A stretch of 64,000 nucleotides of DNA from Fodinibius halophilus (lineage in GTDB: Bacteria > Bacteroidota > Rhodothermia > Balneolales > Balneolaceae), in NCBI RefSeq assembly GCF_011059105.1, contig NZ_JAALLS010000006.1:62001-126000 (forward strand), read 5' to 3'. The translations under genes and the position numbers were made by a program. This document shows, piece by piece, positions 1 through 64,000 of this stretch. Within the stretch, counting starts at the first letter, position 1. The number at the start of each line of letters is the position of its first letter. Under the pieces are notes generated by a model. The model was not told the DNA's origin and ran no database searches. It was given only the letters and a program-made list of their open reading frames with translations.

Positions 1-142
1 TACGCTAGAACAAATGCTTGATATTATCGATCAAACAGCGTATAACTTAGTTGCAAAATACAGCGACTTCGAATTCGAAGAAGCTGACGAAAATAGTTTA
101 CGAATCACAATGGTTTTACGATGTCCCAACACGCAGTCATAG
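1..142 (+). CDS. C-terminal end of an unidentified protein (partial)
   Basis: An open frame enters from the left edge (codons in phase from base 2) and stops with TAG at 140-142. It gives about 46 residues, acidic in the middle (FEFEEADE) and ending LRCPNTQS. The last 22 bases overlap the start of ftsE, so the two are probably co-transcribed and translationally coupled. I do not recognise the family from this tail. It could be a small conserved protein or the end of a larger enzyme. The overlap and the sensible amino-acid composition are the only support. Confidence 0.5.
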   Translation, partial: TLEQMLDIIDQTAYNLVAKYSDFEFEEADENSLRITMVLRCPNTQS

Positions 143-804
143 AATTTCAAAATGTTAGTGTCTCTTATAATCATCAGCCCGTGCTGGATAATATTAACTT
201 CAGCTTAGGCAATGGCGAATTCACTTATCTTATTGGCCAAACCGGGGCCGGAAAAAGCTCTTTCCTACGTCTTATTTACCGAGATTTATTGCCCGACAAC
301 GGAACCGTATCAGTAGCAGGAATGGATGTTAGCTCCCTGAAAGATAAAAAAGTGCCCTACCTACGGCGAAGACTGGGTATTGTGTTCCAGGATTTTCAGC
401 TTCTTCCCGACCGTACTGTTTATGAAAACGTGGCTTTTTCCCTTCAGGTCACCGGTGAAAAGAAAAGCTTTATCAAACAACGCGTGCTGGAGGTATTAGG
501 AATGGTTGGATTAAGCCATAAACGGCGGAATATGCCCGAAGACCTATCCGGAGGAGAACAACAACGGGTTGTTATTGCACGAGCCTTAGCAAACGAACCT
601 CGTATTATGTTGGCAGATGAACCTACCGGGAACCTTGACCCTGCTGCATCTGCTGAAATTATGGATCTGCTCAAACAGATTAATAACCGTGGTATGGCTG
701 TTCTGATGGTTACCCATGATTATGATACCGTCAAACAATATCCATACCGGACCCTAAAATTAGCAGATGGGGAGATCAACGAAGTAGACACTGCTGCATT
801 ATAA
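121..804 (+). CDS. ftsE: Cell division ATP-binding protein FtsE
   Basis: ABC-transporter ATPase of 227 residues, the usual FtsE length. Visible motifs are Walker A GQTGAGKSS (about residues 39-47), Q-loop VFQDFQLL (about 88-95), signature LSGGEQQR (142-149), and Walker B IMLADEPTG (162-170), followed by the switch His in MVTHDYD. FtsE normally pairs with the membrane protein FtsX to control septal peptidoglycan hydrolases. No ftsX follows here, and the next gene is queG. The protein could also be read as a LolD/MacB-type ATPase, but the length and the PTGNLDP region fit FtsE. The start overlaps the preceding partial gene by 22 bases. Confidence 0.88.
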   Translation: MSQHAVIEFQNVSVSYNHQPVLDNINFSLGNGEFTYLIGQTGAGKSSFLRLIYRDLLPDNGTVSVAGMDVSSLKDKKVPYLRRRLGIVFQDFQLLPDRTVYENVAFSLQVTGEKKSFIKQRVLEVLGMVGLSHKRRNMPEDLSGGEQQRVVIARALANEPRIMLADEPTGNLDPAASAEIMDLLKQINNRGMAVLMVTHDYDTVKQYPYRTLKLADGEINEVDTAAL

Positions 805-917
805 TGCTACCCCTTGAAATCATTTATTACCACTTTAGCAATGCTTACCTTTAAAGGCTGTTCTTATTAAAAAAACAGCTAACGCTTTCGTACTATAAAG
901 ATATACACCTCAATTAC

Positions 918-1865
918 ATGAACCTGCACGATCGCACTCAAAAGGTACGTGAAAAAGCCCTGCGCCTGGGATTTAATGCCTGCGGTTTTGCTAAAGCCGG
1001 GCGTCTCGAAACCGAAGAACGTCGCCTGCGTGAGTGGTTAAACCAAGATCGTAATGGTAAAATGGGCTGGATGGAGAATCATTTCGAAAAGCGGGTAGAT
1101 CCTACCAAACTCGTGCCCGGGGCTAAATCTGTAGTATCTGTAATAGGCAGCTATTTCCACCCCCGCCACCGGAAACAGATGGCCAAAGACAACAGCCCTC
1201 AAATCGCTAAGTACGCACAAGGCCGAGACTATCACAAAGTATTCAAGCAAAAACTTAAAAGGCTTTTTGCGGAGACAGAAGAACTTTTAGGAGGATTGGA
1301 AGGCCGGGTTTTTGTCGATTCTGCTCCTGTATTAGATAAAGCGTGGGCCGTTCGTTCAGGGTTGGGCTGGATGGGTAAGAACTCGAACATCCTGAACAAA
1401 AATATGGGCTCATTCTTTTTTATCGGAGAGATGATCATTGACGCTGAGTTCCAATATGATGCCCCTATTACCGACCACTGTGGCAGTTGCACCCGATGTA
1501 TCGATTCGTGCCCTACCAATGCCATTTATGAGCCTTATCGTGTTGATGCCACAAAGTGTATCTCTTATTTGACTATTGAGCTAAAAGAGAGCATACCCGA
1601 AGACCAACGAGATGATGTAGGCGATTGGATGTTTGGATGCGATATCTGCCAGGATGTTTGTCCCTGGAATCGTGATGCTACCTATAGCCAGATGGAAGAT
1701 CTTGCTCCGCGTGAAAAACTTCTTGACCATGATATCAATTTCTGGGAAGAACTGGATATCGAAAAATATGATGAGCTTTTTGAAGGAACCCCTATTCGAC
1801 GGGCTAAATTTGAGAAATACAAGGACAATGTAGCAGCTGTTGCAACAAATATTAGGAAAAGCTGA
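918..1865 (+). CDS. queG: Epoxyqueuosine reductase QueG
   Basis: Iron-sulfur and cobalamin-dependent enzyme that performs the last step of queuosine synthesis on tRNA. The 315 residues include VDSAPVLDK (about 133-141, with the family's catalytic Asp). They also carry two [4Fe-4S] ligand sets: C188, C191, C194 and C198 in CGSCTRCIDSCP, and C214, C241, C244 and C248 with CDICQDVCPWN. The N-terminal half is the cobalamin-binding domain. The C-terminal HEAT-like extension seen in longer homologues is short or absent. It stands alone, 113 bases after ftsE and on the same strand. The identification is strong. Confidence 0.93.
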   Translation: MNLHDRTQKVREKALRLGFNACGFAKAGRLETEERRLREWLNQDRNGKMGWMENHFEKRVDPTKLVPGAKSVVSVIGSYFHPRHRKQMAKDNSPQIAKYAQGRDYHKVFKQKLKRLFAETEELLGGLEGRVFVDSAPVLDKAWAVRSGLGWMGKNSNILNKNMGSFFFIGEMIIDAEFQYDAPITDHCGSCTRCIDSCPTNAIYEPYRVDATKCISYLTIELKESIPEDQRDDVGDWMFGCDICQDVCPWNRDATYSQMEDLAPREKLLDHDINFWEELDIEKYDELFEGTPIRRAKFEKYKDNVAAVATNIRKS

Positions 1866-1900
1866 TTCAATGGCGGCCTCCACTCAATCACATAAAAGAA

Positions 1901-2799
1901 ATGACTGAATTGCCGTTCTTATCCTTAATTGGAAAAATATTACAGCTACCTTAGAATGTGTTTAATCTATATCTGGCTCCCGCAATGTAACTCCTGTAAT
2001 TTTTTTACTTGATAATGAATCTGAAGAAAAATCACTGGCAAAACTAAAAAAGGGCCTCAACAAATGTGAGGTGCAAATCAATATATATGCCAGTGAGCAA
2101 AATTTAGGATTTGCCGGAGGAGTAAATTACTTAGTAAAAAAAAATAAATCTGGATGATTTTTCAGGGCTTTTTTTACTAAATAATGATGCCAGTATCAAT
2201 CAGAATACCCTGTGGCCCCTGCTTAAACAAAGTCGACAGCAAAATATTAAGTTACTAAGACCTCAAAATAAAAACACAGAAACGGGAGCATCTCGACGCT
2301 GGCCATGGTGGCTGTTTGGAATTAGAACACCCCACGAGTTCAACCCGGATCTCCAATGTTGGCCTACCTTTTATATTGAAGGCTCGGCACTATTCATCCA
2401 AAAAGATCTTGTTCGTAGAATCTTAAAAAAACGAGAAAACCTATTTGATCGAAGATTTTTTTATATGCCGAAGACACTTAATTAGGGTTATTTGTGCAAA
2501 AAATGGGATTCCAACCCTACATCACCTCTAAAGCAATATTTGAACACAAAAATGGGTCTTCTCAATCAAATGAAAGACGTGCACTCACTTATTATTATAC
2601 AACGAGAAACCGTATCCTCCTTGCCAAAAATTACTTATCTGTCTATCTCAAACCATTATTCCATTCCTACTATTCTGTCACAAGAATTATAATAGCAACT
2701 TGCCAAATAGGTCTTGGGCGCAGTAATTTAGCCAGGGCTATTATAAAAGGATTAAAAGATGGATACCAAAAGAAGTATGGAAAATGGAACGAACACTGA
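1901..2799 (+). pseudogene. Broken family-2 glycosyltransferase
   Basis: No frame is open throughout, but pieces in different frames read as one GT2 (rhamnosyltransferase-like) protein in the correct order. They are NWKNITATLE; FLLDNESEEKSLAKL; EQNLGFAGGVN; FFLLNNDAS; EGSALFIQKDLV; FLYAEDT, stop, LGLF; then an intact tail from about 2494 containing FEHKNGSSQSN and YYYTTRNRILLAKNYL. At least two frameshifts and in-frame stops (for example TAA after EDT near 2488, where Glu is expected) separate the pieces. NND and the ED pair are the nucleotide-sugar and catalytic motifs of this family. An intact family-2 transferase lies at 22751-23770, so this copy may be a decayed relative. Confidence 0.8.
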
Positions 2800-2860
2800 A
2801 TTAACAAGATAGAATATTGAAAGTTTACCCTTCCTGATATCCCTCTCTTCTTAAGAGTAT

Positions 2861-2968
2861 TTAAATCTTCCTCTTCTTACCCTTCAGTACTTTGTACAAC
2901 AACTCACGAGCTCTAGAGATATGTGCTTTCACTATACCCAAGGGAGAATCCAGCATATTACAAATCAG
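2861..2968 (-). pseudogene. Detached 3' end of an ECF sigma factor gene
   Basis: Read on the minus strand this stretch gives MLDSPLGIVKAHISRARELL followed by a basic tail and TAA at 2863-2861. It closely matches the last ~35 residues of the intact sigma factor at 5068-5712 (ILDSPLGTVKAHIFRARELL). Nucleotide similarity is also plain, for example the shared run around CAACTCACGAGCTCTA. Similarity ends near 2960, so only the region-4 recognition helix and tail survive. It lies in the same orientation as the intact gene, on the other side of the MNIO cassette. Confidence 0.75.
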
Positions 2969-3352
2969 TATTAAAGGACGAACAGTTTAAGGGGGGTACC
3001 CGATGTTAGTATTTAAAATGCCACAATTTCAAGAAATTTTATCGGAATTATTGATTAAGTAATTAATATATTTTTATTACTTTTCTAAATATATTAATGC
3101 TATTGCAATACTATAACTTATAATAGTATCTGTTTTTACAATATGCAGTATTTTTTTATGTTGCAGTAGTTAAGTAAACTCAAGAGAATTAAACCCGCTG
3201 ATACCTATCCCAAAAAGATATCACATTACTAAATCATTCGAATGGTGAAATTTATCACCCATCGAAATGAGAGAAGAAAAGAAACTGTGCATCAAAATAA
3301 ACGCTAAGAATCCTTGCGTACAAAAGGATTCATCAATAAAAACTACTTTATC
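2969..3352. other. AT-rich intergenic region upstream of the peptide/MNIO genes
   Basis: About 380 bases with no credible gene, very AT-rich between 3040 and 3180. Near 3108-3127 there is an imperfect palindrome (TACTAT, 8 bases, ATAGTA) around a TATAAT-like hexamer, which is a plausible promoter or operator for the operon that follows. No -35 can be assigned with confidence. An upstream in-frame TTG (3314) would lengthen the next gene by 13 residues, but the ATG at 3353 is preferred. Confidence 0.35.
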
Positions 3353-3592
3353 ATGAAGATTTCAAAAGAAGACCTAAATTCAAGACCAAGTAAAAAAGAT
3401 ACAGCTGTTCATGTAACCGTACCAGCAAAGGTAGCTTACAACCTGGATGAGATGCAGAAAGTTACCTCAATTGTACTTGACAGGCTCAATTGTCCGGCAT
3501 GTCATTCGGGTTTCGATATTCGATTTGATATCGAAAAAAGGTTTAACTTTAATGAAGACCTGGAATTGATTGATCGTCCAAGGTTTCGTTAA
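3353..3592 (+). CDS. Small CPxC peptide, candidate precursor for the MNIO enzyme
   Basis: Seventy-nine residues from ATG 3353. The N-terminal half is Lys/Asp-rich (SRPSKKD) and could act as a leader. The C-terminal half has the only two cysteines (C47 and C50, in LNCPACHSGF), then alternating aromatic and charged residues (FDIRFDIEKRFNFNEDLEL) ending RPRFR. The stop is two bases before the ATG of the DUF692 enzyme. Short Cys-containing proteins directly before a DUF692/MNIO gene are typical of RiPP precursors such as those of methanobactin and bufferin-type systems, but I recognise no named precursor family. No signal peptide is visible. It could instead be a small regulator or Zn-binding protein. 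The role is inferred from context. Confidence 0.6.
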   Translation: MKISKEDLNSRPSKKDTAVHVTVPAKVAYNLDEMQKVTSIVLDRLNCPACHSGFDIRFDIEKRFNFNEDLELIDRPRFR

Positions 3593-3594
3593 GT

Positions 3595-5061
3595 ATGAAT
3601 ATTCCGGAACAGGGAGTTGGGATTATTTACTTCCCAGGGTTTGAAGATACCATAGAACTCAACTCAGATCTTATTTCAACTATTGAAATTGAGCCACAAA
3701 CTCTGTGGACTCATAACAAGACTGAGTTGAGTTCTTACTCCTATGATGAAGACAAAGTAGAATATCTCCAGGCATTGGATATACCTATCTCCTTTCATGG
3801 AGTGGGTTTTCCTATTGGCGGCTCTATTTCCTCTGATACCGAACATATCAATTGCATGCAGAAAATGATTGATGCTCTTGATCCTGTATGGTTGAGTGAG
3901 CATCTTAGTTTCAACAAGATCTATGCAGAAGATGCAGTAAGAAATACTAATTTTCTGTTGCCCCCCCTTCAAACAATGGAGGGTGCGTTGAATGCTGCAG
4001 AAAAAATTAAAGCGTATGCTTCACATTTCGACCTACCTTTTGCCTTTGAAACCGGTACAAATTACCTGCAACCACAAGATTTTGAGCTTGCAGATGGCCA
4101 TTTTATCAATGAGGTCGCTCGCAATGCAGATTGTAACATCCTGTTGGATATTCATAATCTGCTTTCTAATCAAAAAAATGGAAGGCAAAATATTTTTGAA
4201 GCCCTCTCACAAATAGACCTTAGCAGAGTTATACAAATTCACCTGGCAGGAGGATTTTATTTTGACGGGTACTATCTCGACGCCCATTCAGACGTTTCAA
4301 GCGCTGAAGTACTAGAGGTATTTGAAAAAGTGGTACGAATGTTACCTAACTTAAAGGCAATTACCTTTGAAATGCTTGCAGATTACCTTCCTGCTGTAAG
4401 TCAAGATGATCTGCGAAAACAGTTTGAAATCATGAATTCGGTTTGGGCGGAAAGAGGGAAAGATGCATCGGATACTGCTGCAGCCCCATTAACAGATAAA
4501 TCTTCTGATATGGATGCTCCCCGTCTTACAGATTATGAACATGAATTAGGATTACTTGCCATTCGAAAGCAAAAAGCTACAGAAGTTCCTTCGCTTGATT
4601 ATTTAAACCACGATAAAGGAGTAAAAATAATTCAATCCCTGATTGACAAATTCAGAAAATCACAGCTTGTCAGTTTTGCCAAATTATCATCCAGGTATAT
4701 TATGCTTAAATATGGAGAGGAAGCTTTTGAACAAGTCTTTTCCGATTACTGTATAAAAAACTATCCCTGTCTTTTTGCCTCAGACAGTGGCATTCTTTTT
4801 TCTGAATATTTATTAAACGATTCAGACTTGGTTGAAAATGATACCTTTTTTAAAGATTTGGTAACCTATGAGTATAACTCATTATTAACATATATGGATG
4901 GGGTTGAAAGGGAAGTAAATATATCATTTAACCCATATGATATTATTCCATCCCTGGAATCACGGGAATTACCGAAAGATGTTAGCACAGGCAACTATGT
5001 TATTCATATTACTCCTGAAGAAGACGCCAAAGAAAAAGTAAATACCGTATTTCACAGTTAA
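3595..5061 (+). CDS. DUF692 (MNIO) enzyme with C-terminal MbnC/DUF2063-like domain
   Basis: The N-terminal ~285 residues carry the multinuclear non-heme iron oxidase (DUF692) pattern on a TIM barrel: SFHGVGFPIGG (H68), SEHLSF (H103), FETGTN (E152), LLDIHNLLSN (D185, H187), IHLAGG (H216), DAHSD (D229, H231), and TFEMLADYLP (E259). These are the positions expected to bind iron. After a low-complexity linker (about 285-320), residues 340-440 resemble the separate partner proteins (MbnC/HvfC/BufC, DUF2063): helical, with EEAFEQVFSDYCIKNYP and a later SEYLLNDS. Families of this type usually have ~280 residues and a separate partner gene, so 488 residues suggests a fusion. It is two bases downstream of the CPxC peptide gene, its likely substrate. 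The final 45 residues are unassigned. Confidence 0.82.
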   Translation: MNIPEQGVGIIYFPGFEDTIELNSDLISTIEIEPQTLWTHNKTELSSYSYDEDKVEYLQALDIPISFHGVGFPIGGSISSDTEHINCMQKMIDALDPVWLSEHLSFNKIYAEDAVRNTNFLLPPLQTMEGALNAAEKIKAYASHFDLPFAFETGTNYLQPQDFELADGHFINEVARNADCNILLDIHNLLSNQKNGRQNIFEALSQIDLSRVIQIHLAGGFYFDGYYLDAHSDVSSAEVLEVFEKVVRMLPNLKAITFEMLADYLPAVSQDDLRKQFEIMNSVWAERGKDASDTAAAPLTDKSSDMDAPRLTDYEHELGLLAIRKQKATEVPSLDYLNHDKGVKIIQSLIDKFRKSQLVSFAKLSSRYIMLKYGEEAFEQVFSDYCIKNYPCLFASDSGILFSEYLLNDSDLVENDTFFKDLVTYEYNSLLTYMDGVEREVNISFNPYDIIPSLESRELPKDVSTGNYVIHITPEEDAKEKVNTVFHS

Positions 5062-5067
5062 TATTAC

Positions 5068-5712
5068 TTAGAACCGATCCTTTTTGTCTTTCAGCTCTTT
5101 GTACAACAGCTCACGAGCTCTAAAGATATGCGCTTTTACTGTGCCCAAGGGAGAATCCAGGATATCTGCAATCTCTTTATAACTTTTCTCCTCCATATGA
5201 CGCAGTTCAATAACCTTTCGATATTTTTCAGGAAGATCTTTAATCGCTTTTTGCACAATTTTTTTTCGCTGTTTTTTTATGATATCACGATCGGTTTTTG
5301 CAGACTCATCCGGGAGCTGTATCTCCATCTCTCCGTCTTTTGTCTTTACCGGATCATCAATGGAGAGCGTTTTTAGCTTTTTCTTTCGCAAATAATCAAT
5401 CGTATGATTGGTAGCAATGCGATATAACCACGTAGAAAAAGCGTAATTGGTATTGTAGGTATTCAGGTTATCAAAAGCCTTAACGAAAGCCTCCTGAACC
5501 AGATCTTCGACTTGCTCTCTGTCTTTCACCATTTTTAAAATATGAAAGAATAACGCCCGCTGGTATTTATCTACAAGCTTGGTATAGGCATCTTCGTTAC
5601 CGCCAATAGCCTTCTTTACCAGTTTATCATCTTCGAGACTACTTTCAGAGGCGTTTTCACGAGGAGATTCGTACTCTTCTTCACTTGTTGTCTTATTATC
5701 TGACATTCCCAA
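5068..5712 (-). CDS. ECF-type RNA polymerase sigma factor (RpoE family)
   Basis: Contains sigma region 2 (about residues 50-115: YQRALFFHILKMV, VEDLVQEAFVKAF, FSTWLYRIATN, and DYLRKKK) and sigma region 4 (about 150-205: LPEKYRKVIELRHME, YKEIADIL, and GTVKAHIFRARELL). The first ~30 residues are acidic and Ser-rich. A second Met at residue 3 is an alternative start. No anti-sigma gene is adjacent. Its stop is six bases from that of the MNIO gene (convergent). It is divergent from an outer-membrane protein gene across 251 bases, which may be a target. A 3'-end copy of this gene lies at 2861-2968. Confidence 0.9.
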   Translation of the reverse strand: MGMSDNKTTSEEEYESPRENASESSLEDDKLVKKAIGGNEDAYTKLVDKYQRALFFHILKMVKDREQVEDLVQEAFVKAFDNLNTYNTNYAFSTWLYRIATNHTIDYLRKKKLKTLSIDDPVKTKDGEMEIQLPDESAKTDRDIIKKQRKKIVQKAIKDLPEKYRKVIELRHMEEKSYKEIADILDSPLGTVKAHIFRARELLYKELKDKKDRF

Positions 5713-5963
5713 TGTAAAAGTTGATCTGAGCAGCTATTAATTTTAGTGCCTTAACATACTGAATCAAAAACATTTTTCCCATCTAGTTTTACAAAAAAAG
5801 ACTTGAATATTTATTTTTGAACTTTTTTTATATAATATCTCGCATATAAAGAGTGATAAAAATAAAATTGTAAGGTTTTTGCTTTATAGGGGTCTTACAT
5901 TATCAAGAACAACTTCATCAGTTTGAAGTTATCACTAACCAATAACAATAAAACATACAGACA

Positions 5964-6464
5964 ATGAAAAAACTACTAACATTAGGATGCTTAATACTAG
6001 GGATAGCATTTTTAACAAACTCCAATACTTATGCTCAAGACATTAAAGCAGGTGGGGGCTTGGCATACGGTACTGAGATAGAATCTATTGGAATTCAAGC
6101 TGGAGCTGTTATGGGTTTTAGTGACAGTTTTAGAGGGGCAGCAGATTTTATCTATTTCTTTGGCGAAGAAGCAAATGGAGTTGATACCTCATGGTGGGAA
6201 TTAAATGCCAACGTTCATTATGTCTTCTTATCTGAAGCTACAATGACGGTATATGGCTTAGGGGGACTTAACTATGCTACTGTTGAAACTACCGTCAGTG
6301 CCGGTGGGTTTACAGCCTCAGGAAGTGCCTCAGAAGTTGGACTTAATCTGGGAGGTGGCGCTGAATTCGGTATTGGTTTTGCTGACCTATACACTGAACT
6401 GAAATATGTTCTCGGTGACGCAGACCAATTAGGAATCTCGGCTGGTCTTCGATTCGGCTTCTAA
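5964..6464 (+). CDS. Outer-membrane beta-barrel protein
   Basis: Starts with a clear signal peptide (MKKLLTLGCLILGIAFL, cleavage after TYAQ about residue 25). It continues with alternating hydrophobic/polar Gly-rich strands and ends in LRFGF, the terminal aromatic typical of proteins assembled by the Bam machinery. At 166 residues it matches small eight-stranded porin-like or OmpW/OmpX-like barrels, but the exact family cannot be named. The promoter region is shared with the divergent sigma gene, and an AT-rich tract (TATATAATATC near 5830-5840) lies in it. A strong terminator follows at 6494. Confidence 0.75.
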   Translation: MKKLLTLGCLILGIAFLTNSNTYAQDIKAGGGLAYGTEIESIGIQAGAVMGFSDSFRGAADFIYFFGEEANGVDTSWWELNANVHYVFLSEATMTVYGLGGLNYATVETTVSAGGFTASGSASEVGLNLGGGAEFGIGFADLYTELKYVLGDADQLGISAGLRFGF

Positions 6465-6493
6465 GATCTAGTTAATTGAATTATATATTATTT

Positions 6494-6521
6494 AAGGCGT
6501 CCTATTCAGGGCGCCTTTTTT
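6494..6521 (+). terminator. Rho-independent terminator of the beta-barrel gene
   Basis: Hairpin with arms AAGGCGTCC and GGGCGCCTT (one non-Watson-Crick pair) and a six-base loop, followed by a T-run. It lies 30 bases after the outer-membrane protein stop, just before the convergent Ppx/GppA gene ends. Confidence 0.85.
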
Positions 6522-6522
6522 A

Positions 6523-7437
6523 TTATTTCATTGATTTTAAAATTGCACCATGTCGGATGCCGCCTATTGAAACCACTAATGCTTCAAAGTTATTCACCTC
6601 CATAACTTGTTCCAGAATTAACAGTCCGGCTAAAAAGATATCTGCCCTCCCCTTCATCACTTCCAGATATTCTTCTACCAGCCGTGAACTACTCTGTTGT
6701 CTAATATAAGCTATCCACTTTTGCAGAACCCCTATTTCTATCTGGCACCCATTTAATGCTGATCGGTCATAGCTTGGAAGTTCTAATTCCATATAAGCCA
6801 ACGAAGTTACAGTACCGGCTACCCCTACTAAAATTGGCTCTTTTATGAAATTAAAGGATCTATGACTGAGGGTTTCTTTAATCTCTGCCCGGCACTCTTC
6901 AATTTGTTGAAGTGATGGCGGATCATTAGTCAAAAACCGCTCGGTAAAACGTACACAGCCCATATCAAATGAATGCCGATCAATTAACCCTTCTGATTGC
7001 GAACCAACTGCTAATTCGGTACTACCTCCGCCAATATCAACAACTGCCAAGGGCTTGGCCACGGGCAATACACTTTGAGCGCCCCAAAAGGTATACTGTG
7101 CCTCTTCATAGCCACTTAAAACCTGGATTGATAGGCCTGTCTCCTTCCTAATATGTTCTATAAACTGTTCCTTATTGTTTGCATCCCGAACGGCACTGGT
7201 AGCAGTAACCGTTAGTTCTGTAACCTCAGGAAAATCGGTCGAAAGAATCTGTTTAAAATAAGTTAATGCTTCCGTAACTCTTTTTATAGCTTTATCACTG
7301 AGATTTCTTTCTTTATCAACGCCCTCTCCCAACCGAGGTATACACTGCTCTTCATATAAAACCTCCAGCTCACCGTCACTTACCTTAGCAACAAGTAATA
7401 GCGCAGTATTTGTACCTATGTCGATAGATGCTCTCAT
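6523..7437 (-). CDS. Ppx/GppA family exopolyphosphatase/guanosine pentaphosphatase
   Basis: About 304 residues from the ATG at 7437 (MRASIDIGTNT). An upstream in-frame start would add 11 residues that overlap prmA and is not favoured. Sugar-kinase/Hsp70-fold motifs are present: SIDIGTNTALLL phosphate-1 loop, AVVDIGGGSTELA phosphate-2 loop, and VGVAGTVTSLA. The conserved E-containing segment YEEAQYTFWG is also seen. Enzymes of this group hydrolyse long-chain polyphosphate and/or pppGpp. The short single-domain form is usual outside Enterobacteria. Its ATG overlaps the prmA stop by four bases (ATGA), so the two are translationally coupled. Confidence 0.88.
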   Translation of the reverse strand: MRASIDIGTNTALLLVAKVSDGELEVLYEEQCIPRLGEGVDKERNLSDKAIKRVTEALTYFKQILSTDFPEVTELTVTATSAVRDANNKEQFIEHIRKETGLSIQVLSGYEEAQYTFWGAQSVLPVAKPLAVVDIGGGSTELAVGSQSEGLIDRHSFDMGCVRFTERFLTNDPPSLQQIEECRAEIKETLSHRSFNFIKEPILVGVAGTVTSLAYMELELPSYDRSALNGCQIEIGVLQKWIAYIRQQSSSRLVEEYLEVMKGRADIFLAGLLILEQVMEVNNFEALVVSIGGIRHGAILKSMK

Positions 7438-8276
7438 GAGGTTATCTTTTTGGCAAAAACTGCAATCCATTCATTTTCATGGTAGACCTCTAAAATCTCA
7501 AAATGTGGCTTTAACTCCTCTTTAAGCTGGTCCAGATCGGTTTCCAACAGCCCCGACAACAGTAATTTCCCCTTTTGTTTAAGGGCCGGAATAAAATCAT
7601 CCAACAAGCTTAGAATGACATTTTTTTCAATATTGGCCATAATAAGATCAACAGCTGCTACATCGGCAATCACTTCTGATGACCCCAATTTTACCGTAAT
7701 ATCTTCCGATACTCCATTGAGCAATATATTCTCTTTTGTGTTTGTGATACTCCATTCATTAATATCAAAAGCGAGGGCTTCTTTCGCGCCCAATTTGATT
7801 GCAGCAATAGATAGTATTCCCGTTCCCGTCCCCGCATCAATAATCGTCTCCCCACCCTCTAACAGCTTGGCCAGAGCCTCCAACATCAATCGAGTGGTCT
7901 CATGATATCCCGTACCAAAAGACATTTTAGGATCAATCTCGAGCAGTATTTTATCATTGGGTACCGAAGCTTGCGACCATGTGGGTTTCACAAAGAATTG
8001 CCCTATTGATTGCGCCTTAATCGTCTGCTCCCACTGTGCATTCCAGTTTTGTTCGGCTACAACTTCTTCAGATTTTATGTAGCCATCACCCGGATAGGCC
8101 CCCAATAGTTGATCTATTTGTTCCCGATCGCCAATCCCAAGACTCTCTTTCGTGATATAAGCTACAATAGAATCTTCACGTTGTTCAAAACCGTCAAAAT
8201 CCATATCAAACAGCTCGGCAATCAAACTTTCCTGGTACTCATCCGCAATCTCAATAACAAGTTTGATATATTTCAT
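7434..8276 (-). CDS. prmA: Ribosomal protein L11 methyltransferase PrmA
   Basis: 280 residues with an N-terminal substrate-recognition domain and a C-terminal Rossmann methyltransferase. Motifs include FGTGYHETTRLML, the SAM loop DAGTGTGILSIAAI (about residues 143-156), and MANIEKNVIL in the catalytic region. It trimethylates L11 on the ribosome. It is upstream in the same transcript as the Ppx/GppA gene. The length and order of motifs are as expected for the family. Confidence 0.92.
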   Translation of the reverse strand: MKYIKLVIEIADEYQESLIAELFDMDFDGFEQREDSIVAYITKESLGIGDREQIDQLLGAYPGDGYIKSEEVVAEQNWNAQWEQTIKAQSIGQFFVKPTWSQASVPNDKILLEIDPKMSFGTGYHETTRLMLEALAKLLEGGETIIDAGTGTGILSIAAIKLGAKEALAFDINEWSITNTKENILLNGVSEDITVKLGSSEVIADVAAVDLIMANIEKNVILSLLDDFIPALKQKGKLLLSGLLETDLDQLKEELKPHFEILEVYHENEWIAVFAKKITS

Positions 8277-8358
8277 AACACTGGAAGTTAGAGCTTGGAA
8301 ATTGGAAATTGGATTGCCAGAATCTGGCCTATGGCCTTAAACACCCAGCTTATAATTT

Positions 8359-9339
8359 CTATATTCTGTTATAAATTAATTCGGTTAAGACTTCTCCTAC
8401 AGCTTTCAGGGTGTTTTTGTCAATAATATCCATATTGTCATCGTGGGTATGCCAATATGGGGCGAATTCTGCACCATTCTCCGTAACTTCATGACGAATA
8501 ATATCAATAGTTGGTATTTGCAGATCTCGATTTATAATTAGGTGATCATCTGAAATAGCATTCCCTTTTTTATCCAGAAACAGCTGACCATGGTTTTTCT
8601 GATCGGCAATAGACCAGAGCTCATTTACCAATGCCGGGGCAAAATGCATAGAATACTGCTCTTTGGGAAACTGTGCTCCCTTGCCTCCTACCATATCCAG
8701 TAAAATACCAAAACGTGGAGAATATCCTTTTACCGGGGGATTTTGAGCCCAATATCTTGATCCCAAAAAGTAGTTGTCAAGATCTCCTTCTTTACCATAA
8801 TCTTCGCCATCAAAGAGCACGATATCGACCCCAATGGGTGGCGGATTTTCCTTAAATAGGCGGGCAAGCTCTAGTAGGACACCAACCCCGCTCCCTCCGT
8901 CATCAGCTCCTAATATTGGTTCCTGCTTATTTTTATCAGCTTTGTCAGCACGGGGGCGGGTATCCCAATGGGCACACAACATAATACGATCACTACTCTG
9001 TGTATTAAAGGCAGCAATAATATTCGTTAGTTTAAGTTCTTCGCCTTGATACCCTTTGGCTGTAAAATTCTGTGGAAATACCGTCCGCTCAGATGAAAAA
9101 TCTCGTAATGTATTCAACAGAAAAGCTTTGGTTTTACGATGTCCTTCTGAACCGGGATTTCGCGGGCCCAAAGCTACTTGCTCTTCAATAAAATGATAGG
9201 CACTGTCAGCATTGAATTGAGGGACAAACTGGTCTTTGTTTTCAAACGAAAATCTCTGTTCTGATGATTCCTCTCCCCCACATCCCAAAAAAAACACTGG
9301 CAGTAAACAAACAATTAGAATGATAATCGTTTTATTCAT
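8359..9339 (-). CDS. M28 family zinc peptidase, lipoprotein
   Basis: Start chosen at ATG 9339, giving MNKTIIILIVCLLPVFFLGCGG, a lipoprotein signal with lipobox LGC. Earlier in-frame starts would place 15 unsuitable residues in front. The M28 zinc ligands are visible in CAHWDTRPR, GADDGGSG, FDGEDYG and the later ITIDIIRHE/WHTHDDNMD segment. The WHT..D..D pattern is close to glutaminyl-peptide cyclotransferase-like members, so either aminopeptidase or cyclase activity is possible. It overlaps the end of the SDR gene by eight bases, so it is co-transcribed with gatA-SDR. Confidence 0.85.
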   Translation of the reverse strand: MNKTIIILIVCLLPVFFLGCGGEESSEQRFSFENKDQFVPQFNADSAYHFIEEQVALGPRNPGSEGHRKTKAFLLNTLRDFSSERTVFPQNFTAKGYQGEELKLTNIIAAFNTQSSDRIMLCAHWDTRPRADKADKNKQEPILGADDGGSGVGVLLELARLFKENPPPIGVDIVLFDGEDYGKEGDLDNYFLGSRYWAQNPPVKGYSPRFGILLDMVGGKGAQFPKEQYSMHFAPALVNELWSIADQKNHGQLFLDKKGNAISDDHLIINRDLQIPTIDIIRHEVTENGAEFAPYWHTHDDNMDIIDKNTLKAVGEVLTELIYNRI

Positions 9340-10099
9340 CACGGGAAACCATCGATGAAGAAGATTGTGACACCGGCAGTACAATAGAATCCATAATATT
9401 TACGTGCGGCGGGCGATTTGCTATAAAATGGATAATCTCAGCAATATCTTCTCCCGTTAAGGGATCCAAATTGGCATACACATTATCCGCTCGTTCATCA
9501 TCACCGTGGAAGCGCACATTACTGAATTCCGTCTCTACCAATCCCGGTGAAACCATACTAACTCGTACATTGGTGCCGTGCAGATCTTTCTTTGTGGCTT
9601 CTGTAAATGCTTTTACAGCGTGCTTTGTAGCACAATAGACAGAACCACCCGGATAACTTTCGTGGCCGGCTATGGAACCGACATTGATAATATGTCCCCT
9701 ATTTTTCTCTTTCATCCGGGGGCTAATAAGACGTGTCATATTCAAAACCCCTTTAATATTGGTATCTACCATCTCATCCCAATCTTCAAAAGAAGCATCA
9801 TACACAGCATCTTTTCCGCGGGCAAGACCTGCATTATTAACGAGAGTATCTATAGGATGTTCAAGCTGAGATATAAAATCCGAACATGCCTCTCTGTCTC
9901 GTACATCAAAGCAGCCTGTTTCTACTACAACAGAATGCTCTGTTTCAAGTTGCTGCTTAAGATTATCCAGACGTTCTTTCCTACGTCCATTTATTATCAA
10001 ATTACAGCTAGAGGCTGCAAATTCAACAGCAGTAGCTCTACCGATACCCGAAGTAGCGCCGGTAACAAGCGCCCATTTACCCTCTAATCGATTAGTCAT
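9332..10099 (-). CDS. Short-chain dehydrogenase/reductase (YdfG-like)
   Basis: 255 residues with classical SDR features: NADP-binding GATSGIG (14-20) with NGRRKERL after beta-2 suggesting NADP(H), VNNAGLARG (88-96), and catalytic Ser142, Tyr155 and Lys159 (YCATK). The MVSPGLVETEF segment resembles E. coli YdfG, a 3-hydroxy acid/serine dehydrogenase. The substrate is not determinable from sequence. It lies 14 bases after gatA and overlaps the M28 gene. Confidence 0.88.
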   Translation of the reverse strand: MTNRLEGKWALVTGATSGIGRATAVEFAASSCNLIINGRRKERLDNLKQQLETEHSVVVETGCFDVRDREACSDFISQLEHPIDTLVNNAGLARGKDAVYDASFEDWDEMVDTNIKGVLNMTRLISPRMKEKNRGHIINVGSIAGHESYPGGSVYCATKHAVKAFTEATKKDLHGTNVRVSMVSPGLVETEFSNVRFHGDDERADNVYANLDPLTGEDIAEIIHFIANRPPHVNIMDSIVLPVSQSSSSMVSRDE

Positions 10100-10113
10100 C
10101 TTAAAAATATTTT

Positions 10114-11646
10114 TTAATCCAATTGCTCAACAAGGCGACCTGCATTAAACAGCTTGCCTTCTTCAAACGTATCTGCCATAAACTGCATACCATAGGGCAG
10201 CCCATTAGAATGAGTACCCGCCGGAACGCTCAACCCACAAATCCCGGCCAAGTTAGCAGAGGTGGTATAAATATCGTTGAGATACATTTGAACCGGATTA
10301 TCTTGATTTGTACCCAGATCGAAAGCAGTGCTGGGCGCCGTTGGCGATACAATAACATCTACATCTTCAAACGCCTTTGTAAAGTCTTCTTTTATTAGAC
10401 GACGAACTTTTTGCGCTTTGGCATAGTAGGCATCATAATAGCCGGCACTCAACACGTAAGTCCCTAACATAATACGGCGTTTTACCTCATCTCCGAAGCC
10501 TTCGGTACGGCTCTTTTTATACAATCGAATCAAAGCAGAATCCATATCTTCCAACTTGGCGCTCAGCTCAACCTTTTCGTCGCCTTTGGCCTGCTTAATC
10601 TGCTCGGTAATAGCCTCACGTTCCAGCTTAAGATCTTTTTCAACATCTTTAATATCAGCACGGTGCCCATAGCGGATACCATCATAACGGGCAAGGTTAC
10701 TGGAGGCTTCTGCAGTAGCCAAAATATAATAGGTGGCGATACCATATTTCATATGCGGCAGGTGGATGGGGACTAACTCTGCCCCATTTTGCTCTAGTTC
10801 ATCCAGTTTAGCCTGAATTCCTTCCTTGATTTCGTTGTCAAGGCCTTCCCCAAAATACTCTTCCGGAACACCGATGCGAATATTAGAGTCGGGCTCTTCG
10901 GCAAATTGCCGATAGTTCGGTACTGTTCTACTAGAAGAGGTGTTATCATTGGGATCGGCACCCGCTATCGTTTCAAGTAATATAGCTGCATCCTTTACAG
11001 AATGAGTAAGCGGTCCAATACAATCAAAAGATGAGGCAAAGGCAATTAAACCGTGACGAGATACACGGCCATAAGTAGGCTTAAGTCCTACTACTCCACA
11101 ATACGAAGCCGGCTGGCGAATAGAACCGCCTGTATCAGAACCAAGAGAGGCCGTACAGAAATCAGCCGCTACAGCAGCAGCACTGCCCCCTGATGACCCA
11201 CCGGCTACTTTATCGGTATTAACCGGATTTTTTGTAGGACCGTAAATAGTATTTTCAGTTGATGAACCCATTGCGAATTCATCCATATTCAAGCGCCCCA
11301 ACAAAATGGCATCATCTTCTCGCAAACGCTCTACCACGGTTGCATCATATACACTCTCAAAGTTTGATAAGATGTTTGATGCACAGGTAGCCTGTTTATC
11401 ACGTTCACAGATCAGGTCTTTAATACCAATAACCATCCCGGCCAAATTTCCGGCCGTTCCATCATCAATACGCTCCTGAATTTCCTTAGCTCTGCTAAGC
11501 GCACCGTCTTTGTCAATGCTTACAACGGCATTTACTTCAGCGTTGCGTTCTTCAATATTTGAAATATAATGCTGTACAATTTCCGGGAGTGTAACATCAC
11601 CAGATGACAATGACTCTTGAATCTGGCTAAAATCTGAATAACTCAA
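10114..11646 (-). CDS. gatA: Glu-tRNA(Gln)/Asp-tRNA(Asn) amidotransferase subunit A
   Basis: Amidase-signature protein of 510 residues. The Ser-cisSer-Lys triad is visible: Lys76 in GIKDLI, Ser151 in GGSSGGS and Ser175 in TGGSIRQPAS, followed by GVVGLKPTYGRVSRHG. Together with GatB and GatC, not in this window, it supplies ammonia for transamidation of mischarged tRNA. It follows tatA by 18 bases on the minus strand and begins the gatA-SDR-M28 run. Confidence 0.95.
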   Translation of the reverse strand: MSYSDFSQIQESLSSGDVTLPEIVQHYISNIEERNAEVNAVVSIDKDGALSRAKEIQERIDDGTAGNLAGMVIGIKDLICERDKQATCASNILSNFESVYDATVVERLREDDAILLGRLNMDEFAMGSSTENTIYGPTKNPVNTDKVAGGSSGGSAAAVAADFCTASLGSDTGGSIRQPASYCGVVGLKPTYGRVSRHGLIAFASSFDCIGPLTHSVKDAAILLETIAGADPNDNTSSSRTVPNYRQFAEEPDSNIRIGVPEEYFGEGLDNEIKEGIQAKLDELEQNGAELVPIHLPHMKYGIATYYILATAEASSNLARYDGIRYGHRADIKDVEKDLKLEREAITEQIKQAKGDEKVELSAKLEDMDSALIRLYKKSRTEGFGDEVKRRIMLGTYVLSAGYYDAYYAKAQKVRRLIKEDFTKAFEDVDVIVSPTAPSTAFDLGTNQDNPVQMYLNDIYTTSANLAGICGLSVPAGTHSNGLPYGMQFMADTFEEGKLFNAGRLVEQLD

Positions 11647-11664
11647 CAGTAAGTATGGTTTTAA

Positions 11665-11889
11665 TTAATTTTCTTTGTTCTTAACTTCTTCTTTTTCCTT
11701 ACTTTCTGAAGACAATCCTTCCTTTCCGCCCTGTTCGATCTCTTTTTTGATCTCATCTGAGGCTTTTTGGAATTCATTTATTCCTTGACCGATTCCACGG
11801 GCAAGTTCGGGGATCCGCTTTGCTCCAAAAAACAGCAGCACAACCAGCAGAATAATTAAAACTTCCATACCACCAAAACCACCAAGCAT
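11665..11889 (-). CDS. tatA: Twin-arginine translocase subunit TatA/TatE
   Basis: Seventy-four residues with one N-terminal transmembrane helix (about 7-22, MEVLIILLVVLLFFGAKRIP). The hallmark FGAKRIPELARG amphipathic helix follows, then a charged Lys/Glu tail. It forms the pore of the Tat folded-protein exporter. AAGGAA about eight bases before the ATG is a good ribosome-binding site. It is the first gene of the tatA-gatA-SDR-M28 cluster. Confidence 0.92.
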   Translation of the reverse strand: MLGGFGGMEVLIILLVVLLFFGAKRIPELARGIGQGINEFQKASDEIKKEIEQGGKEGLSSESKEKEEVKNKEN

Positions 11890-12086
11890 ATAATATTCCT
11901 TCTTTTTTAGAGTTTGTATTTATTGATACCACAAGATATGAATAATTTTCTAAACCTTTGAGCCTTTGAAAGAAAAAAATAATTGCTTTTTCCTTAAAAA
12001 ATGACTTGAATTTAATGTATGAAACCTTTTATTAAGGTGCTTAGTTATATAGTTGAACCCAAATAACAAAATAAGAAGTTTTATTT

Positions 12087-12341
12087 ATGATCTGGACTGT
12101 TGAATTAGCAGCCGTATTAGATGACGCACCATTTCCTGCAACCCGTGATGAACTTATTGAGTGGGCCGAGCGGAATGGTAGTCCTCAACAGGTGCTCGAC
12201 AATTTACATGAACTCGAAGAAATTGAACAAGGCGAAGATGTTGTATACGAGAGTATAGAAGATATCTGGCCCGATTATATTGGTAAGGAGGATTTTTTCC
12301 ACAATGAAGATGATGAAGGATTTAATTACGATGATGTTTAA
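12087..12341 (+). CDS. DUF2795 domain protein
   Basis: Eighty-four residues, strongly acidic. The pattern FPATRDELIEWAERNGSPQQVLDNLHELEE matches the DUF2795 family (often WPxTKxELxxYAxxxGA with VLxxLxxLP). The family is small, cytosolic and of unknown function. A strong terminator follows 25 bases downstream, so it is a single-gene unit. Confidence 0.75.
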   Translation: MIWTVELAAVLDDAPFPATRDELIEWAERNGSPQQVLDNLHELEEIEQGEDVVYESIEDIWPDYIGKEDFFHNEDDEGFNYDDV

Positions 12342-12366
12342 TTCGTAATACAATAACGTTACCTTC

Positions 12367-12405
12367 AAGCGGTTGTACGGTTCGAGCCTGCAACCGCTTT
12401 TTTTT
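12367..12405 (+). terminator. Rho-independent terminator after the DUF2795 gene
   Basis: Perfect nine-base arms AAGCGGTTG and CAACCGCTT with a 15-base loop, then a T-run of about eight. Confidence 0.88.
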
Positions 12406-12434
12406 GGAATTTCTTAATCACCCTCTTTGCCCTT

Positions 12435-14843
12435 TTGAGTCGCGACATCACTTTTTTCGTTTTTTTATTATGCTTGCTCGGGATTATTTCTGCGAGCTCT
12501 CCTGCTATTGCTTTATCTCAAAATACCACCGTAAGCAGTGATACCACTGACAACGTCGTGCGTATTATACGTTTTGTAGGTAATGATAATGTAAAGGATA
12601 ATACCCTTGAAACTCTTATCCGCACCCAAACCAATCGCGAGTTCCTGGGTATCCCCCGGTTTACCCCCTGGTATTTCATTTGGCAACTCACCAACAAGTT
12701 TGGCGAAGAACCCGCCTATTTAAATCGAGCAACCGTAACCAACGATATCGAACGGATAAAGCAGTATTACAAAACCATCGGTTACCTGGAAGCAGAGGTC
12801 GATACCAATATTGTCGAATTTAAAAAAAATCGTGTCGAAGTTTCCTTTCTGATTGACGAAAAGAAAGCTTTCAATATTCAAACGATAGCCTATTCTGGCA
12901 TACCTCAATTTAAAGACTCTACCCTGGTACCCCAGTTTCTGGATGACAGCCCGCTCACAAAAAGTAGTATTAACGACTCTACCTTTACTGTATATAAACG
13001 TTATTCCGAAAATGATTTAACAACAGAGCGAAATAGATTAATCACCTTTTTAAAAAACAACGGGTATGCGGCTGTTCAAAAAGACTCGATCAATGTGTTG
13101 ATGAGGCATGATTCAACCAATCGCCATCAGCTTGATGCACTGTTCAACATTAACTCGGGGAAAAAATATACTTTCGGCGACCTATACATATCCCTTGCCG
13201 GCCCTGATGACACCACTCATTACCAACAACGAGACACCCTGCAAAACTCTGAACGTACAAAAGGTGATGTTAAGATATTTCTTCAAAAAGAAAAGTCGGC
13301 TCAAACAAAGTTCAGCCTGTTAACAGGTCAGGTGCTTTTCAAGCCTGGCGATACTTTCAATAACGAACTATATATTCGTTCTGTAAATGAGTTTCAAAAC
13401 CTGGGCATGCTTACTATCCGTCAATTTGGGCTTAGCGAAGATGGGGGCTTACCCAACTATTCCAACGACCGGATTCCCGTTATGTTTTCTCTCCAAACTA
13501 TTCCCAAGCATTCTATTAATTTAAACCTGTTTGGGATGAAACGCTACGGTTTTGGTTCAGGTGCAGGAGTAACCTACACCAACAACAATCTGTTTGGAAA
13601 AGCAGAAAATCTTCAAATAAGTCTTAACGGTAGCTTTGAATACGTATCATCCGAAACGGTTCGCGATATTGCCTCAGGATCTGGTAACGGAACATATGAT
13701 GGCCGATTCTTTCAGAGTTTTGAATCGCGTATAAACTATACACTTCCCCGGCTCACGTTCCCTTTTAGAGCATTTGATGAGAATATTTTCTTCTCAAACG
13801 GAAGAACCCGCTATGGTCTTTCTTTCAGCCGGTCTGATCAGCTACTGTTTGATATCAATTCAGATATTCGGTTTAACCTGCGATACGAAGTACAACATAA
13901 TGATCGTTTTTCCAGCTTCCTTGACCTTATAGAACTAGACCTCCTGGACACCGACCCCTCGCCCCAATTCCGAGAAGCCTTGCGCAACGATTTTGGAGAA
14001 GATTCTTTCGAGTATAAAAGAATTCTTGAAGATTTTCGTCCGCAAGTCTCATCTATACTTCGCTACACCTTTCGGAGTAAACGAACTGACCTAATCAAAC
14101 GAGATCACGGTTATTTTAGCGAGTACTCAATAGCCGTAGGCGGGAATATTCCCTTTTTAACGGATAAACTTATTGTCACCCCAAATACTCTTGAGGGACA
14201 TCTGCCCCCTATAATACCGGGTAGTCAAAATAACCTTGCCTACAGCCGTTTTATTAAAGGAACAGCAGATTACCGGCGATATATACCCATTTCTAATAAT
14301 GCTGTTTTTGGATATCGTGGATTTGTGGGAATTGCATTACCCTACGGCAAGAGCACTTCTATCCCCCTAAACCAACGGTTTTATGCCGGCGGTAATAACG
14401 ACATCCGCGGGTGGGATATCTACAGTTTGGGACCGGGAGCAATTCCACTTGATGATGTAACAATCAATGGTGGAGAAATTAAGCTTTTGGCACAAACTGA
14501 GGTCAGACAACGTTTTATTCGCGACTTTTTCTCTGCTGATTGGATTGCGGGCTGGTTTACAGATGCCGGCAACATTTGGTATGGCCCGCGTACTGAATTT
14601 CCCTCAAACAGCGGAAATGGACAAACAACAGCCAGCCAGAGAGAACGATTACTTAAACTTGGGAAATTCAAATTCAATAATTTTCATAAACAAATTGCCG
14701 TTAGTTCCGGCTTAGGTCTTCGTTTGGACTGGGAATATGTTGTAGCCCGATTTGATTTCGCATTCCGCATTCACGATCTACAAAAAGGTTGGTTTAACGA
14801 TAAAAAGCTATACTTTAGTTTTGGTATTGGCCATTCGTTCTAA
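12435..14843 (+). CDS. BamA/TamA family outer-membrane protein
   Basis: 802 residues beginning with TTG, needed to include the signal peptide (ITFFVFLLCLLGIISASSPAIA). No in-frame ATG exists near the start. Residues ~40-350 hold POTRA-like repeats (VVRIIRFVGNDNVKDNTL near the start, LLTGQVLFKPGDTF later). Residues ~370-802 are the surface-antigen beta-barrel (GFGSGAGVTYTNNNLFG, FYAGGNNDIRGW, GLGLRLDWEYV) ending in FGIGHSF. The AGG..DIRGW stretch corresponds to the conserved loop-6 RGF/RGW motif. It probably inserts or exports outer-membrane or secreted proteins. Whether it is the essential BamA or an accessory paralogue cannot be told. Confidence 0.85.
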   Translation: MSRDITFFVFLLCLLGIISASSPAIALSQNTTVSSDTTDNVVRIIRFVGNDNVKDNTLETLIRTQTNREFLGIPRFTPWYFIWQLTNKFGEEPAYLNRATVTNDIERIKQYYKTIGYLEAEVDTNIVEFKKNRVEVSFLIDEKKAFNIQTIAYSGIPQFKDSTLVPQFLDDSPLTKSSINDSTFTVYKRYSENDLTTERNRLITFLKNNGYAAVQKDSINVLMRHDSTNRHQLDALFNINSGKKYTFGDLYISLAGPDDTTHYQQRDTLQNSERTKGDVKIFLQKEKSAQTKFSLLTGQVLFKPGDTFNNELYIRSVNEFQNLGMLTIRQFGLSEDGGLPNYSNDRIPVMFSLQTIPKHSINLNLFGMKRYGFGSGAGVTYTNNNLFGKAENLQISLNGSFEYVSSETVRDIASGSGNGTYDGRFFQSFESRINYTLPRLTFPFRAFDENIFFSNGRTRYGLSFSRSDQLLFDINSDIRFNLRYEVQHNDRFSSFLDLIELDLLDTDPSPQFREALRNDFGEDSFEYKRILEDFRPQVSSILRYTFRSKRTDLIKRDHGYFSEYSIAVGGNIPFLTDKLIVTPNTLEGHLPPIIPGSQNNLAYSRFIKGTADYRRYIPISNNAVFGYRGFVGIALPYGKSTSIPLNQRFYAGGNNDIRGWDIYSLGPGAIPLDDVTINGGEIKLLAQTEVRQRFIRDFFSADWIAGWFTDAGNIWYGPRTEFPSNSGNGQTTASQRERLLKLGKFKFNNFHKQIAVSSGLGLRLDWEYVVARFDFAFRIHDLQKGWFNDKKLYFSFGIGHSF

Positions 14844-14913
14844 TTGTACTCTACAATTGATTTATTGGCATACAGCATAGAACTTGTCGGTATAATTTAT
14901 CATAAAATCAGAG

Positions 14914-15465
14914 ATGATGTTTGGATCTAAAAAGTTTGGCAAAGTTAAGAACAAAGGGGAAATTATTTTTAAATCCCGCTTTCTCAAAAATCTGACGACC
15001 CTGGAGCGTTCAGAGTTTTTACAGTATTGCCATCGACGAAAATACAAAGAAAATGAACATATCTATTACCAAGGCGATCCCGGTACCGGTATGTATTTTA
15101 TTGAAGAAGGGAAAGTTGAGCTAATTGTAGAACCCGATCCCGGGTCGGAGGGCGAACCGCAAAGTTGTATTATTGAATCACCAGAAAGTTTTGGGGCCCT
15201 CTCTATTGGCTACGAACTGAGACGTATCAGTAGCGTAAAATGCCTCACTGATTGCGTCTTAATGGGGTTTTTCAAACCTGATTTTGAAACCCTAAAAAAA
15301 CGACATCCCAGTATTGCAGTAAAATTCATGGAGACATTAGCCATGATCTCCATGAAACAGCTTGAAATTGTGACGAAAGAACTGAAAAAAGTTAGTACGG
15401 CCGAACACGCTTTTTCTCTGCAGTTTAAAACGTACTTCAACCAACAAAACGAAAACTCGCTCTAG
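14914..15465 (+). CDS. Cyclic nucleotide-binding domain protein without HTH
   Basis: 183 residues. Residues ~28-140 form a cNMP-binding beta-roll (FLKNLTTLERSEFLQYC, YYQGDPGTGMYFIEEGKVEL, ESFGALSIGYELRRISSVKCLTDC). A helical tail follows, with no Crp-type helix-turn-helix. The phosphate-binding cassette Arg-Thr/Ser signature is not canonical, so ligand binding is uncertain. It precedes rlmD by ten bases and is probably co-transcribed with it. The start could be either Met of the MM pair. Confidence 0.78.
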   Translation: MMFGSKKFGKVKNKGEIIFKSRFLKNLTTLERSEFLQYCHRRKYKENEHIYYQGDPGTGMYFIEEGKVELIVEPDPGSEGEPQSCIIESPESFGALSIGYELRRISSVKCLTDCVLMGFFKPDFETLKKRHPSIAVKFMETLAMISMKQLEIVTKELKKVSTAEHAFSLQFKTYFNQQNENSL

Positions 15466-15475
15466 CACCACCCTA

Positions 15476-16885
15476 ATGGCATTAAAAAAAGGACAAGACA
15501 TTGAACTTGATATTGATGATGCAGCATACAAAGGCAAAGGTATTGGTAAAATTGATGGACTAGCAGTTTTTGTACCCAATACTACACCCGGCGACCGTAT
15601 CAAGGCACGTATCCTAAAAAAGAAAAAAAGCTACGCTGAAGCTAAACTCCTGGAGGTTTTGGAGAAAGGCCCCTACCGTATTGATCCTAAATGTCAACAT
15701 GCTAAAAATTGTGGGGGTTGCAGTTGGCAGCACGTTTCCTACGAGCATCAAAAAGAGTTTAAACGAGATCAGGTCCGAGATCACATTCACCGCATCGGCG
15801 GACTTACAGATCTCGAAGTAAACCCCATCATTGGTTGTGATCTTCCCTTTTACTATCGCAATAAGATGGAGTACTCTATCGGGCATAAACGATGGCTAAG
15901 TCAAGAAGAAGTAAATCGTGATGAATATGTGGATGATCGCTGCTTTGCAGTAGGGTTGCATGCCCCCGGACGGTTCGATAAGATCCTGAACATCAACGAA
16001 TGTCATCTGCAGGACCCTATTTCCTACAAAATAATGGATTTCTTTCGCCAGTGGTGTGTAGAGAATAATATTGCCCCCTTTAATCGAATTGATCACAAAG
16101 GGTTTATGCGTAATCTGATCATCAGAAAAGCGTACTATACAGATGATCTGATGGTTAATATCGTAACCTATCAAGATGACCAAGGTCTGATTGAGCCACT
16201 TGCTGAAGCTCTATTAAAAGAATTTCCTGAGATTACCACAATCATCAATAATGTGAACGACACAAAGTCTCCCACCTCTGAGGGGCGATATGAAAAGATC
16301 ATTCACGGGCCGGGTTATATTACGGATAAGATCGGCGACTATCGTTTTAACATTGACGCCAACGCCTTTTTCCAAACCAATACGCCCCAGGCTGAACAGC
16401 TCTATAAAATTGTCAAAGATTTTGCCGGTATCCGTGACAATGATATTATCTATGACCTCTACTGCGGTGTTGGCACTTTAACCATCTACCTAAGTGACAA
16501 AGCAAAGAAAGTTGTAGGCATTGAACTCGAAGAAGTAGCAATCAGGAATGCACAAAAAAATGCCGAAAAAAATAATATTGACAACGTCTCTTTTGTAAAG
16601 GGCGACATGAAAGATGTATTTACAGAGGAGATTTCCGATCGGTACGGAGACCCGAACTGCTTAGTGACCGATCCGCCTCGCGCAGGTATGCACCCGGATG
16701 TTGTAGAACGACTCATAGAACTGAAAGTACCCAAAATCGTGTATGTAAGCTGTAACAGCTCTACTATGGCACGAGATCTCAAAAAGCTTAACGAAGTATA
16801 TGAAATACAAGATATCCAACCGGTAGATATGTTTCCCCAGACCTATCATATTGAGACTGTGGCCAAGTTGCGACTTAGAACATAG
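15476..16885 (+). CDS. rlmD: 23S rRNA (uracil-5-)-methyltransferase RlmD
   Basis: 469 residues: an N-terminal TRAM domain (1-60), then the iron-sulfur Cys set CQHAKNCGGCSW (about 72-83). The C-terminal SAM methyltransferase has YDLYCGVGTLTIYL, TDPPRAGMHPDV and the catalytic cysteine in YVSCNSSTMARDL. It methylates U1939-type uridines of 23S rRNA. The single Gram-negative-type enzyme could also act at the RlmC site, as in RlmCD. The long perfect hairpin at 16901 may terminate it. Confidence 0.9.
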   Translation: MALKKGQDIELDIDDAAYKGKGIGKIDGLAVFVPNTTPGDRIKARILKKKKSYAEAKLLEVLEKGPYRIDPKCQHAKNCGGCSWQHVSYEHQKEFKRDQVRDHIHRIGGLTDLEVNPIIGCDLPFYYRNKMEYSIGHKRWLSQEEVNRDEYVDDRCFAVGLHAPGRFDKILNINECHLQDPISYKIMDFFRQWCVENNIAPFNRIDHKGFMRNLIIRKAYYTDDLMVNIVTYQDDQGLIEPLAEALLKEFPEITTIINNVNDTKSPTSEGRYEKIIHGPGYITDKIGDYRFNIDANAFFQTNTPQAEQLYKIVKDFAGIRDNDIIYDLYCGVGTLTIYLSDKAKKVVGIELEEVAIRNAQKNAEKNNIDNVSFVKGDMKDVFTEEISDRYGDPNCLVTDPPRAGMHPDVVERLIELKVPKIVYVSCNSSTMARDLKKLNEVYEIQDIQPVDMFPQTYHIETVAKLRLRT

Positions 16886-16900
16886 CTGTCTCTCATCGAT

Positions 16901-16933
16901 AGATTTTCCAAGTTTTAGAAACTTGGAAAATCT
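16901..16933. terminator. Perfect 15-bp hairpin downstream of rlmD
   Basis: AGATTTTCCAAGTTT, TAG, then its exact reverse complement, 16 bases after the rlmD stop. There is no T-run on either strand, so it is a likely but not classical terminator or RNA-stabilising structure. Confidence 0.5.
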
Positions 16934-17209
16934 AAAAAATATTGGGTAGAGATGAAGGGTGATGTATAAAAGTGGACCCCGAAACAAGTATCCGTACAGA
17001 ACAACGGTAGAACAACGATTTCTCACTACGTTCGAAATGACTCATTGTTTAAAAAAATAAGCATTTATTTCCTACAACTTCCTAATGTCATCTCAACCAA
17101 CGGAAGTGATCTTTGCTTGCCTTCAGGAAACACTAACCTAAGAGAGGCTAATCTTATATATCAATTAATAGTGGCTGATTAAACATAAGACGACAGCTGG
17201 TTTTACAAG
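16934..17209. other. Intergenic region between convergent rlmD and lactonase genes
   Basis: About 275 bases with no credible gene. Short open frames here have no recognisable protein. I see no RNA gene or further repeat. Confidence 0.4.
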
Positions 17210-18352
17210 CTACCGTACTGGTATAAGCTTGAGGCATACGGGCTGAGATACCTTAATCTCCTGTCCTGTTGCAGTTAAAGAGCCGTCCTCTTTATTCCGT
17301 TTAAAGATTACGATATTGTCGGTCTTGCGATTAGCAACTAAAAGAAAGTTCCCCGTCGGATCGATCACAAAATTCCGGGGATGTACTCCCTTTGTCGATT
17401 GCCTTCCCACATGGGTCAGTGTCCCCTCTTGTTGGTCGATATTATAAATGACAATGTCATTAAGATCTTCACGATTCGAAGCATATAGGAACCGCCCATC
17501 TGGCGATATATGGATATCAGCGGCCGTGTTAGGTCCTTCGTACTCTTCTGCCAGGGTACTAACAGTCTGAATATGATTGAGCGAGTCTCCGCGGTATGCA
17601 AAGGCTGAAACTGTGGCCTTAAGTTCACTTACCAGGTATGCGAGCTTACCATTGGGATGATTGGTGATATGCCTGGGACCGCTGCCCGCTTTAGTGGTGT
17701 GCGAAAATGCCGGTGTCGATGCAAGGCTTACCGCCGTGCTGTCATACGGATACCCGTAGACCTTATCCGTACCCAAATCACTTACTAGCAGATGCTTCCC
17801 ATCCGCAGATAGTACTGTGCAATGCACATGCGGGCTATTTTGACGGTTTTTATTGATGCTGCTTCCCTGGTGTTGAATTGTGGCCTTTGCTTTTGCCAAA
17901 GAACCGTCATCCCGAACCGGGAACATTGAGACCGACCCTCCAACATAATTACCTGCAAATACGGCTTTCCCATTTTCATCAATACTTATATAACACGGAG
18001 CCCCTCCCCTGCTGGATCGTTTATTCAAAAAGGTTAATTTTTGATTCTCTTTATCAAATGAAAAAGCACTTACCGCAGAGCTGGCCGAATCAGCTGTTTC
18101 GTTTACTGCATATAAGTTGGTATGGTCTTTTGATAACGTTAAATAAGAGGGATTATCAACTCCTTTGGTAACCCCAATTGAATCTACGCTACCACTGCTG
18201 GCATCAAACTTATAAAGATAGATACCTTCACTGCTTTCCCCGGTATAAGTGCCCACAAAGAGGAAATAGTCTGAAGGTTTCTCTACAGTATTACATCCCC
18301 AGCCACTGAAAGCGATAGCTACTACCAGTGCAAGTACTTTTAAATTATTCAT
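17210..18352 (-). CDS. Lactonase-family seven-bladed propeller lipoprotein
   Basis: Start set at ATG 18352 (MNNLKVLALVVAIAFSGWGCNT), a lipoprotein signal with lipobox GWGC. The upstream in-frame extension overlaps the S10 gene and lacks coding character. The 380 residues show the YbhE/Pgl (6-phosphogluconolactonase, lactonase_7_beta) pattern: FVGTYTGESSEGIYLYKFD, NPSYLTLS, SPHVHCTVLS, GPRHITNHPNGKLAYLVSEL, ADIHISPDGRFLYASNR, GVHPRNFVIDPTGNFLLVANR. Export to the envelope argues against a role in the cytosolic pentose-phosphate pathway. The substrate is unknown. It is 19 bases downstream of the S10 peptidase and likely in one operon. Confidence 0.85.
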   Translation of the reverse strand: MNNLKVLALVVAIAFSGWGCNTVEKPSDYFLFVGTYTGESSEGIYLYKFDASSGSVDSIGVTKGVDNPSYLTLSKDHTNLYAVNETADSASSAVSAFSFDKENQKLTFLNKRSSRGGAPCYISIDENGKAVFAGNYVGGSVSMFPVRDDGSLAKAKATIQHQGSSINKNRQNSPHVHCTVLSADGKHLLVSDLGTDKVYGYPYDSTAVSLASTPAFSHTTKAGSGPRHITNHPNGKLAYLVSELKATVSAFAYRGDSLNHIQTVSTLAEEYEGPNTAADIHISPDGRFLYASNREDLNDIVIYNIDQQEGTLTHVGRQSTKGVHPRNFVIDPTGNFLLVANRKTDNIVIFKRNKEDGSLTATGQEIKVSQPVCLKLIPVR

Positions 18353-18371
18353 GAATAATATTCTATAGTTA

Positions 18372-19880
18372 TTAATATTTGGCAGGTACTCCATCTTTCG
18401 GAATTGACTGCTTGATAAATGTTCTAATGTCATTATTTGCTGCTTCAAGATCCTCTTTACGCAAGTACATCATATGCCCGCTTCTGTAGCCTTTAAACTG
18501 TATGCGATCTTGCAGCTTGCCACTACGATCCATATTCCATATCGTATATTTTGCATCAAAATAGGGTGTTCCTCCGTCGTAATACCCCGACTGCACCATC
18601 ACATTCAAATAAGGATTTTCATTCATCGCCGACCGCAAGTTCTTTCCGGTTCTGTTATTATCACGATCCCAGGGGTGTACCGGTCCAAACATCCAGTATT
18701 GTAAATCTGTATTATAGCCAAGGTCACTACGTAAATAATGATTGATAGCTGGGGTAAATGCGTGATTCCAGGAACTCAAGGCCGGATCGTAAGTGTAGCG
18801 ATTCCCTGCATTTTCGGGATCTTGCCCCCTATACCTTGAATCTAAACGACCAATTGTCAGTTCTTTTTCATCGCGAAGCAGCTCTTTCCAAAAGAATGAA
18901 GTAGAGATGCTCAAATTCCGATTGAGTATTTCTTTTTTAGAAATGCCGGAGAAATAAGAAACTTTTTTTGCTACTTCTTCTTTTTTAGACTCATCCAGGG
19001 CGCCCCCTTTTGCCAAGGCCGGAATATAAGTGTCAATGGTGTAGGCTTCTACTTCGGGCAGTATTTTCGAAAGATCCCGCTCTTGCAGCTCTTTGGGCAA
19101 GGCATTATGATACCAGGCCGCTGCGGTAAAATAGGGCAGCGTTAACGCATCTCCTACCGGGCCGTCACGATCGATACCAAGTCCTGTTGGTGATACCAGG
19201 ATAACACCGTTTAGAAACATCCACTGGGAATCCTGCAGTTCATCAGCCAGTCCGGAGACCCGCGTAGTTCCATAACTCTCTCCTATTAAAAATTTTGGGG
19301 ATTTCCACCGATCGTGCCGCGAAACAAACGTATCGATCCAGTCCGCCAGGTATTCAATATCGGCATTCACGCCAAAAAACTTTTTCTTTTTAACCTCTTT
19401 ATCAACAATTCTCGAAAACCCGGTATTTACGGGATTCACATATATAATATCGGCAACATCGAGTATTGAATGGGGATTATTTTCTACCCCGTAAGGCTGC
19501 ACAGGAAATCCTTCATCGCTAATTTTTACCTTTTTAGGGCCTGTATAGCCAATATGCATCCAAACAGAAGCTGAACCGGGCCCGCCGTTAAAGGAAATAA
19601 CCAGGGGACGTCGTTCCGAATTATCGACATCCGTACGCTTATAGTAGGTATAAAAAAGTGAGGCTATGGGTTTTCCCTCTTCATCCCACACGGGCTGGTT
19701 CCCGGTAGTAGCCGTATAAGCTACCTCTTGCCCATTGATCCTTTGTTCATGATGAGTGGTGACAGCAGTATCAACCTTTACCTCCACACTTTGAGCCACT
19801 ACTATCGAAGAAGTCAATAATAAAAAAACTCCCAGTATTGTCCCTGATAATGATCGCTTACATCTAATATTGATATCCAT
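18372..19880 (-). CDS. S10 family serine carboxypeptidase-like protein
   Basis: 502 residues with a signal peptide (cleavage after VVAQ, about residue 30). Motifs are the oxyanion-hole NGGPGSAS (98-105), VNPVNTGFSRI, the nucleophile elbow GESYGTTR (Ser202), an Asp in YDGGTPYFDA and the catalytic His in GYRSGHMMY near the C-terminus. This type of S10 protein is periplasmic and common in peptide-degrading Bacteroidota. Specificity is not predictable. Confidence 0.88.
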   Translation of the reverse strand: MDINIRCKRSLSGTILGVFLLLTSSIVVAQSVEVKVDTAVTTHHEQRINGQEVAYTATTGNQPVWDEEGKPIASLFYTYYKRTDVDNSERRPLVISFNGGPGSASVWMHIGYTGPKKVKISDEGFPVQPYGVENNPHSILDVADIIYVNPVNTGFSRIVDKEVKKKKFFGVNADIEYLADWIDTFVSRHDRWKSPKFLIGESYGTTRVSGLADELQDSQWMFLNGVILVSPTGLGIDRDGPVGDALTLPYFTAAAWYHNALPKELQERDLSKILPEVEAYTIDTYIPALAKGGALDESKKEEVAKKVSYFSGISKKEILNRNLSISTSFFWKELLRDEKELTIGRLDSRYRGQDPENAGNRYTYDPALSSWNHAFTPAINHYLRSDLGYNTDLQYWMFGPVHPWDRDNNRTGKNLRSAMNENPYLNVMVQSGYYDGGTPYFDAKYTIWNMDRSGKLQDRIQFKGYRSGHMMYLRKEDLEAANNDIRTFIKQSIPKDGVPAKY

Positions 19881-20068
19881 AATCCGACTTTTTTATTGAA
19901 TAAATGTAATACCCGAGCAAAAATGGGCAAACCTTAAAATAATTGGCAAATATACAGTTGCAAACTAATGAGCTTCATTAACTGTCAAATCTTGTTAAAA
20001 TTTGGGAACCCAAAATGTAACTTAATTGGTTTACGATTACATCTTAAATATTTCTTATAATACTTTTT

Positions 20069-21541
20069 ATGGATATTAAAATTATTGGTGCCGGTCTTGG
20101 TGGCTTGACAGCTGCCTGTCTGTTAGCAAAAGAAGGACACCAGGTTACTATACTTGAAAAAAATGAACAAGCTGGTGGAAAAATAAATGAAGTTCGGGCT
20201 GATGGATTTCGTTTTGATACCGGACCTTCCTTGCTCACTATGCCCTTCATTCTTGAAAAATTATTTGAACGGTGCGACGTAGAGATCAATGATTTTCTTG
20301 ATATTGAACCTATAGATCCCATTTGCCGATACTTCTATCCTGATGGATCCCAGTTTGACTGCTACCAGGAGAAAGAGGTGAATATTGCCCAACTCCAGGA
20401 ATATGCACCCGAAGATGTTGAAGCTTTTATAGAATTTAATGAATATGCTGCTAAGCTGTATGAACATACTAAGGATGCATTTCTCTTTAATCCCCTGTAT
20501 GGCCTTTCGGACTTAAGCTCACTAAACCTCACCGACTTTTTCAAGATTGACGCTTTTCAAACAGTATCTGAGCGTATCGATCAGATGTTTGAAACAGAGC
20601 TGTTGCGAAAGTTTTTTAAAAGATTCACTACCTATAATGGTTCTTCGCCCTACCAGGCCCCGGCCACCCTAAATGTTATTCCGCATGTTGAGCTGGCAAT
20701 GGGCGGCTTTTATATTGACGGGGGCATCTACGCTCTTGTAGAAGCCCTGACCGAGCTTGCTGAAAAGCTAGGTGTTCATATTCAATACAAAACAGAAATA
20801 TCAGCAATAGAAACTACCAATGGGGCCATATCGGGGATCAGGGATAGCTCCGGCACACACCATTCAGCAGAGGTTGTCGTTTCTAATGCCGATGCTGCCG
20901 AAACATATTTGAATTTTCTTGATGAAAAAGACCTATCGCTCCTGAAACAGAAAAAAATGGATCGTCTTGAGCCGTCGTGCTCAGGTTTTGTGCTTTTATT
21001 GGGTATTGACAAAACCTATAATGCCCTTGAGCATCATAACATCTTTTTCTCTGAGAATTATAGACATGAGTTTCAACAGATTTTCGAGGAAAAGGTAATG
21101 CCCGATGATCCCACTATTTACATAGCCAACACTTCCCATTCAAACCCGGGCGATGCCCCCGAGGGAGGTTCAAACCTTTTTGTACTGGTTAATGCTCCAT
21201 ATCTAAGTGATGAATTGGACTGGGAGACCGAAACAGAATCCTACAAAAGAAAGATTATACGAACACTTCAAGAGCGGGGGCTTACGTATTTGGAAGATCA
21301 TATTGTGTATAGTCAAACAATTACCCCTAAAGACTTTTACCAGCGCTATCGAAGTAACAAAGGCAGCATCTACGGCACTTCATCCAACAGTAAATTTGCA
21401 GCCTTTATGCGCCCTCGTAATAAGTCACGATCAGTAAAAGGGTTGTACCTGGTAGGTGGCAGCACGCATCCGGGCGGCGGCATTCCACTTGTCACGCTCT
21501 CAGCCTTCCATGCCGTAGAATTAATCCAACGCTTCGAATAA
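20069..21541 (+). CDS. CrtI/CrtD-type carotenoid desaturase
   Basis: 490-residue FAD-dependent amine-oxidase-fold protein. The N-terminal dinucleotide loop is IIGAGLGGLTAACLLAKEGH followed by LEKNEQAGGK. DTGPSLLTMP (about 51-60) resembles CrtD (hydroxycarotenoid 3,4-desaturase) more than the DAGPTVIT of CrtI. The C-terminal LYLVGGSTHPGGGIPLV is the classic phytoene-desaturase signature. No other carotenoid genes are adjacent. It probably acts at the cytoplasmic membrane in pigment synthesis. The exact step is uncertain. Confidence 0.85.
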   Translation: MDIKIIGAGLGGLTAACLLAKEGHQVTILEKNEQAGGKINEVRADGFRFDTGPSLLTMPFILEKLFERCDVEINDFLDIEPIDPICRYFYPDGSQFDCYQEKEVNIAQLQEYAPEDVEAFIEFNEYAAKLYEHTKDAFLFNPLYGLSDLSSLNLTDFFKIDAFQTVSERIDQMFETELLRKFFKRFTTYNGSSPYQAPATLNVIPHVELAMGGFYIDGGIYALVEALTELAEKLGVHIQYKTEISAIETTNGAISGIRDSSGTHHSAEVVVSNADAAETYLNFLDEKDLSLLKQKKMDRLEPSCSGFVLLLGIDKTYNALEHHNIFFSENYRHEFQQIFEEKVMPDDPTIYIANTSHSNPGDAPEGGSNLFVLVNAPYLSDELDWETETESYKRKIIRTLQERGLTYLEDHIVYSQTITPKDFYQRYRSNKGSIYGTSSNSKFAAFMRPRNKSRSVKGLYLVGGSTHPGGGIPLVTLSAFHAVELIQRFE

Positions 21542-21559
21542 CGAACCCCTGTGAGATAT

Positions 21560-21577
21560 GAGACTGTGAGATGTGAG
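21560..21577. repeat. Left copy of 18-bp inverted repeat around the four-helix-bundle gene
   Basis: GAGACTGTGAGATGTGAG, an exact reverse complement of 22076-22093. It begins 18 bases after the desaturase stop and sits within a short run of GAGAT/GTGAG-type units. Confidence 0.85.
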
Positions 21578-21608
21578 CTTGTGGGGTACATTAGGCTTGG
21601 AAATACCG

Positions 21609-21965
21609 TTATTTTTGATCTAATCTTTTTGAGTAGGTGTAGATCATTTTTTGAAGTTCAATAACTTCATTACAGAGCCGGTTGCTCTTAGAGTCAGTTA
21701 AATGTCCCAGGTTGGTTGGTATAATCAATTGGGATTCCAGCTCGCAGGATGAGCTATAAGCAATACTCAAAAATCGATTAAAATCTTTGTCTGTATTCCG
21801 ACCGGAACCTTCTGCTATATTTGAACCGATGGATACAACACAACGACGAAGCTGAGATACCAATCCATATTTTTCTTCAGCCGAAAAATCTGAAGTTGCC
21901 ATATAAACATTTGTTACTAATGCAACAGCCGACTGCCAAATATCTAACTCTTTGTAGCTATGCAT
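21609..21965 (-). CDS. Four-helix-bundle protein (S23/IVP family)
   Basis: 118 residues. The pattern YKELDIWQSAVALV, YGLVSQLRRCVVSIGSNIAEG, then FLSIAYSSSCELESQL is that of the four-helix-bundle proteins first found in 23S rRNA intervening sequences and related to the Avd accessory protein of diversity-generating retroelements. Here the gene is not in an rRNA gene. It is flanked by inverted GTGAGATGTGAG repeats and squeezed between the stops of two unrelated genes, as expected for a small mobile cassette. The molecular function is unknown, and nucleic-acid binding is the usual proposal. Confidence 0.88.
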   Translation of the reverse strand: MHSYKELDIWQSAVALVTNVYMATSDFSAEEKYGLVSQLRRCVVSIGSNIAEGSGRNTDKDFNRFLSIAYSSSCELESQLIIPTNLGHLTDSKSNRLCNEVIELQKMIYTYSKRLDQK

Positions 21966-22075
21966 GGGTAAATAACAGTCTTAATTATTATCACTTAGTA
22001 GTAAGACTGTATAAACACACATTCCCTACAAATTATTTTGATTAATCTCTCTCTGATTATTCTCAAATCCCAGTA

Positions 22076-22149
22076 CTCACATCTCACAGTCTCAAAATCT
22101 CACATCTCACTACTCATAATCTCAATACTCACGATCTTATATCTCACTT
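22076..22149. repeat. Right repeat block of the four-helix-bundle cassette
   Basis: Begins with CTCACATCTCACAGTCTC, the perfect inverted partner of 21560-21577. It continues as degenerate direct units of CTCACATCTCAC/CTCAATACTCAC type to about 22149, running into the stop codon of the phosphodiesterase gene. Confidence 0.8.
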
Positions 22150-22641
22150 CTCCCCTAGGTTGATCACTTCAACATCCTGAATCTGTCCCTCATCAATAGT
22201 AAAACGCACGCACGTGCGGTATACCTGGAATCCATGCCGACCTGCTGCCCCGGGATTAATAAACAACATCTTATTCTTTTCCTGGTCACGCCCAATCTTT
22301 AAAATATGTGAGTGACCACAAATAAAAACATCCGGCGGATCATTTTCCATCTCCTCGCGAATAGGTAAACAATAGCGTCCCAGCGTACCGCCGATATGGG
22401 TCATCCAAAAATCGATTCCCTGGCGCTCAAAACGCTGATGTAGTGGGTACTCCTGTCGAATATCCTGCCCATCAATATTGCCATACACGCCAAGAACCGG
22501 AGCTATTGTTAACAGCTCATCGGCAATTTCAAGGGTTCCGAAATCACCCGCATGCCAGATTTCATCCCGATCTTCAAAAAAGTCAAAGATCTGGGGATCT
22601 AAATAAGAATGTGTATCTGATATTAATCCGACTTTGATCAT
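22144..22641 (-). CDS. YfcE/MJ0936-type metallophosphoesterase
   Basis: 165 residues with the full calcineurin-like metal-binding set: ISDTH (Asp8, His10), HAGDFG, GNIDG, MTHIGG and GHSHILK. INPGAAGRHG follows near the end, as in YfcE phosphodiesterases. The family cleaves phosphodiester bonds in vitro, with poorly known physiological targets. The last codons (GEK, stop) coincide with the edge of the GTGAG repeat block, so its original C-terminus may have been altered. Confidence 0.87.
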   Translation of the reverse strand: MIKVGLISDTHSYLDPQIFDFFEDRDEIWHAGDFGTLEIADELLTIAPVLGVYGNIDGQDIRQEYPLHQRFERQGIDFWMTHIGGTLGRYCLPIREEMENDPPDVFICGHSHILKIGRDQEKNKMLFINPGAAGRHGFQVYRTCVRFTIDEGQIQDVEVINLGEK

Positions 22642-22750
22642 AGATGATTCTTTATCATTTTCAGCTAAATGCCAGGGATATTTTTTAAAGTTATGTGAAT
22701 GACACGATCCCTTGCAAGAAAAACAATTTATTTATTATTCAAAATCCGAT

Positions 22751-23770
22751 ATGCCCTTTTTTAGTATTATAATTGTCTCATGGAATGCCCTTGATCATCT
22801 CAAAAACTATTTCCCAAGTGTTGCCGAAACAGATTATCCAAACTTTGAAATAATATTGGCAGATAACGCTTCTGTGGATGGCTCCAAGGCATGGGTTCGG
22901 GAACACTACCCTGAGGTAAAGATCGCTGAATTTGATAAAAACTATGGCTATTGTGGTGGAAATAATCGCGCCGTGCCCCATGCCGACGGTGATATTCTCC
23001 TGTTTTTAAATAATGATGTGCGTGTAGAACCAGATTGGCTGAATGCTCTTGCAGAGTGCTTTGAACATAATCCCAAAGTAGCTGCGGCTCAACCCAAAAT
23101 GCTCTCAGACCAGCAGCCCTCTCATTTTGAGTATGCTGGTGCAGCCGGCGGTTTTATTGATCAATTTGGCTATCCTTTTTGCCGTGGACGCGTCTTTGAT
23201 ACGGTAGAAAAAGATGAGGGACAGTATAATGATGATTCCAATATCTTTTGGGCCAGCGGAGCAGCCTTGGCTATTCGAAAAGATATTTTTAATGAGCTGG
23301 GAGGATTTGACGAGGATTTTGAATTTCACATGGAAGAGATCGATCTTTGCTGGCGTCTCTGGAATAACGGCTACAAAGTACGATACTGTGCCAATAGCAC
23401 CGTTTATCACCTCGGCGGCGGGTCTTTGGCAATGGGATCTCCCCGCAAGGTGTATTACAATTACCGTAATAACCTGAGGATGCTCTGGAAAAATAGCAGC
23501 ACTGATACACATATCTGGCGGTTTGTTGGACGTTACCTGCTCGATATTGTGGCCGCCCTCCGTTCTCTGCTTGGAACCAACTGGCCAGAGTTTAAAGCCA
23601 TTGCACGTGCCCATCTACACTTTTGGCAATCATTTGATAAAACTCAACATAAACGAGCCCGCCTGCAGCAACAGCGAACCGTTGAAGATGATCCCAAAAC
23701 CCTATTGCCCATCAGTATAATTCATAAATATTTTATAAAGGGTACGAAAACCTTTCGTAAATTTATTTAA
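22751..23770 (+). CDS. Family-2 glycosyltransferase
   Basis: Start taken at ATG 22751 (MPFFSIIIVSWNALDHL). An upstream TTG would add 13 residues. The GT-A fold motifs are IILADNASVDGS, NYGYCGGNNRAV, LFLNNDVRVEPDW (nucleotide-sugar/metal site), WASGAALAIRKDIFNELGGF, and MEEIDLCWRLWNNGYKV. STVYHLGGGS and the basic YYNYRNNLRML segment near the end are typical of rhamnosyl/GlcNAc-like transferases of envelope polysaccharides. The donor is not predictable. It is eight bases upstream of the HEAGH membrane protein. Confidence 0.9.
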   Translation: MPFFSIIIVSWNALDHLKNYFPSVAETDYPNFEIILADNASVDGSKAWVREHYPEVKIAEFDKNYGYCGGNNRAVPHADGDILLFLNNDVRVEPDWLNALAECFEHNPKVAAAQPKMLSDQQPSHFEYAGAAGGFIDQFGYPFCRGRVFDTVEKDEGQYNDDSNIFWASGAALAIRKDIFNELGGFDEDFEFHMEEIDLCWRLWNNGYKVRYCANSTVYHLGGGSLAMGSPRKVYYNYRNNLRMLWKNSSTDTHIWRFVGRYLLDIVAALRSLLGTNWPEFKAIARAHLHFWQSFDKTQHKRARLQQQRTVEDDPKTLLPISIIHKYFIKGTKTFRKFI

Positions 23771-23778
23771 TTATACCA

Positions 23779-24393
23779 ATGGATAAGCAAAACATAACAC
23801 GAGCTGCAAAATCATTTTTAAAAAGGTGGTGGGCTTCCCTTCTTATTCTTCCTTTTATCATATATTCCTTACATCAAATCTATTGGGCTATACAGTACAA
23901 TATTTTCTTTGCGGTCAATTATGACTACCCCTTTCCATTAAATATCGTCAATTTTTTTGTCGATAATTTTTTACTGATCACCCACGAAGCCGGACATACT
24001 TTCTTTCGTATTTTTGGCGTACGATTTATCACGATTTTAGGGGGCTCCTTATTTCAAATAATACTGCCGGTTGTAATATTTGCATACTTTTGGTTCAATA
24101 AAAAGCGGATTGGCATGCAGTTTTCATTAGTGCTTGTGGGCTTTAGCTGGCTCGATGTTGCAGGCTATGCTGCGGATGGCGGGGCCCGTCAATTGCCACT
24201 TATTGGTGGGCTGGGCAAAGAGGCTCATGACTGGTACAATCTGTTAGTAAAAATGAATGCGCTGGAACATGATATCACCTTTGCCCTCTGCTTCGTAGCT
24301 ATGGGAATCATTTGTTACCTTTGGGCACTTCTGATTCCGCTACTACCTGAGCAACCAAAAGAAGTTTCAATAGACCTTGATTTAGACACTTAA
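23779..24393 (+). CDS. Membrane protein with HEAGH zinc motif
   Basis: 204 residues with about five hydrophobic segments. The motif ITHEAGHTFFRIFG (H69, E70, H73) is an HExxH-type site at the start of a membrane helix, as in M50-like intramembrane peptidases. A third ligand such as the NxxPxxxxDG of classical S2P is not evident; GYAADGGARQLPLIGG may serve instead. I would call it an M50-like or uncharacterised membrane metalloprotein. It lies between the glycosyltransferase (eight-base gap) and the DUF1684 lipoprotein (one-base overlap), so it is part of an operon. Confidence 0.65.
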   Translation: MDKQNITRAAKSFLKRWWASLLILPFIIYSLHQIYWAIQYNIFFAVNYDYPFPLNIVNFFVDNFLLITHEAGHTFFRIFGVRFITILGGSLFQIILPVVIFAYFWFNKKRIGMQFSLVLVGFSWLDVAGYAADGGARQLPLIGGLGKEAHDWYNLLVKMNALEHDITFALCFVAMGIICYLWALLIPLLPEQPKEVSIDLDLDT

Positions 24394-25340
24394 TGAAATC
24401 GTTAAATACAATGAGACTTTTATCATATCATACCTCGCTATTTGTTCTATTAAGCATATTTTTATTTACAGCATTAATATCTTGTAGTAACCAAGAGCCC
24501 CAAAAGCCCACAAAAGAATACACAAAAACCATCAACGACTGGCACCAGCAACGGATATCTTCCCTCAAAGAAAATGACAGCTGGTTAACGCTCTCAGGAC
24601 TTTATCCGTTGGAAGAGGGTACATTTTCATTCGGCGCCGATTCGACTAATGATATTGTATTCCCGTCCAAAGCAGCAGGCAAGCTGGGTACCATCACCAA
24701 AAAAGGCAGCAGTTTTTACATGGATATCCATAAGGATATAACCGTCAAGCATGATGGTAAAGATATATCCTCGATAAAGCTCAGTCCCGATAAAAAAGAT
24801 ACCCCCACTATATTAGAACACGAATCGCTGCTTTGGTACATTATTGAGCGAAGAGGCAACTACTACATCCGCCTGAAAGATACTGAGCATTCTAACTTAA
24901 CCAGCTTCGATGGAATTGATCGATTTCCCATCTCCCCGGACTGGAAAATTAAAGCAGTATTCCAACCATTTGATACCCCAAGATCAGTAAGTATTCCTGA
25001 TATTTTGGGAGATACCTATGAGGAGATGATCTATGGAACTCTTGAGTTTTATGTAGATGGACAAGACTACAGTTTACTACCCATTGGGCATCCACAAAAA
25101 GATGAAGAGTTTTTCATTATTTTTGGTGATAAAACAAACGGAGAAAGTACATATAGCGGAGGACGATATATCTATATTCCTACCCCCGGTGAAAAGGACT
25201 ATACGTATATTGATTTCAACAAAGCTTACAATCCGCCCTGTGTGTTTACCAGCTTTGCCACCTGTCCTATCCCCCCTCCCAGAAACCGATTAAATATTAA
25301 AGTTACTGCAGGCGAAAAAATCTACGAAGGTTCTAAATAA
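24393..25340 (+). CDS. DUF1684 lipoprotein
   Basis: 315 residues with a lipoprotein signal (lipobox ISC at about residue 30). The C-terminal third has the hallmark DFNKAYNPPCVFTSFATCP, then PPPRNRLNIKV. The middle contains DSWLTLSGLYPLEEGTFSFG, also typical. Its function is unknown. It is translationally coupled to the HEAGH gene (TAATG). A broken methyltransferase gene follows six bases later. Confidence 0.85.
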   Translation: MKSLNTMRLLSYHTSLFVLLSIFLFTALISCSNQEPQKPTKEYTKTINDWHQQRISSLKENDSWLTLSGLYPLEEGTFSFGADSTNDIVFPSKAAGKLGTITKKGSSFYMDIHKDITVKHDGKDISSIKLSPDKKDTPTILEHESLLWYIIERRGNYYIRLKDTEHSNLTSFDGIDRFPISPDWKIKAVFQPFDTPRSVSIPDILGDTYEEMIYGTLEFYVDGQDYSLLPIGHPQKDEEFFIIFGDKTNGESTYSGGRYIYIPTPGEKDYTYIDFNKAYNPPCVFTSFATCPIPPPRNRLNIKVTAGEKIYEGSK

Positions 25341-25346
25341 ACTATC

Positions 25347-26227
25347 ATGGGTTCTCGCTTTTCGGAACAAGCAGATCTCTATGCAAAGTATCGACCCCAT
25401 TATCCCCAAGAGCTCTACGACATTATTTTTAATCACTTACAGGCTACTGAAAGAGCATGGGATTGTGCCACCGGTTCCGGGCAAGTTGCCCGGGTACTTT
25501 CAACCACCTTTGATAGTGTAATAGCTACCGATATTAGCAAAGAACAGTTGTCGCATGCTCCCAGCGGTAATAACATCACCTATTCGGTTGCTGCTGCGGA
25601 AAAATCGGGGCTGCCAGCCAATCATTTTGAGAGGGCTTTGCAAAACCTTTGATTTCGTCATTCTGAGCTTGTCGAAGAATCTCCAGTATCCATCTACTGC
25701 CGTTGAAAGGGAGATCCTTCATTACATTCAGGATGACTGCCTGGTTTTGCAAAGGTCGCTTTGATTTAATCACTGTTGCTCAGGCTATTCACTGGTTTAA
25801 TTTTGATGAATTCTATGATGAGGTCTGTCGGGTGGGAAGAACTGGAGGATTGCTGGCCGTTATTGGCTATAGCATGATTAGTATTAACGATAAGGCAGAT
25901 CCCATTTTAGAAGCCCTGTATGAAGAGGCTTTTGGTACCTATTTCAATGAAAACCGTCAATACCTGGACCAGTATTACCGAACCATCCCCTTTCCCTTTG
26001 AGGAGATCCAAACTCCTAACTTAGAGTATACCGTTTCTTGGTCGATAGATGAACTGGAAGGCTACTTTAATAGTTGGTCGGCCATCCAAAAGATGAAAAG
26101 TGACCAAGGGTATAATCCGGTTCCAAAAACAATGAATAAGCTAAAATCTAAGCTTCCGGAAACTCAAAAATTAGAGGTTTCCTTTCCCATCTTTATGCGG
26201 CTGGGACGCCTATCCACCTCCCGTTAA
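25347..26227 (+). pseudogene. Class I SAM methyltransferase disrupted by a 129-bp element
   Basis: The first part reads FSEQADLYAKYRPHYPQELY, then WDCATGSGQVARVL (SAM loop) and AAEKSGLPANHF. After the inserted element the frame resumes as FDLITVAQAIHWFNFDEFYDEV and runs to the end. Removing 134 bases (element plus one 5-bp target duplication) restores one frame and the expected NHFDLITVAQAIHWF junction. As it stands the first part ends with a stop near 25652, so only ~101 residues would be made. It resembles Trm9/UbiE-like small-molecule methyltransferases. It is the last gene of the glycosyltransferase-HEAGH-DUF1684 run. Confidence 0.9.
25631..25759 (+). mobile_element. 129-bp MITE, copy 1 (inside the methyltransferase gene)
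   Basis: Begins GAGGGCTTTGCAAAACC and ends GGTTTTGCAAAGGTCGC, which are imperfect terminal inverted repeats. It is flanked by TTTGA at 25626-25630 and 25760-25764 (target duplication). The interior contains two inward-facing GTCATYCTGA...ATCTCC segments, so nearly the whole element can fold back. It encodes no protein. Confidence 0.92.
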
Positions 26228-26232
26228 GAAGC

Positions 26233-27075
26233 TTACTTTGCCATTTGATAGAGTAGCTCAATCTCTTCGGGCCATCGCTCGGTATTAGGAGTTTCCAGTA
26301 TCATCGGGATATCATCAAAACGGTCATCTTGCATTAGTAACTCAAAACCTTTTATTCCTATTTTGCCCTCCCCAATATTGGCATGGCGGTCTACCCTACT
26401 TCCCAGCTCTTTTTGCGAATCATTTAAGTGCATTCCTTTCAGATACTCAAACCCTACGGTTTGGTCAAATTCAGTCATCATTTGTTGGTATCCCTCGGCC
26501 GTTGACATATCATATCCCGCAGCAAAAGCATGACAGGTATCAATACAGACGCCCACCCGGCTTTTATCTTCTACGCCATCAATGATTTCAGCCAGGTATT
26601 CAAACTTATAACCGATACTGGTGCCCTGCCCGGCAGTATTTTCGATAACAGCTGTTACGCCCTCCGTTTGCTCCAATGCCCGATTTATGGACTCAGAATT
26701 TCGTTGCAGACACTCATCAACACTAATTTTGCTCAAATGATTACCGGGATGAAAATTCAACAGTTCTATCCCAAGCTGCTCACATCGCTTTAATTCAACG
26801 GTAAAAGCATTTCTTGATTTCTGTAATTTATCCTCATCAGGATGGCCCAGATTAATCAAATAGCTGTCGTGAGGCATCACGTAATCCATCTTATAATTAA
26901 GAGCGGCACACTTCTGTTTAAATCCCGCTATACTTTCTGGGGTAAGCGGCGGAGCCTCCCACCTGCGCTGATTTTTAGTAAAAAGGGCAAACGCTTTAGC
27001 TCCAATTTCATCTGCCCGTTCCGGTACGTTTTCTACACCACCTGCGGCACTTACATGAGCTCCAATATATTTCAT
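26233..27075 (-). CDS. nfo: Endonuclease IV (Nfo)
   Basis: 280 residues from ATG 27075 ([14 protein letters not shown]), the normal length and start for the family. An in-frame upstream extension of 34 residues is not credible. Signatures are [79 protein letters not shown], and the terminal ETPN. These supply the trinuclear zinc ligands. It cleaves DNA at abasic sites in base excision repair. It is convergent with the broken methyltransferase gene. Confidence 0.95.
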
Positions 27076-27284
27076 AAACCTGTGGGTTAAATTCTTTTTA
27101 GGACACGAGAGAAGTAATTCAAAAGAAGTAGCAATTTCAACCGCTTTCTGATGAATCACTCCTGATATTATAATCATTTAAGAGAATTCATCGTGTCAAA
27201 ACAGGTGTTCATCGAAAACCCCTTTTGAGACATCCTATAATTTCATTAGTTGAGGACAGTTCAATCGCAACAAAGCCATAAATC

Positions 27285-27932
27285 ATGAAAAAAATAACAT
27301 ATAGTATCCCGGTTCTACTTCTCCTTTTCATTCTTACCGGTTGTGGCATTCCTTCGGTGCATCCCCTCTATAATCCTGACGATTTGGTGGTAAAAGAAGA
27401 GTTGTCCGGTAAGTGGAAAAAAAAGGAAAACAGTGATGTTTATAATGTATTTCATCTACAAGACCTGAAAGTAAATGAACAGGTTCGCGACACACTTGGT
27501 ATCAAAGAGGATGATAGTCTTATTGCGGCCTTTGAGGAGATTAATCTTGATAATACCTACTTGATTGTTGAGTCAGATATTGGCGAGGCAGATTCAGAAA
27601 TTTTCGTAGGCGGGCTTGTAAAGCTTGATAAAAACTACTATTTGGATTTATATAAATATCCAGGTTTCTCTGCAGACAACTTTTCATACCCGGTACACCT
27701 TTTTGTAAAAGTTGATCTGCATGACGATAAAATTGTAATGCACCAGTTTCGGGAGCAATGGATCAAGGAATTGATCAAAAAAAGAGAAATTCGTATTAAA
27801 CATGAAGTCTCTTTTGATAACTTTTTGCTAACGGCTTCTACCAACGACTTGCAAGCATTTATCCGCAAGTATGGAGATAACCCAAAAGCCTATGACGGGG
27901 ATGAACTTATTTTCAACAAAATAAATGATTAG
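27285..27932 (+). CDS. Lipoprotein upstream of a LytS/LytTR pair
   Basis: 215 residues with a lipoprotein signal (lipobox LTGCG, about residues 17-21) and no domain I recognise. The mature part begins with PSVHPLYNPDDLV, then SGKWK, reminiscent of small Bacteroidota lipoproteins that measure or bind envelope components. It overlaps the kinase gene by one base (TAGTG), so it is the first gene of a three-gene signalling operon and might be the sensor's accessory or a target. Confidence 0.65.
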   Translation: MKKITYSIPVLLLLFILTGCGIPSVHPLYNPDDLVVKEELSGKWKKKENSDVYNVFHLQDLKVNEQVRDTLGIKEDDSLIAAFEEINLDNTYLIVESDIGEADSEIFVGGLVKLDKNYYLDLYKYPGFSADNFSYPVHLFVKVDLHDDKIVMHQFREQWIKELIKKREIRIKHEVSFDNFLLTASTNDLQAFIRKYGDNPKAYDGDELIFNKIND

Positions 27933-28978
27933 TGGACCGCCTTAAGACCTATACCACTGCTTTTTTAAGCAACCACTGGGTACAGTATTTTTTATTCTGG
28001 ATGCTTTGTTACTTCGTATTAACAAAGCATTTTTCCTACGATGGTACCATTAAAAAGATTGATCTTATATATACCGGCCTATTTATGCTGAGTATATGGG
28101 GGGCGGTAATCATAAACAGCTTTGCACTTATTCCCCGTTTGCTGGCTCATAGAAGATACCTTGGCTATGCCGGGTTAATAACCCTTACCATGTTGGGAAC
28201 CACCTGGTTTAATATTCTTACCTACGAATATCTGTCTGACTGGCTCTTTCCCGACTATTATTTCATCTCATACTTTGAATGGTACCAAATTTTACAATAT
28301 ATACTGGCATTCACGGGCATCACAACCCTGTTGCAACTATCACGGAGCTGGTTCAGGGAAGCTGAAATGCAGCAATCATTAGCCGAAATAAAAGAGGAAA
28401 AAATAGCTACAGAGCTCAAAGCATTGCGAGCTCAAATAAATCCTCATTTTTTATTTAATAGTCTCAATCACATTTATGCTCTGGCCGTTAAAAAATCATC
28501 CCAGACAGCCCCTGCGGTACTTCAGCTTTCTGAGCTTTTGCGCTATGCAATCCAGCGGATGAATCATGAGAAAGTACCATTAGAGGAAGAGATTGAATAC
28601 CTCGAAAAGTTTGTGGCTCTTTATAAAAGCCGAACCCACCATCCTGAAAGGGTTCATTTTTCGGTGACCGGCAGCCCCAAAAATCTAACTATTGCCCCTT
28701 TACTGCTTGTGGTATTTGTTGAAAACTGTTTTAAACATGGCAGCACACCCCTCAAAAACGACTCCATAGATATCTCTTTATCCATTGAGGAGCAGAAGCT
28801 TCGCCTGCAAACGAAAAACAGAATTTCTCAAGATCATGAACTGCCCAAAATATCGAATGGACTAGGACTCGAAAATGTACGACGCCGCCTTGTGTTGCTT
28901 TATGAGAATAAGTACAACCTCGACATTAAACGAAATGATCGTTTTTTTGAAGTTGATTTAGAATTGGAACTACTATGA
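27932..28978 (+). CDS. LytS/YehU-type membrane histidine kinase
   Basis: 348 residues starting with GTG. Four predicted membrane helices lie within residues ~15-140. The His_kinase (PF06580-type) block follows: LRAQINPHFLFNSLNHI with phospho-acceptor His172, then LSELLRYAIQ and the ATPase N-box LLLVVFVENCFKHG. NGLGLENVRRRL is the G-box. It is expected to phosphorylate the LytTR regulator whose gene overlaps it by four bases. No extracellular ligand domain is present, so sensing is by the membrane part or through the preceding lipoprotein. Confidence 0.9.
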   Translation: MDRLKTYTTAFLSNHWVQYFLFWMLCYFVLTKHFSYDGTIKKIDLIYTGLFMLSIWGAVIINSFALIPRLLAHRRYLGYAGLITLTMLGTTWFNILTYEYLSDWLFPDYYFISYFEWYQILQYILAFTGITTLLQLSRSWFREAEMQQSLAEIKEEKIATELKALRAQINPHFLFNSLNHIYALAVKKSSQTAPAVLQLSELLRYAIQRMNHEKVPLEEEIEYLEKFVALYKSRTHHPERVHFSVTGSPKNLTIAPLLLVVFVENCFKHGSTPLKNDSIDISLSIEEQKLRLQTKNRISQDHELPKISNGLGLENVRRRLVLLYENKYNLDIKRNDRFFEVDLELELL

Positions 28979-29658
28979 GTAATACTATCACCTGTCTAAT
29001 TGTTGATGATGAACCTTCTGCCCAGCAGATACTGGAGCGTTATATCTCAGATGTTCCAAGGCTAGAGCTACTCAAAAGCTGTGACGACGCGCTCCAGGCT
29101 CGAAGCTACCTCACTGATCACCACGCTGATTTATTACTGTTAGATATCAACATGCCCACCCTCTCGGGAATTAGCTTTTTAAAGTCACTGAGAAACCCGC
29201 CGGAGGTTATCTTAACTACTGCTTATGACGAATATGCCTTGGAAGGCTACGAGCTAGATGTAATTGATTACCTGCTCAAACCATTTTCATTCGAACGGTT
29301 CCTGCAGGCAATTTCAAAATATGAGGATCGGGTTCAGAACGATAATCAACAAAATACCCTTTTTATAAAAGCCGACCACAAAACATACCGAATCGATAGT
29401 GATTCCATCTCATATATCGAATCGTTAGGAGATTATATAACGATCCATATCTCTGATAAAAAGTTGACGACCTACGAAACATTGAAGAATATCCAAACAA
29501 AATTACCGTCTAACTTTATGCGCGTACACAAATCTTTTATTGTATGCATCGATAAAGTCAACTACCTGGAAGGCAATCGCCTTATTCTGAGTACAGATGA
29601 GATTCCCATAGGGGGAACTTACCGTGAAAAAGTTAAAAGCAGATTCAATATATCGTAA
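28975..29658 (+). CDS. LytTR-family response regulator
   Basis: 227 residues: receiver domain 1-120 (IVDDEPSAQQIL, phospho-acceptor Asp57 in LLLLDINMP, TTAYDEYALEGYE, and DYLLKPFSFERF). A LytTR DNA-binding domain covers ~130-225 (LFIKADHKTYRI, ISYIESLGDYITIH, FMRVHKSFIVCIDKVN). It is coupled to the kinase by ATGA and likely binds direct repeats in target promoters. No such site was obvious upstream of its own operon. Confidence 0.93.
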   Translation: MSNTITCLIVDDEPSAQQILERYISDVPRLELLKSCDDALQARSYLTDHHADLLLLDINMPTLSGISFLKSLRNPPEVILTTAYDEYALEGYELDVIDYLLKPFSFERFLQAISKYEDRVQNDNQQNTLFIKADHKTYRIDSDSISYIESLGDYITIHISDKKLTTYETLKNIQTKLPSNFMRVHKSFIVCIDKVNYLEGNRLILSTDEIPIGGTYREKVKSRFNIS

Positions 29659-29663
29659 TGGAC

Positions 29664-30083
29664 CTATTTCCAGGATCCAATAATAAGCCCCATTATCGTA
29701 AAAGCAACACTCCAGTAGCCCCCGTTGATACAGATATATTTCCATGATCTCCGTTCATATAGACTATTTACGGCAAGGGCAAAAAAGATCCAGCCGAAGC
29801 CTGTCAAAAATCCATAAAAAGCTCCGCTGGCTGCCGTTACCTTAGCTGCTGCTTCCGGTGATCCCGTTAAAAAGAGAGCCAGATTTAACGCCATAATACC
29901 CTCAAAAACAAAGGCCAGGCCAAATATTTTAGCCATATTTTCTTCTTGAAGTCCTTCTTTGTTCATACCAACAGCCTCCATCCATGCGGCCCCAAAAAGG
30001 GGGCCATACCAGAGCCATCCTACTAAAAAAGTTGATAGCGTTGCTGCCAGAACTGCCCAAAAGTTAATGTTTGAGAACTCCAT
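29664..30083 (-). CDS. DUF1761 membrane protein
   Basis: 139 residues with four hydrophobic segments. FLVGWLWYGPLFGAAWMEAVG is the DUF1761 hallmark, and GFGWIFFALAVNSLYERRSW and NGGYWSVAFTIMGLIIG follow. The family has unknown function. Its stop is five bases from that of the LytTR gene (convergent). Confidence 0.85.
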   Translation of the reverse strand: MEFSNINFWAVLAATLSTFLVGWLWYGPLFGAAWMEAVGMNKEGLQEENMAKIFGLAFVFEGIMALNLALFLTGSPEAAAKVTAASGAFYGFLTGFGWIFFALAVNSLYERRSWKYICINGGYWSVAFTIMGLIIGSWK

Positions 30084-30137
30084 AATGATATCCCCTATAT
30101 GATTTTAAGATGAAGGTACGATCTACTTTGTCTTCTG

Positions 30138-33100
30138 CTATTGATCTATCTTGGTAAACGTTAAAATAAATGTAGCCCCTTTACCCTGCCCATCACTCTT
30201 AACTTTAATACTTCCTCCCATTTCTGAAATGTAGTTGGCACTGCTGTGTAATCCAAAGCCGTGGCCAGAATCTTTTGTCGTAAACCCCTGCGTGAATACA
30301 CTTCCGAGGTTTTCCTTTTTTATCCCAGATCCATTATCCGCAATTGACAGATACAAATGCTCCTCCTCTTGCCAGGTTTCTATCCAGATAATCCGCTCTG
30401 ATGGGGGTTTGTGTGCCATTGCTTCTTTGGCATTTTTAAACAGGTTAACCAATATGTGCATCAGCTTACTTTTTTGCACTTTGACTTCATCCTGGTCATC
30501 AAATTCAGTTTTAATCGTCAATTCATGACGGCTAATACTATCCGACTGGATTTTCAAAATATCTTTGATTATCTCTCGTAACCTTGCACTTTCTTCTACC
30601 CGGCCAACTTTCGCAAAACTTTGCTGAGTATCAATAACCTCAGTGATAAGCTTCACTTTTTGCGTGAGTCTCTCGCAATGCGCTTTAAGGTTTTGGTGCT
30701 CGTTTTCCAAGGGTTTTTCAAGCTTGAGGTAATAGTCCAACAACTTGTTTCCCCTGGGATCATTAATAAGAAAATCTTCAAGATTATCTTTGTGTTCCTT
30801 CAACAAGGCATTAGCTCGTTTATATTTAGGGAGTTTTGAGTTGTTGAGTGTCTCCGCAATTTGTGTTGTTGATATATTAATACTGTTTAAAATATTACCA
30901 ATATTATGAATGACTCCTGTAGCTAAATCAGCCATACCGGCTTTATGCGCTTTTTCTATCAATTCACTCCTTGTTCTTTTCAGATCCTGTAAGGCCTTTT
31001 GCAAGTCATCATTTTTCTTATTTAACTCTTTGGTACGCAGCTCTACCTTTTCCTCTAATCTTTTATTTTGTTCCTGTATAGAGCGAATACGATATCGATA
31101 GCCCGCCGAAACCACTCCAATTATCAAAATAGCTGATATAAGGTAAAACCAGGTAGTTCGCCAAAATGGTGGGACAATGACCAGGGTTAGCGCATCTTTT
31201 TCTGCCCCCCATACCCCATCGCTATTGGCCGTCTTCAACTTAAAATGGTACTCCCCAGGATCTAAATTAGTATATGTGGCCGATCTTTTTTTACCTACTA
31301 AATTCCATTTGGAATCGAAGCCTTCTAACTTATAGGCATAGCGAACTCCTTTTACAGCACTATACTCTAAAGCAGCGTAATTTAAAGTAATTACACTTGA
31401 ATTGTAGGGTAAGGTAATCTGTTCGGTTTGACTTATATGCTTTTTAAGCGGGGTATTTTCACCAATTTTCACCGTTTCATTGAACAACTGAAAGTTTGTT
31501 AATACAAGCTGGGGAACCTTGTCAGTAGCCGTAATACTATCAGGATGAAACCGATTAAAGCCATTTGCTCCACCAAAATACATATATCCCTGTCTATCTT
31601 TATAATGGGCTCCTTCACTAAATTCTCGACTTTGTAATCCATCTTTAATTCCATATTTGGTAAATTTCTCAGTATCTGGATCAAATTTTGCCAATCCATC
31701 ATTTGTGCTAATCCATATATGGCCGTTATTGTCGGTTAGCATTCCATTTATAACATTGTTAGGCAATCCATCTTCTTTTGAGTAGGTAGTTAGCTTATGG
31801 GTTTTTCGGTTAAAGAGTTTAAGCCCACCCCCGCGGGTTCCCAGCCATAACCGTTGCTGTTGATCTTCCAACATACATTGAATAACACTGCTGTATAGGT
31901 TACCCCCATTAATATTAAAAAACTGAAATTCCTCTTTACTCCGGTTGAACTTCGTTAGGTTCCCCCCGTAAGAACCGATCCAAATGTTCCCTTTACTATC
32001 TTCATAAAAGCTTCTTATATCATTATTGCCGATACTTGTTGTATCTCCGGGATCTTCTTTATAGCGACGGATATTTTCGGTTTGGGGATCCAAAACATTA
32101 ACCCCTCCTCCATTGGTGCCAATCCACAGGTTACCACGGCTGCTCTTGTAGAGTTCAAAAATATCATTACTGCTCAAGCTATTTACATCATCCGGATTAT
32201 GCTGATAATGCTTAAACGTATTATCAGCCAGGTTGTATTGGCTGACTCCCCCGTTATAGGTTCCTAACCATACATGGTTCTTTTTCTGGTGCTCTTCCAT
32301 CGCTAACACAACATCACTCGGAATACTATTCTTATCATCAGGATTATGACGAATAGCAGAAAAAGTGCCATTATCCCGATCAAAGATATTTAGGCCTCCA
32401 CCGTCTGTCCCAATCAAAAAAGTACCGGTAGAGGTTTCCAAAAAACTACGTACGGTATTGTAAGTAAGACTTGTAGAATCGTTCGGATTGTTCTTGTAGT
32501 GTTCAATTTTCTTTTTATCCCTGTCGACAAAATTTACACCCCCAGAGAACGTGCCAATCCACATGGTCCGATCATCTCCCTCAAATAAACTCAGAATGCC
32601 ATTTTTATGAATACTTTTGGGGTTGTATTTATCGTATTTAAAATTGTGAAACTGTTCTTTTGCCCGATCAAAAACACTTAAGCCCTCGTTACTCGTGCCT
32701 ATCCAGAGAAGCCCCTTATAATCTTCTTCAATAGCATATATCCTGTCACCAACAATGCTATTGGGATCCGTATTATCGTGGCTGTAACTACTGAAGGTGT
32801 CTTCTTTATAGTTATAATAATTTAGTCCCCCTCCATCAGTTCCAATCCACAACCGTCCTTTGCTATCTTCATAAATAGTGGTAATGTGATTTGCGCTAAT
32901 ACTGTTTTTGTTGTCGGGATCATGGAAGTATCGTTTGAATTGCCCTGTTTGGCGGTTCATAATATTCAATCCATCTTCTGTACCTACCCACAAATTGCCC
33001 CTACTATCCTCATAAATAGCGGTCACATTATTTGAGCTAATACTCAATGAATCATTCTTCTTATTAACATAGTGGGTATCCTTGGAAAGGTAATGTTCAT

Positions 33101-33611
33101 CCTTAGGCCCGGTACGCTCCATCAAGTTTAAGCCCCAGCTGGTACCAACCCAGAAATTCCCGTTGTTATCTTCATAAATATCCCAAATAGAATTATCACT
33201 TAGTGTTTCCTGGGGGCGGTCGATATCACCTTGAAATCGAATAAAACGATCCTTTTCGCGATCATACAAATTTACCCCACGTCCAAGAGTACCAACCCAG
33301 AGGTTCCCTTTACTATCTTCGTATAATGTTCGCACCTCGTTAGAGCTGATGCTATACCTGTCATCAGCATTATGCGTATAAATGGTGAATTCATATCCAT
33401 TATATTTATTCAACCCATCTTGGGTGGCAAACCACATGTAGCCCTGCTCATCCTGCAATATGGCATAAACCGACCGTTGGGAAAGCCCATCTACGGGCGT
33501 TAGCTGATGGAACTCCGTATTTTGCAAGACTTGTCCCCTGCTTACAGTAACTGACAACATCAACAGTAATAAAAAAAAGCTACATCTCACTTTTAATCGT
33601 TGTACTTCCAT
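30138..33611 (-). CDS. Double-propeller sensor kinase with HNxGN H-box (kinase 1)
   Basis: 1157 residues. A signal peptide or anchor is followed by 14 two-component-regulator propeller repeats (for example LYEDSKGNLWVGTLGRGVNL), enough for two seven-bladed propellers. Then come a Y_Y_Y domain (about 740-810, AYKLEGFDSKWNLVG), one transmembrane helix (about 820-840) and a coiled coil. The C-terminal kinase module has H902 in ATGVIHNIGNILNS, N-box FKNAKEAM (about 1060) and G-boxes DNGSG and GHGFGLH. The sensor half is that of Bacteroidota hybrid two-component systems for glycans, but there is no receiver or AraC output. The ~157-residue H-to-N spacing is longer than usual. The C-terminus is paralogous to the next two kinases. 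Confidence 0.88.
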   Translation of the reverse strand: MEVQRLKVRCSFFLLLLMLSVTVSRGQVLQNTEFHQLTPVDGLSQRSVYAILQDEQGYMWFATQDGLNKYNGYEFTIYTHNADDRYSISSNEVRTLYEDSKGNLWVGTLGRGVNLYDREKDRFIRFQGDIDRPQETLSDNSIWDIYEDNNGNFWVGTSWGLNLMERTGPKDEHYLSKDTHYVNKKNDSLSISSNNVTAIYEDSRGNLWVGTEDGLNIMNRQTGQFKRYFHDPDNKNSISANHITTIYEDSKGRLWIGTDGGGLNYYNYKEDTFSSYSHDNTDPNSIVGDRIYAIEEDYKGLLWIGTSNEGLSVFDRAKEQFHNFKYDKYNPKSIHKNGILSLFEGDDRTMWIGTFSGGVNFVDRDKKKIEHYKNNPNDSTSLTYNTVRSFLETSTGTFLIGTDGGGLNIFDRDNGTFSAIRHNPDDKNSIPSDVVLAMEEHQKKNHVWLGTYNGGVSQYNLADNTFKHYQHNPDDVNSLSSNDIFELYKSSRGNLWIGTNGGGVNVLDPQTENIRRYKEDPGDTTSIGNNDIRSFYEDSKGNIWIGSYGGNLTKFNRSKEEFQFFNINGGNLYSSVIQCMLEDQQQRLWLGTRGGGLKLFNRKTHKLTTYSKEDGLPNNVINGMLTDNNGHIWISTNDGLAKFDPDTEKFTKYGIKDGLQSREFSEGAHYKDRQGYMYFGGANGFNRFHPDSITATDKVPQLVLTNFQLFNETVKIGENTPLKKHISQTEQITLPYNSSVITLNYAALEYSAVKGVRYAYKLEGFDSKWNLVGKKRSATYTNLDPGEYHFKLKTANSDGVWGAEKDALTLVIVPPFWRTTWFYLISAILIIGVVSAGYRYRIRSIQEQNKRLEEKVELRTKELNKKNDDLQKALQDLKRTRSELIEKAHKAGMADLATGVIHNIGNILNSINISTTQIAETLNNSKLPKYKRANALLKEHKDNLEDFLINDPRGNKLLDYYLKLEKPLENEHQNLKAHCERLTQKVKLITEVIDTQQSFAKVGRVEESARLREIIKDILKIQSDSISRHELTIKTEFDDQDEVKVQKSKLMHILVNLFKNAKEAMAHKPPSERIIWIETWQEEEHLYLSIADNGSGIKKENLGSVFTQGFTTKDSGHGFGLHSSANYISEMGGSIKVKSDGQGKGATFILTFTKIDQ

Positions 33612-33673
33612 ATTTCTCTACTATTCCTCTAACTAAACCTATTATGAACCCACTACTTACTGTATTCTCCCCC

Positions 33674-35101
33674 TCATTTTTTGGGAAAGAGTAATGTAAA
33701 AGTTGCTCCTTGCCCTTCACTTTCTACTAAAATTTTACCATCCATTTCGGCCATGTAATTGGCACAGGTGTGTAACCCATACCCATGTCCCGACCTTTTA
33801 GTCGTAAATCCGTGATTAAATATTTTTTTCTTATTTGCCTCACTGATACCATCCCCATTGTCGGATATCGAGAGATAGATATGGTCCTCATCCTGGCTCG
33901 TTCCAATTGTCAATACTCTCTCATCTCGATTGACATTGGTCATAGCCTCTTTGGCATTTTTAAATAAATTAACCAGTATATGTATCAGCTTACTCTTTTG
34001 TACCTCAACGGTATCAGTATCTTCAAAATCTTTTTGTATGTGTAATTCGTGACGCTCAATACTCCCTGCCTGTAGTTTCAAGGTATCTTCAACAATCTCT
34101 TCGAGCTGTACCTCTTCCACAATGCGCCCGACCTTGGCATAGTCTTGCTGAGCATCAATTACTTCCAGCATCAGATTAACCTTATCAATAAGTCTATTGC
34201 AATGCTCTTGAAGTTTCTCATGCTCCTGGCTTAAAGGTTGCCCAAGTTTTAGATAGTAGTTTAACAACTTTGGTCCTCGGGAATCTTCAGCGATAAATTC
34301 TTTTAAGTTGTCCTTATGTTCGTCCAGAAGCTCATTAGCTTGCTGTAACTTCGGAATTTTCGATTTTTGCAGCGTCTCATTAATCACTGATGTAGAAATA
34401 TTAACGCTATTTAGAATATTGCCGATATTATGGAGTACGCCTGTTGCCAAATCTGCCATCCCGGCTTTATGTGCTTTTTCAACTAATTCATTTCTGGTTG
34501 ACTTTAGTTCCTCTACCGTCTCATTCAGCTTTTCATTCTTATCTTCCATCTTACTACGCATTCCTGCTAACTTTCGTGCCTGGCTATAAAATGAGGCCGC
34601 GGCATTAATTATAAAAAGAATGAGCATTATCATTACAATGATGTCAATATAAAATGGCCCGTCTAACTGGACTTCGGCTCCCATAATTAGTCCACCCATT
34701 AGCATTCCACCTAGAAAAAGTGCCAACGTTTGAAACATCTGCCGAAATCCTCCAATCATCGTATTAGTGACAAGAGCACCCGCTAAAAAAGCATATGACT
34801 GCCACAGATAAAATTCAATGGCTACAATCCAAAAACCAAGCATTACCGATTCAAACTTCATTGCCCATAACTCTACTCGTTTATCTCCAGGCCTTAGTTT
34901 GGACAGCAACAAAATAAAATTAGGATAAATCAACAGAGATATTGTTAAGAAAAAGAAATACCAACTGGACCATCCCCTTTCTACAACTAGCAACCCAATA
35001 GCAATAAAAGAAGCAATAAATCCCACCATGCGTGGAATATAATTAGCACGTGCCAAACGGTGTGCCCTACCCATTTTAAAATCAGTTAAAAATGATGGCA
35101 T
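33674..35101 (-). CDS. Multi-pass membrane kinase with HNxGN H-box (kinase 2)
   Basis: 475 residues. The first ~170 form about six membrane helices resembling a MASE2-type sensor (ARANYIPRMVGF; GWSSWYFFFL). A coiled coil and the shared ~260-residue kinase module follow, with H224 in ATGVLHNIGNILNS, N-box FKNAKEAM and G-boxes DNGDG and GHGYGLH. There is no receiver or DNA-binding domain. The module is very similar to those of the flanking propeller kinases, so the same partner is likely. The MASE2 assignment is tentative. Confidence 0.85.
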   Translation of the reverse strand: MPSFLTDFKMGRAHRLARANYIPRMVGFIASFIAIGLLVVERGWSSWYFFFLTISLLIYPNFILLLSKLRPGDKRVELWAMKFESVMLGFWIVAIEFYLWQSYAFLAGALVTNTMIGGFRQMFQTLALFLGGMLMGGLIMGAEVQLDGPFYIDIIVMIMLILFIINAAASFYSQARKLAGMRSKMEDKNEKLNETVEELKSTRNELVEKAHKAGMADLATGVLHNIGNILNSVNISTSVINETLQKSKIPKLQQANELLDEHKDNLKEFIAEDSRGPKLLNYYLKLGQPLSQEHEKLQEHCNRLIDKVNLMLEVIDAQQDYAKVGRIVEEVQLEEIVEDTLKLQAGSIERHELHIQKDFEDTDTVEVQKSKLIHILVNLFKNAKEAMTNVNRDERVLTIGTSQDEDHIYLSISDNGDGISEANKKKIFNHGFTTKRSGHGYGLHTCANYMAEMDGKILVESEGQGATFTLLFPKK

Positions 35102-35164
35102 ATTATTAAATTACAGCCCCGCATTTAGTTAATAGCAGTCACAGGTGCGGGGATAAAATCAGTT

Positions 35165-38100
35165 TTATTCCTCTTCGTTACTATCTTTCGCTTTAGCAAA
35201 GATTAGTGTAAAAGTAGCCCCTTTGCCCTTACCATTGCTCTCCACTTCAATATCACCACCCATTTCTTTCATATAGTTTGCACAGCTGTGCAGCCCAAAG
35301 CCATGTCCGCTTTTTTTGGTAGTAAATCCGTGGTTAAATACTTTTTTAAGATTTTCTTCTTTAATACCGGAACCGTTATCAGAAATGGAAAGGAATACTC
35401 TATCGTTATCTTCCCAGCTTCTTATTTTAATTACTTTGTCATCGGGCCGATTCCCCGCCATAGCTTCTTTCGCATTTTTGATAAGGTTCACAAGCACATG
35501 CATCAATTTTGAATGCTGGGCAATAATCGGATCCACAGAATCCAGCTCCTTGTCAACAGTTAGCCCGTGGCGGTCAATAGATCCGGCTTGCAGAGTCAAA
35601 GCATCTTCAATCATCTCTCCAAGCGAAATATGATCGGCATACATACTTGCTCCGGCATAGCTCTGTTGTGCTGCAATTGCTTCATTAATGAGTTCTATCT
35701 TTTCGGTCAAACGTTTCGATTGCTTAATAACTTTTTGTTGTTCTTTTTTTAACGGATCTTCAAGCCGGAGATAGTACTGCATCAACTTTTTCCCTTTGGG
35801 GTTATTTGTAACAAACCCTTCAATATCATCTACATTTTCACGTAATATTGTATTTGCCTGCAGCAATCCCTGCAACTTGGAATGCTTCATAGTATCTTCG
35901 ATAAGAGCGGCAGAAGTATTCACACTGTTCAAGATATTACCGACATTGTGTAAAATTCCGGTAGCGAGATCTGCCATCCCTGCTTTATGGGCTTTTTCGA
36001 CCACTTCATCCCTTGCTTTTTCGAGCTCTTCCAGGGCATTTTTGAGTTCCTCATTTCTATGATTTAACTCGGAAGTACGATCTGCTACTTCTTTTTCGAG
36101 CCGTTCACTATATTCCTTATACCTGCGTACTTTCATCCTATAGCCAGTAAAGATAACTCCGATGACAAATACGGTAGCAAACAGATAAAACCATGTTGTT
36201 TGCCAAAAGGGAGGTGTAATAATAAGCGATAGTGAGGTTCCCCGATTATTCCAAATTCCGTCGTTATTTGATGCTTTAACACGAAAGGTATATTCTCCCG
36301 GGGCCAATTCAGTGTAAGTAACAAAGTTTCGGTTACCCACATAGTTCCAGTCTTCATCAAAGCCTTCCAGCTTGTAGGCATATTTGTTTTTCTCGGGGAT
36401 GGTAAAATTAAGGGCCGCAAACTCAAAAGAAATTACATTATCAGCATATGATAATGTGAGCGCATCGGTGTATGTAATTGTTTTCTGAAGAATAGTTTTT
36501 TTGCCATTATCGCTTTTAAAATCACCCTGAACAGGCACCGATTCATTAAACAACTGCAGGTCAGTAAGCACCACGGGAGGAGCATGAGGATTACCTTTCA
36601 GATCTGAAGGCACAATTTTGTTAAAACCGTTAATCCCGCCAACGTAGACTTGACCGACAGCAGAAGTAAAAGCTGCACCGGCATTAAATTCATTGGCCTG
36701 CAAACCATCACGCTTGTTAAAAATATCAAAGGCCTCCGTTTCGGGGTGCCACACAGCAAGCCCCATTGTAGTACCCAAATAAATATGGCCTTCATGGTCG
36801 TTTGTTATAACCCAAATAATATCGTCAGGCAATCCATCATCCCGATTATAATAATTAAGTAATTCGTGTGTATCACTATCTAAAATAAATACCCCTACTG
36901 AAGTTCCTATCCAAAGCCGGCCTTTCGAATCTTCATGAATATCCATTACCGAACTCCCTTTGGGAATTGTGGAATCCGATGCAAAAGATTTAAAATCATC
37001 TGTTTGGGGGCGATACAGATTCAGTCCTTTTCTGGTTCCGATCCAGATTTGATCTTTACTATCAACGTACACCTCTGTGGTAAACGAATCCAACAGACTA
37101 TTGGGGTCTGTAGGATCTGACTTATAATGTACAAATTGATCCGTTTCGGGATCCAAGACATCTACCCCGCGCCCCGATGTGGTAACCCATACCCTGCCAT
37201 CAGCAGCTATATCTACTCCCCAAAGTGAAGGATAACTAATAGAATTTGTGGTTCCTTCGTCTACCATATAACGCTTAAACTCTTGCGTATCATGATTAAA
37301 TTTATTGAGTCCCTTTATAGTTGCCATCCATATATTTCCTGACTGATCTTTTGCAAGATTAAAAATGCGATTGCTGCTCAATGAATTTTGATTCTTGGGA
37401 TCATGGAAAAAGGATAAAAACTCACCGGTTTGGGGATTAAACCGATTTAGGCCATTATCTGTACCTATCCAAATATTCTTATCTTTATCTTCCACAAAAT
37501 CCCAAATATTATCATCACTTAACGTATTTTCTTTATTAGGTTCATGCGTATAGTGCTCAAATCCTTTTTGATGATAACTAAATTTATCAATCCCATTCGA
37601 CCAACTTCCTATCCACAGGGTATTGTGCTGATCTTCGTAAATACTGTATATCCGATTTGATTTTATGCTATTTGGATTGGTGGGGTCAGAGGTAAACCTG
37701 CGAAAATCGTCTGTTTTTGAGTTGTACAAATTGAGACCATTCTCGGTGCCTATCCATAAGTTTGACCTGCTGTCAGAATAAATAACATTAACCGTATTGT
37801 CGCTTAATGAGGTAGGATCACCACTTGCATTGCGATAAGCTTTTGCCTGTTCTCTCTTCTTGTCTATGCGATAGAGCCCATTTTCTGTACCTACCCAGAG
37901 TACCTCATTTTTATCTTCATAAATTGAAGTAACAACTTCATCCGACAAAGCAGAAAGATCGAGTTCAACTAGTTTCTGCTCCTTGGCATCCAGATAAAAA
38001 AGGCCATTTCCAAACGAGCCCACCCATAATACTCCTTTAGAATCACGATAGACAGTCCTAAAATTGCTATCCCCTTCGGGAATATAATAACCTTTAAAAT

Positions 38101-38602
38101 GCCCTTTTTGCCTGTCTTGCAGTTTATTTAACCCGCCATTTGTCGCAATCCAAATAGTTCCATCTTCGTCGCATTGTACTCCATAAGCCGTATTATGTGT
38201 AATACTGTTGGAACCATCTTCAGAAAAATAACGACTAAAAGTTTCTGTCCTCAGGTTAAAGTAGGTAACACCATTTACCGTTGTAATCCAAAAATTACCC
38301 TCTGGGTCTTTGCATATATCCGTTACATGTTTATCACTAAGCCCTTCCTTCTCAATTAAATTACTGCTGTAAACAGTCATTTCACGACCATCATAACGGT
38401 TAAGTCCTCCCGTGGTTGCAAACCACATAAACCCTTTGTCATCTTGAATAATTGTTGATACTGATGACTGCGAAAGGCCATCTTCAAGCCCAAGATGTTC
38501 AAACCTAATACTATCTTGCTGCGCAGAAACGGGTGAAGCGAATAACAACCCTAAGGAAAGGTGAATCCAAAATATTATTACGTAATGTACCAATCGTCTC
38601 AT
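35165..38602 (-). CDS. Double-propeller sensor kinase with HNxGN H-box (kinase 3)
   Basis: 1145 residues with the same architecture as kinase 1: signal peptide (ending VSAQQ, about 30), 14 propeller repeats (for example IYEDQHNTLWIGSWSNGIDK), Y_Y_Y domain (AYKLEGFDEDWNYVG), a membrane helix, coiled coil, and kinase module with H885 in ATGILHNVGNILNS. N-box IKNAKEAM and G-boxes DNGSG and GHGFGLH are present. The propellers differ enough from kinase 1 to suggest a different ligand. It appears to be the first of the three in transcription order, with gaps of about 60 bases between them. Confidence 0.88.
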   Translation of the reverse strand: MRRLVHYVIIFWIHLSLGLLFASPVSAQQDSIRFEHLGLEDGLSQSSVSTIIQDDKGFMWFATTGGLNRYDGREMTVYSSNLIEKEGLSDKHVTDICKDPEGNFWITTVNGVTYFNLRTETFSRYFSEDGSNSITHNTAYGVQCDEDGTIWIATNGGLNKLQDRQKGHFKGYYIPEGDSNFRTVYRDSKGVLWVGSFGNGLFYLDAKEQKLVELDLSALSDEVVTSIYEDKNEVLWVGTENGLYRIDKKREQAKAYRNASGDPTSLSDNTVNVIYSDSRSNLWIGTENGLNLYNSKTDDFRRFTSDPTNPNSIKSNRIYSIYEDQHNTLWIGSWSNGIDKFSYHQKGFEHYTHEPNKENTLSDDNIWDFVEDKDKNIWIGTDNGLNRFNPQTGEFLSFFHDPKNQNSLSSNRIFNLAKDQSGNIWMATIKGLNKFNHDTQEFKRYMVDEGTTNSISYPSLWGVDIAADGRVWVTTSGRGVDVLDPETDQFVHYKSDPTDPNSLLDSFTTEVYVDSKDQIWIGTRKGLNLYRPQTDDFKSFASDSTIPKGSSVMDIHEDSKGRLWIGTSVGVFILDSDTHELLNYYNRDDGLPDDIIWVITNDHEGHIYLGTTMGLAVWHPETEAFDIFNKRDGLQANEFNAGAAFTSAVGQVYVGGINGFNKIVPSDLKGNPHAPPVVLTDLQLFNESVPVQGDFKSDNGKKTILQKTITYTDALTLSYADNVISFEFAALNFTIPEKNKYAYKLEGFDEDWNYVGNRNFVTYTELAPGEYTFRVKASNNDGIWNNRGTSLSLIITPPFWQTTWFYLFATVFVIGVIFTGYRMKVRRYKEYSERLEKEVADRTSELNHRNEELKNALEELEKARDEVVEKAHKAGMADLATGILHNVGNILNSVNTSAALIEDTMKHSKLQGLLQANTILRENVDDIEGFVTNNPKGKKLMQYYLRLEDPLKKEQQKVIKQSKRLTEKIELINEAIAAQQSYAGASMYADHISLGEMIEDALTLQAGSIDRHGLTVDKELDSVDPIIAQHSKLMHVLVNLIKNAKEAMAGNRPDDKVIKIRSWEDNDRVFLSISDNGSGIKEENLKKVFNHGFTTKKSGHGFGLHSCANYMKEMGGDIEVESNGKGKGATFTLIFAKAKDSNEEE

Positions 38603-38831
38603 GTTAAAGGATATCCAAAAGTTGGCAAGTGGCCGCTTCTAAAAGCCTACTGCTATGGTTAATTTTATAGCTGCTAATTTACAACCCAGACTAAGTTACA
38701 AATCATTATTTTTTAATACTCTTGTTATACACTAAAAAAACTCAGGATATTTCATATAATGGCTCAATAAAATGCTCGATTAACGATAATTGCAAAATAA
38801 TATTCTCAAAATTACAATAATAGCATAGCCA

Positions 38832-40601
38832 TTAATTAGAGGAAATACGATGATTACTATTATTAACTACTATCTCTTTTAGAACCCTCATCAACTCTTG
38901 TTTATCAATGGGTTTAGGCACATAATCATCCATACCCGCATCTAAGCACAATTGGCGATCTTCTTCCATAGCAGAGGCTGTAAGAGCAATAATTGGGAGA
39001 TGGTTACCTGTCTCCTTCTCCTTTTCGCGAATTTTTTCAGTTGCTTCATATCCATCCATCTCGGGCATTTGAATATCCATAAGTACAAAAGCGTAGTCTT
39101 TTTTATCCACAGCATCTACCGCTTCACGTCCGGTTTCAACGATATCGATATTCATGCCTTCTTTCTCCAGTATCTTAGTCGCAACCATTTGGTTGATCTT
39201 ATTATCCTCTGCTACCAAAACGTGGAGCTCTTCGGGAAATATTGACAGTTCGTCAGAATCTTCCTTATCTGGGGCTTCCTCATCCTCCTGTTGATCTTCG
39301 ACCTCCTGTAACGGAACAGTACAGTAAAAGGTTGACCCTTCTCCGAGTTCACTTTCAACACCAACTTCTCCATCCATAAGCTCAGCAAGTTGCCGACATA
39401 TAGCCAACCCAAGGCCGGTACCCCCAAACTTACGTGTCGTTGATGAGTCGGCTTGGGAAAATGAACCGAAGATATCTGTTTGTTTTTCTTCAGAAATGCC
39501 CGTACCGGTATCTACCACCGAAAACTGTACCAGGTTTTCTTTCGCTTCTGATTTAATAAGTTCAACATTGAACGAGACGTATCCCTCTTCGGTAAACTTG
39601 ACGGCATTACTCCCGTAATTAAGTAAGATTTGACGCAACCGGGTAGGGTCGCCCAACAACTTCTGCGGGATATCGTCATCTACCGTGTACGAAATATCCA
39701 ACCCTTTTTCGTCGGATGAAAAAGTAATGATTTCGACAACTTCTTTAACAACATCACGGATATTAAACGGGATCTTCTCAATCTCCATTTTCCCCGCTTC
39801 AATTTTTGAAAAGTCTAATATATCATTTATAACCCGAAGTAATGATTCGGCACTCCGTTTAACCAATTGCGATAGTTCTTTCTGCTCCTCATCAAGATCG
39901 GTCTCCATCAGCAGATCATTCATCCCGATAACTCCATTCATCGGGGTACGAATCTCGTGGCTCATATTAGCTAAAAAGATGCTTTTGGTCGCCGATGCCT
40001 CTTCGGCCTTTTCTTTCATCTTCTTATATTTTTCTACTGATTTGTTGAGCTGCTTAGTGCGTTCATTTACTTTTTCCTCCAGCTTCTCGGTATAACTTAT
40101 CGTCTCTTGTTGAAGCTGCCATTTGGTTGTCTGGGTTAAGGCCATCTGTTTAAGCGCAGTGGCATCAAATGGCTTTTTGATAAACAGCAACTTATCTGTT
40201 GTTCCCAGGTTTTGAATAATCTCGTCCAGTGAATAATCCGAATAGGCCGTACAAATCACCACTTCGGTATACGGATAATTCTCCCATATTTTTTTAATAG
40301 CTTGTATCCCATCTATGCCCGGCGGCATCCTGATATCCATAAACACCAGTGAATAGGGATTGTTTTTTTCCTGAGCTTCAGCCACCATATCAACTGCTTC
40401 TTCCCCTTGGTATGCATGGTCGATCTCATAGTCAACCTGAGCAACCGCTTCCTCTTTATGTTCACTCATATCACTAAACAGATCATCTTCGATCTGCTGC
40501 AGCTCAGGGTCAGAATCTCCACTGGAATTAGACAGAATGGTCTCAATATCCTCATGGATAGATTCATTGTCATCCACTATTAAAATATGATTGTGTCCCA
40601 T
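38832..40601 (-). CDS. Hybrid histidine kinase REC-HisKA-HATPase-REC
   Basis: 589 residues. The N-terminal receiver has Asp89 in [10 protein letters not shown], with an acidic ~30-residue insertion after alpha-1. A coiled coil follows at about 160-205. HisKA has His215 in [15 protein letters not shown], then HATPase_c with [15 protein letters not shown] and N-box [12 protein letters not shown]. The C-terminal receiver has Asp509 in [12 protein letters not shown]. It is soluble, with no membrane segment. It could take phosphate at the first receiver from the neighbouring HNxGN kinases and relay it to its own second receiver, but that is inference. No histidine phosphotransferase or DNA-binding regulator is encoded nearby. 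Confidence 0.92.
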
Positions 40602-40824
40602 GTTTGCTGATGTTTACAATCGTCTCAATTATTATTTCAAATACTTACCCTACGCACTTTTTTAAACCTGCACCAACTTAACATTAATATAATAAAATCT
40701 TTGTAAAAAGATCTTGTGCATGAAAATTACCCCCAACTATATAACAAAGTTATCGTCTAATTGTGATAATTATTAAAAACCCATCCTATCACTCTCTAAG
40801 GTACTTCAAACGTTAAATTGTGAT

Positions 40825-41061
40825 TTAAGTTTGATCCGTTCCTTCACTATTAGAAGGATAATTAAAAACTTCTTCAACTGATAATCCAAATACACGAGCT
40901 ATGCGAAAAGCCAATTCTAACGAAGGCGAATATTTAGCAGCTTCAATAGCATGAATGGTTTGGCGTGTCACCCCTACTTTTTGAGCCAGCTGTTTCTGTG
41001 TCATTTCTCTGTTTTTAAAACGCAATAGACGTATATTATTTTCAATAGGTTTCTTATCCAT
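40825..41061 (-). CDS. XRE-family transcriptional regulator (YozG-like)
   Basis: Seventy-eight residues, almost entirely a Cro/CI helix-turn-helix: MTQKQLAQKVGVTRQTIHAIEAAKYSPSLELAF. It follows the small membrane protein gene by one base. Pairs of this kind are common, with the small repressor controlling its own operon. A palindrome upstream of the operon is a candidate site. Confidence 0.88.
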   Translation of the reverse strand: MDKKPIENNIRLLRFKNREMTQKQLAQKVGVTRQTIHAIEAAKYSPSLELAFRIARVFGLSVEEVFNYPSNSEGTDQT

Positions 41062-41062
41062 A

Positions 41063-41515
41063 TCAGATCCCCTTTCTGTAGTAGTATATTTGGGTGCCAG
41101 CTTTTGTTATATCAGCCATAAAGAAAATTATAATTAACAGATGCAACGATAAAACAGGCACTGTCAAAACCAGCTGATCTTCAAATACCTCCTGTCCCAG
41201 ATTATTTAAGAACATGTTAAATGCCAATACGATAATCGATCCCATTAAGAAATAATAGGCATTCTTATAGCCCTTAGCTTGTATTTTTTCATCACGTTCG
41301 TCTTCAAAAACTTCAGTTGAATTGAATTCCTTCAAAACCTCTATCAGCAATTCAACTACCACTGCAATTGCCAAAACCTTCCAAAATAATCCTGTAATAT
41401 ATCCTGCATGTTCTTCAAGTGATGTTGGCCATCCAAACACTGCAGTCAGGTACAATCCTAATAACACTATTGATGAGGCTAATGAACTCCACGCATAGAT
41501 CTCTTTCTTTGACAT
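41063..41515 (-). CDS. DUF2178-like small membrane protein
   Basis: 150 residues with about four hydrophobic segments and a charged FEDERDEKIQAKGYKNAYYF stretch between helices 2 and 3. This resembles DUF2178-type proteins that precede XRE regulators. Function is unknown. It is probably coupled to the downstream regulator, possibly by sequestering it at the membrane. Confidence 0.65.
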   Translation of the reverse strand: MSKKEIYAWSSLASSIVLLGLYLTAVFGWPTSLEEHAGYITGLFWKVLAIAVVVELLIEVLKEFNSTEVFEDERDEKIQAKGYKNAYYFLMGSIIVLAFNMFLNNLGQEVFEDQLVLTVPVLSLHLLIIIFFMADITKAGTQIYYYRKGI

Positions 41516-41546
41516 GATCTTTTTTCTTTCGTTAACAGTTTATAAA

Positions 41547-41559
41547 AGTATAATATACT
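41547..41559. promoter_or_regulatory. Candidate operator palindrome for the XRE operon
   Basis: AGTATAATATACT, two perfect six-base arms around one base, 32 bases before the DUF2178-like start. It overlaps a TATAAT-like element, as an autoregulatory operator would. AT-richness makes chance possible. Confidence 0.3.
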
Positions 41560-41779
41560 ATACGTGATGTATAAAAAAAGTTACATTGCATATGGTATTT
41601 CTTACAATTTTCTGAGATACTTTACCATTTCTTGCTTAAAGATACTCATGTTTAAATCATGCTGTACTCCCAACTTCCTCTTGTTCCTTCTTTCCTGCCA
41701 GACTTGAACACTCCCAAGATAATTGTATGTTTACAGCTAGGTCTTAAATCTCTAACTCAAGATATAATTGACTGCTACT

Positions 41780-41977
41780 ATGGAAAAGATGGATCGACTG
41801 CGTGATGCAATTACCGACTACATTTATGACGAAGGTCGCGAGTACAAACGATTATTACTTTCACGTACCTTTTACACTGCTCTTAAAAAGGAAGCTGAAG
41901 AACATGACGTCCCTATTGATCTGCCACGCATGGAAATCAAAGATAATGTAGATTACGATTTTAAACTACTGCCCTGA
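41780..41977 (+). CDS. Small hypothetical protein
   Basis: Sixty-five residues from ATG 41780; an upstream TTG would add four. It is charged and helical in the first half (MEKMDRLRDAITDYIYDEGR) and ends FKLLP. No domain is recognised. Codon use looks like that of a real gene, and it is followed by another small gene on the same strand. Confidence 0.5.
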   Translation: MEKMDRLRDAITDYIYDEGREYKRLLLSRTFYTALKKEAEEHDVPIDLPRMEIKDNVDYDFKLLP

Positions 41978-42050
41978 TATTTCTTATTTAGGATTCTTTT
42001 TTTGGAACACCCCATCGCTTTCTACCCTATAAGGAGAAAAAAGTATTCTT

Positions 42051-42311
42051 ATGTTTTGGATTGCCGGTGGGGCTCTCATTATTATTTTTTTCAGTTCTAA
42101 AACTTTTCTAGGAAACAAGCGCAAGTGGTATCAAACTGGAACAATAAGACAAAGATCCTGGCTCAGTTATATATTGCAACAGGCCGGTAGCCTATTGTTA
42201 ATATTAGCCGGTGTTTTGTTCTTTATGCTGGCCCTTGTCTGTTATTTCAAAGGCTATCACATTCACCTTTCTCCTGAATATCTCTATCAATTACATATCT
42301 CAACGAACTAA
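42051..42311 (+). CDS. Small two-helix membrane protein
   Basis: Eighty-six residues with hydrophobic segments at about 2-15 and 45-68 separated by a basic loop (NKRKWYQTGTIRQRS). AAGGAG lies about ten bases before the ATG. No family is recognised. Confidence 0.5.
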   Translation: MFWIAGGALIIIFFSSKTFLGNKRKWYQTGTIRQRSWLSYILQQAGSLLLILAGVLFFMLALVCYFKGYHIHLSPEYLYQLHISTN

Positions 42312-42438
42312 CTATTATTTGGTCAAAATTATACTTCGAAAACTGCTAATTTTTTTGCAATTTTAAAGATGTGCAAAAGTATCGTTTATATCTTTGTACA
42401 TTTTAAAATAGTAACACTAAAAAGGTACGTATTTTTTT

Positions 42439-42615
42439 ATGCCACGATGTGAATTATACCAAGACGCCCACGGTGAATGGAGATGGAGAAGAACCGCCAA
42501 AAACGGTGATATCGAAGCTTACTCCAACGGTGGATTTGAAGAGAAAGAAAAAGCCAAAGAAGATGGTAAAGAGAACGGAAACTGCACAAGTTACACCCGC
42601 AGTAATTCTTATTAA
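42439..42615 (+). CDS. YegP/DUF1508-type small protein
   Basis: Fifty-eight residues. ELYQDAHGEWRWRRTAKNGD followed by EAYSNGGFEEKEKAKE fits the DUF1508 motif, in which a W.WRl.A.NG core is followed by a helix. The family often contains two tandem copies, whereas this has one. Function is unknown. A strong terminator follows at 42644. Confidence 0.75.
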   Translation: MPRCELYQDAHGEWRWRRTAKNGDIEAYSNGGFEEKEKAKEDGKENGNCTSYTRSNSY

Positions 42616-42643
42616 GCCATAATGTAATAACCGATTTTATAAT

Positions 42644-42679
42644 AAGGCTGTCCATCTTAATTGGTGGGCAGCCTTTTTT
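42644..42679 (+). terminator. Rho-independent terminator after the DUF1508 gene
   Basis: AAGGCTGTCCA and TGGGCAGCCTT arms (one G-T pair) with a ten-base loop and a run of T. Confidence 0.88.
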
Positions 42680-42698
42680 GATTAAAAACCATATTAGG

Positions 42699-43133
42699 AT
42701 GTTGGAACAACGACTGAGCCTTATCACACTGGGCGCTGATGATGTAACGCAGCTCTCGAACTTTTATATTGATATATTCGGCTGGCAGCCCCTGCCCTCA
42801 AGTAATGAAGATATTACTTTTTTTCACCTAAATGGATTTCAGCTAGCTATTTTCAGTCGTGATGCTCTCGCCCAAGATGCCGAGGTACCACCTGAAGGCA
42901 GCGGCTTTAAGAGTTTTTCTTTGGCCTATAACCTACAATCTAAATCGGCCGTTGATAACCTTTTTGAGGAATTTCAATCTAAGGGAGTTATCATCCGTAA
43001 AAAACCTGAAGAAGTATTTTGGGGTGGGTACAGCGATTATATTGCTGACCCTGAAGATAACCTTTGGGAAATAGCCTATAACCCTTATATGTCGTTTGAT
43101 GAGGACGGGAACGTAATTGATGAAACCGAATAA
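42699..43133 (+). CDS. VOC (glyoxalase/bleomycin-resistance fold) family protein
   Basis: 144 residues from ATG 42699; an upstream TTG would sit inside the terminator. A single pair of betaalphabetabetabeta units is seen: LITLGADDVTQLSNFYIDIFGW, FFHLNGFQLAIFSRDAL, KSFSLAYNLQ, and the terminal YIADPEDNLWEIAYNP. The last of these supplies the metal-binding Glu typical of the fold. Substrate is unknown. It is 14 bases upstream of the nitrilase-like gene and probably co-transcribed. Confidence 0.85.
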   Translation: MLEQRLSLITLGADDVTQLSNFYIDIFGWQPLPSSNEDITFFHLNGFQLAIFSRDALAQDAEVPPEGSGFKSFSLAYNLQSKSAVDNLFEEFQSKGVIIRKKPEEVFWGGYSDYIADPEDNLWEIAYNPYMSFDEDGNVIDETE

Positions 43134-43147
43134 ACAGTCTTTTTATC

Positions 43148-43969
43148 ATGAAAATTGCTCTTATTCAGCAAGCCTGTACCGAAGATAAATATGAAAATCT
43201 GGACCGAGGTCTACAGGCTGCTCGTGAAGCTGCAGAACTGGGAGCTAAAATCATCTGCTTTCCGGAACTGGCTTTTGAGCCGTTCTATCCCCAGTATGAC
43301 AATCCCACAGAACCGGGACGTCATGCCGAAACGATACCGGGAAGTATAACAGAATCATTCTCTGAGCTTGCTGCGGAATTTGAAGTCGTTATCATTCTTA
43401 ATCTTTTTGAGCAGGATGGAGATAAAACCTATGACAGCTCTCCTGTTATAAACATCGATGGTTCCATCATGGGCACCACCCGTATGATCCATATTACCGA
43501 TTATGCCTGTTTCCATGAGCAACAGTATTACACGCCTGGCAATAAAGGAGCTCCTGTATATGATACTCCCTATGGCAAAATTGGCGTTGCTATCTGCTAC
43601 GACCGGCATTACCCGGAGTACATGCGGGCATTGGCGGTGCAAGGGGCAGAAATTGTATTTGTACCACAAGCCGGCGCAGTGGGAGAATGGCCTGAAGGAT
43701 TATACCAATCGGAGCTGCGAACTGCTGCTTTCCAAAACGGCTATTTTACCGCTCTCTGTAACCGTGTAGGAGAGGAACCTAAACTTACCTTCGCCGGAGA
43801 ATCATTCATTTGCAACCCCGGCGGTTCCGTCATTGCCGAAGCTGCCAGTCAAAAAGAAGATATTCTATACTGTGATATCGATCTCAATGAAGCAGCAGAC
43901 TCTCACTCCCGAAAACTTTTTTTAAAAGACCGGCGACCAGAGCTGTATGCAGGATGGATAGATTCTTAA
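43148..43969 (+). CDS. Nitrilase-superfamily protein with altered catalytic lysine
   Basis: 273 residues of the carbon-nitrogen hydrolase fold, close to N-carbamoylputrescine amidases. Glu40 (CFPELAF) and Cys150 (GVAICYDRHYPE) of the Glu-Lys-Cys triad are present. The segment that normally reads R-K-x-H-I is TRMIHITDY, so Met113 (ATG codon) stands where Lys is expected. The rest (YYTPGNKGAPVYDT, VPQAG) is well conserved, arguing against decay. It may be a family-level variant with a different mechanism or a non-catalytic member. The assignment to the superfamily is firm, the activity is not. Confidence 0.85.
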   Translation: MKIALIQQACTEDKYENLDRGLQAAREAAELGAKIICFPELAFEPFYPQYDNPTEPGRHAETIPGSITESFSELAAEFEVVIILNLFEQDGDKTYDSSPVINIDGSIMGTTRMIHITDYACFHEQQYYTPGNKGAPVYDTPYGKIGVAICYDRHYPEYMRALAVQGAEIVFVPQAGAVGEWPEGLYQSELRTAAFQNGYFTALCNRVGEEPKLTFAGESFICNPGGSVIAEAASQKEDILYCDIDLNEAADSHSRKLFLKDRRPELYAGWIDS

Positions 43970-44026
43970 TAAACTGTTTCCCAGTTTCTCTATAGAAAAT
44001 CTACTCTTACCGGTAAGACTCCCCAT

Positions 44027-45970
44027 TTAACATACTTCACAACAGTTTTGCGGCATCTCCTCGTCCACTTCACTGCCCTGGCTACTGAGAGAACTGATAG
44101 TCAGCCCCGAATATTTATGCTGAATTCGCAATGCATTACCAATAGCTAATAGTGCTACTCCGACATCGGCAAAGATAGCCTCCCACATAGTTGCAATACC
44201 GATGGCAGCAAGTCCCATAACCAGCAATTTTATCCCTAATGCAAAGCCAATATTTTGCCACACTACCCGGTGCGTAAAGTTAGCGATCTCTATGGCCGTA
44301 GGTATTTTTGATGGCTGATCGGTTTGAATGACCACATCCGCCGTCTCAACTGTTGCATCAGAACCGATTCCGCCCATCGCAATCCCGATATCAGCCAGGG
44401 TTATTACCGGCGCATCGTTCACCCCATCCCCAATAAAGCCAACGGTATTATCTTTATTCAGGGCTTCTTTGACGTGATTGTATTTATCATCCGGCATAAG
44501 ACCGCCGAAGGCATGATCGAGTCCCAGTTCCTTTGCTACATGGTCTACTACCTGTTGCTTATCACCGGATAGCATAATGATCTCTTCAACACCCAACCGG
44601 TGTAATTCTTGAATTGCGCTTTTGCTATCTTCTTTGATACGATCAGCAATACTGATGGTACCAACATGGGTACCATCTTCTGCTACGTGTACATAGGTAT
44701 AAGGATTATCCCACCCATTACGTACGAGCTGCGTATCATACTCATTCAGTAAATCACGGTTACCAACCGCTACCGTCTTTTGATTAATCGTACCTATCAG
44801 TCCTTTCCCGGATACCTCCTGTTGATTTTCTACCGGGTACAACAATTGCCCGTTCGAATAATCTACAATAGCTTTTGCAATGGGGTGGGTCGATTGCTGC
44901 TCGAGCGAAGCAGCTAATTTTATCAGCTCCTCTTTGTCGTAACCGTCCGCAGGATAAACTTCCTGCACTTTGAACTCTCCCTTGGTCATGGTTCCTGTTT
45001 TATCCATAAACAGGATATTCATTTTACGAAGCTGATCCAGGAAGTTAGCCCCTTTAAATAAAATACCATTGCGCGAGGCCGCCCCGATACCCCCAAAATA
45101 GCCAAGTGGTATAGAGATAACCAGTCCACAGGGACAGGAGACCACCAAAAATATTAAGGCACGGTATAGCCAATCCCGAAATACATAATCATCCACAAAT
45201 AGATAAGGAATAAAAGTAAGCGCCACGGCCAACCAAACCATAAGCGGAGTATACACCTTGGCAAAACGAGTCATAAATCGTTCTGTAGGCGCTTTACGCT
45301 CAGCAGCTTCTTTTACCATCTTTAAAATATTAGATAGCTTGGTATCCTCATAGGCGCTGGTTACCTCAATACGAACAGGAGTCTCCCGGTTGATGGATCC
45401 GGCCCATATTTCTTCTCCGGCCTTGCGGGTCATCGGTTTGGATTCTCCAGTCAGGGCGGCAGTATTAAAAGAACCCTCATCCGAAAGCAGTACGCCATCC
45501 AGGGGGACCTTCTCTCCCGGTTTAACGCGGATAATTTCTCCTGTTTCAATACTTTTAGGTGCTACCTGTAATACGGTGCCATTTCTTTCAACAGTTGCTA
45601 TCTCGGGCTGGCTGTCAATTAATGATTTTATGGATCTTCGAGCCCGGTGAACTGCATTGCCCTGGGCATATTCTCCCACCATATAAAAAAGCATTACCGC
45701 AACACCCTCGGCATACTCCCCGATGGCAAAAGCTCCCACAGTAGCAATACCCATCAATAGAAACTCACTGAATATCGTCCCATTTTTGATGGATTCAAAT
45801 GCTTTTACCCATACCGGTCCACCTACTGCAATGTAAGAAAGCGCATACAGCGATAAATACACATATTTTTGCCCTGCAAAAGAAGCTATCATATATTTTG
45901 CAGCTAATGTCCCTGCCAAGAGCACAGTACTTATAATAACTTCTTTGTAATCTTTTAGGTATGACATCAT
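44027..45970 (-). CDS. Zn/Cd-type heavy-metal P1B-ATPase
   Basis: 647 residues. Motifs include the phosphatase TGES loop (AALTGESKPM), the membrane metal site SCPCGLV, the phosphorylation site DKTGTMTKG, HP locus STHPIAKA, and GDGVNDAP hinge. A Lys in helix 7 (GIKLLVMG) and Asp in helix 8 (FADVGVALLAIGNALR) are characteristic of ZntA/CadA zinc-cadmium-lead pumps. There is no N-terminal HMA domain. The C-terminal end has a Cys cluster (NCCEVC) that could bind metal. It is coupled by ATGA to the SpoIIAA-like gene. It probably exports Zn, Cd or Pb. Confidence 0.9.
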   Translation of the reverse strand: MMSYLKDYKEVIISTVLLAGTLAAKYMIASFAGQKYVYLSLYALSYIAVGGPVWVKAFESIKNGTIFSEFLLMGIATVGAFAIGEYAEGVAVMLFYMVGEYAQGNAVHRARRSIKSLIDSQPEIATVERNGTVLQVAPKSIETGEIIRVKPGEKVPLDGVLLSDEGSFNTAALTGESKPMTRKAGEEIWAGSINRETPVRIEVTSAYEDTKLSNILKMVKEAAERKAPTERFMTRFAKVYTPLMVWLAVALTFIPYLFVDDYVFRDWLYRALIFLVVSCPCGLVISIPLGYFGGIGAASRNGILFKGANFLDQLRKMNILFMDKTGTMTKGEFKVQEVYPADGYDKEELIKLAASLEQQSTHPIAKAIVDYSNGQLLYPVENQQEVSGKGLIGTINQKTVAVGNRDLLNEYDTQLVRNGWDNPYTYVHVAEDGTHVGTISIADRIKEDSKSAIQELHRLGVEEIIMLSGDKQQVVDHVAKELGLDHAFGGLMPDDKYNHVKEALNKDNTVGFIGDGVNDAPVITLADIGIAMGGIGSDATVETADVVIQTDQPSKIPTAIEIANFTHRVVWQNIGFALGIKLLVMGLAAIGIATMWEAIFADVGVALLAIGNALRIQHKYSGLTISSLSSQGSEVDEEMPQNCCEVC

Positions 45971-46335
45971 AAGTGAGGTTTTTGGTCAATCCATCTCCAT
46001 GCGTATTCGGCCTCGTCAATAGAAAATATCTTTAGCTCTTCGGTGAAGGTACTAAAATATTGTGTTGTTTGCTCTTGGTTATTAAAGCCATTAATAACGG
46101 CAATGCGATCGAAAGAATCGACATATTTTGTATATAGTCGGCGACTCATCTTATATCCGCTAAAGGCTGCCCACCCCTTAAAATTTTCTATTATAATCAG
46201 AAGGTGAGGATCTTTCAGATATTGCACATGTTTGCTAATAAATGGTGCTAGCTCTGCTATTTCTTCTTTTGATATTCTCCCGGACACCCTAAAGGCCAGA
46301 TTCCCGGTATTTATATCTTCATTTATTTCAATCAT
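45967..46335 (-). CDS. SpoIIAA-like (STAS) protein
   Basis: 122 residues from ATG 46335; a longer frame would begin inside the adjacent MITE. The pattern GNLAFRVSGRISKEEIAELAPF, LLIIIENFKGWAAFSGYKMS, FDRIAVINGF and a terminal AWRWID fits the SpoIIAA-like family (DUF3478) with STAS fold. Such proteins often sit beside transporters. It is the first gene of the P-type ATPase operon. Confidence 0.8.
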   Translation of the reverse strand: MIEINEDINTGNLAFRVSGRISKEEIAELAPFISKHVQYLKDPHLLIIIENFKGWAAFSGYKMSRRLYTKYVDSFDRIAVINGFNNQEQTTQYFSTFTEELKIFSIDEAEYAWRWIDQKPHL

Positions 46336-46361
46336 TTTCAAAGTAATCAGTTTTATTTTTA

Positions 46362-46490
46362 GAGGGCTTTGCAAAACCTTTGATTTCGTCATTCTGAGTT
46401 TGTCGAAGAATCTTCAGTATCCATCTGCTGCCGTTGAAAGGGAGATCCTTCATTACATTCAGGATGACTTCCTGGTTTTGCAAAGGTCCC
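46362..46490 (+). mobile_element. 129-bp MITE, copy 2 (upstream of the P-ATPase operon)
   Basis: GAGGGCTTTGCAAAACC to GGTTTTGCAAAGGTCCC, same orientation as copy 1. TTTTA target duplications lie at 46357-46361 and 46491-46495. It ends 26 bases before the SpoIIAA-like start and probably contains or displaces the promoter. Confidence 0.92.
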
Positions 46491-46564
46491 TTTTAACCTC
46501 TGCCTAAAAGATAAGTCTAATTCGGCAACTGACTCTTGCAATATTTTGTAATTCTTGTGCAGAG

Positions 46565-47674
46565 TTATGTTATAACATGGTTATTCTGTTGAATATCTAT
46601 GGATATCCCCATCCTTGTAATCTCTTCTTCAAACTCTTCAGGCTTTGCCGCAGATCCCATAAAGTGCACCCCAACATCATTAATAGTTTTATCTAAAATC
46701 TGTTTGACAGCAGCAACTACTGGAATAGCCGTAGCCCGATAAAGATCTTCTGTTGAAGCTGTTATCTGCAATGACTTAGAATTCCCTTTCAACTTTACCT
46801 TGATGATTCCACCAAAGGGCGGTTTTGTGAACCAATTATTTGCCCATCGAAATAAATTAACACCAGCTGATTTCAAATATTCATTATTCCGCAGTCCCAA
46901 AGCTGTCCATATAAATAAAATCAGATCACAAATCGGGTTATATCCTCCGTGATAGAACGTTAATGATCTCAGTCCGAGATCAACAGCAGTTGATTTAAGC
47001 TCAGCCAATTCTGCGGGATAACCGGTGACGTTTCCAAAGGGTTCTGGAAACTGCATATTCTGGTTATGAATTATGGATTTTCGGACCCACTGTCCCTCTT
47101 CTAAAAAGGAAGCTGTTAAATCAGCATGTTCCATAATGTCTGCAATACTGGTATATGGCATCTCTTTCTCCCGGTATACAGCGTGCACCTCAATATTTTT
47201 AGCCTTATCGTTAAGTTTCTGCACTCCCAATTGTGCCAAAAATGCGGGCAGACCCGGTTCCCAGCCGGCCTCCAGTACACAAATACTATTATTTTGAATA
47301 ATAACTGACTTATACTTTTCAAACTGAGCTCGCTTCGACTTGCCGGGGATAAGATCAACATAATGAACACCTGCTTCGCAAATTATTCGAATAACCTGTT
47401 TATCGTTCGTAGGCAATGGCACACAGTTGATCAGCAAATCATATTCCGGCAGTACCTTTTCCAAGGCTTTGCTATCGGTAATATCCAGTGCTATGCCTTT
47501 GCATCGTTCAGCAGAAGCTCGATTGTTTAAAGTTATTGCTGTTATCTCAGCCTTCTGTTTATTTCGTCCGGTAATCGTTATAAAATATTCTGAATACTCA
47601 ACCAATAAACGAGCAATTTCTGTACCAGCCCGTCCGTATCCGCCCATTAATAGCACTTCTTGGGGCTTAATCAT
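46565..47674 (-). CDS. Saccharopine dehydrogenase-like NAD(P)-binding protein
   Basis: 369 residues. The N-terminal Rossmann domain has LLMGGYGRAGTEIARLL, TGRNKQKAE and YDLLINCVPLP. The middle has AGVHYVDLIPGK and EAGWEPGLPAFLAQLG, typical of saccharopine-dehydrogenase-like reductases. The substrate cannot be determined. It stands alone between the metal genes. Confidence 0.82.
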   Translation of the reverse strand: MIKPQEVLLMGGYGRAGTEIARLLVEYSEYFITITGRNKQKAEITAITLNNRASAERCKGIALDITDSKALEKVLPEYDLLINCVPLPTNDKQVIRIICEAGVHYVDLIPGKSKRAQFEKYKSVIIQNNSICVLEAGWEPGLPAFLAQLGVQKLNDKAKNIEVHAVYREKEMPYTSIADIMEHADLTASFLEEGQWVRKSIIHNQNMQFPEPFGNVTGYPAELAELKSTAVDLGLRSLTFYHGGYNPICDLILFIWTALGLRNNEYLKSAGVNLFRWANNWFTKPPFGGIIKVKLKGNSKSLQITASTEDLYRATAIPVVAAVKQILDKTINDVGVHFMGSAAKPEEFEEEITRMGISIDIQQNNHVIT

Positions 47675-47974
47675 ATCAATATTTGGCTAATTAAAATTAT
47701 TATTGCCAAACTTATAAATCTACACCTCTTAACTCTTACATCTTCATGTATTTATTGTGCAGAACTTTGATGTATTACCGCCCAATTTTATCATTTGCGA
47801 GTTCTTCATTCCTTAAAATGGTTTTGCCAAACCACCCCGCTCTTTTGTTCTGTCCCTCAACCGACGGACCAGAAACTTATCTACACCTTGTGACAATAAA
47901 ACCGAGATCATGAAATAAATTCAGGATGACCTGCTAAGTTCTGTAAAACTCGGCTTTACTTTAATATCTATCCG
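47675..47974. other. Intergenic region with a fragment of a dispersed hairpin repeat
   Basis: About 300 bases without a gene. Bases 47904-47930 (GAGATCATGAAATAAATTCAGGATGAC on the plus strand, reverse of GTCATCCTGAATTTATTTC...) belong to the same palindrome family as 52034-52106 and 59816-59843. Nothing else is recognised. Confidence 0.55.
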
Positions 47975-48140
47975 CTAATGGAGTCTACCATGATAGCTAT
48001 ATTTCCTTTTTTATGGCCTTTATCCACATACTGATGAGCTTCGGTAATTTGTTCTAGGGAATAACGCCAATCGATTACTGGCTTGAAATCCTTCCCCTTC
48101 AACACCACAGCCATTAACAACCTTTCGATATAGTAGCATA
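47975..48140 (-). pseudogene. C-terminal remnant of a zinc-type alcohol dehydrogenase/quinone reductase
   Basis: On the minus strand this reads GKDFKPVIDWRYSLEQITEA followed by HQYVDKGHKKGNIAIMVDSI and a TAG stop at 47977-47975. It is the unmistakable C-terminal end of MDR-superfamily NAD(P)H:quinone oxidoreductases (usual form KPVIDRRYPLEEIAEAH, then GHKKGNVVI). The ~280 residues that should precede it are missing. It is a deletion remnant, 9 bases from the AraC gene. Confidence 0.8.
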
Positions 48141-48149
48141 TATTATTGA

Positions 48150-48716
48150 TTACAACTGATCGATAGAAGTGCGTTTATTCTCTTTAATATCTTTAAAATG
48201 TGATGGTGCAAGCCCCGTTTCTTTTTTGAACTGGCGTGAGAAATGTTGTTGACTACTATAATCCAATTCCAGTGCTATCTCGCTGAGCGTTTTCTCATCA
48301 TAAACAATAAGCTCCTTAGCCCGCTCAATTTTCTGCTGAATAAAATATCGTTCTATAGACTTTCCCTCCACGGCAGAAAATAACCGACTCAACTGCTGAT
48401 AATCTTTGTGAATCTCACCCGACAAATAATCCGAAAGATTCTCCTCAAGTGGTTGCGTTGACCGAACTTGCTGAATAATAAGCTGTTTAATCTGCTCAAC
48501 CATGCGACTGTTATCATCATCGATAATATCAAAGCCGTTATCACGAATAACAGAAATTAGTTCACCGTACCGATTTTCATCAATAGGTTGAGCCAGATAT
48601 AGCTCACCGAGCTCAATTTTTTGCACCTCAAAACCTGCAGTTTTCAGTTTCTCTTCTAATACCTCGGCACAGTGGCTGCACACCATGTTTTTAATATGGA
48701 AATGTTTGTTTTGCAT
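48150..48716 (-). CDS. AraC-family regulator with N-terminal HMA-like domain
   Basis: 188 residues. Residues 1-70 form a ferredoxin-like HMA fold with the metal-binding pair in MVCSHC (Cys13, Cys16). Residues ~90-180 are two AraC helix-turn-helices (AKELIVYDEKTLSEIALELDYSSQQHFSRQFKKETGLAPSHF split over the two). This layout suggests direct metal sensing. It lies downstream of the RND pump genes on the same strand, separated by 178 bases, and probably controls that operon or the P-type ATPase. Confidence 0.88.
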   Translation of the reverse strand: MQNKHFHIKNMVCSHCAEVLEEKLKTAGFEVQKIELGELYLAQPIDENRYGELISVIRDNGFDIIDDDNSRMVEQIKQLIIQQVRSTQPLEENLSDYLSGEIHKDYQQLSRLFSAVEGKSIERYFIQQKIERAKELIVYDEKTLSEIALELDYSSQQHFSRQFKKETGLAPSHFKDIKENKRTSIDQL

Positions 48717-48894
48717 AAATAGTAAAATAAAGTAATTAACAAAGAATTAGTACTGGAATCAGTAAGCGATTATTATCGCCCCAGATTATGGATCATTCAC
48801 AGCATTCTCTTGCATTTTTATGATAAATATTTGCAAAATTATGTATTCAAAGAGCTGACAAGCATCAAAAAACTTGCCAACTCTTATTAGAAAT

Positions 48895-51800
48895 TTACAG
48901 TTCGGCATGTGTGACCGGTTCGGAAAACCACTTGTAGATGGTCGGCAATACTACCAACGTAAGCAGCGTGGAGGTAAACAGACCACCGACAACGACAGCA
49001 GCCAACGGGCGCTGTACATTGGAGCCAATGTCATTAGCCAACAATAACGGTAACAGCCCTAGACCGGTAGTCAGTGCAGTCATCAATACAGGACGCAATC
49101 GCAATAGCGAAGCCTGCACGACCGAATTTTCGGTTGACATTCCCTCCTCTCGCAACTGATTAATATAGGAGACAATCACCAGCCCGTTAAGTACTGCAAT
49201 ACCGAATATGGCGATAAAGCCCACAGCTGCCGGTACTGACAGGTACAGCCCCGATATCCAGAGAGCAAAGATACCCCCAATGGAAGCAAACGGAATGTTC
49301 AGAAAGATGAGCACTGCATAACGCCAACTTCCAAAGGTGGAAAACAGCATGAAGAAGATCAGTCCCAGGGTAATGGGCACCACCACCATCAGACGGTTCA
49401 TGGCCCGCTGCTTATTTTCAAACTGTCCGCCGTATTCGGTAAAGTAACCGGCGGGAAGATCCACTTGCTGTTCTACCTTTTGGCGGATTTCATTCACGAC
49501 GCTACCCATATCTCTACCTCGAACATTAAGCTGCACGTAGGTTCGTCGGCTGGCCTTGTTGCGGGATATTTGTTTGGGACCGGTAAAGACCTCCACATCT
49601 GCAATCTGGGAGAGCGGTACCAGGGAACCTTTAGCGGTACGCACGGGCAACTCACGAACTTGTTCAATGCGTTTGCGCTGGTTCTCTTGCAGGCGCACGA
49701 AAATATCAAAGCGGCGAATGCCCTCAAATACCTGTCCGGCTACCGAGCCTCCGATGCCGGTCTCTACGGTATTCAGAAAGTCATCGATGCTGATGCCCAG
49801 TCGGGCCAGCTGCTCGCGATCAGGTCGCACAAGGATTTGCGGTTTCCCTCCCTGTTGCTGGGCGCGGACATCCACCGCTCCTTCTACGCTTTTGGCGACT
49901 TCTGCAATTTCCTGCGCTTTTTGAGCCAGGGTATCCAAGTCATCCCCATACAGACTGGCAACTACCTGAGCACGGACACCGCTGAGTAGTTCATCCGTAC
50001 GAAGCTGAATAGGTTGAGAAAAATTGGAAGCTACGCCCGGCAGATCTTCCTGCAATTTTTCAGCCATGGCCGACTGCAGCTCTTCATAGCTGCGTCCGGC
50101 TTCCCACTCATCAAGCGGTTTGAGGTTCACCACATTGAAGACCACGTTTACCGGTTCAGGATCGCCGCCTACTTCCGCACGTCCCACACGGGAAAAGATG
50201 CCCTGCACTTCGGGAAAGGTTTGCATGGACTCCTGAATACGCTTCGTGTATTCCTTGGTAGTTGGCAGGTTAGCGCCCGGAGGCAGTACAGAGCGCACGG
50301 CAAAGGTGCCTTCCCGCAAGGTCGGCTGAAATTCGGTTCCCAGGAATGGGAACACGGCCATGCTTGCAGCAAACAGCACTAATGCCCCACCAAAGACCAT
50401 TTTGGGGAATTGGGTAGCTTTTTCAATCAGCGGACGGCTGAATCCTTTTACTTTGCGGACTAACCACGGTTCTTTATCCATTCCTTTATCCGGAAGGATA
50501 AAACTGGAAATGACCGGGATGTAGGTCAGGGCCAGAAAGATAGCTCCGCCCAGTGCAAAGGTGATCGTATAGGCCAGCGGCTTTAACATTTTTCCCTCTA
50601 CGCCTTCCAGCGAAAAGAGCGGAATAAATACAATAATAATAATGCTGGTGGCAAAGATCACCGGTCGGATGACTTCACGAGCGGCCTCACCCACCACCCG
50701 CACCAGAGATACGTTCTCGGTATCTCGTTCTTCCAGCAGGCGGTAGGTATTTTCTACGATCACGGTGGCACTGTCCCCGATCATCCCAATACTGATCGCA
50801 AGTCCCCCCAAACTCATCAAGTTTGCCGATATGCCCATGAGGTTCATCCCAATAAAAGCCATGAGAAACGCAATGGGAACAGTGGATATAATAATGAGCG
50901 TTGAGCGAAGATCTCCCATAAAAAAGTAGAGAATAAACAAGACAAGAATGGCCCCAAAATACAGGGCATTGCTTACTGTGCCCACGGCTTTGTTGACGAG
51001 CTGTCCCTGCGAGTAAAAAGGCTTCATAACCATGCCGTCAGGTAGTGCCTTGTTAATGGCATCGATCTTTTGATCTACTTGGGCCAGCAGGTCCTGCGTA
51101 TTTGCGCCAATGAGCTTTAACACAAAGCCCCCCACCGACTCCTCTTGATCTTTAATAAGAGTGCCCCGTTTAATCTCGGAGCCGAACTCGACCTTGGCTA
51201 CATCCTTTACATAAATGGGGCTGCCATCCTTACTATTTATGATGATGTTTCGTATATCCTCCAAACCCTGCTTGTTTGGCTTAATCCAGCCATAGCCGCG
51301 GACGAGGTATTCTTCCCCTCCTCGCTCTAAAAAGGAGGCACCTACATTGCGATTGTTGGTGCTGATGGCTTTTTCCAGATCATCCAGAGTAAGCCCGCGT
51401 GAAATCAGGGCGTTCATATCGGCATTAACTTGGAACTGGCGGACATCCCCGCCGAGAGAGAGTACGCCGGTAACGCCGGGTACGGTCCGAAGCTGGGGCT
51501 TTACAATCCAGTCTTGGGCTGTACGAAGCTCCATCAGGGAATGGTTAGTGGTATCTTTGTTGGTTACTTCATACATCATGATGGTCCCAAGCCCCGTAGT
51601 GATGGGTCCCAGTTGTGGTTGTCCCAGCCCATCAGGAATAGACTCCCTGGCTTTGGAGAGTCGTTCCATCACCAGTCGTCGGGCAAAATAGATCTCGGTG
51701 CCCTCTTCGAAATATATGTTTACACGCGAAAGCCCAAAGATGGAAGTACTCTGCACGCGATCCAGCTTGGGCAGTCCATACATTGAGATTTCAATGGGAT

Positions 51801-51999
51801 AGCTGATCTGTGTCTCCACATCCACCGGGGAAAGACCGGGACTGGAAGTAAATACCTGCACCATGGTGGGCGATACGTCCGGGAAGGAATCGATGGGGAC
51901 ATCCTCAAAGGAGAAGTATCCATAGACGCCAACGGCCGCCACCAGAATGAGGATCGTCAATCGATTCTTTAATACGTTGTCTATTATCTGTTGAAGCAT
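48895..51999 (-). CDS. CusA/CzcA-type heavy-metal RND efflux pump
   Basis: 1034 residues with 12 membrane helices and two large periplasmic loops. Motifs include FSFEDVPIDSFPDVSP at the N-terminus, the proton-relay helix GLAISIGMIGDSATVIVEN, and VFIPLFSLEGVEGKMLKPLA. The C-terminal helices are GIAVLNGLVIVSYINQL and RLRPVLMTALTTGLGLLPLL. This is the HME-RND group, which exports Cu/Ag or Co/Zn/Cd. The metal cannot be decided from sequence by eye. It is the last gene of the outer-membrane factor, adaptor, pump operon. The DNA looks more GC-rich than most of the window. Confidence 0.93.
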   Translation of the reverse strand: MLQQIIDNVLKNRLTILILVAAVGVYGYFSFEDVPIDSFPDVSPTMVQVFTSSPGLSPVDVETQISYPIEISMYGLPKLDRVQSTSIFGLSRVNIYFEEGTEIYFARRLVMERLSKARESIPDGLGQPQLGPITTGLGTIMMYEVTNKDTTNHSLMELRTAQDWIVKPQLRTVPGVTGVLSLGGDVRQFQVNADMNALISRGLTLDDLEKAISTNNRNVGASFLERGGEEYLVRGYGWIKPNKQGLEDIRNIIINSKDGSPIYVKDVAKVEFGSEIKRGTLIKDQEESVGGFVLKLIGANTQDLLAQVDQKIDAINKALPDGMVMKPFYSQGQLVNKAVGTVSNALYFGAILVLFILYFFMGDLRSTLIIISTVPIAFLMAFIGMNLMGISANLMSLGGLAISIGMIGDSATVIVENTYRLLEERDTENVSLVRVVGEAAREVIRPVIFATSIIIIVFIPLFSLEGVEGKMLKPLAYTITFALGGAIFLALTYIPVISSFILPDKGMDKEPWLVRKVKGFSRPLIEKATQFPKMVFGGALVLFAASMAVFPFLGTEFQPTLREGTFAVRSVLPPGANLPTTKEYTKRIQESMQTFPEVQGIFSRVGRAEVGGDPEPVNVVFNVVNLKPLDEWEAGRSYEELQSAMAEKLQEDLPGVASNFSQPIQLRTDELLSGVRAQVVASLYGDDLDTLAQKAQEIAEVAKSVEGAVDVRAQQQGGKPQILVRPDREQLARLGISIDDFLNTVETGIGGSVAGQVFEGIRRFDIFVRLQENQRKRIEQVRELPVRTAKGSLVPLSQIADVEVFTGPKQISRNKASRRTYVQLNVRGRDMGSVVNEIRQKVEQQVDLPAGYFTEYGGQFENKQRAMNRLMVVVPITLGLIFFMLFSTFGSWRYAVLIFLNIPFASIGGIFALWISGLYLSVPAAVGFIAIFGIAVLNGLVIVSYINQLREEGMSTENSVVQASLLRLRPVLMTALTTGLGLLPLLLANDIGSNVQRPLAAVVVGGLFTSTLLTLVVLPTIYKWFSEPVTHAEL

Positions 52000-52033
52000 A
52001 AGTCAAAATTCTTTAGTCGTTAAATACTCATAT

Positions 52034-52106
52034 GTCACCCTGAATTTATTTCAGGGTCTGCAATTCGTAGTGGTATTTTTAGATGCTGAAACAAGCTCAG
52101 CATGAC
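52034..52106. repeat. 73-bp dispersed inverted repeat
   Basis: Outer ends GTCACCCTGA and TCAGCATGAC face each other. Each half also contains a small hairpin (CCTGAATTTATTTCAGG; GCTGAAACAAGCTCAGC). It lies between the RND pump and its adaptor gene and belongs to the same sequence family as the interior of the 129-bp MITE. Confidence 0.75.
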
Positions 52107-52118
52107 ATGAGAGTAAAT

Positions 52119-53357
52119 TTAATGTCCGTGGGATGCGCTTCGCCCCTGAGCGGTAAGGGCGGACTTCAGGTCAAAAGCTCCGGCAACGACAGCTTTCCGA
52201 CCGGGCTTCAGGCCCGTAGCAATTTCCGCATAGCCCTCATTTTCATTGCCCAGTATCACTTCAACCGGCTTGTAGCTGCCTTCCTCGTTGCCGGGGACAA
52301 ACACCACTTGCTCACCTTCGATGGTTTGTACGGCGTCAATGGGAATCATGGCTACATTACGTTCTTTCTCTGTGGATATGCGCGCGGTGCCATACATCCC
52401 GGCCCGTAACTTTCGGTTTGGGTTTTCAACAACGGCACGAACCGGCATGGTTCTGGTTCCTTTTTCCAGTGAATAGGAAACCCAATCCGTTTTTCCCTCA
52501 AAGGTTTCTCCGGGGATACTTCGGACCGTGAGACTTACGCTTTGTCCTTTGCCCAAATACCGGATATCCTGCTCGTAGGCATCGATCATCACCCACATTT
52601 TAGAGAGATTCGCTACGTGGATGGGCGTCTCACTGGAACTAATGGTTTGTCCGGGTGAAATATCCCGTTCTTGAATTACCCCGTCGAGCGGACTCGTCAG
52701 ATAAAAGTGAGATAATGGCTTATCACTGCCCGCTTCGATATTTTGAAGATCTTTTTTACTTAGACCATAAAGACGCAGTGATTCTGCCGCTGCATTATAA
52801 GCAGCCTTTGCTTCTTGGTAGTGTGCTTCAGCTTGCAACATTTCGGCACGACTCGATATCTCCTGTTCATAAAGAGATTTTTCTCGTTCATAGTGTGCCT
52901 TTTCAGCTTTTAACTCAGTTCTCAGCCGAATATACTCAGCCTTTGCTTTTCCCAGTCCGACGCTACTCATCAAAGCAATCGGCTCCTCCTTTTTGACGCG
53001 CTCTCCCAAGCCTTTTATGACTTTCACAACTTTTGCCTCGATACGGGGACCAACTTTTGCAATCTGATCCAGATCGTATCCGATACTGGCCGGACGTGAA
53101 ATTGTTGAGGAAGCACTACCTTCGGATAGCGTTTCCACTTTGATGCCGAGATCACCTTCTTGCTGCTCAGTCAGATGCACTTCACGGGCATGCTGCCCAT
53201 CTTCCTCGGTATGCTGCTCCGGTTCTTCACTGTGTTGCGATTCTTGTTGATGTTGCTCGTTTTGCGTGTGGGTTTGGGAACCTGATTCAGCTCCACAGCC
53301 TTTCAAAAGACTTCCTAATAAAAGACCGGCAAGTGTTAATACAGTGAGATTCTTCAT
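52119..53357 (-). CDS. RND efflux periplasmic adaptor (CzcB/CusB type)
   Basis: About 412 residues from ATG 53357 (MKNLTVLTLAGLLLGSLLKGCG), a lipoprotein signal. The upstream in-frame ATG adds seven residues and is less likely. A His/Glu/Gln-rich stretch (residues ~28-60, several QH and HTEED units) probably binds metal. It is followed by the barrel-sandwich hybrid (SRPASIGYDLDQIAKVGPRI), a helical hairpin (KAEYIRLRTELKAEKAHYE), and the membrane-proximal domains (DGVIQERDISPGQTI). It bridges the pump and the outer-membrane factor. Confidence 0.92.
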   Translation of the reverse strand: MKNLTVLTLAGLLLGSLLKGCGAESGSQTHTQNEQHQQESQHSEEPEQHTEEDGQHAREVHLTEQQEGDLGIKVETLSEGSASSTISRPASIGYDLDQIAKVGPRIEAKVVKVIKGLGERVKKEEPIALMSSVGLGKAKAEYIRLRTELKAEKAHYEREKSLYEQEISSRAEMLQAEAHYQEAKAAYNAAAESLRLYGLSKKDLQNIEAGSDKPLSHFYLTSPLDGVIQERDISPGQTISSSETPIHVANLSKMWVMIDAYEQDIRYLGKGQSVSLTVRSIPGETFEGKTDWVSYSLEKGTRTMPVRAVVENPNRKLRAGMYGTARISTEKERNVAMIPIDAVQTIEGEQVVFVPGNEEGSYKPVEVILGNENEGYAEIATGLKPGRKAVVAGAFDLKSALTAQGRSASHGH

Positions 53358-53387
53358 GATTGGTAATTCCATATTCATTTAAAAAAA

Positions 53388-54755
53388 TTAGTTTGCAGAA
53401 ATTTCAGAGAGGGGGGTTCCAATAAGTCGTTCTACTTCGGCTACGGCCCGGTTGTATTCGGCCAAGGCCTGGATGTAGCGAGTACGTGTTGAGAATAGCG
53501 TACGCTGGGCATCCAGCACTTCCAGATAATCAAACTTGCCCTGCCGGTAGCCGGTTTGGGCCGCTTCAAAAGCCGTTTTGGCTCCGGGCAATACTTGCTC
53601 ATGCAGCTGTTTTACTTCATGGGCTGATGACCTAAGCCGATTGTATGCCACTCGCAAAGTTTTATAAGTTTGTATGAGGGTGGCTTCTCGATGCCACTCT
53701 GCACGATTCAACTCATATTTGAGCGCTCTGATATTTCCCTGATTACGGTCAAAAAAAGGCAACGGCATGGATACACCAACAATAGCAGCACCGGCACCTA
53801 AATCCTCCGCGTGTTTATATCCTCCGCTCACAGTGATGTCGGGAATACCTTTTGCCTGTTCCAGATCAAGAGCCGATTCACGTTGCTGCAATTCGGTAGC
53901 CCACCGCGCCACATCCGGATTTTGCTGGATATAAGTTTGCACCTTAGCATATTTGGGGACCTCAGACGGCATGCTCAGCTGACCTTTTAACTGCTCGAAT
54001 TGTGGTTGCTTGTTTCCCCAGTAAGCAGCCAGCGAGCTACGAGCTGACTCCCATTGGTTGCGTGCATTTTCCAGATCTATTTTAGCGCGGGATAGCTCAA
54101 CCTGTGCTTTCGTCTGGGCCAGCTTGGGAACTTTACCGGCCTTCACCTGGGCAGATATGGAGTTGTACAGGTTTTGAGCGACATCAACCAACTCTTGCTG
54201 CTGTTGCCACTGACGCTGAGCTTCCATTGCTGAGATATAAGCTTTGGTTACGCCTGTTAGCACATCAAGCTTTTGGGTCTCATAATCCCATCCGGCCAGT
54301 TCCTTTTGGGTACCTGCCAATCGCTTCCGCTTGAGTCGATCAGCACCCAGCAGGATTTTTTGTCCCAATTTGACGGTCACTTCTCGGCTGTCGTAGCCTT
54401 CAAAGGGTCCCGTACCACCAAAATTTTCCATTTCGGCATTCAACTGCGGGTTGGGAAGCAGCGAAGCCTGAATGCGTTCGGCTTCTTTCACACGCACCTG
54501 CCAACCATAGCCTTGCAGCCTAGGATTTTCGAGTAGGGCTTTGGACAGCGCGTCTGAGAAAGTCAGCGTATCCGAAATCGTGACCTTCGATGCCGTATCC
54601 TGTGAATTAACATTCTGATTTAATGCAGGAGAACGTTTATAGATTTTATCTCCCAATGTGCTTTCTGAAGGTGGTTCGATCAATGTTTCTTCTGTGGCAC
54701 ATCCGGCAGCAAGCACGAGCATACCGGTGACCAAAATTGCTTTAAATAATTTCAT
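53388..54755 (-). CDS. TolC-family outer-membrane factor (CzcC/CusC type)
   Basis: 455 residues with a lipoprotein signal (lipobox AAGC about residue 19). Two structurally repeated OEP halves are seen: NPRLQGYGWQVRVKEAERIQASLLPNPQL in pieces near 95-125, and DVARWATELQQRESALDLEQAKGIPDITVSGGY near 275-310. The second half ends YNRAVAEVERLIGTPL. It forms the outer-membrane exit duct. It is first of the three pump genes, with gaps of about 30 bases. Confidence 0.92.
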   Translation of the reverse strand: MKLFKAILVTGMLVLAAGCATEETLIEPPSESTLGDKIYKRSPALNQNVNSQDTASKVTISDTLTFSDALSKALLENPRLQGYGWQVRVKEAERIQASLLPNPQLNAEMENFGGTGPFEGYDSREVTVKLGQKILLGADRLKRKRLAGTQKELAGWDYETQKLDVLTGVTKAYISAMEAQRQWQQQQELVDVAQNLYNSISAQVKAGKVPKLAQTKAQVELSRAKIDLENARNQWESARSSLAAYWGNKQPQFEQLKGQLSMPSEVPKYAKVQTYIQQNPDVARWATELQQRESALDLEQAKGIPDITVSGGYKHAEDLGAGAAIVGVSMPLPFFDRNQGNIRALKYELNRAEWHREATLIQTYKTLRVAYNRLRSSAHEVKQLHEQVLPGAKTAFEAAQTGYRQGKFDYLEVLDAQRTLFSTRTRYIQALAEYNRAVAEVERLIGTPLSEISAN

Positions 54756-54824
54756 TTATTTCCAGCCAATTGTTTTCTGTTATAGAGGGGCAAGGAAGGC
54801 TAGTTATAGGTTATTTGTAGAATA

Positions 54825-54868
54825 GTTATTAGTTGTTATCCAATAACTAGTAACAGATAACGAATAAC
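54825..54868. repeat. AT-rich imperfect inverted repeat before the pump operon
   Basis: GTTATTAGTTGTTATC faces GATAACGAATAAC, with ATAAC-type units between them. It lies 70 bases upstream of the outer-membrane factor gene. It could be an operator for the metal-responsive regulator or simple repeat decay. Confidence 0.4.
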
Positions 54869-54953
54869 AGGAGGATAAATATCTGACGCAGCTTGATCCT
54901 CTAATCCTAATACCTTGCTTGATAAGAGTTAAAAAGGGAGGGACTGGAACTAC

Positions 54954-55424
54954 TTAGTTGTAGAGAATGCGAACAACCGTTTTCAGCGAAGCTGTTATCG
55001 AATCCTCAATTAAGGGAGACGTGTAGGAAACAAGTTGAAAGACCTGTGATTGCGGGAGGTTTTCAACCTTGCTGTAAAGAATACCATTAAGAAATTTGAG
55101 CGTGCGTTCCTGGTTGAACTGTGTAATCTGTTGCTCCTTGGAACAAGCGAGTGATAAGGCTAGGTCGTTATGAGCTTTTTCTGCTTCTTCTAAAGTGGGT
55201 GTTTGATGGTCATGAGATTGCTTTTCATGCATCACATCTTCAGAAGGAATTGAAAATAACGAACCAACCTCAGATTCAATATTCACCTCTCCGTTCTCTT
55301 CGAAACAATACACCAGATTATCAACCACGCCATGAATACTAATGGCATGGAAGCTTAACAATATCAGCAAGGTAACTGAAAGGCTTGTAACCAGATGTTG
55401 ATATTTTGTTCTAAAATGATCCAT
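54954..55424 (-). CDS. Small hypothetical protein heading the RND operon
   Basis: About 156 residues from ATG 55424 (MDHFRTKYQHLV); an upstream start would add 18. A hydrophobic segment near residues 13-28 (LSVTLLILLSFHAISIHG) suggests a signal or anchor. The rest is acidic with a short His-containing part (SHDHQT) and two cysteines. Uncharacterised proteins of this size often precede CzcC-type genes in Bacteroidota, so a periplasmic metal-related role is possible. No domain is recognised. Confidence 0.55.
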   Translation of the reverse strand: MDHFRTKYQHLVTSLSVTLLILLSFHAISIHGVVDNLVYCFEENGEVNIESEVGSLFSIPSEDVMHEKQSHDHQTPTLEEAEKAHNDLALSLACSKEQQITQFNQERTLKFLNGILYSKVENLPQSQVFQLVSYTSPLIEDSITASLKTVVRILYN

Positions 55425-55588
55425 GTAGGCGTATAAATTATTGCTCAGTAAAAGTAGGGATTTCTGGTTGAACTCCAAAGCATTATGTTTATTTCATCAG
55501 GATGATCTTGTCTGAACTTTTCTACCCAGCGCCCTCTTTCTTATCTTTCACTAGCGTATTTATTGCCTGAAAAACATTTCCAAAGCCT

Positions 55589-57034
55589 ATGTTAGAAGGG
55601 GTCTACCAATCCAAATACTGGCTAAGCCGACTCATCATACAGCGTGGTATTGGGCTTATGTACGTGATTGCCTTTGTCGTAGCCATTAACCAGTTTCGCC
55701 CCCTTCTGGGTGAAAACGGCTTACTGCCGGTCCCCTCTTTTATAGAACGCATCTCCTTCAAACGTTCACCAAGTATTTTTCATTGGCATTACTCAGATAC
55801 CTTCTTCGCAATTATTGCCTGGATAGGCCTGGGGCTATCTTTATTAGCCGTTACCGGTATTTCTGATAGTAGCCCCATCTGGCTATCTGTGAGCGTATGG
55901 TTATTGCTTTGGGGGCTATACCTCTCTATCGTTAATGTAGGTCAACTTTTTTATGGTTTTGGATGGGAGTCTCTGCTGCTGGAAGCCAGTTTTTATGCCA
56001 TCTTTTTGGGTCCTCTACATTATCAAACCCCTTTTTTAATGATTCTGATGATCCGCTGGCTGTTGTTGCGTGTTGAGTTCGGAGCCGGACTTATCAAAAT
56101 GCGGGGCGACAAGTGTTGGAGAAAACTCACTTGTCTTAACTATCACCACGAAACACAACCCATGCCAAACCCGCTCAGCAGATTTTTCCATCTGTTGCCC
56201 GAATCCTATCATAAAATAGAAACGTTGTTTAACCACATTGTTCAACTTGGAGCAGTATGGTTGCTTTTTCTGCCCCAGCCCTTTGCTTCCATAGGTGCCG
56301 GTATGATCATTTTATCACAAGGATATCTCATTTTGAGCGGCAACTATGCATGGCTCAACTGGATGACGCTAATACTGGCTTTTAGCGGTATCAGTGATTC
56401 ATACCTACAATACCTTTTCCCTCTTCAGATCCCCCAAAGCATAGTTACTCCCACTTATTTTCAACTTATCATTATCGGGCTGGCTATTATTGTAGCTTAC
56501 ATGAGCATTGCTCCCATTAAAAACATGATATCTCCCCATCAACGGATGAATGCAAGTTTTAATCCTCTTCACCTGGTAAATACCTATGGTGCTTTTGGGA
56601 CTGTTACAAAAGCTCGGTACGAGATTATTATCGAAGGAACAACGGAAACCAATATTACTCATGACACCGAATGGAAGGAATATAAATTCAAAGGGAAACC
56701 TGGTGCCCCCCGTAAAATGCCCTCTCAATTTGCCCCCTACCATTTGCGACTCGACTGGCAGATCTGGTTTGCAGCCATGTCATCATTAAAAAGCAATCCC
56801 TGGTTGATTCGTCTAATTATTAAATTACTACAGAACGACCAACTAACTACTAAACTATTGGCTCATAATCCGTTCGATAAAAGGCCTCCGACCTATATTA
56901 GGGCTCGATTATTCAAATATGAGTTTACCAATCACGAAGAGTTTAAAAATGATCACAGATGGTGGAAACGTGAGTTTGAACGCACCTATATGCCACCGAG
57001 ATCACTAAATCAACTACAGGTATTTAAGTTATGA
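55589..57034 (+). CDS. Lipase maturation factor family membrane protein
   Basis: 481 residues with about eight membrane helices and a C-terminal soluble domain. Family signatures (LMF/DUF1222) include LGENGLLPVPSF, FYGFGWESLLLEASF, RVEFGAGLIKMRGDKCW, TCLNYHHETQPMPNP, and the later YEIIIEGT and W.EY.FKGKPG segment. RLDWQIWFAA also fits. In vertebrates LMF1 acts in ER lipase folding, while the bacterial role is unknown. It is divergent from the metal operon. Confidence 0.9.
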   Translation: MLEGVYQSKYWLSRLIIQRGIGLMYVIAFVVAINQFRPLLGENGLLPVPSFIERISFKRSPSIFHWHYSDTFFAIIAWIGLGLSLLAVTGISDSSPIWLSVSVWLLLWGLYLSIVNVGQLFYGFGWESLLLEASFYAIFLGPLHYQTPFLMILMIRWLLLRVEFGAGLIKMRGDKCWRKLTCLNYHHETQPMPNPLSRFFHLLPESYHKIETLFNHIVQLGAVWLLFLPQPFASIGAGMIILSQGYLILSGNYAWLNWMTLILAFSGISDSYLQYLFPLQIPQSIVTPTYFQLIIIGLAIIVAYMSIAPIKNMISPHQRMNASFNPLHLVNTYGAFGTVTKARYEIIIEGTTETNITHDTEWKEYKFKGKPGAPRKMPSQFAPYHLRLDWQIWFAAMSSLKSNPWLIRLIIKLLQNDQLTTKLLAHNPFDKRPPTYIRARLFKYEFTNHEEFKNDHRWWKREFERTYMPPRSLNQLQVFKL

Positions 57035-57113
57035 GCTCACCAAAAAATAAATTAATATCATCTAGCTCAATGGTTACCTTACGAATAGTAATTGAGAATA
57101 AAATTGAACGACC

Positions 57114-57566
57114 ATGAACTTCTTAGGAGATAACGAACTTACTGATCATCTTGAATCTATCATCCACGAAGAAACCCAACTGCACGACTACCATTTTGAT
57201 TTAACCGTTACCCAGATTCATCGTTTTACGATGGCAGGAGCACTTGATTTTGGGGGCAGTGAATTTAAATCGGCCGAAACCGAAGTAGTCGAGTTACAAA
57301 AGAATTCCGGAGACGATTACGGCTGGTGGCATCTGTCAGAAGGAACCTATCAAGCTACCATGAATGAAACGTTAGCTGATATTGAAGATGCAACAGCAAT
57401 AGTTGTTCCGCATTCTCATCTTCACCAAGCTGGGGTAACCTCAAGTACCTCAATAATACCAAATCCTGACGATGAACCGATAACAATGAATTTACAGGTC
57501 CCATCAGTGGGCTGTAACATTAAAGAAAATGCTCGCATAGCTTCTCTCTACTTACTTTCAAACTAG
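57114..57566 (+). CDS. dCTP deaminase/dUTPase-like protein
   Basis: 150 residues. The run DYGWWHLSEGTYQATMNETL followed by AIVVPHSHLHQAGVTSS resembles the dUTPase/dCTP-deaminase beta-fold, where GxYxVxxNE and a PRSSLxRxG phosphate-binding motif are usual. Here the expected RSS is HSH, so catalysis in the usual way is doubtful. Archaeal-type short members have similar length. The family assignment is by pattern only. Confidence 0.5.
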   Translation: MNFLGDNELTDHLESIIHEETQLHDYHFDLTVTQIHRFTMAGALDFGGSEFKSAETEVVELQKNSGDDYGWWHLSEGTYQATMNETLADIEDATAIVVPHSHLHQAGVTSSTSIIPNPDDEPITMNLQVPSVGCNIKENARIASLYLLSN

Positions 57567-57614
57567 TTAACTGCACAACTCTTTAACCTTACCTGCTAAT
57601 TAAATAACGAATAT

Positions 57615-58592
57615 ATGGAATCTGTACGTTGGGGAATTTTAAGCACAGCTAAAATTGCAGTGACTAAAATGATTCCCGCTTTACAAGAAGCAAAAAATTG
57701 TACGGTAGCTGCTATCAGTTCGCGATCTGCCGGAAAAGCCGAAAAAACAGCAGACAAGCTCGACATTCCCATCTCCTATGGCTCTTATGATGAACTGCTA
57801 AGCGACTCAAGCGTTGATGCCATATACAATCCCCTCCCTAACCATCTGCACGTCTCAAAATCTATTGAGGCATTACAACAACAAAAGCACGTACTCTGTG
57901 AGAAGCCAATCTCACTAAATGCCAGTGAAGCTCAAAATTTGATATATGCGAGCCAACTATATCCGGACTTAAAAATCATGGAGGCCTTCATGTACCGTTT
58001 CCATCCCCAGTGGAAACGTACGAAGTCAATTGTTGAAAATGGAGAAATTGGTGATCCCCAAACAATAGAATCGTTCTTTTCATACTATAATGACGATCCC
58101 GAGGATATACGAAATAACCCGGATATGGGAGGTGGCGGGTTAATGGATATCGGATGCTACTGCATTTCACTCTCGCGTTTTCTATTTGATGATGAACCTA
58201 AAGAGGTTTCGGGACACTGGAAAATAGATCCAAAAACAGGTACTGATTATTTAGCGTCGGGGGTGTTGGACTTCGATTCAGGTACGGCGACCTTTTCTTG
58301 CAGCACTAAATCAGCACCACACCAACAGGTAAATATCGTTGGAACCAAAGGAAGGATCGTCATCCATACCCCTTTTAATGCCCCACCCACCGAGGAAACA
58401 ACAATAACGCTATATAGAGGTCAGAAAGAGACTGAAATTTCTTTTGATCCGGCCAACCAGTATACATTGCAGGCCGAGGCATTTGCCAAAGCAATTCTAA
58501 ACAATTCAGAAGTGCCCACGCCTCTTGAAGACGCAATCAATAATATGCGAGTAATAGACCGGTTTCGTCAAAACGCTCACTCCAAAGAATGA
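57615..58592 (+). CDS. Gfo/Idh/MocA family oxidoreductase
   Basis: 325 residues. The N-terminal NAD(P)-binding domain has WGILSTAKIA, AISSRSAGKAEKTA, and YNPLPNHLH. The conserved EKPISLNASEA (about residues 96-106) and FMYRFHPQWKRTK follow. GGGGLMDIGCYC then supplies the catalytic region. It resembles dehydrogenases such as glucose-fructose oxidoreductase or xylose dehydrogenase. The sugar substrate is unknown. Confidence 0.88.
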   Translation: MESVRWGILSTAKIAVTKMIPALQEAKNCTVAAISSRSAGKAEKTADKLDIPISYGSYDELLSDSSVDAIYNPLPNHLHVSKSIEALQQQKHVLCEKPISLNASEAQNLIYASQLYPDLKIMEAFMYRFHPQWKRTKSIVENGEIGDPQTIESFFSYYNDDPEDIRNNPDMGGGGLMDIGCYCISLSRFLFDDEPKEVSGHWKIDPKTGTDYLASGVLDFDSGTATFSCSTKSAPHQQVNIVGTKGRIVIHTPFNAPPTEETTITLYRGQKETEISFDPANQYTLQAEAFAKAILNNSEVPTPLEDAINNMRVIDRFRQNAHSKE

Positions 58593-58670
58593 ATTAAGAT
58601 TAACATCTGTCTGCCTCTGTAATATTTCCTATTTTAATTTCAAATTAATCTTAGACTTTTAAGAGCATTT

Positions 58671-59228
58671 ATGGGCCAAAAAACGGATAAAATTTTTGAG
58701 CGAGCAAAGGTAAATCTTCATGAAGGAAATGATAAAAAAGCCCTTCGGTTAGTTAACCAAGTGCTAAATCGCGAACCTGCTCATTCCAAAGCGCTTCGGT
58801 ATAAAGCACTTATCAAAATGAGCGCCGATGACTTTGCTGAAGCTGAAGAATTTCTGCTCTTTGCTATTGACCAAAAGCCCGAAGATGACCAGCTGTACCA
58901 GATGCTGGGCAGCTTCTATCAAAATAATGCTGAGCCTGAAATGGCCCTGGCCCAGTTCAAAAAGTCTATAGATTTAAATCCCCAAAATTACCTGGCCCAC
59001 AAAGGATTGGGTATGTTATATGCCAATGCCCTGGATGAACATGAAAATGCCATCACCTATTACACCAAAGCAATACATATTAACGATCAGGAAGCAGACC
59101 TGTACTTTAACCGGGGATGCAGTAATATGATTATACAGGAGATGGAGCAAGCCAAAAAGGATTTAAAAAGAGCGGCAGAAGAGGGACATGAAAAAGCGCA
59201 AGGAATGCTCGACCAATACTTTAGCTAA
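58671..59228 (+). CDS. Tetratricopeptide-repeat protein
   Basis: 185 residues consisting of about four or five TPR units. Examples are HEGNDKKALRLVNQVLNREP, then FAEAEEFLLFAIDQKPEDDQ, PEMALAQFKKSIDLNPQNY, and HENAITYYTKAIHINDQEA. There is no signal peptide, so it is cytosolic. It is a protein-interaction scaffold of unknown partner. Confidence 0.85.
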   Translation: MGQKTDKIFERAKVNLHEGNDKKALRLVNQVLNREPAHSKALRYKALIKMSADDFAEAEEFLLFAIDQKPEDDQLYQMLGSFYQNNAEPEMALAQFKKSIDLNPQNYLAHKGLGMLYANALDEHENAITYYTKAIHINDQEADLYFNRGCSNMIIQEMEQAKKDLKRAAEEGHEKAQGMLDQYFS

Positions 59229-59541
59229 GCCGTATAACAATAGTATTCAATGGTTATCATCCCAAACTAAACTGGGGTCTTGTGGTAGCTAATCAACGTT
59301 GATCTACTATCAACTCATATCAACTCTACTGGCTTTACAAGATCTTAGAAGCGATACTTCGCCGAGATCAGTAGATAGTTCGGAATGATATGTTTTTTCA
59401 ATCGGGGGCTGGTCCCAACAGCTGCAGGGATCCGATTCCCCCAGCAGTTTTATTCGTTTTTCCAGCTTTGTTGGTCCTACTTTTGGCGGATGTCGATATA
59501 AAATGGACAACACATCTACTGGTACCTCCTATTAGCTACAA

Positions 59542-59670
59542 GGGACCTTTGCAAAACCAGGCAGTCATCCTGAATGTAATCAAGGATCTCCCTTTCAACG
59601 GCAGCAGATGGATACTGGAGATTCTTCGACAAGCTCAGAATGACGAAATCAAAGGTTTTGCAAAGCCCTC
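59542..59670 (-). mobile_element. 129-bp MITE, copy 3
   Basis: Opposite orientation to copies 1 and 2: GGGACCTTTGCAAAACC to GGTTTTGCAAAGCCCTC. TACAA target duplications at 59537-59541 and 59671-59675. Confidence 0.92.
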
Positions 59671-59815
59671 TACAAAACAATATGCTCCCTCACGTTGCAA
59701 AGGTGCGCCATTATGGGAAGCGATCCTTGGTAAGTCAATAGACCACCCCGCCTCGTACCTCCCACCCTGTGAAGGGGATTTTTTTGCTCTTTGGCTGCTA
59801 CGCGAACCTTTTCAA

Positions 59816-59843
59816 GGAGATCCTGAAACAAGTTCAGGATGAC
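59816..59843. repeat. Dispersed palindrome (GTCATCCTGAA type)
   Basis: On the minus strand GTCATCCTGAAC, then TTGTTTCAGGATCTCC. It contains the hairpin CCTGAA/TTCAGG. Same family as 52034-52106. Confidence 0.7.
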
Positions 59844-60800
59844 AAGTAGTTGTAAATTAAATGGATTCCCCTTTCTGTATTAGAGGTTATGAGGCTCCCG
59901 GCTATGTGGGGAAAAGGGTACTCCTGCACCTCCTTCGGTTTCTATCAACAACCTATCGCAGTTAAAGCCACAAAGAGGACTAATATCTTGCTCTATCAAC
60001 GTCTGTCCTCGCGAGAGGAGTGAAACGAAACGCGGCGATCTCGCTGACATAGCTACTTGATACGTTAAGGATATCCTTTAGAACGTCTAAAAAGCTATTG
60101 CCGAAAAGACAACACCTCCCGACCAATTCGAAGCCCACGAATTGCCCACCCTCCTCAAGGAGGGATTTCCTCTAATCTTTTTTGTGCACCACCGTTGGGC
60201 TCTTCCTACAGGTAGGGAGAGAAACTCCTTATCTCAGCATGTGTCAAGATCTCCTTGAAAAGGTCTGCTTAGTATCTAGGGGAGACTGCCGCGGTCTTCC
60301 GAAAAATCGCCGGAATCCCTCGCAGTGACACTGCTTTTAAGTTTTAAAATAAACGCCTGTCATTGTGCCGTGCCCCGTTCTACGGGGAGCAGTACCATAG
60401 TTTGACGGTACGAGATGGCAACCTTCCTAAAATGATTGGTTAATACGTAAGGGCTTCTTTTTTGAGGCTAGACGAACTTATTCTCGGCGATTCTTCGACT
60501 CCGCTTCGCTCCCTTCGGAATGCTTTATATAATTCGTCGGAGGACAACCCCAGTCGCCCGACAAGAGTTGGGAATTTATGTTCCAACCATTGTTAGAACC
60601 ACAAGTGGAGTTTTGAAAAACGATTCCCCAGCCTTGTCCTTCAAAACGTTAGCACAGTTTTTTGTCTGTTGGTATATATAGGGTTCATCAAAAGATACTC
60701 TTACAAGATAATGACAGATGGGCCGAAACAGCTCTTTATACGGCCTCACTGAAAAATCCTCTCTACAAACGAAGTCAGATTTTTGGGCTAATTGATAAAA

Positions 60801-60929
60801 GGGTCCTTTGCAAAACCAGGCAGTCATCCTGAATGTAATCAAGGATCTCCCTTTCAACGGCAGCAGATGGATACTGAAGATTCTTCGACAAGCTCAGAAT
60901 GACGAAATCAAAGGTTTTGCAAAGCCCTC
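60801..60929 (-). mobile_element. 129-bp MITE, copy 4
   Basis: Same orientation as copy 3. TAAAA target duplications at 60796-60800 and 60930-60934. It differs from the other copies by only a few bases. Confidence 0.92.
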
Positions 60930-60945
60930 TAAAATATAACCGCTT

Positions 60946-60972
60946 GTCATCCCGGACTTGATCCGGGATCTC
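60946..60972. repeat. Dispersed palindrome (GTCATCCCGG type)
   Basis: GTCATCCCGGACTTGATCC, then GGGATCTC, with a strong CCCGGA/TCCGGG hairpin. It is 16 bases from MITE copy 4. Confidence 0.7.
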
Positions 60973-61108
60973 GTATTGGCAATCAACGTTATCCACGGCC
61001 AGCTTGTACCACCCTTATCGGACCTTATGAGCTCCTGATCCGCCGGCCGATGATCAAGATACCAGAATAGCTGTTTTAAATCGTTAAAAGGTATTATAGC
61101 TGATGCAA

Positions 61109-63715
61109 TCACCCTTTTTTAATGGCATGAAATACACGATTTAAAAACGTAAATGTGGGGGTAGGATCAACACCATTTAGATAGTTTTGTTTACCAATTT
61201 CAAATGCCAGCTTCCACTGCTTCATTAAAACTTGCTGGGCATCCCAAAATGAGTACCTCTGATCATAAATATTCGTTGACTCCGAGGATACTCCGTTCAC
61301 TTCCAGTACCGTTAATTGCTCACCATTTTTAAGTTTTTCCTGGGATGGAGCTTTTATATCAAAACGGCCAAAGTAATAGCCCGAGACCGGTTTACAAATT
61401 TGCTCCATAGCCTCTGTCAATTTATCCGTAATTAAGTCGCTACCCTCCTCAAAAACAGCTCCCCGAGCATGTGTCCCCAGATCAACAATGGTGACCTCTT
61501 CTCCCTGTTCCGGCACATCATACAAATGATCTTCATTTTCGCGGAGATGATATTTCGCCATACTTACTGCCCGGTCATCCTCCAAAATAAGCTCTTCAAT
61601 CGTTTTCTGTCCGTTGCCTGTTACCTTTGGCAACTTTTTTACGGTGAGAGAATAGATATTTCCCCTTTGTTCTCCAGGTATTTTGTAGTAAAAGATACCA
61701 AACTCTTTCCCTGCAATATATTCCTGGATAATTTTATCGCCCTGAGCTTCATCCAGGTAGATCTGCATAGCATGGTCGTTCCGAATTACTTTTACCCCCC
61801 TGCCCCGTTCCCCCACATCTGGTTTTAATACTACTGGAAAAGATAAGCTGTTCTCCTCCATAAATAATTTGGCCTGCCTCTCTTTTTCATAAAAGTCTGC
61901 ATCACCATTTATCAACTGATATGCGGCGACATCGGTATCACAAAATTGATTTAAGATATCCACCTTCGACTCCCCCACGAAACCGCCATCAGGCAGTGCG
62001 GGGTTCGAAGCGGTAAACAGTGTTAGGCAGCGATGCTTGATCCCCAGGTACAAGACATAACAAAATACAGGAGCATACAGCAAAAAGGGCGACCAATACT
62101 CCCAGCGTGTCAAGCGGCGGTATCGCGATACTAACAATCTACGACCTTTATAGCTGAACGCCGGAAGAATTACCTTAACCAACATTATCAGGAAAAAGAT
62201 GGTCCCTAATAAAACCCATATTGCATAATTGTGATAGAGTGAAAAGTACCGTATCAGCTCATTTCCCAGAAGCTTCGAAATACCTACAAGCATTGGGGTC
62301 CATATAGTGGCGGCCAGTAAAAAGTAACCCGAAAACATCCAAAAACCAGCCCCAATAACGCCCGCACTAAAATAGGTCGGCAAACGACTGCCCGGCAAAA
62401 AACGGCTGGCAATAATAATGGCTGGACCTCTGACTTTAAACCAATCGGCACTTTTATCCAGATCCCGCTCAGATATCATCCACTTAAAGGGAGCGCGGCG
62501 AACAGCAGCCCTCCCCATAAACCTTCCCACAAAATATAGTCCCATATCACCGAGAAATATACCTATAAAACAAGCAATGGTTGCCGGCCAAAAACCTATC
62601 AGCCCTCGTGCGGCCAGCAGCCCCGCCCCAATACAAGTGAGATCTTCACTTACGAAGGTAGCCAATACAATGATAAGCATGATGATAAGCAGCGATACCC
62701 CTTTAAACTTCTGAAAATCCATATTAGAGAACTTCTTCTGAGCCTCTTGGATGCGTTCTTCAGAAGCATTGCTTGCAATAGTGGCTCTCCCGTTTTCAAC
62801 ATCATCAACAAACTCCTTTATTGCCAGGCTAACAGAATCAGCTTTAGTTTCAATCAGATCATGATCGGCATTATAACGCTTTAGTACACTTTGTGGCACA
62901 ATGCGATGGTGTTCCTTTGCTGCAACCATCGGTACTAAGGGATCTTTTTTTCCATGCAAAATCAGCATCGGTTTCTTATAAGCCTTGAGGTGCGCACGAA
63001 GCGGGCGCTGATCTGACTGGTAGTGACTTCTCGCATATGACACATTAATGCCAATAGCATTTAACAAACCAAAGTGGGGAATGGCGTTGTGTAATACCCA
63101 AACCGTTGTCAGTTGGATGCCATGTACGGCATGATTAAGCCGATAACTGCCCAACAGCTCCAGCTCCTGTACCCCAATAGATGACACAAGACTTAAAGAA
63201 GCAACCTTGCGGGGATAATCATGAGACAAATAAATTGCACTGGCACCTCCTAGCCCGTATCCCAGCACATGTATATTTGACAGGTCAAGCTTTTCAAGCA
63301 GCTGATTAGTATATACCGCCAATGTTTTAAAAGAATAGTTCGGCAAGTGCAAATGATCTTTCCCATTGTTATAACCGGGCAAATGAGGAATGATAAGCCG
63401 ATATTTATCAGAAAGTTTCGTGGTAAGATTATCAAAAACTTCTGGACCTTCAGGTCCCCCGGGCAATAGTAATAGCGTAGGTGGCTCTTGTTTATTACCG
63501 GTGTATATGTCTTGGTAGTAAATATCGATGTTGCGTTCTGCAGAAATGCTGTCTCCCTTTACCACCTGAACAGTAACAGCCTGCTCTGTCGGCTGTTCGG
63601 GTGGCAATGGTTGATTAAACAACCATATAACGAGATGGGATGCCATTAATAATACAATATAACCAAGAGTATATTTTTTCCATCCCTTAAGCTTGACCCA
63701 AAAAGTTTTTTCCAT
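61109..63715 (-). CDS. Alpha/beta-hydrolase-VTT(DedA)-ATP-grasp fusion protein
   Basis: 868 residues from ATG 63715; a TTG one codon earlier is possible. Residues ~12-35 are a membrane anchor. Residues ~75-305 are an alpha/beta-hydrolase fold (LLLPGGPEGPEVFD, HLPGYNNG; Asp ~258 in GKKDPLVP, His ~285 in NADHDLIE), but the nucleophile elbow reads GYGLGG, with Gly instead of Ser. Residues ~340-525 form a VTT/DedA membrane domain (EDLTCIGAGLLAARG, SRFLPGSRLPTYFSAG). Residues ~600-825 are ATP-grasp (FPVVLKPDVGERGRGV, IQEYIAGKEFGIFYY, YFGRFDIKA and VLEVNGVSSESTNIYD). It lies 38 bases after a probable acyltransferase gene on the same strand, which suggests envelope or lipid chemistry. The specific reaction is unknown. 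Confidence 0.82.
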   Translation of the reverse strand: MEKTFWVKLKGWKKYTLGYIVLLMASHLVIWLFNQPLPPEQPTEQAVTVQVVKGDSISAERNIDIYYQDIYTGNKQEPPTLLLLPGGPEGPEVFDNLTTKLSDKYRLIIPHLPGYNNGKDHLHLPNYSFKTLAVYTNQLLEKLDLSNIHVLGYGLGGASAIYLSHDYPRKVASLSLVSSIGVQELELLGSYRLNHAVHGIQLTTVWVLHNAIPHFGLLNAIGINVSYARSHYQSDQRPLRAHLKAYKKPMLILHGKKDPLVPMVAAKEHHRIVPQSVLKRYNADHDLIETKADSVSLAIKEFVDDVENGRATIASNASEERIQEAQKKFSNMDFQKFKGVSLLIIMLIIVLATFVSEDLTCIGAGLLAARGLIGFWPATIACFIGIFLGDMGLYFVGRFMGRAAVRRAPFKWMISERDLDKSADWFKVRGPAIIIASRFLPGSRLPTYFSAGVIGAGFWMFSGYFLLAATIWTPMLVGISKLLGNELIRYFSLYHNYAIWVLLGTIFFLIMLVKVILPAFSYKGRRLLVSRYRRLTRWEYWSPFLLYAPVFCYVLYLGIKHRCLTLFTASNPALPDGGFVGESKVDILNQFCDTDVAAYQLINGDADFYEKERQAKLFMEENSLSFPVVLKPDVGERGRGVKVIRNDHAMQIYLDEAQGDKIIQEYIAGKEFGIFYYKIPGEQRGNIYSLTVKKLPKVTGNGQKTIEELILEDDRAVSMAKYHLRENEDHLYDVPEQGEEVTIVDLGTHARGAVFEEGSDLITDKLTEAMEQICKPVSGYYFGRFDIKAPSQEKLKNGEQLTVLEVNGVSSESTNIYDQRYSFWDAQQVLMKQWKLAFEIGKQNYLNGVDPTPTFTFLNRVFHAIKKG

Positions 63716-63753
63716 CAATCAATATAGATTTAGCTCTTGGCTATTTCACTGCG

Positions 63754-64000
63754 TTAATCTTCTTCGAAGATAACAGGAGAAAAGTTACGATTAACCTCTT
63801 TTTTCAGTTCATCGGCAAGTATTTTACGATTGCTGCTGCTAACCGATTGCTCACCAAATGTAATTGTCGCTTTAAAACTTTTCAATTTTAAGAGTTCCCA
63901 AAAGTGAGGAAAGAACTCCATATCACCCCACCAACATATATTTAAATGAGCCGGTTTATCCGGGTTTGTGGATTCGTAGGTAATTGTAGCGTAATCAACG
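63754..64000 (-). CDS. C-terminus of a PlsC-like acyltransferase (partial)
   Basis: About 81 residues enter from the right edge and end with TAA at 63756-63754. CWWGDMEFFPHFWELLKLKS, then ATITFGEQ and SSNRKILADELKKEV, match the C-terminal end of lysophospholipid (1-acylglycerol-phosphate) acyltransferases. In these a WYGDMxFxPHxW segment precedes beta-strands and a terminal helix. The HX4D catalytic part lies outside the window. It is upstream of the hydrolase-VTT-ATP-grasp gene and probably in one operon with it. Confidence 0.7.
   Translation of the reverse strand, partial: VDYATITYESTNPDKPAHLNICWWGDMEFFPHFWELLKLKSFKATITFGEQSVSSSNRKILADELKKEVNRNFSPVIFEED

Follow-up and report, generated by a model that had tools for sequence, protein, structure and literature searches.

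More and more unusual peptide chemistry is being traced to MNIO enzymes, and the passages of PMC12452194 on their substrates describe mostly Cys as the target. Most of them have been reported to need a separate partner protein; according to excerpts of PMC13419390, the weak binding between HvfB and HvfC led to an artificial fusion, HvfBC, that was homogeneous and more active than the co-expressed pair. A natural fusion of an MNIO with a DUF2063-type partner was found in none of the 'fused' or 'fusion' passages of PMC12452194, PMC13097082, PMC12257519, PMC13060819, and PMC12710340, nor among those listed for PMC13174530 (12 of 15), PMC13419390 (12 of 14), and PMC12636315 (12 of 21); both words are absent from PMC10214503. 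Neither was one found in titles or abstract openings; the search covered the main parts of open-access papers and of bioRxiv preprints in PMC. In TglH, the iron ligands are H71, H107, E151, D184, N187, H216, D229, H231, and E258 (excerpts of PMC10880893), and ChrH-type precursors end in CPxCGxG (excerpts of PMC12636315). Further, adjamnio-7 is described as a group of signal-less precursors with a CxxC motif near a small MNIO cluster (Antoine et al. 2025, excerpts of PMC12452194).

Here, a 64,000-nt stretch of Fodinibius halophilus contig NZ_JAALLS010000006.1 (the window) was analysed, in which a mini-protein with a CxxC motif is encoded directly before an MNIO fused to a partner-like domain. 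From sequence comparison, the module looks like an undescribed way to chemically modify a small protein, the modification being predicted.

Organisation of the peptide gene and the fused enzyme gene

The positions of the two reading frames, and the two-base gap that the earlier note had seen between them, were correct (Table 1). In the ORF listing the peptide frame begins further upstream, at a TTG (3314, 92 aa), while the ATG was taken as the start because homologues support it. A chance ORF was ruled out, since the pair is conserved in five phyla and purifying selection acts in 7 of 10 close pairs. In detail, peptide dN/dS was 0.08–0.20 in these seven and 0.59–1.03 in the other three, which all fall among the four Streptomycetaceae pairs, indicating that in the Streptomycetaceae peptides constraint is weak or selection differs.

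Table 1. Features of the locus and its surroundings, in window positions
Feature	Position	Strand	Basis or remark
Insertion segment between queG and the ECF sigma gene	1866..5067	.	carries the cassette; congener comparison
Partial copy of ECF sigma 3′ end, left of cassette	2851..2958	.	79% to 5058-5165 over 108 nt
Peptide gene	3353..3592	+	ATG start, 79 aa; CxxC mini-protein, putative MNIO substrate
Signature N46-C-P-A-C-H-S-G-F-D55	3488..3517	+	alignment of 32 domains
Enzyme gene	3595..5061	+	ATG start, 488 aa; fused MNIO-partner; starts two bases past the peptide gene
MNIO (DUF692, TIM-barrel) domain, residues 1-290	3595..4464	+	PF05114, fold model, ligand mapping
C-terminal domain, residues 296-488	4480..5058	+	profile-profile comparison with DUF2063-type MNIO partners
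Second repeat copy, 3′ end of intact ECF sigma gene	5058..5165	.	repeat comparison
ECF sigma gene, intact	5068-5712	-	

The N-terminal half of the enzyme is a true DUF692/MNIO domain, for which an iron- and O2-dependent peptide modification is predicted. It matched PF05114 (MbnB_TglH_ChrH) with an E-value of 2.8e-37 (128.8 bits, cut-off 25), affirming the family proposed before. The enzyme model reached Z scores of 24.4 to TglH (8hci) and 23.5 to 3bww, compared with 16.4 for the best non-MNIO barrel, and 8hci was the closest solved structure by profile (E 4.1e-26). In an alignment of the window enzyme and 16 relatives, all nine TglH iron-ligand positions were invariant (17/17), corresponding to H68, H103, E152, D185, N188, H216, D229, H231, and E259; eight of these had been claimed before, and the ninth, N188 (TglH Asn187), had not been listed. 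The best NCBIfam match, MNIO_BufB, scored 118.6 bits against a cut-off of 310, and MNIO_ChrH scored 36.8 bits against 600.

The C-terminal half, which the earlier note had compared with separate MNIO partners, is placed by profile-profile comparison as a homologue of DUF2063-type partner proteins, and not with an unrelated domain. In hhalign against an alignment of 16 partners (the L025 partner left out, and none seen at L010), it scored 57.4 (probability 94.6%, E 6.6e-8), best aligned over residues ~334–436 (4594–4902), whereas the highest control scores were 18.2 in 100 shuffles and 20.1 in four control families, and the reversed control gave 16.0. The two partner subtypes, taken singly, gave scores of 42.5 and 54.5, and an alignment of only two DUF2063 partners gave a probability of 9.4%. 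The expected DUF2063 assignment thus stood at the profile level but not in Pfam, as PF09836 gave no match to the window domain; its matches to 2/17 members (best E 0.099, below the cut-off) carry no weight because an unrelated dehydrogenase model scores as well there (2/17, best E 0.044). As a partner protein, the domain would therefore be at most PME-type-2-like. Single-sequence searches and searches against PDB sequences for a partner match gave nothing decisive. The enzyme model, built from 3 sequences, has poor confidence in this half, including the only ~50 residues after the aligned part, where an RRE would sit. TglI/NGO1945 was absent from the fold listing of the enzyme, which is uninformative, since that list is taken up by TIM barrels. 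The fused architecture was likewise borne out: the window enzyme and its relatives are each a single chain, in place of an MNIO with a separately encoded partner beside it.

The window peptide contains exactly two cysteines, C47 and C50, as had been claimed from C47-P-A-C50. Across the 32 aligned domains of the family, position 47 holds C 28 times, H twice (both in Streptomycetaceae, L047/L054), and Y twice. At position 50, C occurs in 30, and the two domains without it are additional paralogues with no Cys; Gly53 is present in all 32. The motif is internal, as 23–34 residues follow the second Cys in single-domain peptides (29 in the window peptide). By hydropathy only, a Sec signal peptide is absent (max KD(11) 1.16), and all 32 rows stay at ≤1.81 compared with 2.23–2.54 in three precursors taken as signal-bearing. 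The AF2 model had a mean pLDDT of 78, with residues 21–40 at 93–94, yet Foldseek found no match in the PDB (best E 0.43); a VIA search gave a best Z of 3.2, shared by 4-oxalocrotonate tautomerases and many others. On this model, the peptide would be assigned to no fold family. No match to the window peptide was found in Pfam/NCBIfam, curated precursor models included, and the 32 rows gave scattered weak matches there, none at the cut-off (best E 0.015). The statement that the peptide fits no known precursor type thus holds for every Pfam/NCBIfam cut-off, but CxxC precursors as such are precedented (ChrH-type, adjamnio-7).

Distribution of the pair and its genomic surroundings

The peptide adjoins the enzyme gene at 25 of 26 loci in five phyla, and the exception is a decayed remnant, so the neighbourhood survey upheld the pairing against the possibility, raised in the earlier note, of homologous enzymes without such a peptide. 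In detail, it lies directly upstream at 18/18 loci found through the enzyme and is present at 5/6 additional Streptomycetaceae loci that a search with the C-terminal domain brought in; one further paired genome was found through the peptide, and the window completes the total. All 25 peptide matches (E ≤0.01), in 21 genome entries or 19 distinct genomes by coordinates, fall at these loci. A peptide-search match in G1054 was judged a chance one from its locus. Peptide and enzyme distances were correlated (r 0.82, 21 of 25 loci), with 0/2000 permutations as high. In the tree, the 23 fused enzymes form one clade and the 5 ChrH-like enzymes lie on another branch (100/98 and 100/100); the fused clade is also apart from the bufferin-type/canonical MNIOs of the phylum, of which 14/18 loci were taken (L016, L022, L023, and L025 left out), and among the fused rows several are long-branched or of odd composition.

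In five of 20 genomes (G000, which is that of the window, G781, G787, G792, and G793), the only MNIO is the fused enzyme, and a DUF2063 search gave no match; this search is blind to type-2 partners, which lack the signature, so that a separate partner may go unseen. ORF listings of 14 loci, with ten neighbouring proteins scanned against Pfam, showed no recurrent protease, exporter, or regulator, and nothing in the neighbouring genes links the module to a metal. The absence of a recurrent protease or exporter is unlike many RiPP clusters. An acetyltransferase-like gene, named by eye, lies upstream in six Mucilaginibacter-type loci (L038–L041, L044, and L053), which we read as vertical synteny; two gammaproteobacterial loci have a papain-family peptidase nearby. 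Plasmid and phage collections contained no full-length enzyme relative; 321 plasmid records matched part of the enzyme and none more than 80% of it, and no peptide was found in the plasmid collection.

Proposed mechanism and competing readings

We consider it fairly probable that the pair is a self-contained cytosolic two-gene module, in which one or both cysteines of a folded mini-protein with the motif (C/H)xxCxSG would be oxidised by the fused enzyme, with metal handling as the probable role. A natural single chain, MNIO oxidase joined to a DUF2063-like partner domain, would bind the co-encoded cytosolic mini-protein, predicted to have a flexible N-terminus followed by a small beta-alpha-beta domain; the iron cofactor and O2 would then oxidise a cysteine at the loop motif, most likely the near-invariant C50 and possibly C47 together with it. 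The product would probably be the whole modified mini-protein, acting intracellularly in metal handling. What we infer is that the peptide is the substrate, which residue is oxidised and how, and the metal role, and the self-sufficiency of the fused enzyme is suggested because five genomes have no other MNIO or DUF2063 match. A bolder version is offered tentatively: that this is a new class of intracellular protein maturation, with the first natural single-chain MNIO-partner installing a cysteine-derived metal ligand in a small folded protein, that the (C/H)xxC loops of two subunits, or of the two domains of one chain, come together as pairs, and that the module is a self-contained kit for building metal sites, passed horizontally between phyla.

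Rather unlikely is a ChrH-like chemistry, in which both CPxC cysteines would be converted into a macrocycle plus heterocycle, as by ChrH and DybH, giving a cross-linked peptide and not a metal ligand. For DybH, a four-electron loss (about −4 Da) has been reported. The motifs are close (CPACHSG here, CPACGMG in the ChrH and DybH systems), ChrH also has a fused C-terminal domain, and the Bacteroidota clusters there are also minimal, consisting of precursor and MNIO (all from excerpts of PMC12636315). However, the fused enzymes form a separate clade, the NCBIfam ChrH score of the window enzyme stays far from the cut-off, the C-terminal domains show no similarity (hhalign score 14.8), the motif is internal here and C-terminal in ChrH precursors, and His replaces the first Cys in the two Streptomycetaceae peptides. 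Membership of the ChrH subfamily itself was ruled out by the tree, the NCBIfam cut-off, the motif position, and the C-terminal domain.

The peptide might also serve the enzyme not as a substrate but as a subunit that binds metal or has a regulatory role, such as an iron loader, with Zn, Fe, or Cu bound by its (C/H)xxC; we regard this as unlikely. Doubling of the peptide recurs, as tandem genes (L043, L101), as two-domain proteins (L046, L048, L051), and as an additional Cys-less copy (L040, L053), and such duplication may reflect a dimeric site with four ligands. The His at position 47 in 2/32 domains points the same way, as a Cys-to-His swap is common at metal sites, and Pfam Zn_ribbon_8 appeared in 2/32 members (best E 0.078), among equally weak matches. 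Set against these are the bufferin operons, where the gene for the precursor likewise immediately precedes that for the MNIO (excerpts of PMC12452194), the second, canonical MNIO at L032, which in this one genome checked is preceded by a different, Cys-rich gene, and the lack of any other recurring substrate candidate in the ORF listings of the loci.

In Fodinibius halophilus the cassette lies on a 3.2-kb segment that is missing in 10/11 congeners, where 11–251 bp separate the match ends, and it was found in 1/244 genomes of the class. A glycosyltransferase-like remnant adjoins it, as does the partial copy of the sigma-gene end, and decay occurs elsewhere (broken enzyme frame at L051, remnant in G839). 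That it is an inserted passenger heading to decay, with no present function, is nevertheless very unlikely, as neither frame is broken, no ligand or cysteine has been lost, and the genes still abut; besides, the sigma-tail copy diverges by 12% from its source over 76 nt, suggesting that the insertion is not very young.

With its short candidate substrate, this natural fusion of MNIO and partner in one chain offers a ready-made system for structural and mechanistic work, and the module gives a defined, phylum-crossing candidate precursor family. Further, the HxxC variants and the duplicated domains make the question of a metal site directly testable.

Comparison with described MNIO systems

ChrH/DybH of the chryseobasin type share with the window locus a CPxC precursor, an MNIO with an extra C-terminal domain, and minimal Bacteroidota clusters. 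Their C-terminal domain is described in excerpts as a helical bundle of ~7.8 kDa, whereas that of the window enzyme has ~190 residues and is DUF2063-like, and the window peptide does not end in CPxCGxG but carries CPACHSGFD 29 residues from its C-terminus. MovX and PflD are also natural MNIO fusions, with a winged-helix/RRE domain and a nitroreductase, respectively; they act on Asn and Asp, and the available parts of their descriptions name no DUF2063-like domain. The window peptide fits the adjamnio-7 definition (signal-less, CxxC, adjoining MNIO; WP_078758616) at the level of pattern, and adjamnio-7 may overlap its family; fused enzymes are unmentioned in the description of that group in excerpts of PMC12452194.

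TglHI of the 3-thiaglutamate/pearlin pathway shares the DLHN and HLAGG motifs as well as all nine ligand positions, and includes the closest solved structures. Its partner TglI, with a helical N-terminal domain, was counted as alike, although it is a separate protein. The Cys on which TglH acts is C-terminal and has been added to TglA, whereas the Cys here is internal and genetically encoded. The bufferin/oxazolin systems (BufABC, HvfABC) are similar in that an MNIO and a DUF2063-type partner act on a Cys-containing precursor, and bufABC begins with the precursor gene, like the locus in the window. However, their precursors have a Sec signal and four, six, or repeated Cys, compared with one (C/H)xxC and no signal by hydropathy here, the fused enzyme lies in a clade separate from BufB and below its NCBIfam cut-off, and the partner, a separate protein in those systems, forms one chain with the MNIO here.

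Cassette genes and their genomic setting

The gene order described in the earlier note, with a 79-residue peptide ending two bases ahead of the enzyme gene, was confirmed by the two ORFs. The distance from queG to the ECF sigma gene was 11-251 bp (between match ends) in 10 of 11 congeners, compared with 3202 bp between the genes in the window; in the eleventh congener (locus L098), queG was not found within the stretch examined. The extra segment contains a glycosyltransferase-2-like remnant, an incomplete copy of the end of the sigma gene, and the cassette. The remnant, one of two pieces scanned, matched Pfam below the cut-off (E 0.033), and the sigma-gene-end copy matched its own gene at 88% over 76 nt vs. 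about 76% or less over 37-89 nt for the congeners. This lineage acquired the extra segment, with the cassette, as an insertion.

Features of the cassette region in the window
Feature	Position (nt)	Strand	Remarks
Peptide ORF, 79 residues	3353-3592	+	
Enzyme ORF, 488 residues	3595-5061	+	
Glycosyltransferase remnant, family-2-like, decayed look	about 1987-2799		between queG and cassette; weak Pfam match
Direct repeat flanking cassette, 108 nt, 79%	2851-2958 and 5058-5165		left copy duplicates part of the 3′ end of the ECF sigma gene

The two halves of the fused enzyme

The N-terminal half matched PF05114 at residues 57-253 (E 2.8e-37, 128.8 bits vs. a cut-off of 25), and a profile of 17 sequences matched the solved structures of TglH (8hci, E 4.1e-26), 3bww and MbnB. 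The AlphaFold2 enzyme model gave Z scores of 24.4 against TglH and 21.0 against MbnB, compared with 16.4 for the best non-MNIO barrel. The TglH ligands His71, His107, Glu151, Asp184, Asn187, His216, Asp229, His231 and Glu258 (PMC10880893) aligned, in the same order, with H68, H103, E152, D185, N188, H216, D229, H231 and E259. All nine positions were invariant in 17 of 17 aligned sequences, taken from the 19 loci then known with L051 and L053 excluded as broken or cut, and the usual iron ligands proposed earlier (all of these but N188) thus hold. None of the NCBIfam subfamily cut-offs was reached, with BufB at 118.6 of 310 bits and ChrH at 36.8 of 600.

For the C-terminal half, single-sequence scans of Pfam and NCBIfam gave no match at cut-off; PF09836 (DUF2063) appeared in 2 of 17 members with a best E of 0.099, and an unrelated model scored as well in the same scan. 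Of the two family assignments expected from separate HMM searches, that to PF05114 exceeded its cut-off and that to PF09836 did not reach its own. The partner-type character claimed for this half was supported by profile-profile comparison, in which 23 C-terminal domains matched 16 DUF2063-type partners encoded beside canonical MNIO genes (94.6% probability, E 6.6e-8, score 57.4, 96 columns), far above the controls (at most 18.2 in 100 column shuffles, 16.0 for the reversed alignment and 12.9 to 20.1 for four unrelated families). With the partner set limited to two, a previous comparison had given 9.4%. A PDB search with the C-terminal domain profile returned nothing credible, and no resemblance to the C-terminal part of ChrH-like MNIOs was found (score 14.8).

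Five of 20 genomes, namely the window's own (G000) and G781, G787, G792 and G793, had the fused enzyme as their only MNIO and yielded no DUF2063 protein. Twelve genomes had DUF2063 proteins, and a canonical MNIO was no more than 0.4 kb away from 14 of their 15 matches; for the remaining one (G796:C179), the contig has no listed MNIO. Other MNIOs without any DUF2063 were present in three genomes of actinobacteria (G791, G794 and G798). Thus no visible type-1 partner belongs to the fused enzyme; the search is blind to type-2 partners, which lack the DUF2063 signature (PMC12452194), and genomes may be incomplete. In the ORF listings for 14 loci (ten proteins scanned), no recurring protease, exporter or separate partner was found. 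Papain-family peptidase genes lay near the cassette at two gammaproteobacterial loci, L043:7714-7983 (-) and L045:2348-4252 (-), with Pfam E values of 1.9e-6 and 3.1e-7, respectively, and were absent from the other neighbours scanned. At G1128:C1:2755415-2758693, tandem CxxC peptides and a fused enzyme are preceded on the same strand, at a distance of about 0.9 kb, by a canonical MNIO and DUF2063 pair.

Pairing, distribution and features of the peptide

When three fused enzymes served as queries against the collection, 18 loci were found in addition to the window. They belong to Bacteroidota (Mucilaginibacter, Chitinophagaceae, Galbibacter), Pseudomonadota (including Nitrotoga), Acidobacteriota (Bryobacterales), Myxococcota and Actinomycetota (Streptomyces, Kitasatospora, Mycolicibacterium), and every one of the 18 has the peptide directly upstream of the enzyme. 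The enzymes of L050 (408 aa) and L052 (425 aa) have shortened ends, and a contig boundary truncates that of L053. Decaying copies were seen as a broken frame at L051:5941-6450 (Bryobacterales) and as scattered remnants at L104 in a Streptomyces-family genome. In that family, the C-terminal domain occurred in 8 of 200 genomes, namely those of L047 and L054, five with further intact pairs, and G839, where the locus is a decayed remnant and no peptide could be recognised. With the peptide as query, the class of Nitrotoga gave 3 of 274 genomes (Nitrotoga itself, the new pair in G1128 and one chance match); the single match among 199 genomes of Acidobacteriota, to which L046 belongs, was already known. 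The neighbourhood survey thus upheld the proposed pairing, with the peptide at 25 of 26 enzyme loci, 24 of the 25 found without it as query; no peptide was found away from the enzyme, as all 25 matches (E 0.01 or better) were at these loci (21 genome handles, 19 distinct genomes). The pair is sparse. Of 244 genomes in the class to which the window belongs, 1 had it, and of 394 sampled across the phylum, 2 gave a full-length match. In the scheme used, this phylum is Bacteroidota, because the window's genome shares it with genome G318, whose locus L009 coincides in coordinates with L040 of a Mucilaginibacter MAG.

The tree united the 23 fused enzymes in a single group (100/98) that excluded 14 canonical MNIOs and 5 ChrH-like ones. 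Within it, Galbibacter (Bacteroidota) clustered with Bryobacterales (Acidobacteriota) at 98/98. Both have two-domain peptides, and this grouping suggests that enzyme and peptide were transferred horizontally as a pair. Distances between peptides correlated with those between enzymes (r 0.82, 21 of 25 loci, L046, L048, L051 and L053 excluded; 0 of 2000 permutations as high), a result that common ancestry alone could produce.

Across 32 peptide domains Gly53 was invariant, and Cys50 and Ser52 were kept in 30. Position 47 is Cys in 28 domains, His in those of L047 and L054, and Tyr in the remaining 2. The Cys-less rows are extra upstream copies, L040:5283-5549 and L053:5330-5551, which lost both motif cysteines (YPDGYAG / YPDSYTG) and kept the rest of the domain. 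Besides such copies, doubling took the form of tandem genes (L043, L101) and two-domain proteins (L046, L048, L051). Peptide dN/dS was 0.08-0.20 in seven close pairs (five Mucilaginibacter, one Bryobacterales, one Streptomycetaceae), and 0.59, 0.60 and 1.03 in the three remaining Streptomycetaceae pairs, which L047, L054 and L082 form with one another; these three peptides diverge fast, and two of them have HxxC for CxxC. Single-domain peptides have 23-34 residues after the second Cys. Hydropathy revealed no hydrophobic signal stretch in the peptides, which look cytosolic. The AlphaFold2 model from 32 sequences (mean pLDDT 78; 93-94 at residues 21-40, 84-87 at 41-70) has a low-confidence start, a beta strand (19-24), a helix (31-44), the motif loop (45-55) and a second strand (56-61), followed by two-residue bridges only; among solved structures no fold stood out.

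Putative action and comparison with known systems

We infer that the peptide is a putative substrate of oxidation with a putative role in metal handling. The mini-protein would be held by the fused C-terminal domain, a loop cysteine, Cys50 first of all, would be oxidised by the iron cofactor, and the product would be the whole modified mini-protein. The replacement of Cys47 by His and the recurrent doubling suggest a metal site.

Among the precursor groups and partner types described by Antoine et al. (2025; PMC12452194), adjamnio-7 is described as lacking a signal peptide and having a CxxC motif, and on that description the window peptide may fall within it. The passages of that paper on 'fused' or 'fusion' proteins mention an MNIO-nitroreductase fusion and no MNIO-DUF2063 fusion. 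Reported exceptions to a separate partner are MovX and ChrH, and an engineered HvfB-HvfC fusion was more active than the co-expressed proteins (PMC13419390). ChrH and DybH act on CPxCGxG precursors and carry a fused 7.8-kDa helical bundle (PMC12636315); ChrH-type precursors ending in CPACGMG (L027:1112-1312, L030:2320-2544) lie beside ChrH-like MNIOs in genomes of the window's phylum. Of the novelty claimed earlier, the fused architecture stands, and the peptide is a new precursor family unless it is the same as adjamnio-7. Compared with known MNIO-based modification, the enzyme superfamily and the partner type are shared, while the single-chain architecture is new.
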